The notes under the pieces: generated by a model
What the model was told of the DNA's origin: nothing
Database searches by the model: none
The model's input: the letters and a program-made list of their open reading frames with translations, nothing else
Part shown: positions 1-28,010 of the stretch, piece after piece
Layout: each line of letters starts with the position of its first letter
Numbering within the stretch: the first letter of the stretch is position 1
Program-made: the position numbers and the translations under genes
DNA from: a virus
Length of the DNA: 28,010 nt
Virus record (IMG/VR): IMGVR_UViG_3300031705_000035
Location: 1-28,010 of that record
Reading direction: 5' to 3' (one strand)

Positions 1-1935
1 CCCAGTCCCAGTGCCAATCTGGATTGTACTATTATTACCACCAGCAGCCACATTAGCTGCGTTGCCAATTAAGATATTACTACCACCTGTGGTAAGTTGG
101 TTTCCATCATTACCTGAATACCCTGACGCATAACCCAAAATGACATTGTAAGTACCTGATGATACATATATTCCTGCGTAATGCCCCATCGCAATATTTC
201 CAGCACCGTTTGTGGTGCCTAAAGCATAGGTTCCCAAGGCACAGTTGTAAGAAGCTGTGGTGAGTGTGTGTATAGCATTAAGTCCGAATGCTTGATTATA
301 AGTTCCAGTTTGGTTGGAATCAAGCGCCTGATACCCCATGGCTGTATTGTAACCACCTGTTGTTGTAGCTGCCCCAGTATCAGCGCCCACATAAGTATTT
401 TGTGTAGCAGCGCCTCGAAGATTAAGTCCAGCATTTGAGCCAACCGCAGTGTTGAGGTTTCCTGTAAGTCTAGCTCCATCTACACCTTGACCCGCTTGGA
501 AGCCTACAAATGTTGAATTTGCTGCTGTGGTATTGTATGTCCCTGCTGCTGCACCAACTACCGTATTACTACTTCCAGTGCTAAAGAAATTTGCTTGAAA
601 ACCAAGGGCTGTGTTATTCGATCCGGTTACGAGAGAGAATGATGATTTGTAGCCCAAAGCCGTATTCTGGTCACCACCATTTATAGCAGTTCCTGACTCA
701 TCGCCCACGACAGTGTTGTAGTTAGTGTTAGCGGTTATTGCATCCCCTGCGTTTACACCCATTCTAAAGTTAGACGTTCCCGGTGTTACTGTAGATAGTA
801 TACCTGCATTAGTAATATTAATTAATGCAGCCGAATTATCGGCTGTTCTAAACGATACGCCTCCACCACCGCCATAAAAATAAGTAATGTTAGCATCCAC
901 TTGAAAGACATTATGTCCAGCGCCTGTGATATAAGAATTTGCAGTGGGTAAGTTTAATGTAGTACCAGTTACAGTTAAATTTCCTGCAAGCGTAGCTGCA
1001 CCAGCCGCGCTCATGTCCAACTTCAATGCTGTAACATTTGAACCACCATCATTGCCAATCAACAAGATGTCTCCATCTTGAATAGGATTTTTTAAATGTA
1101 AATCAGGACTAGAGTGTGTGATTTGTAAATAAGCTACTCCACCATCTTTAATATTTAAATCAGCACCATCAATGTCAATACTCGCATCGCCTCCTGCATC
1201 AAGAACAATCGCATTATCAGATGTAATCGTAAGCACACCATCAGCACTTTGAGCAATGTGTGTCGCACTATCACCAAACTGTAATTGTCTTGAGCTATTA
1301 AGAAGTAGTCCTGTGTCATGTACGTGTGTAAGTGTTACATCATTATTTGCGCCAAAGCCAAGAATAGCCCCATCATGGGCTAATTTTACATCGTCACTAG
1401 CAGTCAGAACGCCTGTCACGGCAAGAGTTTCACCGATTGTGGCTAATCCACCAACAACCAAATCATCCGTAACCGTCAGATCGTCTTGAACCTTGAGGTC
1501 AACAACATTCAACGAGGCAAAAGCGTCTACAACAGCAGCACCAGATCCTGCACCATCTAAATAAACAGCTTTAGTGTCTCCTGGAGGTATTGTTATCGTT
1601 GCCCCAGAGCCTTGCTTAATAATAATGTTTTGCGAACCACTTGTACCGTTTTCTATAAAGTGCATTCTAGACAAAGTATTCGGAGCTATTGTAATTGTAC
1701 ACGCTGAGTCTAATGTACCCGTGTATTCAATATACATAGACCGAGCAGGGTCTGTTGCACCATCAGCAACTGTTGAGGTATGCGTATTTGCGTTTGTTGT
1801 TATAGCCTCAGTACCGTAACTAAGGCCCTCTGCAATTAATTCAAGGTTAGTGTTGGTTGTGTCCCCCCACGTTCCTGATTGTTCGCCAGACCCTATTTCT
1901 TCTAATCTTAGATCGTTTACATATGAGCTTGCCAT
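1..1935 (-). CDS. Tail fibre / appendage protein, 3' end cut by window edge
   Basis: An open frame of 645 codons starts at ATG 1935 (MASSYVNDLRLEEIG...) and stays open to base 1, so the C-terminus is missing. The N-terminus has a short conserved-looking attachment-type segment (GSGEQSGTWGDTTNTNLE), then a beta-rich middle. The last ~230 residues carry repeated YadA-head-like motifs of the form NTAVGxxAG / NTALGFQA / NTAMGYQA, which in known fibres build a trimeric left-handed beta-roll. I infer a receptor-binding or side fibre trimer on the virion. A GGATAAC segment upstream of the ATG is only a weak SD. It follows the 175-aa repeat protein after a 12-bp gap. A C-terminal chaperone or receptor domain would lie outside the window. 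Confidence 0.85.
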   Translation of the reverse strand, partial: MASSYVNDLRLEEIGSGEQSGTWGDTTNTNLELIAEGLSYGTEAITTNANTHTSTVADGATDPARSMYIEYTGTLDSACTITIAPNTLSRMHFIENGTSGSQNIIIKQGSGATITIPPGDTKAVYLDGAGSGAAVVDAFASLNVVDLKVQDDLTVTDDLVVGGLATIGETLAVTGVLTASDDVKLAHDGAILGFGANNDVTLTHVHDTGLLLNSSRQLQFGDSATHIAQSADGVLTITSDNAIVLDAGGDASIDIDGADLNIKDGGVAYLQITHSSPDLHLKNPIQDGDILLIGNDGGSNVTALKLDMSAAGAATLAGNLTVTGTTLNLPTANSYITGAGHNVFQVDANITYFYGGGGGVSFRTADNSAALINITNAGILSTVTPGTSNFRMGVNAGDAITANTNYNTVVGDESGTAINGGDQNTALGYKSSFSLVTGSNNTALGFQANFFSTGSSNTVVGAAAGTYNTTAANSTFVGFQAGQGVDGARLTGNLNTAVGSNAGLNLRGAATQNTYVGADTGAATTTGGYNTAMGYQALDSNQTGTYNQAFGLNAIHTLTTASYNCALGTYALGTTNGAGNIAMGHYAGIYVSSGTYNVILGYASGYSGNDGNQLTTGGSNILIGNAANVAAGGNNSTIQIGTGTG

Positions 1936-1947
1936 TTAAAGTTATCC

Positions 1948-2475
1948 TTATGCTGCCACGTCTATCCAAGAAGGGGTCTGACTTGGTGATATTGCACTAA
2001 AATTAGAGTTTTGGCTAGGTATAATTTGACCCCATACAATAGGAAACTCTTCTATAGATGTTACTAGTCCTGTTGCGCTAACTCCTGTAACAGGGACATT
2101 AGCGTTACCCACAGTTACTGCCGTTGCACCATTAACCGAGGCGATCATCTTTACGTCAGTCATTGTGTTGGTGGTAAAGAAACCGCCCAAGGCGGTTGTG
2201 CCAGCAACTCCGGTTACAGAGACATTCGCCTTGCCTATAATCGTTGCAGAGCCTACGGCACCTGTTGCGCTAATTCCTATATTTGTAGAAAAGATGTTAC
2301 CTAATGCAGCGGTTCCTGCAACTCCTGTAACAGCAACTATACCGTCGCCTTCTAGGGCAGCTAAACCAACGCTACCTGTAGCCGTAAGTGAAAAAGGAAG
2401 GCTAGTGTCCCAAGTGCTTGTGTTCCAACCACTTTGAATACTGTTCCAACCTGTAAACGCTACAGTGGTAGACAT
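1948..2475 (-). CDS. Virion-associated protein with GVAGT-type repeats
   Basis: A 175-aa protein with several imperfect copies of a TGVAGTxALG / TGAVGSA motif spaced by about 20-30 residues, each followed by a Val/Ile-rich strand. This is a repetitive beta-structure typical of phage tail appendage proteins. The same motif occurs in the protein at 4713-5222, so the two share a module. The ATG overlaps the TAA stop of the upstream gene (TAATG), implying coupled translation. No enzymatic motif is seen. The likely role is structural, next to the tail fibre gene; the precise function is unknown. Confidence 0.75.
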   Translation of the reverse strand: MSTTVAFTGWNSIQSGWNTSTWDTSLPFSLTATGSVGLAALEGDGIVAVTGVAGTAALGNIFSTNIGISATGAVGSATIIGKANVSVTGVAGTTALGGFFTTNTMTDVKMIASVNGATAVTVGNANVPVTGVSATGLVTSIEEFPIVWGQIIPSQNSNFSAISPSQTPSWIDVAA

Positions 2476-2909
2476 TAGGCTATCCTAATGATCGCATTAC
2501 TCGCATCGGCTGTTGGGAACACAATTGTAAAGTCGCCGGAACTAGCCGCTTTATCTGCACCAAAATCCAACACGGCTACCGTTGGATCACCCGTAGCTGC
2601 CTCGTTGTATATCAAACATCCCCTTACAGCCGATATCGTTACAGTGCTGAACACTTCATCTGCAAAATCAGCTAGAGCTGTTGTGCTACTAGCCACAGGG
2701 GTCACACTCGTTAAAAAGTTCCCTTTAGCTGTGTAGTTCGTACCACTGACCTCGTTGCCAGAGGTGTACGCAGTAGTTGCAGCGGTAAAAGTAGCACTGT
2801 TAGTATACAAAGCTAATTTGAACACGTTACTCGCTGCTGTAAAATTGTGTAACCCCTTCATTAATTCTACTTTAAATGAGGTGCATAGAAAGTTGCCATT
2901 AAAAGCCAT
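2475..2909 (-). CDS. Putative virion structural protein, 144 aa
   Basis: A Thr/Ala/Val-rich 144-residue protein (MAFNGNFLCTSFKVELMKGLHNF...) with no charged enzyme-like motifs. The pattern FKVELMKGLHNF...FKLALYTNSATF resembles small structural proteins common in marine phage tail modules, but I cannot name the family. Its ATG follows the upstream TAG stop directly (TAGATG) and its own stop overlaps the next ATG, placing it in one translationally coupled tail operon. A tail or fibre-associated role is inferred from position and composition only. Confidence 0.7.
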   Translation of the reverse strand: MAFNGNFLCTSFKVELMKGLHNFTAASNVFKLALYTNSATFTAATTAYTSGNEVSGTNYTAKGNFLTSVTPVASSTTALADFADEVFSTVTISAVRGCLIYNEAATGDPTVAVLDFGADKAASSGDFTIVFPTADASNAIIRIA

Positions 2910-3200
2910 CTACATTTTCCTTATATATTCTGCAAGTTTCAGGTTTCCAGAATCTTTTATCGCATTATATACAGTAGTCCTATCACTTTTAATAGCCTGT
3001 TTCATATATACTTCAATAACTTTTTCCATCTCTTTTCGGTAGGCATAAGCCTGTTCTCGTATTGCAGGAGGAGCATTGTCAGATATACCAATAATTTTAT
3101 TGACGCATCTCGTCGCTGTTTCTTCTGGGGTAAACCCCCTGTTGTCTGTAGTCTGAACTCCTACTGATCCAACTGTAACCCCAATGGATTCTGTAAACAT
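2910..3200 (-). CDS. Conserved hypothetical, 96 aa
   Basis: A soluble 96-residue protein, helical in its second half (NAPPAIREQAYAYRKEMEKVIEVYMKQAIKSDR). It contains no recognised motif. The ATG overlaps the stop of the upstream connector-like gene as TAATG, and the stop abuts the next ATG, so it is a genuine operon member. It might be a small tail-assembly or chaperone protein judging from its place between connector and fibre genes, but this is not shown by the sequence. Confidence 0.65.
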   Translation of the reverse strand: MFTESIGVTVGSVGVQTTDNRGFTPEETATRCVNKIIGISDNAPPAIREQAYAYRKEMEKVIEVYMKQAIKSDRTTVYNAIKDSGNLKLAEYIRKM

Positions 3201-4054
3201 TATGTTCTAGCTTTCGTTAATGGCCCTGAAGTAAACTCATCCGTTATTTGTTTGGCTTCGCCTAGATTCTTAAGTCTAGCAAGAGACTCTGCAAACCTAG
3301 AATTGTACATAGCCATTACGTCTTGTTCACCTTTCATATAAGTATAACACTCAACTAAAGATCCGTAAAGTAAAGCAAGTTCGCCGTTTTCGCTAATCCA
3401 AGACTCAGTTATGTCCGAACCTGCGGAAACTAAGGTGCCTGTGGCTCCGCTAGAGCTACCCGTAATAGTTTCGCCAACAGTAAAGTCACCACTGGGTATG
3501 GTTGTTGTTAAAACAGTTGAAGAAGGTAACGCACTGACTGTAGCTGTTTCTCCGCTAGAGCTACCCGTGATAGTATCGCTGGTAGTAAATGTCCCCGTAA
3601 CAGAATTTAAAGAAACCTGAAACAAACTTTGAGTTAAACTCGTAGGGCGATAAAAATAACTCAGATTAACTGTATACCCACTATCAGGAGTAGGGGCGAT
3701 AAGGAAGTTATCTACATCAAATAGCCCGTAGTATTTAGGGGTTCCTGTTGTTGCAGGGTTAGGATTATACGACCTAACAAACTCTGTTTCTTTAAAATGT
3801 AGGTATTCAAAATTGTTGCTGTTAGTAACTGTTAAAGAATTAGCCGATAAAAAATCTGACGGAGCTGTTAAAAACTGGTTGTTTGCTGTCATAGTACCAG
3901 ACGCGTTTTTCTCAAACACACTTAACTGAACTGATTTTAAGATGCGCTCTTCTGCAAGTCTAATAAATAGCGGCAAGTTAGACACAAAAGACGTTTCATC
4001 GTTTTGCGTGTAATCTTTTAAGGCTGCTTTTAATGTTGTATATGTAAAACTCAT
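3200..4054 (-). CDS. Head-tail connector/adaptor-like structural protein with GETITG repeat insert
   Basis: 284 aa. The N-terminus (TLKAALKDYTQNDE...FIRLAEERILKSVQLSVFEK) and the middle (PSDFLSANSLTV..., ...GTPKYYGLFDVDNFLIAP...YFYRP) match my memory of adaptor/connector proteins of podovirus-like phages; the C-terminus is a helical segment (LALLYGSLVECYTYMKGEQDVMAMYNSRF). Inserted around residues 150-215 are two copies of a beta-repeat with the core xITGSSSGxTxTV, visible in the DNA as two near-identical stretches near 3441-3480 and 3550-3590. The same repeat is present in the gene at 5219-6124. Role in head-tail joining is inferred from fold memory and operon position. Confidence 0.6.
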   Translation of the reverse strand: MSFTYTTLKAALKDYTQNDETSFVSNLPLFIRLAEERILKSVQLSVFEKNASGTMTANNQFLTAPSDFLSANSLTVTNSNNFEYLHFKETEFVRSYNPNPATTGTPKYYGLFDVDNFLIAPTPDSGYTVNLSYFYRPTSLTQSLFQVSLNSVTGTFTTSDTITGSSSGETATVSALPSSTVLTTTIPSGDFTVGETITGSSSGATGTLVSAGSDITESWISENGELALLYGSLVECYTYMKGEQDVMAMYNSRFAESLARLKNLGEAKQITDEFTSGPLTKART

Positions 4055-4058
4055 TTCA

Positions 4059-4709
4059 TCACACTATTGTTATATTTCCAACCATACCACTATGGTTTGT
4101 GCATTGATACACTAAAGAGGTATCACTCGGTTCGTGAGGTACAATAAATTGTGTTAATCCTGTAGTGGAGCTGTAATTTTCTGTAACCCCTGTTGTAAAA
4201 GCAGACCCTCCTGATGAGACTCTTATTTGTAAAGGATGACTGCTTACATTTGCTGTATTATCAATCAAATAAGTATGTCCTTTATAAAAAGTAAAATTAG
4301 GGTTGTTGCCAGAAGTAGCTCCAGGTCCTGTAAATGTAAATGCGGACGATCCGTTTACACCCGCAGTATATTTAGTCACAGGCCCAGTCGTTTCATCATT
4401 TAGTCTAACCCATGCGGCAGCGTGTGCAAAGTACAACCCCCCCGTCGCGTGAACGTGCGCCACTGCGCCATGATATGTTCCTGCACTAGGCAGGTCGCTA
4501 AGATTCGCATAATAAAACACAATTCTGTTTGCACCAGAACTTACATCTATAATCCCATCAGAATTTATTATGTCCGTTAGTGTTGTGCCGTTTCCTAGAG
4601 CTGCATATACTTCATTAAAATTATCATTAATTTTATCTGCACCTGCACGAAGAGTATCTCCTGCTCCATCGTTAGCCGATGATCCTATGCCTACTGCTTG
4701 CTTTGCCAT
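4059..4709 (-). CDS. Structural protein with cupredoxin-like C-terminal domain
   Basis: 216 aa. The N-terminus (MAKQAVGIGSSANDGAGDTLR...INDNFNEVY) is a motif seen at the start of many phage fibre or baseplate proteins. The last ~100 residues look like a cupredoxin/plastocyanin-type beta-sandwich: a lone His in SSHPLQ, then YQCTNHSGMVG near the C-terminus, giving the order H...C-x2-H-x2-M typical of a type 1 copper site or its relic. Similar domains recur in marine phage structural proteins. Whether copper is bound cannot be told. It sits between the zinc-ribbon protein and the connector-like gene in the tail operon. Confidence 0.65.
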   Translation of the reverse strand: MAKQAVGIGSSANDGAGDTLRAGADKINDNFNEVYAALGNGTTLTDIINSDGIIDVSSGANRIVFYYANLSDLPSAGTYHGAVAHVHATGGLYFAHAAAWVRLNDETTGPVTKYTAGVNGSSAFTFTGPGATSGNNPNFTFYKGHTYLIDNTANVSSHPLQIRVSSGGSAFTTGVTENYSSTTGLTQFIVPHEPSDTSLVYQCTNHSGMVGNITIV

Positions 4710-4712
4710 GTC

Positions 4713-5222
4713 TTATCCCTCGTCAAATGTTTTTGTGGTGGAATCTAATTTTACAGATGTGCTATCAAATCTTGAAGCTGTTGAGCTACCAGTAACAATT
4801 GTAACAGCACCAACAGAGCCTGTTCCTGCAACACCCGTTAATACACCCGTATCTGGAGTCGCAACACTGCCGACAGAAGCCGTCGCGGAAAAACCCCTCA
4901 CAAACGCTGTTGGGCCTGTATCAGATATTTCTAGACCTACTCTTCCTATCGAAGTGACCCCTTGCAGGGACAAATTAGCAAGAGGAGGGAAAACAGATTG
5001 CCCAACTAAAATTTGAAGGGGCTCTTTTTCATCAGGGCGAGGATGCCATAACGCCTCTGGCTCAAACCGTACAGTACGGGGTTCTAACTGAGGGTGTTTT
5101 TGTTCAAAACACTCAGGACAAACCCTAAAACCAGTCCACTCTTTTCGTAAAGTCACATAGTCGTATTGTTGACCGCAGCGGTCACAAAGAGCTAAAGAGT
5201 GTTTTCCAGTTGCATACTTCAT
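4713..5222 (-). CDS. Zinc-ribbon protein with C-terminal GVAGT-type repeats
   Basis: 169 aa with two parts. Residues 1-45 hold two Cys pairs, CDRCG and CPECF, separated by about 20 residues, a zinc-ribbon pattern, followed by a Pro-rich linker (RFEPEALWHPRPDEKEP). The rest carries degenerate GVAGTGSVG / SATASVGSV repeats like those of the gene at 1948-2475. The ATG overlaps the upstream TGA in a 4-bp ATGA junction, indicating coupled translation. Probably a small virion or assembly protein of the tail region. The pairing of a zinc ribbon with fibre-type repeats may represent an old fusion. Confidence 0.7.
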   Translation of the reverse strand: MKYATGKHSLALCDRCGQQYDYVTLRKEWTGFRVCPECFEQKHPQLEPRTVRFEPEALWHPRPDEKEPLQILVGQSVFPPLANLSLQGVTSIGRVGLEISDTGPTAFVRGFSATASVGSVATPDTGVLTGVAGTGSVGAVTIVTGSSTASRFDSTSVKLDSTTKTFDEG

Positions 5223-6124
5223 CTTATAAACGAGTAATAATCTTTGCTAGGGGTTAATGTTAAACTGGCACGATCACGATCTTCCGCCGCAGCTCGTTCA
5301 AATTCTTCTTCATACACAGCCTTCAATAGTTGCACACGACTAGGGGCTTTCTTTAAACTTAGATAATAAGCTAGACCTGCGGCTAAACAAGGATAAAACC
5401 TAAAAGGCACATCCACTGTATTTTGTGGGTCATCTACATCATTTATTCTAACAAGCCTGTCAAACACAAGAGTGTAAGTTAGTGCATCAGGGGTTGACCA
5501 CAATTTCACAATAGGTGTGATTTGCCTATCTATATAAAACTGTGTAGGTCTTGCTGTTGTTGTTTTGCTGGGGATGTTAATATATGTGTCCCTACTAATA
5601 CGACCAATAGCTATGTCTGACTGATTACCTGACCCATCATTTTGTCTTATAACAGCAGACAAAACGTCTATGGTGCTTCGTACGTTAGAAAAGTCTACCG
5701 CAGAAGTCACCGTTGTAGAAGCACCACTTGTTTCACCTACAATAGTTTCACCCGCAACAAATGTCCCTGAAGGTATAGTTATAGCAAAAACAGTAGCAGA
5801 AGTAGCACTTGTTATTAAAGCAGTAGCACCACTTGTTACACCTGTAATATTTTCACCCTCAATAAAAGCGTTAACAGTCCCTACGACTATATTTAATATT
5901 CCGGCAGGATAATCAGCAACACCTGTAACTAACGGCAAAGATACCTGCTCAATAGTCCAACGATTTAACCCACGATTCGCCCAGTCTGCAAAAAGTAAAT
6001 TTAAAGAACGCTTTGCTGTTTTTAAATCGTAACCTGAGTTAACAATTAAACCACAACGCTCAAACGCTTCTTCTATATACTCTGCTACATCTGGTTCAAA
6101 ATCGACTGATCCTGAAACTGCCAT
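5219..6124 (-). CDS. Tail accessory / connector protein (P22 gp4-like N-terminus) with beta-repeat insert
   Basis: 301 aa. The N-terminal ~65 residues (VAEYIEEAFERCGL..., ...YDLKTAKRSLNLLFADWANRGLNRW) resemble the helical start of P22 gp4-like head-completion/tail accessory factors. At about residues 80-145 there are two GENITGVTSGAT / GETIVGETSGAS beta-repeats, related to those in the gene at 3200-4054. The C-terminal part has helices and DRLVRINDVDDPQNTVDVP. It probably forms a ring under the portal. The start overlaps the upstream stop by one base. Confidence in the exact class is moderate. Confidence 0.6.
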   Translation of the reverse strand: MAVSGSVDFEPDVAEYIEEAFERCGLIVNSGYDLKTAKRSLNLLFADWANRGLNRWTIEQVSLPLVTGVADYPAGILNIVVGTVNAFIEGENITGVTSGATALITSATSATVFAITIPSGTFVAGETIVGETSGASTTVTSAVDFSNVRSTIDVLSAVIRQNDGSGNQSDIAIGRISRDTYINIPSKTTTARPTQFYIDRQITPIVKLWSTPDALTYTLVFDRLVRINDVDDPQNTVDVPFRFYPCLAAGLAYYLSLKKAPSRVQLLKAVYEEEFERAAAEDRDRASLTLTPSKDYYSFIR

Positions 6125-6420
6125 TAGCTATAAGGTCCTTTTATCACTTTTCCACCGCTCTTCATGCCCTTGGGCTTCATAGCACCGCCCATTTTCATAC
6201 CCTTGGGCTTCATTGATGTAGCACCGCCCATTTTCATACCCTTGGGCTTCATTGTCTTGCCACCCATCTTCATACCCTTGGGCTTCATTGTCTTGCCACC
6301 CATCTTCATACCCTTGGGCTTCATAGCCTTGCCACCATTTTTCATGTAGCCCATTGAGTTGCGGACTTTTTTAGGCAGTTTAGCAAGACCTGGATTCTTT
6401 TTAGCATTAACTTTTTTCAT
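6124..6420 (-). CDS. Lys/Met/Gly-rich tandem repeat protein
   Basis: 98 aa when started at ATG 6420, which has GGAG six bases upstream; a start at 6450 would lack support and deepen the overlap with the upstream gene. A basic N-terminus (MKKVNAKKNPGLAKLPKKVRN) is followed by five copies of MKPKGMK(M/S)GG with 0-3 residue spacers, then the C-terminal tail KVIKGPYS. No acidic residue is seen. The tail is shared with the protein at 7103-7279. Such Lys/Gly peptides are common in the structural regions of marine phages; DNA condensation or virion-internal binding is possible but unproven. Confidence 0.8.
   Translation of the reverse strand: MKKVNAKKNPGLAKLPKKVRNSMGYMKNGGKAMKPKGMKMGGKTMKPKGMKMGGKTMKPKGMKMGGATSMKPKGMKMGGAMKPKGMKSGGKVIKGPYS
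6151..6324 (-). repeat. Coding tandem repeat, ~36-bp unit, five copies
   Basis: Five direct copies encoding MKPKGMK(M/S)GG plus a variable 0-3 residue spacer (unit lengths 12, 12, 13, 11, 10 codons). The core on the plus strand is CCCTTGGGCTTCAT. Units 1 and 2 are nearly identical at the DNA level, which suggests recent expansion by slippage or unequal recombination. Copy number is expected to vary between related phages. Confidence 0.9.
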
Positions 6421-7099
6421 CGTCATCTCCGTTTTTGTACAAGTTGTCAAAAATTCTATTCACATCTAGCGTATAGTCTAAATCAGATTTTGAATAGTGT
6501 ATATGTTGTGAAGGTCTAAAATCTGGTGCTCCTTCTCCTGTTGAAAACCACGCAGGGTGTGTAACTCTAACCCTGTTGTTAGGTAATGCTACGATGTTTC
6601 CCGTCCATTCCCCTGCATCTAATAACTGTAAAACGTGTGACTGTTTGTGCTGTGCGGGATCATCAGCTATTTCGCTTTCTGTATAATCTACAGTAAACAA
6701 ATACTTTGCTGGGAACATTTCCCCATTAATCTTTGCTAACCAAGGACAAGGTGTAGTTCTGTCCATTACATAAACTGAATGATTATGCGAAGAACAATCC
6801 CAAGGCTGTGCCTCATAAGTTTGCATAGGCTCTGGCCACTGTTCTAACGGGACATCTCCAACCAAACCCGTTATAGGCATTCTAGCCCACATCGCACCAC
6901 CGTGAACTGTATCCTCTTCTTCACCTTCTGCCTCACATCCCGTAAATATAACTTGGAAACTCAAGCTTCTATTTGGGACAGTCGTAACAGCAATAACCAT
7001 AGCGTGTAAAAACTCGCCGTGATACTTTTCGTGATTGTGGGTGTACTCTTTACGAACCCAACACTTAAAGTACGGGATATTGCTTTGTAAATAACTCAT
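6407..7099 (-). CDS. Conserved phage hypothetical, 230 aa
   Basis: 230 aa, soluble. The sequence is orderly and globular (FKCWVRKEYTHNHEKYHGE..., FQVIFTGCEAEGEE..., GGAMWARMPITGLVGD) with many aromatic residues and His, no membrane segment and no enzyme motif I can name. Proteins like this occur near tail genes in marine podovirus-like phages and may be virion or tail proteins. The 3' end overlaps the following start by 14 bases. The upstream gap to the next gene is only 3 bases, so it is translated as part of the operon. Confidence 0.7.
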   Translation of the reverse strand: MSYLQSNIPYFKCWVRKEYTHNHEKYHGEFLHAMVIAVTTVPNRSLSFQVIFTGCEAEGEEEDTVHGGAMWARMPITGLVGDVPLEQWPEPMQTYEAQPWDCSSHNHSVYVMDRTTPCPWLAKINGEMFPAKYLFTVDYTESEIADDPAQHKQSHVLQLLDAGEWTGNIVALPNNRVRVTHPAWFSTGEGAPDFRPSQHIHYSKSDLDYTLDVNRIFDNLYKNGDDDEKS

Positions 7100-7102
7100 T
7101 CG

Positions 7103-7279
7103 TTAACTATAAGGTCCTTTAACAACCTTACCCCCATCTTTCATTTTTTTAGGTTTGTCCGGAAAACCTGCTTGCATATTAGCATAGGCTTTAGGGGATA
7201 TAGTAGAGTTTTTCTTAGACCTAGATTTTTTGTTTTTCTTTTGTTGGTTTATATTATAGTAAAGACCTTTGTTTGCCAT
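7103..7279 (-). CDS. Small basic phage protein (MANKGLY type)
   Basis: 58 aa starting at ATG 7279, chosen because GGGAG lies seven bases upstream; the longer frame to 7315 overlaps the previous gene and lacks an SD. The sequence is MANKGLYYNINQQKK, a Lys/Ser-rich stretch, then ISPKAYANMQAGFPDKPKKM and the tail GGKVVKGPYS. I recall similar MANKGLY small proteins in many marine phages, without known function. The tail nearly duplicates that of the tandem-repeat protein two genes downstream. Confidence 0.75.
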   Translation of the reverse strand: MANKGLYYNINQQKKNKKSRSKKNSTISPKAYANMQAGFPDKPKKMKDGGKVVKGPYS

Positions 7280-7311
7280 CGTTTGCTCCCTCATTTGACC
7301 ACGAGTAATAG

Positions 7312-7473
7312 TCATGAAAATAACTTTTCAAGAATTGCTGCACCAACAATCAAAGCAGCAATTCCCCACATACGCATATCTAACTTTTCAAGGCCTCTTT
7401 CTATTTTTGAGTACCTACGGTTGCATTCTTCTTCATGTTTTTCTAATAATGCTAACATTTCTTTCACTGTCAT
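7312..7473 (-). CDS. Small C-terminally anchored membrane protein
   Basis: 53 aa from ATG 7473: an amphipathic, charged helix (MTVKEMLALLEKHEEECNRRYSKIERGLEKLDMR) followed by one hydrophobic segment, MWGIAALIVGAAILEKLF, at the C-terminus. This is a coiled coil plus tail anchor, a layout seen in small phage holin-accessory or virion membrane proteins. The start is chosen because the upstream gene stops at 7475 (TAAAATG), giving coupling. The longer frame beginning at 7602 would run through the conserved end of that gene and is rejected. Function unknown. Confidence 0.6.
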   Translation of the reverse strand: MTVKEMLALLEKHEEECNRRYSKIERGLEKLDMRMWGIAALIVGAAILEKLFS

Positions 7474-7474
7474 T

Positions 7475-7759
7475 TTACCACGCTTTGCACGACCAATATC
7501 GCGCACTGAATTTATCTTTAGCAGTATCGCAACTGTGTCTTGCTCTAAAACTTTTTCTTCTGGCAGGTATATCTTTTTTAATTGACATATTCTGGTCGCC
7601 AAAACGAACGAGTTTTATCTCGGTGCCTTTTTTAGCTAAAACAGCAGATTTCTTTTTAGCACTTGGTGTTTTCTTGGGCTTGTTAAATCCTGCGAAACTC
7701 TCGCCTCTGTAAACAACTCTACCTGAAGCTGTTCGTTTTACATTTTTAGTAGTAGCCAT
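7475..7759 (-). CDS. Conserved basic protein with SFRARHxCDTAKDKFSARYWSCKAW C-terminus
   Basis: 94 aa, strongly basic. It begins MATTKNVKRTASGRVVYRGE and ends with SFRARHSCDTAKDKFSARYW plus SCKAW, a C-terminal pattern with two Cys and one His that I recognise from cyanophage and other marine phage small proteins of unknown function. The start has AGGAGT seven bases upstream. It might bind nucleic acid or zinc, given basicity and the Cys/His set, but no role is established. It lies between a structural protein and a small membrane protein. Confidence 0.8.
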   Translation of the reverse strand: MATTKNVKRTASGRVVYRGESFAGFNKPKKTPSAKKKSAVLAKKGTEIKLVRFGDQNMSIKKDIPARRKSFRARHSCDTAKDKFSARYWSCKAW

Positions 7760-7782
7760 AACAACTCCTAAGAATTAAACCC

Positions 7783-8385
7783 CTATGCGTGAAAAATGTT
7801 CATCAATGAAACGGTCGCAACAGTGTACCCAATAGCTAACCCATCTTTAAACAACAGGCCTTCGTCAGGGATAGTATTATCTACTGTAGCATGGTCTGTA
7901 CCAATAGTTTGGGCTTTGAAAACAATGGTTCCATCTTCTGGTGTTCCATTATAAAAATCAACTAACCCTGCTGTTCCTGCAGATACAATAGAAGTTCCTA
8001 CAAGCCGAACTCTGCCACCGCCTCCCGCAGCTTTTGCACACAAACTTCCTGAACCAACTGTGATGTTTGCAGCATACTGAGCAGAACATTCTACGGCACT
8101 AACTGTGACAAATAACTTAGCACCTGCTACTGCTTCAGCAGACCCAGTTGAAGTTATTACTTCAGTCATAGCATTTCCGAAAACATCGGTGCCTGTTATA
8201 GTACAAGTTTTGTTGTTGTCGCCAGTTCCAGCCGTCGTGACAGTTACATTTCTAGCACCACCACCTAAGAAGGTAGTTGCCGCCATCGTCGCTGATGTAT
8301 TTGGTCGAGCTGCTGTAACTAACCGATCTGGATCGGCTGCGTTTTCATCAGTTATAAAGACGACTTGTACGTCTGATCCTGCCAT
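7783..8385 (-). CDS. Virion structural protein, 200 aa
   Basis: 200 aa, Ala/Thr/Gly/Val-rich and beta-predicted (MAGSDVQVVFITDENAADPDRLVTAARPN...). No enzymatic motif. Composition and its place two genes downstream of the major capsid gene suggest a head decoration or tail protein. AGGAG lies eight bases before the ATG, just after a GC hairpin (8407-8426). That arrangement would let this gene be expressed differently from the gene before it. Confidence 0.65.
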   Translation of the reverse strand: MAGSDVQVVFITDENAADPDRLVTAARPNTSATMAATTFLGGGARNVTVTTAGTGDNNKTCTITGTDVFGNAMTEVITSTGSAEAVAGAKLFVTVSAVECSAQYAANITVGSGSLCAKAAGGGGRVRLVGTSIVSAGTAGLVDFYNGTPEDGTIVFKAQTIGTDHATVDNTIPDEGLLFKDGLAIGYTVATVSLMNIFHA

Positions 8386-8406
8386 TTTAATCTCCTATAA
8401 AACATA

Positions 8407-8426
8407 GGCGGGGCGTTAACCCCGCC
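8407..8426 (-). terminator. GC-rich hairpin, possible weak terminator or processing site
   Basis: A perfect 7-bp stem, GGCGGGG/CCCCGCC, with a six-base loop, sits 11 bases past the stop of the 202-aa gene. On the minus strand it is followed by TATGTTTTAT, a poor U-tract, so it may attenuate or protect RNA ends rather than terminate fully. Confidence 0.5.
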
Positions 8427-8436
8427 AAATTAAACA

Positions 8437-9045
8437 TTAGGCTGCGAAAAGAAACGTACCAGTAGTACCCGCGCCAAGATGCTGAAGGTTATACGAGACA
8501 TTCCATTTTCCTGCTGTCGCGCAAGTAAAGTAGATGTAAGAACCAATGCTCATTAAATTTGTTGTTGCATTCGCAGGAGTAAACTTCAATAAAGTTTCAC
8601 CCGAAGTAGACGTATCAAACACAACTGCGCTGCTTGTACGGCTTTCAATAACGCTGCCTGTTTCATAAGAATCAGTGCCCGCGCAATCAAAGCTCAAGAA
8701 AGCAGTGCCACCAGTAGTGTCTACGGATTGAGCGTGGACAACAACAACACCTACTGTCGCTGCTGGCAGAGTAGTAATCTGCTGTGCGCCGCCAGTGAAT
8801 GGGTTGATGTTAATTCCAGCAACGTAAGTAACAGTGCCAGACGTGGCTTTAGCAGTTACAGTTAGACCTTTCATCGTGGGGTTTGCGCCAGACAAAACAG
8901 ACCCAAGAACCGTAAGGTCGCCGCCTACAGAAGCACTGGTGGAATAAGTTGAATTTGTAGTATCACCGCCTGTACTTGCGTCAGTGGTGATTTTAGTGAA
9001 GCCGTTCCGTGAGCGGACTGCACCTTGGAATGTTGTATTACCCAT
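8437..9045 (-). CDS. Virion structural protein, 202 aa (head fibre/decoration-like)
   Basis: 202 aa beginning MGNTTFQGAVRSRNGFTKITTD, a start I associate with phage head-fibre or decoration proteins, followed by beta-rich Ser/Thr/Gly/Val sequence (VGGDLTVLGSVLSG..., GTAFLSFDCAGTDSYETG). No enzyme motif. It is the first gene after the capsid terminator and its SD is AAGGAGA. A capsid-surface role is inferred from position and composition. Confidence 0.65.
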   Translation of the reverse strand: MGNTTFQGAVRSRNGFTKITTDASTGGDTTNSTYSTSASVGGDLTVLGSVLSGANPTMKGLTVTAKATSGTVTYVAGININPFTGGAQQITTLPAATVGVVVVHAQSVDTTGGTAFLSFDCAGTDSYETGSVIESRTSSAVVFDTSTSGETLLKFTPANATTNLMSIGSYIYFTCATAGKWNVSYNLQHLGAGTTGTFLFAA

Positions 9046-9071
9046 GTTTGTCTCCTTGTCGTGGGCTATGT

Positions 9072-9090
9072 CAATTACATCATGTAATTG
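9072..9090. promoter_or_regulatory. Perfect 19-bp palindrome, operator-like
   Basis: CAATTACAT-C-ATGTAATTG: nine-base arms around a central C, lying in the gap between the capsid terminator and the start of the 202-aa structural gene. The half-site ATGTAATT recurs as a 12-bp palindrome at 24378-24389. It could be an operator or an RNA hairpin; the sequence alone does not decide. Confidence 0.45.
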
Positions 9091-9113
9091 TCAAGAGATA
9101 TCGTCATCTTACA

Positions 9114-9146
9114 TAAAAAAAGAGCAGCTGACAAGCTGCTCTTTTC
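9114..9146 (-). terminator. Intrinsic terminator after the capsid gene
   Basis: Stem AGAGCAGCT/AGCTGCTCT with a four-base loop, flanked by A7 on one side and T4 on the other. On the minus strand the hairpin ends in TTTTTTT, a strong rho-independent terminator 20 bases past the capsid stop codon. The symmetry would also allow weak termination from the plus strand. Confidence 0.85.
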
Positions 9147-9165
9147 AAGTTTATTCGTAACAGAA

Positions 9166-10074
9166 TTAAGCTCCTGGAGAACCAAACACACAACGTGGGT
9201 CTGAAACACCAAAGCTATAACGCTCACGGGCCTTATAACGAACATTGCCTGTATCAAAATCGCCTTCCATAGACGTTTTGACAGCACTACGCTCAAAATG
9301 TTTAAAGCCGTTAGGTGCATCCGTTTTAATGAAAAATGCGTCAGTGTCGGTTAAGAAGTGATTTACTACATAACCGTCTGGCAACATACCCATATTACGG
9401 AGTGCATTGATATCATTGTCTGCTGTTCCTGTACGCAGATTACTTGCCATCAAACGCTCAGCTACAAACTGAAGTGCTGGTGGGATAATCATTTTGCGTC
9501 CTTGCAGAGCAATTTTCAGTCCACGCTCATCGATAAATGCAGAGATGTCAATTAACGACTGCTCTAAAGATGTTTCGTTAAGGTCAGCAGCAGTAGCCAG
9601 CTCATTCCGAAAATTCCCACCGCCATTAGTCGGGTGGTCAGTCGCGCAAAGCTCTTTACCGTCGCCATAAGTTACTGTGCTAGAGAACGCATTGTTCAAA
9701 ACAGCAGCAGCTTTAACCTGCTTAGTGTTTGACATTGAACGAGCCAAAGCACGAGTGTAACGAGAACTGAGTCGATCGTAAAGGTTATCCTCTACAGCCT
9801 CTTCCGTAATCGCAAACGCTAGAGCTATTGTTTCGTGTGTGTAACGAGCCGTGAAAGACTCATTAGCTATGTCAAATGAAACCGCAGAACCTTCTCCTTT
9901 AACAGGAGCAGCACCAAAGCCACTTAGCATTACTTCTTCTTCAAACGCTCGGTCTGAAGACTCAGTTTCGAATATTTCAGCGTGTTCATTGTCATACCTG
10001 TCATACTCCAGTCCGAATAGAGCATTAAGTCCAGGCTCTAATTCTTTAAGGAGTTGGGATCTTGCTATAGCCAT
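9166..10074 (-). CDS. Major capsid protein, Mu gpT-like
   Basis: 302 aa. The N-terminus MAIARSQLLKELEPGLNALFGLEYDRYDNE and the region FTARYTHETIALAFAITEEAVEDNLYDRLS with ARALARSM-type helix match the Mu gpT-like major head subunit family (HK97 fold). DHPTNGGGNFRNEL, QGRKMIIPPALQFVAERLM and the C-terminal RYSFGVSDPRCVFG are also family-like. It would assemble the icosahedral shell around the scaffold encoded upstream. GGAG precedes the ATG by a good spacing, and a strong terminator follows, consistent with very high expression. No cleaved prodomain is evident. Confidence 0.88.
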   Translation of the reverse strand: MAIARSQLLKELEPGLNALFGLEYDRYDNEHAEIFETESSDRAFEEEVMLSGFGAAPVKGEGSAVSFDIANESFTARYTHETIALAFAITEEAVEDNLYDRLSSRYTRALARSMSNTKQVKAAAVLNNAFSSTVTYGDGKELCATDHPTNGGGNFRNELATAADLNETSLEQSLIDISAFIDERGLKIALQGRKMIIPPALQFVAERLMASNLRTGTADNDINALRNMGMLPDGYVVNHFLTDTDAFFIKTDAPNGFKHFERSAVKTSMEGDFDTGNVRYKARERYSFGVSDPRCVFGSPGA

Positions 10075-10086
10075 ATCTTTATCTCC

Positions 10087-10698
10087 TTATAGACCAGTTG
10101 TATCGAGGTGAAACGGCAGATTTAGTTTAACTAAAGCTACTACCCCCGCTGAGGTGAAATCAATATCAGCACTATCTTTAAAGCCGATAATTCGAAAGTT
10201 GTCGGTGGCAGTTGTTGCACCCGCAGACGCAACAGACAACTCACCAGATGAGATACCATTTGCGTGTTCGGTGCCAAATCCTGCGCCTTCAGCATTAGAA
10301 TGAATTAAAGCTGTTGCTGTAGCAAGATTTGTTAAAGTAGCATCGCATTGAAGTTCAAAAACCTGAAAAGGATCATCATAAACAAACACAGTAGCTTCTG
10401 TGCCTGATTTTAATGAGGCTGTTGCAGGATAATTGTTGTCAAATCGAGGCTTGCCGTTGAGGTCGATGTATTCACAACCTGCCATAACACCTAAGATCGC
10501 CACTGAACCACCGTCTGCTGCACTTACAGATACAAGACCGTTTGTAAGAGGAATTACCATGTCACCTTGAAAGATGGCACTGGAAGATCCTGCTACTCCT
10601 GCAATTTGTACTTTGTAAGCCGTTAAACCGTTTCCGTTCGGTGTTGACCCTAATTTATTATGAGGCCGCAGTCCAAAAGGGGAATCTATATTCGCCAT
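10087..10698 (-). CDS. Putative head decoration / minor capsid protein
   Basis: 203 aa starting MANIDSPFGLRPHNKLGSTPNGNGLTAY. Start and length match a group of phage structural proteins encoded immediately before the capsid gene in marine podovirus-like phages. It is beta-rich with GDMVIPLTNGLVSV and ILGVMAGCEYIDLNGKP. It probably coats or stabilises the capsid. It is separated by 12 bases from the capsid gene and shares its transcript. The annotation rests on family memory and position. Confidence 0.65.
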   Translation of the reverse strand: MANIDSPFGLRPHNKLGSTPNGNGLTAYKVQIAGVAGSSSAIFQGDMVIPLTNGLVSVSAADGGSVAILGVMAGCEYIDLNGKPRFDNNYPATASLKSGTEATVFVYDDPFQVFELQCDATLTNLATATALIHSNAEGAGFGTEHANGISSGELSVASAGATTATDNFRIIGFKDSADIDFTSAGVVALVKLNLPFHLDTTGL

Positions 10699-10719
10699 GG
10701 ATTAGTCTCCTAAAAAATA

Positions 10720-11178
10720 TTACTCGGAAGATTTGTCTCCTCCGAAGGTTACACGAGATTGCCTATCAGGTTTGCTAATAGGCATGGATGGGTGTTGCTC
10801 CCTCATAAGATCGTTGTCAACTGCATCCATTTGATCATTAGTTTGACCTTGGAAGTAAGCCGATCGTTGACTAACTGTTTCTTTAGGGATTCTTGCGAGT
10901 ACTAGACCACCAACTCCAATAACACCTGCGTGTTTACCGTCTTGGACGGTAGGAGCTTCAAAGTCAGGATACTCATCAGCACGAACTAATTCAAAGCCTT
11001 CGCGTAGCCGAGCAGAAAGGTTCTTCTTATCATCGAAACCCATGACTGTTTCACGGACCCATCGATGAACGTAGCCCTCTGGGGGGTTAGGAGCGTCTAA
11101 TTGTGACGGTGGAGCCCACGGTTTATTGCGGACTGTTTTTTCCCTTGTTTGGGAAGAGCGTGGGCTTCGATCATTCAT
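10720..11178 (-). CDS. Hypothetical protein of the capsid operon, 152 aa
   Basis: 152 aa, polar, with disordered-looking ends (MNDRSPRSSQTREKT..., KPDRQSRVTFGGDKSSE) and a central globular part (GYVHRWVRETVMGFDDKKNLSARLREGFELVR, GVIGVGGLVLARIPKE). Proteins like this lie between scaffold and capsid genes in related marine phages, but I know no function. Possibly a head assembly or minor capsid component. Confidence 0.65.
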   Translation of the reverse strand: MNDRSPRSSQTREKTVRNKPWAPPSQLDAPNPPEGYVHRWVRETVMGFDDKKNLSARLREGFELVRADEYPDFEAPTVQDGKHAGVIGVGGLVLARIPKETVSQRSAYFQGQTNDQMDAVDNDLMREQHPSMPISKPDRQSRVTFGGDKSSE

Positions 11179-11187
11179 AATTTATCC

Positions 11188-12075
11188 TCACGTATTCTGC
11201 ATACGAGATTTTTGTCTCGCATATTGTTCATAAGATACACCAAGCTTGTCAGCGATTGCAACCTCTGATTTTGTTAGCTGTATTTTTTGTTTGCCTCGTT
11301 TTTGTCCACCACGACTTGCCGAAGCAACCGCAGGACCACTTTGACGGGTAGATGCACCAAACTTATGGGGGAACTCTTGCCTGATCCGCCTGTCTATTTC
11401 AGTATAGTAATCATTACTGTGGGGGTCAAACCCTTCAGTTTCTACTAAAGTCTTATGAATAGAAAATGCAGTCAAAGTCATCGGTTCGTCTGAGCCAAAC
11501 CAATCATTTTTATCTGCCCATGCGGTAGCTTTAGGGTCAGCGGGGGTAGCTCTAGGTTGAGCGGGTTGTTGTTGCAAAGGCTGAACAGGCTGAAGAGCTC
11601 GTTGCTCTTGTTGCCGTTTGACCATAGCAAGTTTGTCATTATTAGAAGCTACACCTGCCAGTTGACTTTGAGCTTCAACTTGAGCATCAACATCGCCACG
11701 GTCAATAGCTTCTTTTAAATTGTTCCTATAGAGTTGGTCTTGCAACTTTACCCTGTTGTCAAACTCTTGAACAAAAGAAGAATCTAAAGAAGCATTTTTC
11801 TTTTGGCTTTCTTCTAACTCTTGTTTAGCTGATTGAGCATACGTTAACGCTGCTTGCTCACGACGTTCAGCTTCACGCATTTTAGCAGTTAGCTTACTGA
11901 TACGTTTTTGAACACCATCGCTATACTGCTCCAGCTCATCGCTTGACTGTTCAGGTTTGTCGGCAGTTCCTTGTTGAGAATCGTCCTCGTTTTCAAGAAC
12001 TTCAACTTCTATTTCATCTGAGTCTTTATCCTCAAGTTCCATTTCTTGATCTTCTTTTTGTGCTTTTTGTGGCAT
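11188..12075 (-). CDS. Scaffold-like head assembly protein
   Basis: 295 aa. Residues 1-50 are highly acidic (EDQEMELEDKDSDEIEVEVLEN). Residues ~55-150 form a long charged coiled coil (VQKRISKLTAKMREAERREQ, LEESQKKNASLD, EFDNRVKLQDQLYRNNLKEA). A Gln/Pro linker follows, then a helical C-terminus ending in a basic segment (RGGQKRGKQKIQLTKSEV). Acidic, coiled-coil, basic tail and location between portal and capsid are the usual signature of an internal scaffolding protein, whose basic C-terminus binds capsid. No protease is visible in the window. Confidence 0.7.
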   Translation of the reverse strand: MPQKAQKEDQEMELEDKDSDEIEVEVLENEDDSQQGTADKPEQSSDELEQYSDGVQKRISKLTAKMREAERREQAALTYAQSAKQELEESQKKNASLDSSFVQEFDNRVKLQDQLYRNNLKEAIDRGDVDAQVEAQSQLAGVASNNDKLAMVKRQQEQRALQPVQPLQQQPAQPRATPADPKATAWADKNDWFGSDEPMTLTAFSIHKTLVETEGFDPHSNDYYTEIDRRIRQEFPHKFGASTRQSGPAVASASRGGQKRGKQKIQLTKSEVAIADKLGVSYEQYARQKSRMQNT

Positions 12076-12090
12076 GGTTACTCCATGAAA

Positions 12091-12570
12091 TTAAAGGTGC
12101 AATATATCATCAGGATTATTAATGCGAGCTATAATCTCGTCATCATTGAGAATGCGGACTTCTCCTCCTTCAATTTTGAATCTACTACCCGCGTATCTGC
12201 CGAACAACACCCAATCCTTTTCTTTACACCAAGGAATAGTATCTTCGCCAAATTTGTTAGAGTCATGGTACGCAAGCGGACCAACTCTCAATACATACCC
12301 ACATACAGTGGCAACTGCTTCTCGTTCCCGGACTTCATCAGGGACAATTATACCGCCCATCGTTTGTTTCTTACCTTGGTACGGCAAAATCAAAAGACGC
12401 CAACCTGTCGGTTGCGGTAATTTATCTAGAGCGCTGTCGGTGAGTTTAGAAGGTTCTAAGTACCTGTCTTCTGCAGATACATAAGCTTTTTCTAAATCGC
12501 CTTTTTCTTCTTGTTTTTGTTTTTTATTCTTCTTAGCAATATAATCAGGCACATATAGTGTTTTTGTCAT
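12091..12570 (-). CDS. groES: GroES-like co-chaperonin
   Basis: 159 aa. After a charged N-terminal extension of about 50 residues comes a Cpn10 domain: GWRLLILPYQ...GGIIVPDEVREREAVATVCG, then YVLRVGPLAY, WCKEKDWVLFGRYAGSRFKI and EGGEVRILNDDEIIARI. The mobile loop with GGIIVPD and the closing IndDE-like strand are present. It would cap host GroEL to fold capsid or other phage proteins. T4 gp31 is the known precedent, and marine phages often carry GroES. Location in the head operon fits. It is longer than the ~95 aa of bacterial GroES. Confidence 0.9.
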   Translation of the reverse strand: MTKTLYVPDYIAKKNKKQKQEEKGDLEKAYVSAEDRYLEPSKLTDSALDKLPQPTGWRLLILPYQGKKQTMGGIIVPDEVREREAVATVCGYVLRVGPLAYHDSNKFGEDTIPWCKEKDWVLFGRYAGSRFKIEGGEVRILNDDEIIARINNPDDILHL

Positions 12571-12758
12571 ACTTTATTTACTTTCTCTAGCAGGTCTTTT
12601 AAATCCTGTTCTGTTTGGGCAAGCTCCCCGAGCCTAGCTCGGAGCTCCTTGAAGGCGGTAAAATCTGATACGGGGCCAAAACATAAAGCCTCTTGAATCA
12701 AACTTTGCCGATCACGAACATTTTTAAGCATATTCTCATAAATGTAAAGCTCATTCAT
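12567..12758 (-). CDS. Small coiled-coil protein, 63 aa
   Basis: 63 aa, almost entirely helical and charged (MNELYIYENMLKNVRDRQSLIQEAL...FKELRARLGELAQTEQDLKDLLEKVNKV). Both ends overlap neighbours by four bases (ATGA), so it is tightly coupled between the muramidase and GroES genes. It could be a spanin-accessory or assembly helper by position, but there is no TM segment or lipobox, so no function is assigned. Confidence 0.65.
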   Translation of the reverse strand: MNELYIYENMLKNVRDRQSLIQEALCFGPVSDFTAFKELRARLGELAQTEQDLKDLLEKVNKV

Positions 12759-13267
12759 GTAAGTAACTCTAAAGCTTTTTGTCGGGTCTCAAGGTTTCTG
12801 CGTGACCAACCTTTTCCAAAAGTGTCAAATGTCTTCAACCCTTCATAAAAGCCCTGCCGTTTGTCGTGCATTTTGTTAATCATTTCTTTAGGATCATGCT
12901 GCTCTATCAACTTTAAAGTTAATGGGCCAATGCCTCCATCTTGCGTTGCACCGATAATCCCCTGCAAAGCTTTAGCACTTCGTCCTGGACCAGAGTTTAC
13001 TGCCCAATCAAAAACTGACCAGTCTAACCCGCTAGGCAAATGATCGCACTTACATTTATCCCAATAATCATTTCTATAGATCGGGGCAACTTGTTCAACT
13101 GTAAGATCACGCATATCTTTTTCAGTTACTTTCTTGCCCACCCACCTTTCATAAACCCGCTGGGTAACCCCAAGGTTAGTCATACCTCCTGGATCGCGGG
13201 GGTGGTTAACAAAACCCCCCTCATGTTCTAAAAGCATTCCCAAACATTTATCAAAATTGTCTATCAT
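12755..13267 (-). CDS. GH108 N-acetylmuramidase (endolysin)
   Basis: 170 aa, the normal length for the family. The N-terminal GH108 motif LLEHEGGFVNHPRDPGGMTN contains the catalytic Glu in EGG, followed by LGVTQRVYERWVGKKVTEKDM and IYRNDYWDKCKCDHLPSGLD. The C-terminal half (VFDWAVNSGPGRSAKALQ, GATQDGGIGPLTLKLI) is the predicted peptidoglycan-binding part. It cleaves the glycan backbone at lysis. No signal peptide is seen, so it needs the holin whose gene overlaps it by an ATGA junction immediately upstream. Confidence 0.9.
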   Translation of the reverse strand: MIDNFDKCLGMLLEHEGGFVNHPRDPGGMTNLGVTQRVYERWVGKKVTEKDMRDLTVEQVAPIYRNDYWDKCKCDHLPSGLDWSVFDWAVNSGPGRSAKALQGIIGATQDGGIGPLTLKLIEQHDPKEMINKMHDKRQGFYEGLKTFDTFGKGWSRRNLETRQKALELLT

Positions 13268-13665
13268 TTAGTCAAACCTTTTTGTTTCTCATAAGTTCTT
13301 AAACCACCTAAACCGAGCATACCCATTAATACGGTCATCAAACTACTCATATCAAATTCAGGCAGGGGTGGGATAGTTGCTCCTGAAAGCCCTACTCCAA
13401 ATAAAATCAAAGGTGTGAGAATAAAATGGTACAACAAAGCAATTCCACATATCCAACCAACAAAAGGTCTCCAACCGCCTTTAAACAAACTGCCCGACGC
13501 AGCCTCAGCTTTGTTTACCTCTACTTGAGCTAAAGACATTTGCTGTGCATACTTATCGCTCATCGTTGCGATTTCATGGGCTAGTTTAGCTTTTTGGTCT
13601 TTATCTTCTATGAATTTATCTAAGATACCCGTGACAGGACCTACCAGTGTATCAATCAATCCCAT
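13264..13665 (-). CDS. GTA-type three-TM holin
   Basis: 133 aa. A charged amphipathic N-terminal half (IEDKDQKAKLAHEIATMSDKYAQ...VEVNKAEAASGSLFKGGWRPF) leads into hydrophobic segments: VGWICGIALLYHFILTPLIL, then FGVGLSGATIPPL, then MSSLMTVLMGMLGLGGLRTYEK. The GWRPFVGW motif and this layout fit the 3TM holin family first noted in gene transfer agents and many phages. It would form the membrane lesion that releases the GH108 enzyme. AGGA lies upstream at good spacing, and the stop overlaps the muramidase start by four bases. Confidence 0.85.
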   Translation of the reverse strand: MGLIDTLVGPVTGILDKFIEDKDQKAKLAHEIATMSDKYAQQMSLAQVEVNKAEAASGSLFKGGWRPFVGWICGIALLYHFILTPLILFGVGLSGATIPPLPEFDMSSLMTVLMGMLGLGGLRTYEKQKGLTK

Positions 13666-13675
13666 TTATTTTTCC

Positions 13676-13798
13676 TCAAGTCACTTTTTTAGTTGGCTTC
13701 TGTTTTACAATAGTCTTTAAAGTTCTGGCTTGTTTAGCATGAAGCTTTGAAGCTTTGTTCAAGCCTTTAATAACTCCTCTAATTTTCTTCTTTGACAT
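13676..13798 (-). CDS. Small basic protein, 40 aa
   Basis: 40 aa, from ATG 13798 with GAGGA eight bases upstream, to TGA at 13676. Sequence: MSKKKIRGVIKGLNKASKLH, then AKQARTLKTIVKQKPTKKVT. There are no acidic residues and the net charge is very high. I recall similar Lys-rich minis next to lysis or portal genes in marine phages, function unknown. It fits exactly between the upstream gene (19 bases away) and the holin gene, with its own SD, so I consider it genuine. Confidence 0.75.
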   Translation of the reverse strand: MSKKKIRGVIKGLNKASKLHAKQARTLKTIVKQKPTKKVT

Positions 13799-13817
13799 TT
13801 GTTTTCCTCAGGTTATT

Positions 13818-14306
13818 TTAATATACATTGTTTTCAAATTGTTGGTACTGGGGAGAGTTGAAAAAACTAGAGGGGCTAACTCCTTGACCTTGCAATCCCC
13901 CTTGCAAAGAAGCAAGACCTTGAAGAGACCGCCGAAAAAAATCATTTTCGGACTCCATAGGGTTAAAAGTCCCGCCACCCATACCTTGCATTGAAGAAGA
14001 GTTAGGAAAAGTTTCATCAGTCAACTGTTGCACTTCTTGTACATAAGGCTGTATTTTTCCCTGCATTTCTTGTTGGTGTTTCTGTTGCATCTGTTGCAAA
14101 AAAGGTTGAAGATATTGTTCTATCCCACCTTGACTCATTAAAGGTTGACCCATCATGCTCGCATCAAATTGCGAACTTGTCAAAGCGTTCCTTTGCTCGT
14201 TCGGGTCTGGGAAAGGCTGGGTGACTACTTGAGGTGTGGGCGATTCAGACATATTAGCAGGATAAGGTCCGCTGGGTCCCATACCGCTGTGTGGATACAT
14301 TGCCAT
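13818..14306 (-). CDS. Gln/Pro/Met-rich hypothetical, 162 aa
   Basis: 162 aa, low complexity: MAMYPHSGMGPSGPYPANMS, a Gln-rich segment (QYLQPFLQQMQQKHQQEMQG) and a helical C-terminus (DFFRRSLQGLASLQGGLQGQ, then FFNSPQYQQFENNVY). It is probably partly disordered. No motif is recognised. Position in the portal-to-holin stretch suggests a virion-associated or internal protein, but nothing in the sequence proves this. Confidence 0.6.
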   Translation of the reverse strand: MAMYPHSGMGPSGPYPANMSESPTPQVVTQPFPDPNEQRNALTSSQFDASMMGQPLMSQGGIEQYLQPFLQQMQQKHQQEMQGKIQPYVQEVQQLTDETFPNSSSMQGMGGGTFNPMESENDFFRRSLQGLASLQGGLQGQGVSPSSFFNSPQYQQFENNVY

Positions 14307-14321
14307 TTCAACTATACCTTC

Positions 14322-14669
14322 CTATTCTTTATCAAACGCTATAGAACTTTTCTTGTTATCTGCTTTTGCAGAATACGCATTGAATCCCATAAACGCGGCA
14401 ACCACACCTGACGCTGCAATCACATATACTGATGCGATATCCGTAATCAACGCAGCTGCCTTATCAAAGCCCAACACTGAGGCAAACAAAATAATAAACG
14501 GATAAACCAACATACCCATTAAAGCCAAACCCGTAAACCGACGTTCTGCATTTCGTTTCAGATCTTGGTCAACAATAACAAGCCTACGATCTTCTAACGC
14601 AAGTTTATTCCACTCACTCCGTTCAATCGTGCCATTCTTATCTAGATCTGCTTTGTCAAACTCTGTCAT
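14322..14669 (-). CDS. EF-hand membrane protein
   Basis: 115 aa. Residues ~5-22 contain a complete EF-hand loop, DLDKNGTIERSE, with Asp1, Asp3, Asn5, Gly6, Ile8 and Glu12 in canonical positions. After a charged linker there are two hydrophobic segments: ALMGMLVYPFIILFASVLGF and ITDIASVYVIAASGVVAAFMGF, then a polar tail. The topology is a cytoplasmic Ca2+-binding loop plus a two-TM hairpin. It might be a holin-like or membrane-sensing protein. Its ATG overlaps the upstream stop by four bases. Function unknown. Confidence 0.75.
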   Translation of the reverse strand: MTEFDKADLDKNGTIERSEWNKLALEDRRLVIVDQDLKRNAERRFTGLALMGMLVYPFIILFASVLGFDKAAALITDIASVYVIAASGVVAAFMGFNAYSAKADNKKSSIAFDKE

Positions 14670-14917
14670 GTCATGTACGCTTTGCCAAAACCTTTTTTAG
14701 CAGACCGCACCCCTTGGGGTCTGGCTACTTTTTTCTTGCGGGTAGAAGGAGTCTTTACAGATGTTACTACACCACCATGACCCATTTTCACCAACTTAGG
14801 CATAGGGATTCCAAATATCTTTTCAAATTGGGCGGGAAACTCTTTAGCAATATCTGATGCCGCGTTTTCATCACCATCTTCTGCTAACTGCACAAGTTGC
14901 TTTAATCGTTTTTCCAT
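14666..14917 (-). CDS. Hypothetical basic-tailed protein, 83 aa
   Basis: 83 aa. A helical N-terminal half (MEKRLKQLVQLAEDGDENAASDIAKEF...FEKIFGIPMPKL) is followed by a basic, Gly/Lys/Arg-rich tail (TRKKKVARPQGVRSAKKGFG). It lies one base after the preceding stop and overlaps the EF-hand gene by four bases. No family recognised. The basic tail suggests nucleic-acid contact. Confidence 0.6.
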   Translation of the reverse strand: MEKRLKQLVQLAEDGDENAASDIAKEFPAQFEKIFGIPMPKLVKMGHGGVVTSVKTPSTRKKKVARPQGVRSAKKGFGKAYMT

Positions 14918-15148
14918 TTATTTAATCCCTCTAAATTTTACCCCAGTAACCGCAATACCACCACCACGACTAACCCTGTCAGTATCGGCTGAAGGATAGG
15001 CATTCCCCATAAACTCAGGTTTTCCACCCGCCGACATCCCCTGACGAGCGACATCCCGAGGTCCTCCATTAGATTTTTTGTTTTCACCAATAATAATTGC
15101 AACATGGAGGGCTCCTTCGTCTTTTGCCTTTTTCTTTTTACCAGCCAT
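14918..15148 (-). CDS. Hypothetical Gly/Lys-rich protein, 76 aa
   Basis: 76 aa: MAGKKKKAKDEGALHVAIII, then Gly/Arg-rich sequence (NGGPRDVARQGMSAGGKPEF) ending GGIAVTGVKFRGIK. The basic start and short core are similar in style to the other minis downstream of the portal gene. Spacing to both neighbours is 0-4 bases. A competing reading frame from 15156 overlaps the same DNA, but this one has the better fit to spacing and an in-frame SD (GGATAAC region). Function unknown. Confidence 0.6.
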   Translation of the reverse strand: MAGKKKKAKDEGALHVAIIIGENKKSNGGPRDVARQGMSAGGKPEFMGNAYPSADTDRVSRGGGIAVTGVKFRGIK

Positions 15149-15152
15149 GACT

Positions 15153-15410
15153 TCAAGTTATCCTTGTTTTGCGTGTTCCGCGTTTTGCAATCCCAGCCCC
15201 ACGTTCGGGAGTGCCTAGATTATAACGCACAGGCTCACCCGTCACCGCTTTAGAAGTAGCATCTCGTACAAGGTGTTTAGGGTATTCAATTCTGCGATCC
15301 ATAGTTTCCGCAGCACCATCTCCGCGACCGCCTTCAGTGACAGTAAGATCTCTTTTACGCCGTTCCCTCTTTTTACGCTCTTCTACTGCTTTTTTGCGGT
15401 TGACTACCAT
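15153..15410 (-). CDS. Hypothetical basic protein, 85 aa
   Basis: 85 aa with a strongly charged N-terminal helix (MVVNRKKAVEERKKRERRKR) and an Arg/Gly-rich remainder ending RGAGIAKRGTRKTRIT. It begins two bases after the portal stop. The composition suggests nucleic-acid or portal/terminase contact, but no family is recognised. Confidence 0.6.
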   Translation of the reverse strand: MVVNRKKAVEERKKRERRKRDLTVTEGGRGDGAAETMDRRIEYPKHLVRDATSKAVTGEPVRYNLGTPERGAGIAKRGTRKTRIT

Positions 15411-15412
15411 AG

Positions 15413-17791
15413 TTACCCCCTCGTTTGATTTTGTTTCTGTATAGCAATACGGGCTCGCATTTGAGCTATGTCTTCTGTACTATCTATACGATCTTGTCCT
15501 AATTGGAAAGTTTGTTGAGCTCGTTGTTGGTCTAGCGCAAGTTTTTGTTGATCGCTCTGTTGATCCGCTTGCATCTCTTGTTCACGTAACTGCAACTCCT
15601 GTTCCTTAATGCGTACAAGTGGGTCATCTTCTTGTGCAGGAGGTTGGGCCTTTTGGTATTCAGCAATTAATTGCGCCTGTATTTGAGCAATCATCTTAGC
15701 GTGTTCCTCAGGCTGTTGCTGTTGTGCCTGTGGGTCCTGTGCCATTTGTTGATCGTGTGCAACTTGGGCTTTCATACCCAAATGTTCGTAAATATGCTTT
15801 TCAAGGGTCATTAAAAGTGGTGGCTGCATTTGTGCAATCTTACTATTCATATACGCAGCGTGTACAGCTATATGACTATCATGATCTTGCTCAGGGAAAG
15901 CTTGCATTTGCCCTTGTCCACCCGCTACCTTACTAGCCTCTTGGTTTTCTGTTGACGGATCTAAAGGCTGCGGCTCGGGCTCAGGGTTTAATATCTGTTC
16001 AATATTATTCACACCTAACGCTTCATAAACACGCTTATATGATTCATACAAATTGTGTAACTCAGGCGCTGCTTGGGCTAATTTCAACTGTTCTTGGGCT
16101 AAAACTACTCTTTGTGACATACTAAAGATGTTAGGGTCACTTACTGGCAGTATATCTACACGACCATCAAAATCTTGGGTTTTTATCTGCCCATCTACGC
16201 CTACTGCATAAGGGTAAGGTGCTGGATCTTCTGAAAATAACCGCCCAAGCATCCTTAACTCTAATTTCATAGACGAATGGAGTCGCTTATGAACGGCACT
16301 TACAATCCTATTGCCACGTTCCAACAAAGCAATCGTAGTACCAACAGGCATTTCTGTATTACCCTGCCCCATACCCATATCGGTTGTCCCTATAAACCGT
16401 TGGGCTGCTTCTACTACGAAACCCATCAACTGGAACAACGTCGCAGAAGGTTCTTTATAAGGTAACGGCATTAAAGAGGCTTTTAAATCACCTCCAGGAA
16501 CATCAACATCCCTAAACTCTCCAGGACTGAGCGGGTTTGCCTCATCTGCAATCCGTAAACCTCTAGCTTTAAATCCTGCTGGCATATTACTCAACGTACC
16601 CGCATCAATTAACTGTCGTAAGTTAGCTGTAGCTGTACGGGACAAGTTCCCAAGCAAGTGAATCAAGCCAAAACCATAAAAACCTAATCCTGGAGTAAAC
16701 TTATACTGCACAAAATGTGGGATTTTATTTTTTCTAGGGTCATCTGGCTTATAATTACGCCGAATAGACAACACTTCGCTTGTATCAAGGCAAACTGTTA
16801 CAATATAAGGGAGCTTTATACCTGTCTCTTCACCCTCTTCATCAACATCGGGGTAATCATCGAGATCCAAAAAGCAATGGCATTCATACAACGTAAACTG
16901 CTCATCCGTACCCGACGGCGATCTGCCCTCAATATCATCATAAGCATCAGTAATAGTGTCAGACCCATCAGTCTTTCCACCTTTTTTCTCCATATCGAGA
17001 TAAAAACCAGACACTTGTAACTTGCGTAACTCATTCTCAGACATCTTTATAGAATGTGTAACACGCTCAGCAGTTTTTAAATCAGTAGCAACATAAGGTA
17101 CAAGCACATCTTCCGCAGGGATAAACTTACTTACAGGGCGTCCCAAACCTTCATCACGGTAAACCTTTTTAAAAGCACTACCCGCCAAACCAAGATAATA
17201 TAACATCTGGTCAAACTCTGGTTCGTACTCTTCCATACCATACATAATTTGGTAATTCATATATTCTTGAACACGTTTCGCCTGTTGCTCAGTTTCAGGG
17301 CTGGGCAAACCAACAATATTAGCTCGCACAGGGCCAGAACTTGGTAACATCTCTTTATAAGCTTGGGCCTGAAACTGTGTAACAGCCTCATTCAACAACG
17401 GGTGGATTACTCCAGTAGCACCATCAAAAGGCTCGGAACGGGTTTCATACCGCATACCAAGCAAATCTAAACCCTTGACATAAGTATCTTCCCAATCATC
17501 ACGGCTATTGCGGTCCTCTTCTACAGACTCTAGCACATAACTCGCAACACCAGTTAACGAAGCATCGGAAACCATCGGGGCTAAATTATCGAAAAAGTTT
17601 TCTGGCTCTTCGCCAAGAGTTTCTTCATCCTCGCCAAAAGTTACTTCAGCCCCATCTTCATTCTCAACAATTTCTACATTTAAAAAATCATCTTCTTGTT
17701 GGGCAAGATTATCATCTTCTATACTTAAGAAATCATTCGGAGCCTGTACTAACGCTCTATCAATATTGCTCGGACGTGGGGGTAGTGCCAT
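15413..17791 (-). CDS. Portal protein
   Basis: 792 aa. After an acidic N-terminus (to ~residue 75) comes the portal core: SVEEDRNSRDDWEDTYVKGL, YETRSEPFDGATGVIHPLLN, EAVTQFQAQAYKEMLPSSGP, then HFVQYKFTPGLGFYGFGLIH and LSRTATANLRQLIDAGTLSN, a wing/stem pattern of podovirus-type portals, with a MGMGQGNTEMPVGTTIALLERGNR channel segment. The last ~150 residues are a Gln/Ala-rich coiled coil (QADQQSDQQKLALDQQRAQQ), the barrel-like extension. It forms the dodecameric ring docking the terminase. Its ATG overlaps the terminase stop by one base (TAATG). Confidence 0.9.
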   Translation of the reverse strand: MALPPRPSNIDRALVQAPNDFLSIEDDNLAQQEDDFLNVEIVENEDGAEVTFGEDEETLGEEPENFFDNLAPMVSDASLTGVASYVLESVEEDRNSRDDWEDTYVKGLDLLGMRYETRSEPFDGATGVIHPLLNEAVTQFQAQAYKEMLPSSGPVRANIVGLPSPETEQQAKRVQEYMNYQIMYGMEEYEPEFDQMLYYLGLAGSAFKKVYRDEGLGRPVSKFIPAEDVLVPYVATDLKTAERVTHSIKMSENELRKLQVSGFYLDMEKKGGKTDGSDTITDAYDDIEGRSPSGTDEQFTLYECHCFLDLDDYPDVDEEGEETGIKLPYIVTVCLDTSEVLSIRRNYKPDDPRKNKIPHFVQYKFTPGLGFYGFGLIHLLGNLSRTATANLRQLIDAGTLSNMPAGFKARGLRIADEANPLSPGEFRDVDVPGGDLKASLMPLPYKEPSATLFQLMGFVVEAAQRFIGTTDMGMGQGNTEMPVGTTIALLERGNRIVSAVHKRLHSSMKLELRMLGRLFSEDPAPYPYAVGVDGQIKTQDFDGRVDILPVSDPNIFSMSQRVVLAQEQLKLAQAAPELHNLYESYKRVYEALGVNNIEQILNPEPEPQPLDPSTENQEASKVAGGQGQMQAFPEQDHDSHIAVHAAYMNSKIAQMQPPLLMTLEKHIYEHLGMKAQVAHDQQMAQDPQAQQQQPEEHAKMIAQIQAQLIAEYQKAQPPAQEDDPLVRIKEQELQLREQEMQADQQSDQQKLALDQQRAQQTFQLGQDRIDSTEDIAQMRARIAIQKQNQTRG

Positions 17792-19257
17792 TAATAATAC
17801 TTCCTTATCCTAGGACCTGTATCCTCTTCCTCATAATCTTCGGGGTGTTGGATAAAGCCTCCTTCTCTGAATCTGCGTAAAGCCTGTGTTACAGTATCAA
17901 CATAATCATCATGCTCTCCAGCAGGGAAAGCAGCACACTCTTCAATAACTTCCTCGGCCCATCTAGTATCTGGAGCCCACACTAAACCACTTTCAAGCAA
18001 AGGCGCAACTGAATTCACTCGAGTAAATTTATCATTGCCTCTACTCGGGCTGTAATTCTGCACTGGTATACCCATAGCTCTCAACTCTTGGGTTAACGGC
18101 ATCCCCGAAGCTTTCGCCTCAATTAAAACACACTCAGGGTCCCAATACTTATACTCTTCTAACGCTCGCCTACGCAAATCAGGAAAATCCCATCTACCAC
18201 GGGAAGCATCAACAAGAATAATGTTCGGCGGTTCACCCTCCTTAGGATAAAAAACACCCCATGTAGTTATCGCGCTATAATCAGCAGACTCTTTTTTACT
18301 GAAAGCCGTATCATAACTCTGCATAATATACTCCAAAGGCGGCAACTCTTTTTTCTCCCAACGCTTCCACCACTCTCGCTTTAAAATAGCAGACTGTTCA
18401 CTCGTCGGGTTTTGCTGCCACTGAGCTTCCCACTTACCTACCGATAAACTTCCCTTGACAGAAAGTAAATCTTCCTTTTTCCAATACTCTCCCCACAACG
18501 GCTCATCAGTCTCAGGCATCAAAGCAGGGAATTCAACAACCTCCCACTTATCTGCCAAAACATCTCGCGCCTGTTGCTTCAACAACTTACCCGTTAAATC
18601 ATTTTCTGCCCATCGGGTCATAATAATCACAATAGACCCTCCAGGTTGTAAACGCTGTCTCGGGCCAGAAGTATACCACTCATAAGCATGCTCCATAGCC
18701 GTAGGGCTCAACGCATCCTGCTCACTATGGGGGTCGTCAATAATTAACAAATCCGCTCCACGTCCAGTAACCGCACCGCCAACTCCCGCAGCAAAATACT
18801 CACCACCCTTTGAAGTCTCCCAACGTCCCGCAGCCTGACTGTCCGCTCGCAACTCCACATCAAATATTTTTTTGTACTCAGGCGAATTCATCAAGTTACG
18901 GGTCTTACGTCCAAATCTAAACGCCAACTCCGCAGTGTGGGTAGTCTGCATAATCTTCAACGTAGGCTTACGTCCCATCAACCACGCAGGTAATAAATAA
19001 CTTCCGAATTCAGATTTCGTGTGCCGTGGTGGCATATTCACTATTAATCGCTTCAAATCACCACGGGCCAAACGGTTGAACTTCTCAGCCATAATCTTAT
19101 GGTGGCGTCCATTAATAAAATCTTCCCAAACAACTTTTGTAAATTCCATAAAATCTTCACGCGCTAACTCAGATTCACTGATTTCCTTAGCTCGGTCTAA
19201 TAAATTTGCGAATTTCTTTAAATGCTCTTCTGGGACATTTGTAAGGTCAAGGGTCAT
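17791..19257 (-). CDS. terL: Terminase large subunit
   Basis: 488 aa. ATPase domain: adenine-side helix HHKIMAEKFNRLARGDLKRL, Walker A-like MPPRHTKSEFGS near residue 75, and Walker B LLIIDDPHSE near residue 170, followed by the coupling segment IVIIMTRWAENDLTGK. RNase H-like nuclease domain: YDTAFSKKESADYSAITTWG (first Asp), CVLIEAKASG (second acidic residue) and HDDYVDTVTQALRRF (third). It packages DNA into the prohead through the portal ring. The start ATG at 19257 has no recognisable SD, unlike most genes here. The terminase small subunit is not adjacent but about 2.8 kb upstream. Confidence 0.95.
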   Translation of the reverse strand: MTLDLTNVPEEHLKKFANLLDRAKEISESELAREDFMEFTKVVWEDFINGRHHKIMAEKFNRLARGDLKRLIVNMPPRHTKSEFGSYLLPAWLMGRKPTLKIMQTTHTAELAFRFGRKTRNLMNSPEYKKIFDVELRADSQAAGRWETSKGGEYFAAGVGGAVTGRGADLLIIDDPHSEQDALSPTAMEHAYEWYTSGPRQRLQPGGSIVIIMTRWAENDLTGKLLKQQARDVLADKWEVVEFPALMPETDEPLWGEYWKKEDLLSVKGSLSVGKWEAQWQQNPTSEQSAILKREWWKRWEKKELPPLEYIMQSYDTAFSKKESADYSAITTWGVFYPKEGEPPNIILVDASRGRWDFPDLRRRALEEYKYWDPECVLIEAKASGMPLTQELRAMGIPVQNYSPSRGNDKFTRVNSVAPLLESGLVWAPDTRWAEEVIEECAAFPAGEHDDYVDTVTQALRRFREGGFIQHPEDYEEEDTGPRIRKYY

Positions 19258-19300
19258 ATATTATAAATACATCGAAAAATTTCAAAGGGCAATGAACCTA

Positions 19301-19323
19301 TAATCAATACACACTATAGGGGG
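19301..19323 (+). promoter_or_regulatory. T7/K11-type phage promoter-like sequence on the plus strand
   Basis: Contains ACACACTATAGGGGG. The segment CACTATAGGG equals the core of the T7 promoter, and CACACTATAGGG the core I remember for the K11 promoter. The -17 to -8 part fits less well, and no phage RNA polymerase gene is in this window. It points rightwards, antisense to every gene here, toward the G-rich tract and the GA-free block. Confidence 0.35.
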
Positions 19324-19440
19324 TACGTCATCTAGGCTTTCCGTTGAGCACAGTTCACTATCCACGCAAAATGTTTTTGGTACTCGAAGAAATATCCAGA
19401 ACTTGGTTATAGCTGACGCCACAACCAAAGGTCGTCCACA

Positions 19441-19466
19441 GGGGGGGTGGTAGGGGGTGGGGTGGG
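19441..19466 (+). other. G-quadruplex motif
   Basis: Plus strand: G7, TGGTA, G5, T, G4, T, G3. Four runs of at least three G with loops of 5, 1 and 1 satisfy the standard G4 pattern with very short loops, which favours stability. The minus-strand (mRNA-sense) copy is C-rich. It starts within five bases of the left edge of the GA-free block, 50 bp past the P2 stop. Confidence 0.85.
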
Positions 19467-19484
19467 CTATGGTAGCCAGTGGGT

Positions 19485-19509
19485 GGCTAGGGGTACCTTA
19501 CCCCTAGCC
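19485..19509. repeat. Perfect 11-bp inverted repeat downstream of P2
   Basis: GGCTAGGGGTA, three-base loop, TACCCCTAGCC. It lies 7 bases beyond the P2 stop codon. In minus-strand RNA it forms a GC-rich hairpin but has no U-tract after it, so it is not a classic intrinsic terminator. It could shield the 3' end of P2 mRNA or form a cruciform next to the G4 motif. Confidence 0.8.
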
Positions 19510-19516
19510 GTTGCCG

Positions 19517-19960
19517 TTAGGCTGTAGCCTTGGCTGTAGGCTGTGGCTGTACTACTAGCTGTACGTAGCCTGTACCCCAAACCGCACTGCTAGGGCTGTA
19601 CCCGCCATTTAGCATTGCCATTAGGCACACAGGGCTTTTAGTGCTGTGGCCTAGTGGCTTGGCGGCGTTAAGTATAGCGGCTAGGCTGTTGTTGCCGTTA
19701 ACACCATTAAGCAACCAATTTTGTATAGTTGCGCGTACACCCGTGCCCTTGCCAGTAAAACCAAATGGCACAGGCTGTGCCGCGTTTAGGTTTACATTTG
19801 CAAGTGGCTTAACTTGTACATTGTGCAAGCTACCTGCCGCGTGGGTGTTTACAAAAGCCCACAACTGCGCGTTGGTAATTGCTGTGCCAGTGTTTTGTAG
19901 TGTTACTACTTTTACTGGTGTTGTTGCCTTAGCAACCTTTGTGTTTTTAACTTGTGCCAT
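19517..19960 (-). CDS. P2: unknown-family protein encoded without GA or TC
   Basis: 147 aa from ATG 19960, preceded by AAGGGG seven bases upstream; an alternative GTG at 20023 has no SD. The core QLWAFVNTHAAGS..., PVPFGFTGKGTGVRATIQNW, LLNGVNGNNSLAAILNAAKP, LGHSTKSPVCLMAMLNGGYS, PSSAVWGTGYVQLVVQ aligns end to end with P1 (20380-20838). N- and C-terminal tails are Ala/Thr/Lys/Pro-rich. There is no Asp or Glu, one Arg, and all Ser codons are AGY, because 15 sense codons containing GA or TC are excluded. Where P1 has Asp or Glu, P2 often has Asn. Function unknown; the excess of Lys without acids would allow nucleic-acid binding. Confidence 0.85.
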   Translation of the reverse strand: MAQVKNTKVAKATTPVKVVTLQNTGTAITNAQLWAFVNTHAAGSLHNVQVKPLANVNLNAAQPVPFGFTGKGTGVRATIQNWLLNGVNGNNSLAAILNAAKPLGHSTKSPVCLMAMLNGGYSPSSAVWGTGYVQLVVQPQPTAKATA

Positions 19961-20039
19961 TTTATACCCCTTTACTGGTTTTTGGCTGTAGCCCTTATTG
20001 GCTACCCTTACTTTATTGCACACTTAAATAGGTATTACA

Positions 20040-20048
20040 ATAGTGAAC
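20040..20048 (-). promoter_or_regulatory. GTTCACTAT motif upstream of P2
   Basis: The minus-strand 9-mer GTTCACTAT lies 80 bp before the P2 ATG. An identical copy lies 59 bp before the P1 ATG (20897-20905). The only GA between 19437 and 20173 (at 20045) is inside this motif. It could include a -10 element (TATTGT here, TATACT at P1) or a phage-specific promoter core. Confidence 0.45.
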
Positions 20049-20063
20049 TTGTATTATTTATAA

Positions 20064-20120
20064 TTATTTTAACACGCCATAAATACCTACTATTATAAGT
20101 AGTATAATAATTACGTACAT
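20064..20120 (-). CDS. 18-residue hydrophobic micro-ORF
   Basis: ATG 20120 to TAA 20064 encodes MYVIIILLIIVGIYGVLK, one short hydrophobic segment with a Lys at the end. The upstream sequence GGAGCAGGAA gives a strong SD at six bases. It lies between the GTTCACTAT motif and the iteron block. A membrane-active micropeptide or a leader peptide controlling P2 are possibilities. At this length chance cannot be excluded, but the only two TC dinucleotides of the region sit in its SD. Confidence 0.45.
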   Translation of the reverse strand: MYVIIILLIIVGIYGVLK

Positions 20121-20219
20121 TTCCTGCTCCTGTGTTGTTGTTGTTTACTTACTTTATTGCAACGTTTGCCAGTGACCAAGTTTTATTTGGCTGACCTGAT
20201 TTTATAAGACGGAGAGAAA

Positions 20220-20314
20220 TTTGAGGATGATTGATAATGACCCGAGGATGATTGATAAAGATTGATTATTATATATACCTTTGTATATATACGTCCTCAA
20301 ATATCCTCAAGAAT
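20220..20314. promoter_or_regulatory. Iteron block around an AT-rich hairpin (possible origin or control region)
   Basis: Left half: TTTGAGGATGATTGAT (20220-20235) and CGAGGATGATTGAT (20243-20256). Centre: an AT-rich hairpin, TATATATAC-CTTT-GTATATATA (20270-20291). Right half: GTCCTCAA and ATCCTCAAGAAT (20303-20314), the inverse orientation. So four TTGAGGAT-like boxes flank an easily melted hairpin, like replication origins or multi-site operators. It contrasts with the adjoining GA-free block: about fifteen GA occur within 20206-20265. No initiator protein gene is identified here. Confidence 0.5.
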
Positions 20315-20351
20315 GGTCTCATAATCCTTCTTCCTCGGGAATGGGATGGGA

Positions 20352-20373
20352 AGAAAAGGGGACCGAAGTCCCC
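20352..20373 (-). terminator. Intrinsic terminator of P1 with UUCG tetraloop
   Basis: On the minus strand GGGGAC-TTCG-GTCCCC followed by TTTTCTT, 7 bases past the P1 stop codon. A six-pair GC stem, the very stable UUCG loop and the T-rich tail make a convincing rho-independent terminator, so P2 probably needs its own promoter. Confidence 0.85.
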
Positions 20374-20379
20374 TAATCT

Positions 20380-20838
20380 TTAGGCTTGGACTACAAGCTT
20401 GACGAACGGTGTCATCCAGTATTTGCTGGACGGTGAGTACCCACCGTGCAAGAGAGCGTGTAAACAGACAGGCTTTTTACGACTGTGTCCTAACGGAGCC
20501 GCTTTAGTGAGAACCGCCTTTAGTGTGACATCGCCCTCAACACCGCGTAACATCCAGTCTTGTATTTTCTGGCGCACACCGCCCGACCGTCCACCGTAAC
20601 CAAAGGGCACGGGAGCGTCAGACTTCAGGTCTACATTGTCAAGAGCAACGATTCTTACGTTGGCCTCGTTGCCACCTGCTTGCGTCTGTACAAAATGCCA
20701 GATGTCGTCGTACGTCAACTCTTGGTCGGTGACCACCAACTCAACAGATTTAACCTCAACGGGTTTAACCTCAATAGATTTAACGACAACCTTTTTAGAG
20801 GCAGATTTAGGGGAAGTCTTTTTAGCTGTATTAGCCAT
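20380..20838 (-). CDS. P1: unknown-family protein, paralogue of P2
   Basis: 152 aa. An N-terminal Lys/Ser/Val-rich region with a small internal repeat (VKSIEVKPVEVKSVELVV) precedes a globular core from residue ~37: LTYDDIWHFVQTQAGG, NVRIVALDNVDLKSDAPVPF, GYGGRSGGVRQKIQDWMLRG, VEGDVTLKAVLTKAAPLGHS, RKKPVCLHALLHGGYSPSSK and YWMTPFVKLVVQA. By eye over 40 percent of core positions match P2. Conserved Trp, Cys, His and GGYSPSS suggest a defined fold, but I do not know the family. AGGAG lies upstream of the ATG. P1 has its own terminator and a promoter-like region, so it is a separate transcription unit with ordinary GA/TC content. Confidence 0.85.
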   Translation of the reverse strand: MANTAKKTSPKSASKKVVVKSIEVKPVEVKSVELVVTDQELTYDDIWHFVQTQAGGNEANVRIVALDNVDLKSDAPVPFGYGGRSGGVRQKIQDWMLRGVEGDVTLKAVLTKAAPLGHSRKKPVCLHALLHGGYSPSSKYWMTPFVKLVVQA

Positions 20839-20868
20839 GATAGAAGCTCCTTTCTACGAGCAATCCCA

Positions 20869-20881
20869 GCACACCGTGTGC
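20869..20881. promoter_or_regulatory. Operator-like palindrome in the P1 leader
   Basis: GCACAC-C-GTGTGC, six-base arms around one base, located 31 bp before the P1 ATG and just downstream of the GTTCACTAT motif. A repressor bound here would block initiation from that site. Confidence 0.4.
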
Positions 20882-20893
20882 CAGTAACTACAG

Positions 20894-20920
20894 AGTATAG
20901 TGAACCCACAGCGGGAGCAA
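20894..20920 (-). promoter_or_regulatory. Candidate P1 promoter
   Basis: Minus strand TTGCTC, 15 bases, TATACT, the -10 being part of GTTCACTATAC (20895-20905). The spacing is short for a sigma70 promoter, so the conserved TTCACTATA core may instead be a phage-specific signal; related cores lie before P2 and upstream of terS. Confidence 0.4.
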
Positions 20921-20939
20921 GTCTTTTATACTCTTTGAT

Positions 20940-21068
20940 TATCTTTATTTATAGACTCCGAATCCTCAAGAATCATCGTCATCATCAATCATCGTCCGTG
21001 GATTTTCGTTCATCATCAATCATCCTCAAACTCTTTGTCATAATCATTCTTCCTCTATCATGGGACAA
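20940..21068. repeat. GATGATTGAT / TTGAGGAT repeat cluster upstream of P1
   Basis: On the minus strand this stretch holds GAGGATGATTGATGATGA (near 21012-21029), GATGATTGATGATGACGATGA (written in part; near 20972-20992) and ATTCTTGAGGAT (20962-20973). The 16-mer TTTGAGGATGATTGAT matches 20220-20235 exactly in inverted orientation, so P1 is bracketed by inverted iterons. The plus-strand TCATAATCMTTCTTCCTC also recurs directly at 20319-20336 and 21038-21055. Confidence 0.7.
21053..21068 (-). repeat. TTGTCCCAT motif, copy 1
   Basis: Minus strand TTGTCCCATGATAGAG, three bases past the nuclease stop codon. It matches 22654-22669 (TTGTCCCATCATAAAG), just before the terS SD, in 14 of 16 bases. Shared use as a promoter or operator element is possible. 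Confidence 0.5.
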
Positions 21069-21070
21069 AA

Positions 21071-21505
21071 TTAGAGATCCTTCTCCTTGTGATGGGTCTG
21101 ATTTGATGATAGAATATGATTGATGATACCCGTCCAATCGTACGGTGTCGGGCAACTCCAGTCAGGGGTCCATGATTCTCCGTTTCCCGCTATCTGCATC
21201 GCTCTTTGTCCACCATATATATTTAGGGTAGAGGACGAAGGATGATGAACCAAGTTATAAACCGAGCCGCCATTCATAGAATATCTTGTTTGCCACGCGA
21301 TTTGGTGAGGACGTAAGGTTATAGACTTTAGGGACTTTAACCTGTGGACCTTCAATTCTAACCAAAAAGGATGACCTTGGACGATGCCGTGTAAGTCCGG
21401 CACACCTGGACTTGCCCATGATTCTAGGCGTGTCCAAAACACACCTAGATCTTTGGTTCCGTCACGGAGTTTATACCATAACTGTGATTCGGGTTTTGTT
21501 CCCAT
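21071..21505 (-). CDS. PD-(D/E)XK nuclease-like protein (VRR-NUC type)
   Basis: 144 aa. The nuclease signature is GVPDLHGIVQGHPFWLELKV: catalytic Asp in GVPDL, then Glu-x-Lys in LELKV, preceded by ARLESW-like FWTRLESWASP and followed by LRPHQIAWQTR, a common C-terminal helix of VRR-NUC and related phage resolvase-like enzymes. The last ~50 residues (WTPDWSCPTPYDWTGIINHI) are a family-like tail. It may resolve recombination intermediates or trim DNA before packaging. It is coupled to the upstream gene by TAATG and is immediately upstream of the P1 control region. Confidence 0.8.
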   Translation of the reverse strand: MGTKPESQLWYKLRDGTKDLGVFWTRLESWASPGVPDLHGIVQGHPFWLELKVHRLKSLKSITLRPHQIAWQTRYSMNGGSVYNLVHHPSSSTLNIYGGQRAMQIAGNGESWTPDWSCPTPYDWTGIINHILSSNQTHHKEKDL

Positions 21506-21822
21506 TACATATCAAATCCCATGCGGTTACAGTACTCCGTGCGACTTTCAATATCTTCGTAATAGTGGTCAGATAAAGATTCACCGTGGTGGTCATCTTC
21601 GTGCCAATTATCAGGCTCTGGCTCTACACCGTCTTCTTCTAAAATAGGCGTCGGGTTCATTTCGTAGACATAGACGTTAAAGCCTAATTTCTTTTCTTGT
21701 CTGGCTAACAAAATTGCATCTATGCGTTTTTCAATCCCAGTAGTCGTTGAAGCTACCTTCTCTTCGTCTTTACAAAAATATGTAGAAACGACTTGGTACT
21801 CATTTGTCATTGGAAAGGCCAT
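21505..21822 (-). CDS. Hypothetical acidic protein, 105 aa
   Basis: 105 aa. N-terminal half alpha/beta (TNEYQVVSTYFCKDEEKVAS, RIDAILLARQEKKLGFNVYV), C-terminal half acidic with a His cluster (NWHEDDHHGESLSDHYYEDI). Both ends overlap neighbours by one base, so it is in the terS-nuclease operon. No family is recognised; the His/Asp-rich patch could bind metal. Confidence 0.65.
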   Translation of the reverse strand: MAFPMTNEYQVVSTYFCKDEEKVASTTTGIEKRIDAILLARQEKKLGFNVYVYEMNPTPILEEDGVEPEPDNWHEDDHHGESLSDHYYEDIESRTEYCNRMGFDM

Positions 21823-22022
21823 CAGTCTACGAGCTCCCCTGTTACAATAAAGTCAACACGCTCGGCACAGGTCGTGCAAGGCGTTTTGTCTTCTTGGTGG
21901 TAATCTCGGGCGTAGTTATTGCCGAGCATTGGCATATCACAAAGCGTCCTGCCTGTGCCGTCAGCCATTGCAAAATGCTGTTGTCCTAACTTTTTAGTCC
22001 ACTCACTAAACTTAGTAGCCAT
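21822..22022 (-). CDS. Small CxxC protein, 66 aa
   Basis: 66 aa (MATKFSEWTKKLGQQHFAMA...TLCDMPMLGNNYARDYHQED, then CTTCAERVDFIV). The spacing of Cys in LCDM and CTTC, together with a His, suggests a small zinc-binding fold. The ATG at 22022 has AAAGGGG nearby. It overlaps the next start by one base. Function unknown. Confidence 0.65.
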   Translation of the reverse strand: MATKFSEWTKKLGQQHFAMADGTGRTLCDMPMLGNNYARDYHQEDKTPCTTCAERVDFIVTGELVD

Positions 22023-22083
22023 ATCAAAACCCCTTTCTCGGGTTAGTTACATTTGTCTTACCTTATAATAGCACAGGTAAATG

Positions 22084-22638
22084 TCAAGCAGTGTCTTTTG
22101 TTATCTTGTTTTGCACAGTTCCTTCGATAATCATATTGCCGTCGGCTACTGCTGCGAGTGCAGGGAACTCTTTTTGCAAACGCTGTATCTCTTTCATAAC
22201 TTGGTCTCTGTCCATTTGGTCAATGCGTCCATGAAGGATTTCTTTACGATCTATGTAGATCCCTGCCGCTTGTCCTCTAGACTTTTCGGCTGCGACGGCG
22301 GCGGCGAAGTTTCCTCCAGTCATGGCAGCGTCACGTATCTCAGCTAACTTTTTGACGTGTCCTTCAAAACTTACTTCGTATTTCTTAGACAGCTCGCCTT
22401 TTAGTTCGCCTATCCTTTGCACAACATGAGGATACCGTTGTCCGTTTAGTAATTGGGACGCAATGGCATGGGCAGATTTCACAGAATATCCTGCTCGCAC
22501 AGCGGCCTCAGTTTGGCTTATGTCCTCGCAAACGTAGATTCTACAAAACTCTTCTTGTTTCGGAGTGATTCCTTTTTCTACACGAGGATTAGCGACGACA
22601 TCGATAGTAGGTTTGTGAGTAGCTTTTGCCAGAGCCAT
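22084..22638 (-). CDS. terS: Terminase small subunit
   Basis: 184 aa. Residues ~20-75 form the DNA-binding helix-turn-helix: GITPKQEEFCRIYVCEDISQ, TEAAVRAGYSVKSAHAIASQ, LLNGQRYPHVVQRIGELKGE, the pattern of the Terminase_2 family. A central helical part (EGHVKKLAEIRDAAMTGGNF) forms the oligomer core, and the C-terminal region (MDRDQVMKEIQRLQKEFPAL) probably contacts the large subunit. It recognises the packaging site on the genome. SD AAGG lies before the ATG, with a TTGTCCCAT motif just upstream. Separation from terL by P1/P2 and the nuclease is unusual. Confidence 0.88.
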   Translation of the reverse strand: MALAKATHKPTIDVVANPRVEKGITPKQEEFCRIYVCEDISQTEAAVRAGYSVKSAHAIASQLLNGQRYPHVVQRIGELKGELSKKYEVSFEGHVKKLAEIRDAAMTGGNFAAAVAAEKSRGQAAGIYIDRKEILHGRIDQMDRDQVMKEIQRLQKEFPALAAVADGNMIIEGTVQNKITKDTA

Positions 22639-22653
22639 TTAAGACCTTTCTCT

Positions 22654-22669
22654 CTTTATGATGGGACAA
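22654..22669 (-). repeat. TTGTCCCAT motif, copy 2
   Basis: Minus strand TTGTCCCATCATAAAG, 16 bases upstream of the terS ATG and adjoining its SD. It matches 21053-21068 at 14 of 16 positions. Confidence 0.5.
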
Positions 22670-22813
22670 CTTTACTTAATAGGACGGGAAAAGAAAAGTA
22701 GCCATTTTGAAATGGCCCTGATTTAAGATCGCGCGGACACGAATGTAATGATCCTTTGTGATCAAGATATCGGAATCAGAGAGTCATAGTCCATGCTAAC
22801 CCATTGAATATAT

Positions 22814-22841
22814 GTGTATAGTGAGATATTGTATATTATCA
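22814..22841 (-). promoter_or_regulatory. Candidate promoter upstream of terS
   Basis: Minus strand TTGATA, 16 bases, TATACA gives an acceptable sigma70 promoter. The -10 lies in CTCACTATACAC; CTCACTATA is also the nine-base core of the T7 promoter, and TCACTATA recurs before P1. It is about 180 bp upstream of the terS start. Confidence 0.45.
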
Positions 22842-22908
22842 AATCATTAAAACACAAATGAGTCCTGTCCATCATTTGGTCCTATATAGCAAAGTCCGTT
22901 TATCATGT

Positions 22909-22944
22909 AAAAAAACCCCCTGACCAGAAAGGGGAGTCAGAGGG
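22909..22944 (-). terminator. Intrinsic terminator of the accessory cassette
   Basis: On the minus strand CCCTCTGAC, an eleven-base loop, GTCAGGGGG (one G-U pair), then TTTTTTT. It lies about 37 bases past the stop of the 117-aa gene and ends the right-hand cassette. Confidence 0.88.
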
Positions 22945-22980
22945 CTTACAGAGAGTGAAGCATAGGACAGGGAGGTGAGA

Positions 22981-23334
22981 CTATGCTTTTTTACCGTACC
23001 AAAAAAAGATTTTTGACACAAGGACTTTCCAAAAAGATTTCGTTTCTTTCTTGGGATAGAAAAAATCTACTGTTTTTTCCATTGGATTCCAGACTTCGGC
23101 ACTAGCCCCTGTAGCGGATAACACGCTCACGTTGACGGATCGAGCTGACTTAGTTGATTTGAAGTTAGGGCTTTTATCTAACTTTTTGGCGAGCGTGTAC
23201 ACAATGTACTTATACTGATTTGGTGTAATCCCGTGGAAAGACTGAATTTGCTTTGCAGTCAAGCCTTTTTCTTTATCTGTAAGAATTCGTGCCACAAACT
23301 CATCACTAGGCAGTATTCTTTTTTTCTTGGTCAT
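22981..23334 (-). CDS. HTH-like hypothetical, 117 aa
   Basis: 117 aa. Residues 10-52 (FVARILTDKEKGLTAKQIQS, FHGITPNQYKYIVYTLAKKL) look like a helix-turn-helix of the kind found in phage regulators, though the match is by eye. The rest is beta/basic with an aromatic end (FWKVLVSKIFFWYGKKA). It overlaps the upstream gene by 29 bases and is the last gene before a terminator. A DNA-binding regulator is possible. Confidence 0.6.
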   Translation of the reverse strand: MTKKKRILPSDEFVARILTDKEKGLTAKQIQSFHGITPNQYKYIVYTLAKKLDKSPNFKSTKSARSVNVSVLSATGASAEVWNPMEKTVDFFYPKKETKSFWKVLVSKIFFWYGKKA

Positions 23335-23641
23335 GTGTTCCTCCTAATTTGCTACGGATGAAAAACATCCCGGACTGCTCAGGAATCCAGGGTTTATCAT
23401 CCTTGAATATGGCTTCAACTTCTTTAGACTTGCTTGCATCATACAAACAATCTGAACATAATTTGACATACTTTTTGTCTTCTGGCAAGTCCTTGGCTAT
23501 GGCTCGCACCCAATGCACTTGAGTTGGTAGACTGCGGTGCATCTTAGTTGTCCCGTATTCCGGTTCGCCTAACGGCTGACACATGGGGCAGTAGTCTTCG
23601 TTTTGTTCTTCAATATAAAAGGTCAGTAATGGATTGGTCAT
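23306..23641 (-). CDS. Zinc-finger-like hypothetical, 111 aa
   Basis: 111 aa with CPMCQPLGEPEYG near residue 18 and CSDCLYDASKSKEVEA near residue 60. Two CxxC knuckles separated by ~40 residues suggest a treble-clef or zinc-ribbon domain of the HNH-like kind, but no catalytic HNH set is visible. The ATG overlaps the stop of the upstream gene by four bases. Function unknown. Confidence 0.65.
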   Translation of the reverse strand: MTNPLLTFYIEEQNEDYCPMCQPLGEPEYGTTKMHRSLPTQVHWVRAIAKDLPEDKKYVKLCSDCLYDASKSKEVEAIFKDDKPWIPEQSGMFFIRSKLGGTHDQEKKNTA

Positions 23642-23952
23642 GTAATTTTCCTCCGCTTGCCTTTATCTACTGTTCGGCGAGCATCAAGAATGTGTACTTG
23701 CCGATTGATGTCTGCCACCCTTTTTTCAAGGCGTTTAAGAGCTTCAGGGTTATTAAAGCAGATTGTAGCTAGGGTGAACATGATCACTCCTAGCTTGCGA
23801 CTATCATCAAACTCTTTTGTTTGAACGCCAATAGCATCAAACTCTAGCTTGAACTCTCTCTCCGAAGCCGAAAGTAACGAACTAATAGTAGTTCGCACTT
23901 CGGCTAGAGTATGAGTAGTCTTTACCATAGGTATTTCTTTCCACTTCGCCAT
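23638..23952 (-). CDS. Hypothetical helical protein, 104 aa
   Basis: 104 aa (MAKWKEIPMVKTTHTLAEVR...FKLEFDAIGVQTKEFDDSRK...ALKRLEKRVADINRQVHILD, basic end). Mostly helical with a coiled-coil-like C-terminal third. Two bases separate it from the upstream stop. No family recognised. Confidence 0.6.
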   Translation of the reverse strand: MAKWKEIPMVKTTHTLAEVRTTISSLLSASEREFKLEFDAIGVQTKEFDDSRKLGVIMFTLATICFNNPEALKRLEKRVADINRQVHILDARRTVDKGKRRKIT

Positions 23953-23954
23953 CG

Positions 23955-24278
23955 CTACAACCTCAACGAAACGCAGTCAACACTAATATCAAGGTCAACA
24001 TCTGCATTTTCTAGGAAGTCTTTTACAAGCCTTTCAACGTAGTCATCAAGTTTAGGCTGTATTTTATCCCATAACTCGTCAGCATCGTCGATAATGTTGT
24101 CAGTTTGTAGGTTGTTGAGCTCTTCAACTTGGTTTGCGAGTAACTGTAGCGTCTGCCCTAAGTTCTCACAAACAGCAGTAAGAGATCCTGCTAACGTGGG
24201 TTCTTCAGTAGACTGCCGATTCCTATTAGTATCAGCAATATAATTAACATTTGTATCATTTAAAGCTTTCTGTTCCAT
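23955..24278 (-). CDS. Hypothetical acidic coiled-coil protein, 107 aa
   Basis: 107 aa, acidic and helical (LTAVCENLGQTLQLLANQVE, ELNNLQTDNIIDDADELWDK). AGGAG lies eight bases before the ATG. Composition alone suggests an oligomeric or partner-binding protein. Function unknown. Confidence 0.6.
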   Translation of the reverse strand: MEQKALNDTNVNYIADTNRNRQSTEEPTLAGSLTAVCENLGQTLQLLANQVEELNNLQTDNIIDDADELWDKIQPKLDDYVERLVKDFLENADVDLDISVDCVSLRL

Positions 24279-24377
24279 GATGGCTCCTTTCTAGAGCGTT
24301 GGAGTGGTATGGTATGCAATGAAGGTAAAGGATCACAGAACACTTCATAGGCGTATCTGCGAACAACACTGCACACC

Positions 24378-24389
24378 ATGTAATTACAT
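24378..24389. promoter_or_regulatory. 12-bp palindrome ATGTAATTACAT
   Basis: Perfect palindrome in the 139-bp gap between the cell-wall hydrolase and the 107-aa gene. It shares the half-site ATGTAATT with the 19-bp palindrome at 9072-9090, so both could bind the same regulator. Confidence 0.4.
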
Positions 24390-24408
24390 TACCGCAAGAT
24401 AATGTTAA

Positions 24409-24429
24409 TGATAAGCATCAATTTATCTT
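24409..24429. repeat. 21-bp exact direct repeat, copy 1
   Basis: Plus strand TGATAAGCATCAATTTATC plus TT, overlapping the stop codon of the hydrolase gene. The identical 21 bases are found at 26041-26061. It includes GATAA/TTATC arms able to form a small hairpin. Confidence 0.85.
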
Positions 24430-24858
24430 TTTAGTTCTAGCTCGGGGGCTCAAGGAATCTTCTTTTTTCTTCGTATAGAAAATATGATTGCCAATCTTCC
24501 CTATCACCCGCAAATGATCTGCCCAATATGGGTGGACATCGTTATTGTGATAATGGGTGACTGTATCACCGAGGACAGTAATATGCTCACCTTTTGTCAA
24601 CATTAATTCAGCAAGAGCTTTAGAGGTTAACAGAGATTTATGTTCTTTTGGTTGATCGGACTTTCCGTCGCACCACCAACTGAACTGACAAGTCTTACTG
24701 TTTTCTTGCAAGACTACTCCACACACTGTGTCGGGGTAATTGGGGGAAGCCACTCTGTTAAGAGTGACCTCCGCTACAGCTATTTGCCCTTGGATGGGCT
24801 CAGATCTTGCCTCAAAATAAATATTCAAAGCAAGACACATTAATGCTGTTTCTATCAT
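24418..24858 (-). CDS. SleB/CwlJ-type cell-wall hydrolase
   Basis: 146 aa, the size of a Hydrolase_2 domain. The motifs are clear: LALNIYFEARSEPIQGQIAV with the conserved catalytic Glu in FEARSE, AEVTLNRVASPNYPDTVCGV, CQFSWWCDGKSDQPK, then THYHNNDVHPYWADHLRVIG and NHIFYT. Such enzymes cleave peptidoglycan glycan strands. No signal peptide is present. It starts one base after the stop of a 33-residue membrane protein gene, suggesting a lysis pair. The phage thus has two peptidoglycan hydrolases; this one could act at entry or lysis. Confidence 0.9.
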   Translation of the reverse strand: MIETALMCLALNIYFEARSEPIQGQIAVAEVTLNRVASPNYPDTVCGVVLQENSKTCQFSWWCDGKSDQPKEHKSLLTSKALAELMLTKGEHITVLGDTVTHYHNNDVHPYWADHLRVIGKIGNHIFYTKKKEDSLSPRARTKKIN

Positions 24859-24859
24859 T

Positions 24860-24961
24860 TTAACTGTACCACAAAATAGACAAAGTAAAAAATACGATAG
24901 CCCCGCCTACGATCAAACCGCAGACGAAGCCAATCAAAGCTGCAAAATCAGTGAGGTTCAT
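24860..24961 (-). CDS. 33-aa single-TM protein, candidate holin/lysis partner
   Basis: ATG 24961 to TAA 24860 encodes MNLTDFAALIGFVCGLIVGG followed by AIVFFTLSILWYS, one long hydrophobic helix with a short polar start. Its ATG overlaps the upstream TGA in a four-base ATGA junction, and its stop is one base before the SleB hydrolase ATG, so it is embedded in a coupled operon. This context argues against chance. By analogy with small holins it may open or depolarise the membrane for the hydrolase. Confidence 0.75.
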   Translation of the reverse strand: MNLTDFAALIGFVCGLIVGGAIVFFTLSILWYS

Positions 24962-25161
24962 TGAAAAAGCTCTTTATATTCATGGTCATTTAAAAACTGA
25001 CCAAACGGTTCTTCTGGGAGATGTTCTTGCCAAAATCCCCACTCTTTACGAAAAGTGTCAGCATCATCCCCTTGTAAGAAAAAAGACCAACCTGCCTCGT
25101 GTTGTTTGACGACGATGCCATACACACCGTCGTCTTTCATGCTATAACCACCAATAGTCAT
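24958..25161 (-). CDS. Hypothetical, 67 aa
   Basis: 67 aa if started at ATG 25161 (MTIGGYSMKDDGVYGIVVKQ), one base after the upstream stop. ATG 25140 (MKDDGVYG) has GGTGG upstream and is an alternative; the frame open to 25230 would overlap the previous gene deeply. The content is aromatic and acidic (GWSFFLQGDDADTFRKEWGF, WQEHLPEEPF). Its TGA is fused to the next ATG. Function unknown. Confidence 0.6.
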   Translation of the reverse strand: MTIGGYSMKDDGVYGIVVKQHEAGWSFFLQGDDADTFRKEWGFWQEHLPEEPFGQFLNDHEYKELFQ

Positions 25162-25162
25162 A

Positions 25163-25510
25163 TTAATACTCACTGGGCAGTAGCAAGACATTGTTAGTAA
25201 GAAAGAACTTCCATGTACCGTCTTCGGCATCTGTAAAGTCTATTACCCTTGTCCATAGAACATTGCCGTTGCCATCGTCGGCAATTATTTTAGCAGAACG
25301 GTCTACAACATTAAGTGTGATAGACATAAACTCTTCTGTTTCCTGTAGGTCGGCGAGTTCGGTAGCCAGTATATCTAGGAACCAGTAAGCACCTCCTCCG
25401 CAGTGTTCAGCAAAGAACTTTACACCATCGGTATAAAGAAAGTTAGAGCTCAGTGGGTGACGGAACCATTGCTCGGTACCCGTAAACATTTTTAGATCGG
25501 CTGATAACAT
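25163..25510 (-). CDS. DUF6876-like protein
   Basis: 115 aa from ATG 25510, chosen because GGAG lies seven bases upstream; the frame could extend to 25540 but would overlap the previous gene. The sequence MLSADLKMFTGTEQWFRHPL, FLYTDGVKFFAEHCGGGAYW, FLDILATEL matches what I remember of the DUF6876 family (DLxxFTGTExxYRH, TDGVKYLAE, YWLLD), known from plasmids and phages with no established function. The rest is beta-rich. It sits in the small-gene cassette. Confidence 0.75.
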   Translation of the reverse strand: MLSADLKMFTGTEQWFRHPLSSNFLYTDGVKFFAEHCGGGAYWFLDILATELADLQETEEFMSITLNVVDRSAKIIADDGNGNVLWTRVIDFTDAEDGTWKFFLTNNVLLLPSEY

Positions 25511-25520
25511 TTGTATTCTC

Positions 25521-25790
25521 CTACATTTCGTCTGAGCCAAAAAGCTCTTCAGCTTCTTGCTCGACTCTGTTTATAAATATATTCATATGTTCAATCGCTA
25601 CAACCCTGCCGTCGTAATCGGCTTTAGCATCGCTATACTGGTTGTGAACTCTTACGTTCCCCTGCATCGGAGAATCGGTGTGTATACCGTCTTCGCGGTA
25701 CACGATATAAGCTTGGTTGATGTCTGCATAATGTAGTATCGTACGAGATTTGCCCTCGTTAAATACATATGCGTCTGGTTGTGGTTTCAT
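25521..25790 (-). CDS. Hypothetical, 89 aa
   Basis: 89 aa, mixed alpha/beta and rich in Tyr/Asp (DAYVFNEGKSRTILHYADIN, QAYIVYREDGIHTDSPMQGN, RVVAIEHMNIFINRVEQEAE). AAGGGG lies before the ATG. It precedes the DUF6876-like gene by 10 bases. No family recognised. Confidence 0.6.
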   Translation of the reverse strand: MKPQPDAYVFNEGKSRTILHYADINQAYIVYREDGIHTDSPMQGNVRVHNQYSDAKADYDGRVVAIEHMNIFINRVEQEAEELFGSDEM

Positions 25791-25802
25791 AATTACCCCT
25801 TT

Positions 25803-25985
25803 CTACGAGTGTGTATAGCCACTGATTTCTATTGCAAGAAACATATTGCACCATTTTACGACAACAGCATCTTCCATAAAACTGGTGGATTGTACAAGTT
25901 TACGGAAACCAAGGAACGAGAGCCCTTGGTCGTCTTGTTGCCACTTGCGGAGCAAAGACTTGGATTGTGGTTTAGTTAGTCGCAT
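25803..25985 (-). CDS. Small phage protein, 60 aa
   Basis: 60 aa: MRLTKPQSKSLLRKWQQDDQ, GLSFLGFRKLVQSTSFMEDA, VVVKWCNMFLAIEISGYTHS. The pattern of an amphipathic start (RLTKPQ...LLRKW) and a Trp/Cys-containing end is one I have seen in small phage proteins of unknown role. AGAAAGGGGA precedes the ATG. It forms part of the early/accessory cassette. Confidence 0.65.
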   Translation of the reverse strand: MRLTKPQSKSLLRKWQQDDQGLSFLGFRKLVQSTSFMEDAVVVKWCNMFLAIEISGYTHS

Positions 25986-26040
25986 AAATATCCCCTTTCT
26001 GCGGAATGTCTGTACCTTATAGTACCACGGCAGTTGGCGC

Positions 26041-26061
26041 TGATAAGCATCAATTTATCTT
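26041..26061. repeat. 21-bp exact direct repeat, copy 2
   Basis: Identical to 24409-24429. Here too it overlaps the 3' end of a gene (zinc-ribbon protein, stop at 26060), suggesting a 3'-end signal or a recombination scar. Confidence 0.85.
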
Positions 26062-26293
26062 ATTTGTTCGCCCAGTGGCTCCCTGTCAAATATCCACAAG
26101 AAGAGCAACCGATTTGTCCTGTTTGATCATTGAGTAGATAAAAAGAATTGCCCTCGCATAAAGAGCAGAGAAGAACATCAACTTCGCTGTATTCTATGGT
26201 GACGTCATCTCCTGCGGAATGGGAGGTTTTTTCTCGTGTGAACGGGATAACATTATTTCCTCCATGAATGGGGGAACTATTCTTTTTTTCCAT
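26060..26293 (-). CDS. Zinc-ribbon protein, 77 aa
   Basis: 77 aa from ATG 26293 (GAGG eight bases upstream); an ATG at 26299 is also in frame. C-terminal half holds CSLCEGNSFYLLNDQTGQIG and CSSCG, a classic zinc ribbon with two CxxC knuckles 18 residues apart, ending YLTGSHWANK. It overlaps the end of the upstream gene by 100 bases in another frame, unusual for this genome. It could be a small transcription-factor-like or scaffold ribbon. Function unknown. Confidence 0.65.
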   Translation of the reverse strand: MEKKNSSPIHGGNNVIPFTREKTSHSAGDDVTIEYSEVDVLLCSLCEGNSFYLLNDQTGQIGCSSCGYLTGSHWANK

Positions 26294-26718
26294 GTGCATA
26301 GCCTCGCTTTCTCACCGATGTAATAGTTATGATAAGCAACTAACGGTTCCGGTGATTTATATTCATCAGGCATTGCCTGAGGGTGTTTTGTTACTCCTCG
26401 TGCTGTTAGTTCTACAGGGGGACATCGCAGTATGGCAAGTATTCTTTCACAAGCATGGGTCTTTTCATACCTGAAGGTGTATTCCTTACATAAAGCTACA
26501 CCAAGGTTCCAGAGCCACCTATAGTTCTCTACTGTTTGTCCTGCCCATAAAGTACAGGGATGTTTTTGGTGAACAGCTAGATATGGCCCCTCGGCATTGT
26601 GCCGCCAATGGACGGTACTCAACATCTGGGTAGATTCTAGGGGCATTTTAACAACGTGTTTGTCACAGTGATACTGAGCACAAGTTTCGTGGTCGTAATC
26701 TAGTAAGAATATATTCAC
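26194..26718 (-). CDS. Conserved phage protein with CDKHVVKM motif
   Basis: 174 aa. MNIFLLDYDHETCAQYHCDK and HVVKMPLESTQMLSTVHWRH, then HQKHPCTLWAGQTVENYRWL, WNLGVALCKEYTFRYEKTHA and YHNYYIGEKARLCTWKKR are signatures of a family very widespread in phages, with conserved His, Cys, Asp and Trp. It is usually left as hypothetical; some pipelines relate it to pyrimidine-dimer glycosylases, which I cannot confirm. The last ~22 residues form a variable tail that overlaps the next gene. A nucleic-acid-processing role is possible. Confidence 0.75.
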   Translation of the reverse strand: MNIFLLDYDHETCAQYHCDKHVVKMPLESTQMLSTVHWRHNAEGPYLAVHQKHPCTLWAGQTVENYRWLWNLGVALCKEYTFRYEKTHACERILAILRCPPVELTARGVTKHPQAMPDEYKSPEPLVAYHNYYIGEKARLCTWKKRIVPPFMEEIMLSRSHEKKPPIPQEMTSP

Positions 26719-26975
26719 TCTTCGCCCCAGTCTTTGCGGTCATCTTCTTCGTCGAAGCCTTTATAGTATTCTTTTATTTCTTTGTCAGACATACCGTCTT
26801 CGTTTATTTCTAACGATTGGCGTGTTTTGCCTAAGAAATAATGTGGACGTGGTTGGCGACCGTAATACGCATCTGCGCTGCCTCGGTCTCGTGGGCTACC
26901 ATGTCTTGGCAATGGTTTGCCGTAATGATATTTAACTTGTCCCAATACCCGAAGGTTGCCTTCTTCATTATCCAT
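26715..26975 (-). CDS. Hypothetical charged protein, 86 aa
   Basis: 86 aa, polar with an Arg/Gly/Pro-rich middle (YGKPLPRHGSPRDRGSADAY, YGRQPRPHYFLGKTR) and an acidic end (DKEIKEYYKGFDEEDDRKDW). AAAGGA precedes the ATG. The stop overlaps the next ATG by four bases. It is probably partly disordered; no family recognised. Confidence 0.6.
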   Translation of the reverse strand: MDNEEGNLRVLGQVKYHYGKPLPRHGSPRDRGSADAYYGRQPRPHYFLGKTRQSLEINEDGMSDKEIKEYYKGFDEEDDRKDWGEE

Positions 26976-27021
26976 GTAAAATCCTTTCTGTGACTTTGCC
27001 TGTGTTTTAACGTAACACCGT

Positions 27022-27450
27022 TTAATTCATTTGACTTTTTTTATTTGCTCTTTTTACTCGGTCTCGCAATTCGGTCGAGGAGAACTGATGTCCACGGGTA
27101 TTGTAGTGCAACATGATCCCTAAGTCGTGGTGGATTTGCTCCCCGCTTAATGACTTGTTTCTGTACTCTTCCCCTACAATACGGACATTTACTCTTAATA
27201 TCTTCAGTAAGATGTGCATATCTTCTTCGGTGTGGTAAGGGAGAACAAAGTCTACATACTTTATCGCTTCTAACTGTATGAACCGTTCGTGGATAGATTG
27301 CACTGGTTTGTTTTTAAACTCCCGTTCGGTACTGGGGTCTATATGCAACCCTACGATCAAATAATCGCACACTTCGCTTGCTTCTTGTAACATCAATACA
27401 TGACCTACGTGTAACAAGTCAAAAGCTCCGCAAGTGAATCCAACAATCAT
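27022..27450 (-). CDS. HxGH nucleotidyltransferase, glycerol-3-phosphate cytidylyltransferase-like
   Basis: 142 aa, close to the length of TagD-type enzymes. GFTCGAFDLLHVGHVLMLQE has the HxGH motif that binds CTP phosphates; DYLIVGLHIDPST and RFIQLEAIKYVDFVLPYHTE follow the family order, and SSTELRDRV near the C-terminus corresponds to the ISSTxxR signature. It would join a nucleotide to a phosphorylated small molecule (CDP-glycerol-like) or be a related adenylyltransferase. Phages carry these enzymes to alter surface sugars or cofactors. Its ATG overlaps the preceding stop (TAATG). Confidence 0.85.
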   Translation of the reverse strand: MIVGFTCGAFDLLHVGHVLMLQEASEVCDYLIVGLHIDPSTEREFKNKPVQSIHERFIQLEAIKYVDFVLPYHTEEDMHILLKILRVNVRIVGEEYRNKSLSGEQIHHDLGIMLHYNTRGHQFSSTELRDRVKRANKKSQMN

Positions 27451-27605
27451 TATCTATCCTCCAATAGAGTATTTAATCTTTCGCAAAGCCGATAAATAAC
27501 CTCTGCTTGCCGAGCTTCATGAGCACAAGTAGACATAACTGCTTGTCTAATAATCATAAGCTCCTCAAAAGTTACCTTTACATTTATTACCTGTTGGACT
27601 AACAT
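27450..27605 (-). CDS. Small helical protein, 51 aa
   Basis: 51 aa: MLVQQVINVKVTFEELMIIR, QAVMSTCAHEARQAEVIYRL, CERLNTLLEDR. AGGAG lies five bases before the ATG at 27605. It begins eight bases after the HD-domain gene and its TAA overlaps the next ATG, so it fills the gap exactly. Probably all-helical. Function unknown. Confidence 0.75.
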   Translation of the reverse strand: MLVQQVINVKVTFEELMIIRQAVMSTCAHEARQAEVIYRLCERLNTLLEDR

Positions 27606-27613
27606 TTGAGCTC

Positions 27614-28010
27614 CTAAAGTTTACGGGTGTCATTTGCTAGACACAGAGTTGTTATTATCTCAGAAGCAGGTTCAAAAATCAATTCCTTTTTGTACTTTTT
27701 GTTTAAATAATCTATCCCACGCAAAAATACTTCCTCGGCCATACTGTTTCCTTGCAGCATTAAACGATAACAATGCAGCACCAGCTCTAATTTGTCCACA
27801 ATATCACACATTTTCTTGTCTTCTTCAGTGATAGGGTGTACTATTTCGCCTACGCCAATAGATAGCTCATAAGCTTTTTCGGCTTTTACCATCAGCTTAT
27901 TTATTTCAGGATAGCCCCACTTGGTTGTGGCAGGGACATCCCCTACTTCTGCCTCGGCAACATCGTGATACAACAAATGCAAGATGCAGTTCTTGCTTGC
28001 CTCAGGGTAA
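27614..28010 (-). CDS. HD-domain nucleotidase (YfbR-like), 5' end cut by window edge
   Basis: At least 131 residues, open to the right edge; the frame continues upstream of the first internal TTG as YPEASKNCIL. The motif LHLLYHDVAEAEVGDVPATT contains the HD pair and the downstream Glu and GD.P of YfbR-type 5'-deoxynucleotidases, and CDIVDKLELVLH supplies the second conserved Asp. The N-terminal His lies outside the window. It would hydrolyse dNMPs or related nucleotides to adjust pools during replication. It heads the visible cassette with the nucleotidyltransferase. Confidence 0.85.
   Translation of the reverse strand, partial: YPEASKNCILHLLYHDVAEAEVGDVPATTKWGYPEINKLMVKAEKAYELSIGVGEIVHPITEEDKKMCDIVDKLELVLHCYRLMLQGNSMAEEVFLRGIDYLNKKYKKELIFEPASEIITTLCLANDTRKL

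Follow-up and report, generated by a model that had tools for sequence, protein, structure and literature searches.

The 28-kb virus fragment analysed here contains, at a single locus common to a family of marine phages, a block from which both GA and TC are absent. This phenomenon is real, recurrent and maintained and, by comparison of the sequences, the two dinucleotides are kept out by selection, more strictly for TC on the template strand than for TC on the coding strand.

Architecture of the GA/TC desert

Among annotated phages, those nearest by terL to the window, i.e., the whole stretch of 28,010 nucleotides that was analysed, are the HTVC023P-type pelagiphages and phage DSL-LC04 (65-67% DNA identity). 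Its minus strand carries, in this order, a TerS-like protein, a small nuclease-like protein, the paralogue of the block gene, the block, terL and the portal gene (Table 1).

Table 1. Features of the block and of its surroundings, in window positions
Feature	Position	Strand	Remarks
GA/TC-free block	19437..20045	none	609 bp, from base counts
GA-free run, coding (minus) strand	19436..20122	-	686 bp
Block gene	19517..19960	-	147 aa, no Asp/Glu, basic
Upstream paralogue of the block gene	20380..20838	-	152 aa, 50% identical; GA ordinary, TC raised
Mini-ORF MYVIIILLIIVGIYGVLK	20064..20120	-	Own Shine-Dalgarno (SD); read by eye
Perfect hairpin without GA/TC, 3' of the stop codon	19485..19509	-	Terminator-like
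Conserved non-coding site, block/terL interval	19258..19436	-	GA-containing first element; ~180 bp; read by eye
TGAGGA / TCCTCA inverted/direct repeats, GA- and TC-rich	20190..20345	none	Other flank of the desert
Direct repeat TGCAATAAAGTAAG, copy 1	20148..20161	-	Weak: two matches reached by 9/100 shuffles
Direct repeat TGCAATAAAGTAAG, copy 2, block-gene leader	20007..20020	-	Weak: same 9/100 shuffles
Terminase large subunit (terL), downstream of the block	17791..19257	-	
Small nuclease-like protein	21071..21505	-	PHROG helicase/endonuclease/Holliday-resolvase families; conserved neighbour
YfbR-like 5'-deoxynucleotidase homologue, window edge	27614..27982	-	

The block (A 116, C 138, G 165, T 190) has GA = 0 and TC = 0, where about 24 GA and about 42 TC are expected from the window's own frequencies (4.0% and 6.9%, respectively); its other dinucleotides include AG 34, CT 44, TG 63 and CA 33. 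The length-corrected chance of such a GA/TC-free run is about 10^-26.9. The base counts and this chance thus confirm the total absence claimed by an earlier, sequence-only reading of the window. The second-longest GA/TC-free gap of the window measures 77 bp and immediately adjoins the block, outside which GA and TC are at normal levels: the avoidance concerns a single locus. On the coding strand, only 2 GA are found in a region of about 859 bp around the block. Besides the block, the strongest single-dinucleotide gap is a 252-bp run without AA at 6124-6450, where a Lys/Gly-rich protein with repeated MKPKGMKMGG units is encoded.

As that reading had also held, the ban spans coding and non-coding DNA, since the flanks obey it: 19437-19516 has 0 GA and 0 TC, and 19964-20122 has a single GA, on the + strand. 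The desert comprises a non-coding leader, a promoter region, the gene and then a hairpin or T-run terminator, the promoters, mini-ORFs and conserved site having been identified by eye and the promoter being a probable one. Many relatives have a T-run terminator at the position of the window's hairpin. In nearly all relatives the desert ends abruptly at the GA-containing first element of the conserved site preceding terL, a possible packaging site, but that of L068 and L054 reaches about 70 bp past the terminator T-run. GA/TC-rich inverted repeats lie at the desert border in many relatives. Hydrophobic mini-ORFs 5' of the block gene are also present in L063, L049 and L089; the L060 leader too contains a short one (type MWLLIFALIVLGFYGLLKK), and the mini-ORF itself lies within the desert in several lineages. 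A possible leader hairpin, seen by eye just 5' of the start codon in the window (19985-20010), L005 and L063, has arms that vary yet still pair (GTAGCC/GGCTAC, GTAAGC/GCTTAC). Many IMG/VR contigs stop in the block or close to it, within 2 kb of the paralogue on its downstream side, and either broken assemblies or true genome ends could lie behind this. As the ends of near-complete contigs are scattered, this clustering was given no weight as evidence, and no fixed genome end was found beside the block.

Lying between terS and terL, the block gene is a tandem duplicate, now diverged, of the normal gene next to it, and is under purifying selection (dN/dS 0.04-0.19). The absence of Asp and Glu from its 147-aa product, deduced earlier, is confirmed. 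Although the AlphaFold model of this protein is confident (pLDDT 86), fold searches against PDB and BFVD give no structural match, a sequence profile has no match in PDB, and no Pfam or PHROGs family scores above cut-off. The phage collection yielded no homologue of the block gene, and the bacterial and archaeal genomes searched yielded no relatives. The capsid genes, the paralogue and the unbanned block genes have a common TC-rich codon style, which suggests strong expression and which the banned genes have given up.

Recurrence in relatives and evidence for selection

The block protein and its paralogue, used as queries, retrieved about 90 IMG/VR loci. When all dinucleotides are scanned blindly over the first 91 loci, GA/TC gaps at or near the block fill nearly all the top ranks. 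The desert recurs at orthologous loci on independent contigs from other samples (L001-L004, L011, L038, L081 and others), which excludes assembly error; these orthologs are 50-77% identical in protein sequence and occupy the same place between paralogue and terL. The complete relatives having the ban contain no second such desert, and G004 has two block genes in tandem, both TC-free.

The degree of the ban varies among lineages. GA and TC are both essentially absent from L001-L004, L011, L038, L081 and L082, among others, and TC is essentially absent with a few GA left in L046, L049, L062, L063, L066, L068-L072, L075-L077, L079 and L089. L005, L036 and L056 have no coding-strand GA, together with an ordinary or near ordinary number of TC (17, 23 and 14, respectively), and L022, L027, L055, L060 and their kin have ordinary or high TC with GA still too low. 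Conversely, TC is lower than GA in L037, L039 and L007. The pooled observed/expected ratio of coding-strand GA is 0.20 for banned block genes and 0.58 for non-banned orthologs; the remaining ortholog clusters with members in 6 or more genomes all lie at 0.88-1.14. The avoidance is therefore composed of two layers: coding-strand GA, equivalent to template-strand TC, is depleted in every ortholog, whereas coding-strand TC is banned in a subset only and is back to normal in others. The strict strand symmetry from which the sequence-only reading had argued fails in L005, L036 and L056, whose state shows that the strands are constrained separately and unequally. As a separate observation, terL of G001 (36396-37859) and G003 (16520-17983) has a coding-strand TC observed/expected ratio of about 0.35 with ordinary GA, an asymmetry opposite to that of the block.

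Several results indicate that the ban is imposed on the nucleotides themselves. Synonymous recoding of the closest orthologs (L001-L003) yields on average 12-14 GA and 15-18 TC, with a minimum that never falls below 4-5 in 1000 draws, and banned genes reach z of about -4 to -6 under synonymous reshuffling. The residual GAs of TC-free blocks are nearly all Asp/Glu codon starts (bases 1-2) or belong to a Shine-Dalgarno sequence; the pressure thus acts on nucleotides and yields only to the needs of protein and ribosome. The ban is retained near synonymous saturation (dS 1.7 between L049 and L089). At the TC and GA sites of relatives, banned genes show GC, AC, TA, TG, CC, TT or AA in mixed proportions, in favour of avoidance rather than deamination. 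Deaminase hypermutation (TC to TT) was rejected as a candidate on account of this mixed spectrum.

On a paralogue-rooted tree, whose basal lineages are unbanned, at least 10 changes of state are counted for the TC ban and at least 7 for the GA ban, numbers that cannot distinguish gain from loss. From these sequences it is plausible that the ban was gained in the ancestor of a large clade and relaxed later. Some relatives do have normal content for TC, a state that would have spoken against the sequence-only reading; as they lie within an otherwise ban-keeping lineage, they represent relaxation and not an artefact. No gene separates keepers from losers of the ban by its presence or absence.

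Modification genes and possible causes of the ban

A PF18723 protein is encoded by all the relatives whose contigs reach the region (14/14; E 1.7e-50 in G001), in nearly all 14 with a hydroxymethylase-like thymidylate synthase (TS) homologue and a glycosyltransferase, beside polA. The TS homologue is present in each locus-reaching relative examined gene by gene. Its best solved match is a CMP 5-hydroxymethylase, hydroxymethyl-U or hydroxymethyl-C being the candidate product. The YfbR-like nucleotidase, frequent in relatives, adjoins polA and the modification cluster there; the window record stops at its own YfbR homologue, short of the cluster, and we infer the presence of the latter in the window's phage from relatives such as G009 (terL 94% identical). 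A PF18723 protein and a TS-like enzyme are found beside polA in the thymidine-hypermodification phages M6, ViI and phiW-14 (PMC6449724, PMC9599517), in which restriction-resistant sites point to hypermodified T at TG or TC (PMC6449724). In partly banned G013 (L207-L208, ~20500-21600), clustering recovered no glycosyltransferase ortholog in the interval from the PF18723 gene to the TS gene, and the final modification of this relative may be different.

Our preferred explanation, to which we give a probability of about 0.4, is that the desert could be a transcription unit or island kept free of modification by lacking the target dinucleotide of the phage's own modifying enzymes, on the template strand first. 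Gene content and PMC6449724 both point to the phage's own base-modification pathway as the probable agent. The TS-like hydroxymethylase, the PF18723 protein and the glycosyltransferase would act on TC steps genome-wide and hypermodify their pyrimidine, so that a stretch without template-strand TC or, in many lineages, without TC on either strand would remain unmodified. The host RNA polymerase would then transcribe this unit early or strongly, serving a special step, e.g., the first transcription of injected, fully modified DNA; the step that profits could also be the handling of the neighbouring packaging region, or the unit could in this way withstand a modification-dependent nuclease. Scanning of the proteins revealed no RNA polymerase of the phage's own. 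A TC context would account for both layers with a single dinucleotide: the two banned words would be reverse complements and the strands separable, a GA-free coding strand being a TC-free template strand. The template-first asymmetry of L005, L036 and L056 would suit transcription by an RNA polymerase.

The first hypothesis of the sequence-only reading, avoidance of a GA-specific modification, is thereby changed in its chemistry: 7-deazaguanine at GA is not supported, as a TGT/DpdA homologue is found in 0/12 relatives (14/14 control genomes match), and its sister form, T hypermodification at TC, is favoured by gene content and PMC6449724. The suggestion of a block free of primase sites is not supported either, the primase being of the archaeo-eukaryotic AEP type and not T7-like. 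A dinucleotide-dependent nuclease and a mark that tells own from foreign DNA, both also suggested there, may still account for the ban.

Several observations go against a modification-free unit. TG, which is the second published context, shows no avoidance. The M6-like pathway includes a P-loop 5-hmdU kinase (PF18748) that was not found here: the PF18723 gene is preceded by one with neither a match nor a P-loop, and G001 and G006 have no candidate nearby. No comparable desert is present in the other PF18723 phages M6, PaMx11, Sonora and RHph_I65, or in 1.25 Mb around 80 further PF18723 loci. Moreover, non-banned G005 and G007 share 93% identity with partly banned G009 in the PF18723 protein, so that the ban must depend on more than this enzyme, and the TC-poorer loci L037, L039 and L007 go against a strict template-first rule. 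Two runs of other kinds, neither of them comparable to the desert, were seen in the course of these searches. The PF18723-bearing contig L249 has a 279-bp intergenic run (414-692) without TG and with few CA, possibly a related island of different context, or chance; in L278, a helicase-like gene contains a gap in GA on one strand.

The agent could alternatively act on RNA, the block transcript escaping an endoribonuclease or an RNA-binding repressor dependent on GA and, in the second place, on UC. The desert does approximate one transcription unit, from mini-ORF leader to terminator, and coding-strand GA is the stricter layer. Two unrelated RNA words would nevertheless have to be reverse complements by chance, such a nuclease was not identified, and in L068 and L054 the desert overshoots the terminator. 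We consider this explanation unlikely, if the best placed of the alternatives, and the preference for a DNA-level agent voiced in the sequence-only reading holds up. Less probable still is the evasion of a DNA-targeting host defence (a nuclease, a modification-dependent nuclease or a PAM-dependent system) aimed at GA/TC in the stretch exposed first or most. The position of the locus next to terL and to a possible packaging site would fit, and ban strength differs among lineages as it would under host-driven pressure; that no fixed genome end was found here does not fit, nor does the GA-only, strand-asymmetric state, which would leave targets on the opposite strand. Dinucleotides, furthermore, rarely serve as defence targets, and since all lineages have the same motif, an agent carried by the phage itself is suggested.

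The borders raise another, also unlikely, possibility, which we rank below both of these: a DNA-binding protein (TerS, the paralogue or the block protein) could nucleate at the TGAGGA/TCCTCA repeats and be kept off the block or packaging site by the desert. It would account for the GA/TC-rich inverted repeats at the border in many relatives and for the stop at the GA-containing element of the conserved site, but a motif of 6-8 bp can be avoided without a total dinucleotide ban, and the binding protein is not known. Mutational erosion, by a targeted deaminase or mutator striking TC/GA at the locus, would likewise spare Asp/Glu codons under purifying selection. It is very improbable, given that lost TC became GC, AC, TA, TG, CC or TT and not mainly TT, and that the block shows no drop in GC content. 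Finally, an assembly or chance artefact, or a compositional by-product of an acid-free protein, might be suspected from a single record at first sight; the independent contigs, the synonymous-shuffle scores and the inclusion of non-coding DNA make its probability negligible.

Relation to known systems and significance

The relatives of the window's phage share with M6, ViI and phiW-14 a PF18723 protein and a TS-like enzyme beside polA. They differ from these phages by the dinucleotide-lacking locus, the presence of a glycosyltransferase and the P-loop HMUDK that was not found; M6 itself has no such desert. With 7-deazaguanine insertion at GA by DpdA in coliphages, our proposal has in common a dinucleotide-specific DNA modification, although the TGT/DpdA homologue of that system is missing in the 12 relatives. 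Restriction-site or PAM avoidance is alike in that selection strips short words from phage DNA, but its known examples extend over whole genomes and involve longer motifs, whereas a total, strand-graded dinucleotide ban at one locus is seen here. HTVC027P, 023Pt_psg01 and DSL-LC04 have no comparable desert. For a ban on one dinucleotide that is complete, selected, graded by strand and restricted to a single locus, no named category is known to us, and we found no such feature described in open papers.

If the desert is indeed an unmodified island, phages with modified DNA must spare specific genes, and their sequence holds a readable record of the dinucleotide specificity of the modifying enzyme. 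The way in which a host RNA polymerase starts on hypermodified DNA would then become testable. Whatever the agent, the banned, half-banned and relaxed relatives constitute a natural experiment.

Follow-up and report, generated by a model that had tools for sequence, protein, structure and literature searches.

Purging of GA dinucleotides from one small gene unit in an uncultured marine phage family

Why should a phage dispense with the dinucleotide GA, on both strands, in one small segment of its genome? The question is raised by a virus fragment from IMG/VR, here called the window (the whole analysed stretch of 28,010 nt), in which an island of 737 nt at positions 19437-20173 contains GA only once (20045) and TC only twice (20122 and 20128). 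The mononucleotide expectations are ~37 and ~53, respectively. AG and CT are unaffected in the same segment (37 found and 37 expected for AG, 52 and 53 for CT), and the longest GA-free and TC-free runs of the entire window (630 and 687 nt) both lie inside it, the runners-up being 202 and 166 nt. Our recount agrees with the numbers and coordinates of the three exceptions given in a preliminary description of this DNA. The island, defined by letter counts and assigned no strand, is kept in relatives, and we will show that an uncultured marine phage family has purged GA on both strands of one small gene unit. Below, W denotes the window's own sequence and L-numbers the loci of relatives; promoters and transcription starts are predictions, several of them weak.

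The content of the island is a minus-strand unit made up of a micro-ORF and a gene called P1; it adjoins the paralogue P2 and lies just upstream of terL. P1 (19517-19960, minus strand) encodes a protein of 147 residues that lacks Asp and Glu altogether, and its coding sequence has 0 GA and 0 TC. P2 (20380-20838, minus strand, 47% identity to P1) has the usual GA/TC content and served as an internal control, and the terminase large subunit gene (terL, 17791-19257, minus strand) was used as the control for divergence. Besides P1 and P2, the window encodes an SU10-type portal and adaptor, TerL and TerS. Repeats of the GATGATTGATGA type, dense in GA/TC, lie directly beyond the island and also upstream of P2 (20210-20265 and 20960-21130). 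Past the P1 stop there is a terminator-like hairpin, GGCTAGGGGTAAGGTACCCCTAGCC (19485-19509, minus strand), whose U run is absent in the window.

The AlphaFold2 model of P1 has a confident fold (pLDDT 85.5). No credible match to it was obtained in Pfam, PHROGs, the PDB by sequence or a fold search, where the best hit (VIA, Z 4.3) is not meaningful, and Rfam gave nothing reliable on the DNA. The P1/P2 family has 187 matches in viral contigs, and none in phage isolates or in a bacterial genome set, the latter searched with one pattern. Judged by TerL, the nearest isolates are two pelagiphages (HTVC027P and HTVC023P) and the phages 023Pt_psg01 and DSL-LC04, and the island is absent from all of them.

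The micro-ORF (20064-20120, minus strand) would encode a hydrophobic, membrane-like peptide of 18 residues, MYVIIILLIIVGIYGVLK. It has counterparts upstream of P1 in relatives: a hydrophobic ORF of 15-30 codons occurs there in 68 of the 83 relatives tested, purged or unpurged, and the 18-codon ORF is therefore probably a real micro-gene. Its ATG (20120) comes directly after the Shine-Dalgarno (SD) sequence GGAGCAGGAA (20121-20130, minus strand), the two GAs of which are the exceptions at 20122 and 20128.

The possibility that chance, low complexity or an assembly artefact made the island can be regarded as negligible, since we found no points in its favour and dozens of contigs from different metagenomes share the zone, with sequences that have diverged and yet are all GA/TC-free.

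The extent of the purge was examined in 96 distinct P1 genes from relatives. It is exact (0 GA, 0 TC) in 29 of them, while 9 are GA-free (0-1 GA) with 6-23 TC, 14 have 0-1 TC with 2-5 GA, about 29 show a mild depletion that chiefly affects GA, and three (L184, L185 and L207) are near normal. P2, on the other hand, never falls below 15 GA and 16 TC. GA and TC are the only depleted dinucleotides (observed/expected 0.01 and 0.00), every other one lying between 0.63 and 1.48. Against sequences in which the codons of each protein were replaced at random by synonymous ones, the free class has z-scores between -3 and -9 for GA and between -2.5 and -6 for TC. Among 773 genes on 15 contigs, only P1 orthologues have fewer than a quarter of the expected optional GAs. 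There is one island per genome (in G008 it appears at both contig ends, as expected of a circular contig), and outside it both words are present at normal levels, so a genome-wide under-representation was not found. In most relatives the P1 orthologue is located just before terL. The purge is thus shown to act on codon choice, leader, trailer and the protein itself, from which all Asp and Glu have been lost.

In the P1 tree, purge states are intermingled at short distances, which indicates that they change often. No clear candidate emerged for a gene co-occurring with the purged state, the undepleted contigs being fragments. The clade L036-L050 has the fullest islands, with up to 862 nt free, and a separate upstream P2 was not detected in its loci.

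It is also necessary to ask if mutation rather than selection could be responsible. P1 diverges very rapidly at silent sites: third-position divergence is 0.24 in P1 and 0.010 in terL for the pair L068/L069, and 0.20 and 0.014 for W/L015. Over the P1 region, silent divergence exceeds that of the adjacent terL by factors between several and some tens (also for L092/L093 and L038/L040), with the protein strongly conserved, and pairs with a common P1 allele but different terL are almost never seen. This turnover may reflect allele replacement, local mutation (hypermutation) or both. P2 is likewise quicker to diverge than terL in close relatives (third positions 0.11 vs 0.014 for W/L005).

A silent divergence that is many times greater in P1 than in terL, between phages that are otherwise almost the same, is what one would expect if targeted hypermutation, by a TC deaminase or by error-prone repair at GA/TC, eroded the P1 sites. 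We nevertheless consider this explanation very improbable. TCs of undepleted relatives correspond to TA, GC, AC, TT, CC, AA or AG in purged ones, with TT making up ~13-15%, and GAs correspond to AA, GC, CA or GT. Because TC is replaced by many dinucleotides and not mainly by TT, selection is indicated and not deamination; TC deamination was dropped on this mixed spectrum, which lacks a directional substitution at the target word. Furthermore, GA is selectively retained in Asp/Glu codons and SD sequences, the free islands of W and L015 differ by 50 changes of which none passes into GA or TC, and dN/dS of P1 is ~0.02-0.2.

We then consider where the remaining GAs and TCs are found. In 43 distinct nearly GA/TC-free islands, 68 of the 106 residual words (64%) fall into four functional classes, namely Asp/Glu codons (46), the SD zone (12), TTGAC -35 boxes (5) and TTCAC(T/A) (5). 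In undepleted P1 genes the same classes account for 225 of 1065 (21%), a difference with a Fisher p of ~3e-19 when relatedness is ignored. Counted per gene, and again ignoring shared ancestry, the drop is ~130-fold for optional coding sites (from 27.3 to 0.21), 7-fold for Asp/Glu codons, 4-fold for GAs of the SD and 6-fold for TTCAC, and TTGAC shows none. The proposal in the preliminary description that such residues mark functional elements under opposing selection is thereby borne out, and the comparison with relatives that it suggested refutes a random placement.

The exception at 20045 lies within GTTCACTAT (20040-20048, minus strand), a probable operator-like element in the promoter region of P1. 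A second copy is located upstream of P2 (20897-20905, minus strand) and a third, in the opposite orientation, in the terL leader (19353-19361, plus strand), where relatives keep it as ATAGTGAAC. Three exact copies in the window compare with 0.19 expected, and none of 100 shuffles reached this number; with one mismatch allowed there is no enrichment. Within the island the motif is retained by W, L015 and L016, and it is gone in the very close relative L017/L006. In L007, L025 and L029 it sits in the spacer between the -35 and -10 boxes of the predicted promoters, the copy in L025 being inverted. A plain -35 box is ruled out by this spacer position, which together with the inversion and the further copies ahead of P2 and in the leader of terL suggests, at the level of sequence, an operator-like motif instead. 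Read on the minus strand, the window's exceptions would thus comprise a single TC, which belongs to a promoter motif of operator-like character, and two GAs, which belong to the SD of a micropeptide. The preliminary description had placed them in a promoter-like motif and an SD; the SD assignment stands, and the motif looks like an operator and not like a -35 box.

The same description held that these elements cannot function without GA. In this strict form the idea gains from the enrichment of residues in such elements, but it is very improbable. Elements of the same kind are usually purged as well: in the window itself P1 is preceded by the SD AAAGGGG, and most near-free relatives have AAAGGG or AAAGGGG at this place. 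In many purged relatives the -35 box is predicted to read TTTACA or TTGTAA in place of TTGACA. The SD of the micro-ORF contains GA in W, L015, L016 and L053 and is GA-free in six loci (L014, L056, L058, L060, L154 and L201), and L014 and L017/L006 are without one or both of the window's exceptions. Given the GA-free SDs and -35 boxes of relatives and an island lacking GTTCACTAT, the exceptions are costly, not impossible, to remove. The three in the window would then be tolerated, since their removal would cost regulation or translation, without being indispensable.

We now come to the level at which the purge operates. Some loci are purged on the coding strand only: L164 has 0 optional GAs vs 9.8 expected and 23 TCs vs 27.5 expected, and L007 and L192 have 0 GA with 17 and 16 TCs, respectively. 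At 35 loci the avoidance of GA is clearly stronger than that of TC, and the clear reverse is seen only at L009/L010. The sense-strand word is absent from the coding transcript: purged genes of every class, those purged on the coding strand alone included, have 0-1 optional GA. The residual density per 100 nt is lowest in the predicted leader (0.26 GA, 0.07 TC); it is 0.67 GA and 0.89 TC in the -10/spacer region, 0.61 and 1.94 over a 40-nt stretch above the -35 box, and normal further upstream (3.07 and 7.00). A constraint at the RNA level is favoured by the coding-strand-only purging and by the strictest purge being in the 5' leader.

Our preferred reading, which we regard as plausible although somewhat short of an even chance, is that GA is selected against, in the transcript and on its complementary strand, by a nuclease that reads this word, RNA being the most likely substrate. 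The transcript of the micro-ORF and P1 would be under strong selection for zero GA and, in many lineages including that of the window, also for zero TC. We infer as agent an endoribonuclease with specificity for GA in the sense strand, active in infected cells. It could be an RNase that the host uses in abortive infection, or an enzyme of RNA decay from either phage or host. With other RNA being cut, a message free of GA would still be translated, and it is at this stage that P1 or the micropeptide would exert its action. The avoidance of TC could be due to GA in an antisense transcript or to a second enzyme cutting at UC. That the transcript, having lost the word entirely, down to the Asp and Glu of the protein, is immune to a GA-dinucleotide-specific nuclease, so that micropeptide and P1 are expressed while other RNA is destroyed, is a tentative proposal, to be held with some reserve; if it is true, the residual GAs map sites that are indispensable or costly to change. 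In these genomes, many of them fragments, no candidate RNase came to light: a search for the RegB family gave no match, yet the controls were silent as well, and for the ArfA family nothing exceeded the cut-off, with one match below it in HTVC027P. The RNA model is weakened by the partial purging of promoter DNA and by the many lineages in which neither strand has escaped the purge.

In the main alternative, an enzyme reading GA in double- or single-stranded DNA must spare the segment. At L038, L042, L045 and L050 the purge runs 60-160 nt beyond the intrinsic terminator, up to a C-tract and a conserved non-coding block; mRNA as the only target is thus insufficient without readthrough, and a DNA element would suit. 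In the window, the C-rich tract that forms the 3' island edge in relatives is at 19438-19470 (minus strand), and the block before terL at 19265-19437 (minus strand), with a hairpin at ~19402-19430 and a TAGGTTCATTG core that ends at 19300 and occurs as a single copy per contig. The sequence of the hairpin varies in relatives and its pairing is kept. Across 19265-19437 and its equivalents, the non-coding stretch between P1 and terL measures 170-200 nt and has C-tracts. As a conserved element between terS and terL, abutted by the purged segment, it is a candidate packaging site or origin.

The agent at the DNA level could be a 2-bp nuclease or nickase, a GA-specific base modification (DpdA/dPreQ0-like), a CRISPR PAM (TC/GA) or primase start sites; a DNA-level agent of whatever kind is second in our ranking, possible but rather doubtful. 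In its favour are the purging of both strands, a zone that takes in the promoter and passes the terminator to the C-tract and hairpin block, and the existence, judging by a title cited in PMC11008142, of a strict-GA-motif DNA modification in phage iggy. It is opposed by the coding-strand-only purging of L164, L007 and L192, by a purge that is strictest in the leader and looser in the promoter, and by the normal level of GA in the remaining genome. In addition, a search for dpdA (TGT family, PF01702) gave no match in 22 related contigs, all classed as linear and many of them fragments; the control gave a match in each of 14 genomes.

Whether RNA, as we prefer, or DNA is read, the purge is reproducible and the remaining GAs are mostly where the gene needs them, from which it follows that some unseen agent must read GA. 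The purge recurs and decays repeatedly and affects codons, leaders and protein, and the agent, be it nuclease, modification or immunity, is strong and works on abundant marine phages. From the residual GAs and TCs one can read, as from a saturation screen done by nature, at which sites function prevails over the purge, and the free, strand-restricted, partial and undepleted orthologues render the question testable.

We know of no process that requires a gene unit to be without GA on either strand. HTVC023P/HTVC027P-type pelagiphages and DSL-LC04 (57-61 kb), the closest isolates with 60-64% in TerL, have similar terS-terL intergenic genes; a P1/P2 relative was not detected in them and the GA/TC-free island is absent.

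By analogy, three precedents may serve as leads only. Cas13b orthologues are RNases that prefer GA or UC dinucleotides, and the collateral cleavage preferences of Cas13 are AU, UC, AC or GA (PMC9312194). SAR11 cells infected by HTVC027P lose their rRNA signal (PMC11066056), this phage being a distant relative without P1. The third is the GA-motif DNA modification of phage iggy (title cited in PMC11008142). A DpdA 7-deazaguanine modification as in iggy (Iggyvirus/Queuovirinae) would share the dinucleotide and the reading of each strand; here, however, none of the 22 related contigs, many of them fragments, gave a DpdA/TGT match, and such a modification would not lead one to expect a purge confined to one strand. 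RNase-resistant mRNAs (MazF/ACA-type interferases; Cas13, PMC9312194) are similar in that the absence of a short word would immunise a transcript, whereas here the RNase is putative, UC is missing too and the zone is partly not obviously transcribed. Finally, in the avoidance of restriction sites by phages (genome-wide survey, PMC6286503), selection likewise frees phage DNA of the word that a hostile enzyme recognises. In the known cases the avoided words are restriction recognition sites, and the avoidance extends across genomes, while in the present family the word has two letters and is removed to zero, from one gene unit only and in a strand-separable manner.

Follow-up and report, generated by a model that had tools for sequence, protein, structure and literature searches.

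The common view of DNA hypermodification in phages is that it protects them from restriction. In the phages M6, ViI, and phiW-14, which carry 5hmdU-derived bases, hypermodified T is found within TG or TC (PMC6449724), and SP8 DNA treated with a 5hmdU kinase gained resistance at TG and TC sites only (PMC7653180). T7 RNA polymerase is inhibited by bulky or charged modifications of U in its template strand and tolerates those in the non-template strand (PMC11550810). The marine phage family described here appears to resemble M6, ViI, and phiW-14 in a dinucleotide-level target that includes TC, and it differs in carrying a TC-free island: no dinucleotide-free island was found in M6, Sonora, PaMx11, or AIIMS-Plu-RaNi.

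Selection against a short DNA word is familiar from restriction-site avoidance in phages. In contrast, the avoidance at this locus concerns a dinucleotide in a single gene, is absolute in many lineages, proceeds in a strand order, and is accompanied by adjoining arrays that are enriched in the avoided word. With their repeated boxes in both orientations and an AT-rich palindrome, these arrays resemble iteron-type origins and multi-site operators, but here an array accompanies each small gene, several occur per genome, and the box sequence is exchangeable. In SPO1 and T5, early host-takeover modules are located near the genome ends, and the DNA of SPO1 is modified. The small genes at this locus may be analogous to those modules in forming separate transcription units and, with respect to SPO1, in belonging to a modified-DNA phage, although their early expression is only putative here. 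We know of no dinucleotide purge in the SPO1 and T5 modules and of no described element like a TC-free gene beside TC-dense arrays, and a limited literature search found none.

Results

The stretch of DNA that was analyzed, hereafter the window, comes from a marine phage and covers 28 kb. Its structural genes are encoded on the minus strand, and nearly all genes point the same way. Two small genes, P1 and P2, are located between the genes for the large (terL; 17791-19257, minus strand) and small (22084-22638) terminase subunits. P1 (19517-19960, minus strand) encodes a 147-aa protein that lacks Asp and Glu, and its coding sequence contains neither GA nor TC. Its paralog P2 (20380-20838, minus strand; about 50% identity) encodes 152 aa and has a normal GA/TC content. 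Neither protein matched PHROGs, Pfam, or PDB sequences, and a search for P2 homologs across 50,697 phage records returned no match. The core of P1/P2 is predicted by a confident model (mean pLDDT 86.6), for which a fold search against solved and predicted viral structures gave no significant match. Both flanking neighbors are fixed: terL lies downstream of P1, and a predicted nuclease gene (PHROG 2165/93, resolvase-like; 21071-21505, minus strand) lies upstream.

P2 ends in an intrinsic terminator (AGGGGACTTCGGTCCCCT plus a T-rich tail; 20357-20374, minus strand). The P1 leader contains a hydrophobic micro-ORF (MYVIIILLIIVGIYGVLK; 20064-20120, minus strand) with a ribosome-binding site, and similar micro-ORFs of 18-24 aa are found in relatives L012, L031, L037, L064, and L067. 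Directly past P1 lies a GC-rich hairpin (GGCTAGGGGTA/TACCCCTAGCC; 19485-19509, minus strand), and relatives also have a hairpin at this site. The gap between P1 and terL (19258-19440) is conserved noncoding DNA, a candidate packaging or promoter site, in which the motifs ATAACCAAGTTTTGG, TCTTCGAG, and AGGTTCATTG mark about 180 bp that are kept across P1 lineages; the motifs were not found upstream of terL in TerL relatives that lack P1.

Between positions 19435 and 20045, GA and TC are both missing, which leaves a 610-bp gap and a block free of these dinucleotides on both strands (19436-20044). The original prediction had described a region without GA here, and the feature is real and stronger than claimed. 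GA and TC total 3036 in 28 kb, and the next-longest gaps are 77 bp, adjacent to the block, and 59 bp. None of the other dinucleotides has a gap above 300 bp, the longest belonging to CG, the rarest of them, and TG is not avoided in the window. The block is followed by a sparse zone (20047-20173) that has two TC only and includes part of the P1 leader. The depletion extends over the putative P1 transcription unit, from the micro-ORF leader through the hairpin past P1, and the noncoding site between P1 and terL contains many GA and TC.

Upstream of P1 lies array B (20206-20345), which consists of GA-dense boxes, an AT-rich palindrome, and inverted TC boxes. Positions 20208-20265 contain 15 GA, which is the plus-strand maximum per 60 bp, reached only here (mean 2.4); the peak 60-bp stretch begins at 20205-20208, and the GA cluster itself starts at about 20193. 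Boxes of TTGAGGATGATTGAT and CCGAGGATGATTGAT occupy 20221-20257, the palindrome TTATATATACCTTTGTATATATAC forms the center (20269-20292), and the inverted boxes follow at 20293-20310, so that both the GA density and the arrangement of boxes in both orientations around an AT hairpin are as first described. The claim that the array directly abuts the GA-free block holds only loosely, because the array is close to the strict block and about 130 bp of sparse zone keeps the two apart. A second GA/TC-dense array, array A (20950-21130), is located upstream of P2, includes GATGATTGATGA boxes, is overlapped by the 3' end of the nuclease gene, and contains the TC maximum of 16 per 60 bp (at 20973).

We examined this contrast in about 130 distinct viral contigs from marine phage, which were obtained in searches with P2, P1, and TerL. 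The TerL-based search, which is blind to GA content, added P1 homologs of only 33-36% identity with insertions. The GA/TC content of P2 was near expectation, and P1 was depleted in every case, the mildest having 44 where 55 are expected and the strongest none. All lineages profiled share one order, namely a GA/TC-rich zone, P2, a second GA/TC-rich zone, depleted P1, and terL. The rich zones around P2 reach 150-200% of expected GA/TC, and the rich and poor zones rank among the extreme windows of near-complete genomes. In two complete relatives, the GA/TC gaps measure 719 and 829 bp, compared with 66 bp for the next-longest. Many of the divergent P1 homologs (33-36% protein identity) have exactly 0 GA and 0 TC, in runs of up to 862 bp, and Asp and Glu are entirely missing from those inspected. 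The conserved quantity is the dinucleotide and not the sequence. No TC-free island was found beside terL in the more distant phages Pag-Yong1 and CRP-902, and a comparison of gene presence and absence between strongly and weakly depleted genomes gave no clear candidate that sets the degree of depletion. One 60-kb relative contig (L058 / G005) carries P1 copies at both ends, with slightly different GA counts, which may reflect either an overlap in the assembly or a mixture of strains.

Several comparisons point to selection as the source of the depletion. Among relatives, dN/dS of P1 is 0.05-0.17, which indicates purifying selection, and synonymous turnover is faster in P1 than in P2 in most pairs. 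In strongly depleted lineages, codon resampling predicts 83 TC and 57 GA, compared with 0 and 10 observed, and all 10 leftover GA occupy the first position of Asp or Glu codons. In weakly depleted lineages, coding-strand GA is reduced at synonymous and cross-codon positions (11 vs 33 expected), and coding-strand TC is not missing (73 vs 56 expected). Since each coding-strand GA corresponds to a TC on the template, the template strand was purged first. Intermediates are represented by L026 and L056, which have no GA and retain TC at 0.87 and 0.67 of expected, respectively. On the P2 tree, P1 alleles of greater and lesser depletion are intermingled (L044 and L052 are adjacent, as are L026 and L030, and L025 lies near the window). 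Lost TC was replaced by TA (36), TT (35), GC (24), TG (18), AC (16), and CC (15), and TT in P1 is not enriched (115 observed vs 149 expected). This broad mix of replacements and the lack of TT enrichment argue for avoidance and against TC-to-TT deamination. The purge of P1 reflects selection, through synonymous recoding, rather than mutation.

A separate depletion concerns terL and the portal gene (15413-19257, minus strand), where coding-strand TC is reduced (z about -4 to -7), as is CT. It is not present in four related phages without PF18723, and because CT falls as well, we consider it less specific and outside the main model.

The arrays were also compared among relatives. Across six near-complete relatives, the 2.4 kb that precede the P1 3' end on its upstream side contain 34 of the 37 GANGANNGANGA boxes, which indicates that these boxes are conserved and specific to that place. 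The expectation that the iterons would be conserved is thus borne out within this group; divergent lineages have GA/TC-dense arrays that are composed of other words (GATTACGACGGAGAGA, GATCGTTATT repeats, TCAAGTCAAG, TCATCATCA), such that the motif changes from lineage to lineage and the density persists. RNAalifold returned no consensus for array B, since its palindromes vary in sequence and give poor alignments, and we therefore used a cross-lineage complementarity test in its place. In 15 lineages, the palindrome of array B differs in sequence and keeps its pairing, with complementarity of 0.95 within a lineage vs 0.34 across lineages and no cross-pairs at 0.85 or above.

Each genome has 2-4 arrays, one ahead of each small gene, and each is positioned after the terminator of the preceding gene and before the leader of the next. 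Some relatives have extra small genes between P2 and P1 (L007 1526-1882, L030 4303-4665, L043 6010-7026, L044 2745-2999, L055 10644-10982). Every one of them brings its own terminator-like hairpin and GA/TC-dense array, which suggests that the arrays are per-gene elements, as if cassettes swap through them.

The family genomes encode a thymidylate synthase, a PF18723 protein, and a glycosyltransferase near the genes for DNA polymerase A and an HD phosphohydrolase, where M6 has a homologous thymidylate synthase and PF18723 protein. In seven relatives, the thymidylate synthase matches the M6 enzyme with E of about 1e-75 to 1e-86. The PF18723 (HMUDK_hel) protein, whose domain is associated with thymidine hypermodification, is a homolog of M6 gp55, and the Pfam name may not describe its reaction. 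Each of the 11 family records that reach 50 kb has this domain; it was not found in four complete TerL-related phages that lack P1. The 28-kb window itself contains no PF18723 gene, such that the link to modification rests on the relatives. Weakly depleted lineages carry PF18723 as well, and thus how strongly P1 is depleted does not follow from having the pathway. A phmmer search of seven near-complete relatives and the window for a P-loop 5hmdU DNA kinase like M6 gp54 gave no hit at E<=1. A diverged kinase is possible, and we therefore do not file the family as M6-type, from which it differs in having a glycosyltransferase in the cluster instead of a detected kinase.

A GA-directed 7-deazaguanine modification by DpdA was considered and rejected, since TGT/DpdA (PF01702) is absent from 13 family records, including seven of at least 52 kb.

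Discussion

The explanation that best accommodates these observations is a two-part cis signal that would be built from a single DNA word, 5'-TC-3', which reads as GA on the opposite strand. A single word on two strands explains the absence of GA and the absence of TC at once. In the proposed model, TC would most likely be the word that the phage's own thymidine hypermodification acts on. The arrays ahead of P2 and P1, in which the TC/GA flanking a palindrome is as much as twice as dense as expected, would owe to this packing the heaviest modification in the genome and would serve as regulatory or boundary elements, one for each small transcription unit. The P1 unit, purged of TC from leader to terminator, on the template strand first and on both strands in many lineages, would remain free of modification, so that RNA polymerase could read it as soon as the fully modified genome has entered the cell. 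We hold the combined reading of TC as modification target, P1 as modification-free unit, and arrays as modification-dense regulatory or boundary elements at somewhat short of an even chance. That TC is the modified site and that modification hampers transcription here are points that we infer, and the strand order of TC loss in P1 matches the template-strand inhibition reported for T7 RNA polymerase (PMC11550810). Early expression of P1 is likewise presumed, as is the identity of the partner that would bind the arrays.

Among the readings that the original prediction had offered, a contrast between modified and unmodified DNA appears best supported, on several independent lines of sequence evidence: the contrast is kept across lineages and under selection, follows a strand order, and occurs together with genes for thymidine hypermodification. 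An operator-like regulatory role of the array is possible. Several observations run counter to the model, among them the M6-type kinase that was not found, the lack of an island in the four M6-type phages, PF18723 in weakly depleted lineages, and a window that has no PF18723 gene. Known phages with this pathway use TG besides TC, yet there is no avoidance of TG here; TC is tolerated in P2 and in all other genes, and the model leaves unexplained why only P1 is purged; and the separate depletion of coding-strand TC and CT in terL and the portal gene is also left unexplained.

The placement of the motif may amount to a positional code, in which a motif-free gene would be readable and motif-saturated palindromic arrays would provide modification-dependent control, a reading that is tentative and that we would sooner doubt than assert. 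The locus suggests that phages of this family may use the placement of their own DNA modification as a control signal. If so, the pattern of modifiable sites would itself carry regulatory information, as an epigenetic layer that is written by dinucleotide density. A zero-TC gene of up to about 860 bp would then be a genomic readout of the strand and the gene that need the unmodified state, and the target motif of an uncharacterized modification would have been predicted from sequence alone.

The strongest rival is a packaging zone, in which the TC-free block and the noncoding DNA before terL would form the site that terminase binds and cuts, with TC-free DNA required there because terminase would handle hypermodified DNA poorly, and with the arrays as sites for the small subunit; we consider it unlikely. 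The block is always directly upstream of terL, the noncoding DNA in between (19258-19440, as distinct from the array) has the position beside the terminase genes expected of a packaging site and is retained specifically in P1 lineages, coding-strand TC is avoided on the terL side, and packaging of SP-15 DNA apparently depends on its hypermodified base (PMC5977210). However, the depletion tracks the P1 transcription unit and the coding strand and not the conserved noncoding site, which contains many GA and TC. An array accompanies each small gene, and contig ends near terL are spread over about 200 bp with no fixed terminus. The extent of depletion, from leader to terminator with mRNA-sense GA lost first, would also suit protection at the RNA level, where P1 mRNA would be recoded to survive an endoribonuclease that cuts GA (and UC). 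This reading leaves the GA/TC density of the arrays unexplained and requires two different RNA motifs, each by coincidence the reverse complement of the other, where one DNA motif covers both, and we give it little credence.

The same low standing applies to two further readings. From the iterons and a melting element, the original prediction had suggested an origin or multi-site operator, and a replication origin has in its favor the repeated boxes in both orientations and the AT palindrome between them, whose palindromic form is conserved. It is disfavored by the presence of 2-4 arrays in each genome, with one for every gene cassette, and by box sequences that are not conserved in divergent lineages, and a dinucleotide-purged protein-coding gene is not a feature of origins. 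GC skew showed no strand-composition switch at the array, a weak test given that almost all genes point one way and that the skew mainly follows their direction. Under the self-protection reading, a TC-specific nuclease, whether from the phage or from host restriction, would act on unmodified DNA, and a P1 region that passes through an unmodified state would have to contain no target. The loss of one dinucleotide from both strands suits a DNA target, and a predicted nuclease gene is a fixed neighbor, but such an enzyme would also cut the TC-dense arrays 150 bp away, and strand-ordered loss is unexpected for a double-strand cutter. A mutational origin, in which a TC-specific cytosine deaminase acted on the region, has in our judgment almost no chance of being correct: deaminases commonly act in a TC context and the pattern is a local one, but TT in P1 falls below expectation, and the substitution spectrum, in which TT replaced just 35 of about 170 lost TC, contradicts it.

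Some minor features of the window were also recorded. Rfam searches gave sub-threshold matches only. Inverted repeats occur in the conserved noncoding DNA before terL (19258-19468), a candidate packaging site, and a G-run tract that is G4-like on the plus strand adjoins P1 (about 19441-19468). On the strand opposite to the genes, ACACACTATAGGGGG (19310-19330, plus strand) bears a likeness to the core of a T7-type promoter. Elsewhere in the window, positions 6124-6450 (minus strand) encode a small basic protein that is built from MKPKGMKMGGKT-like repeats.
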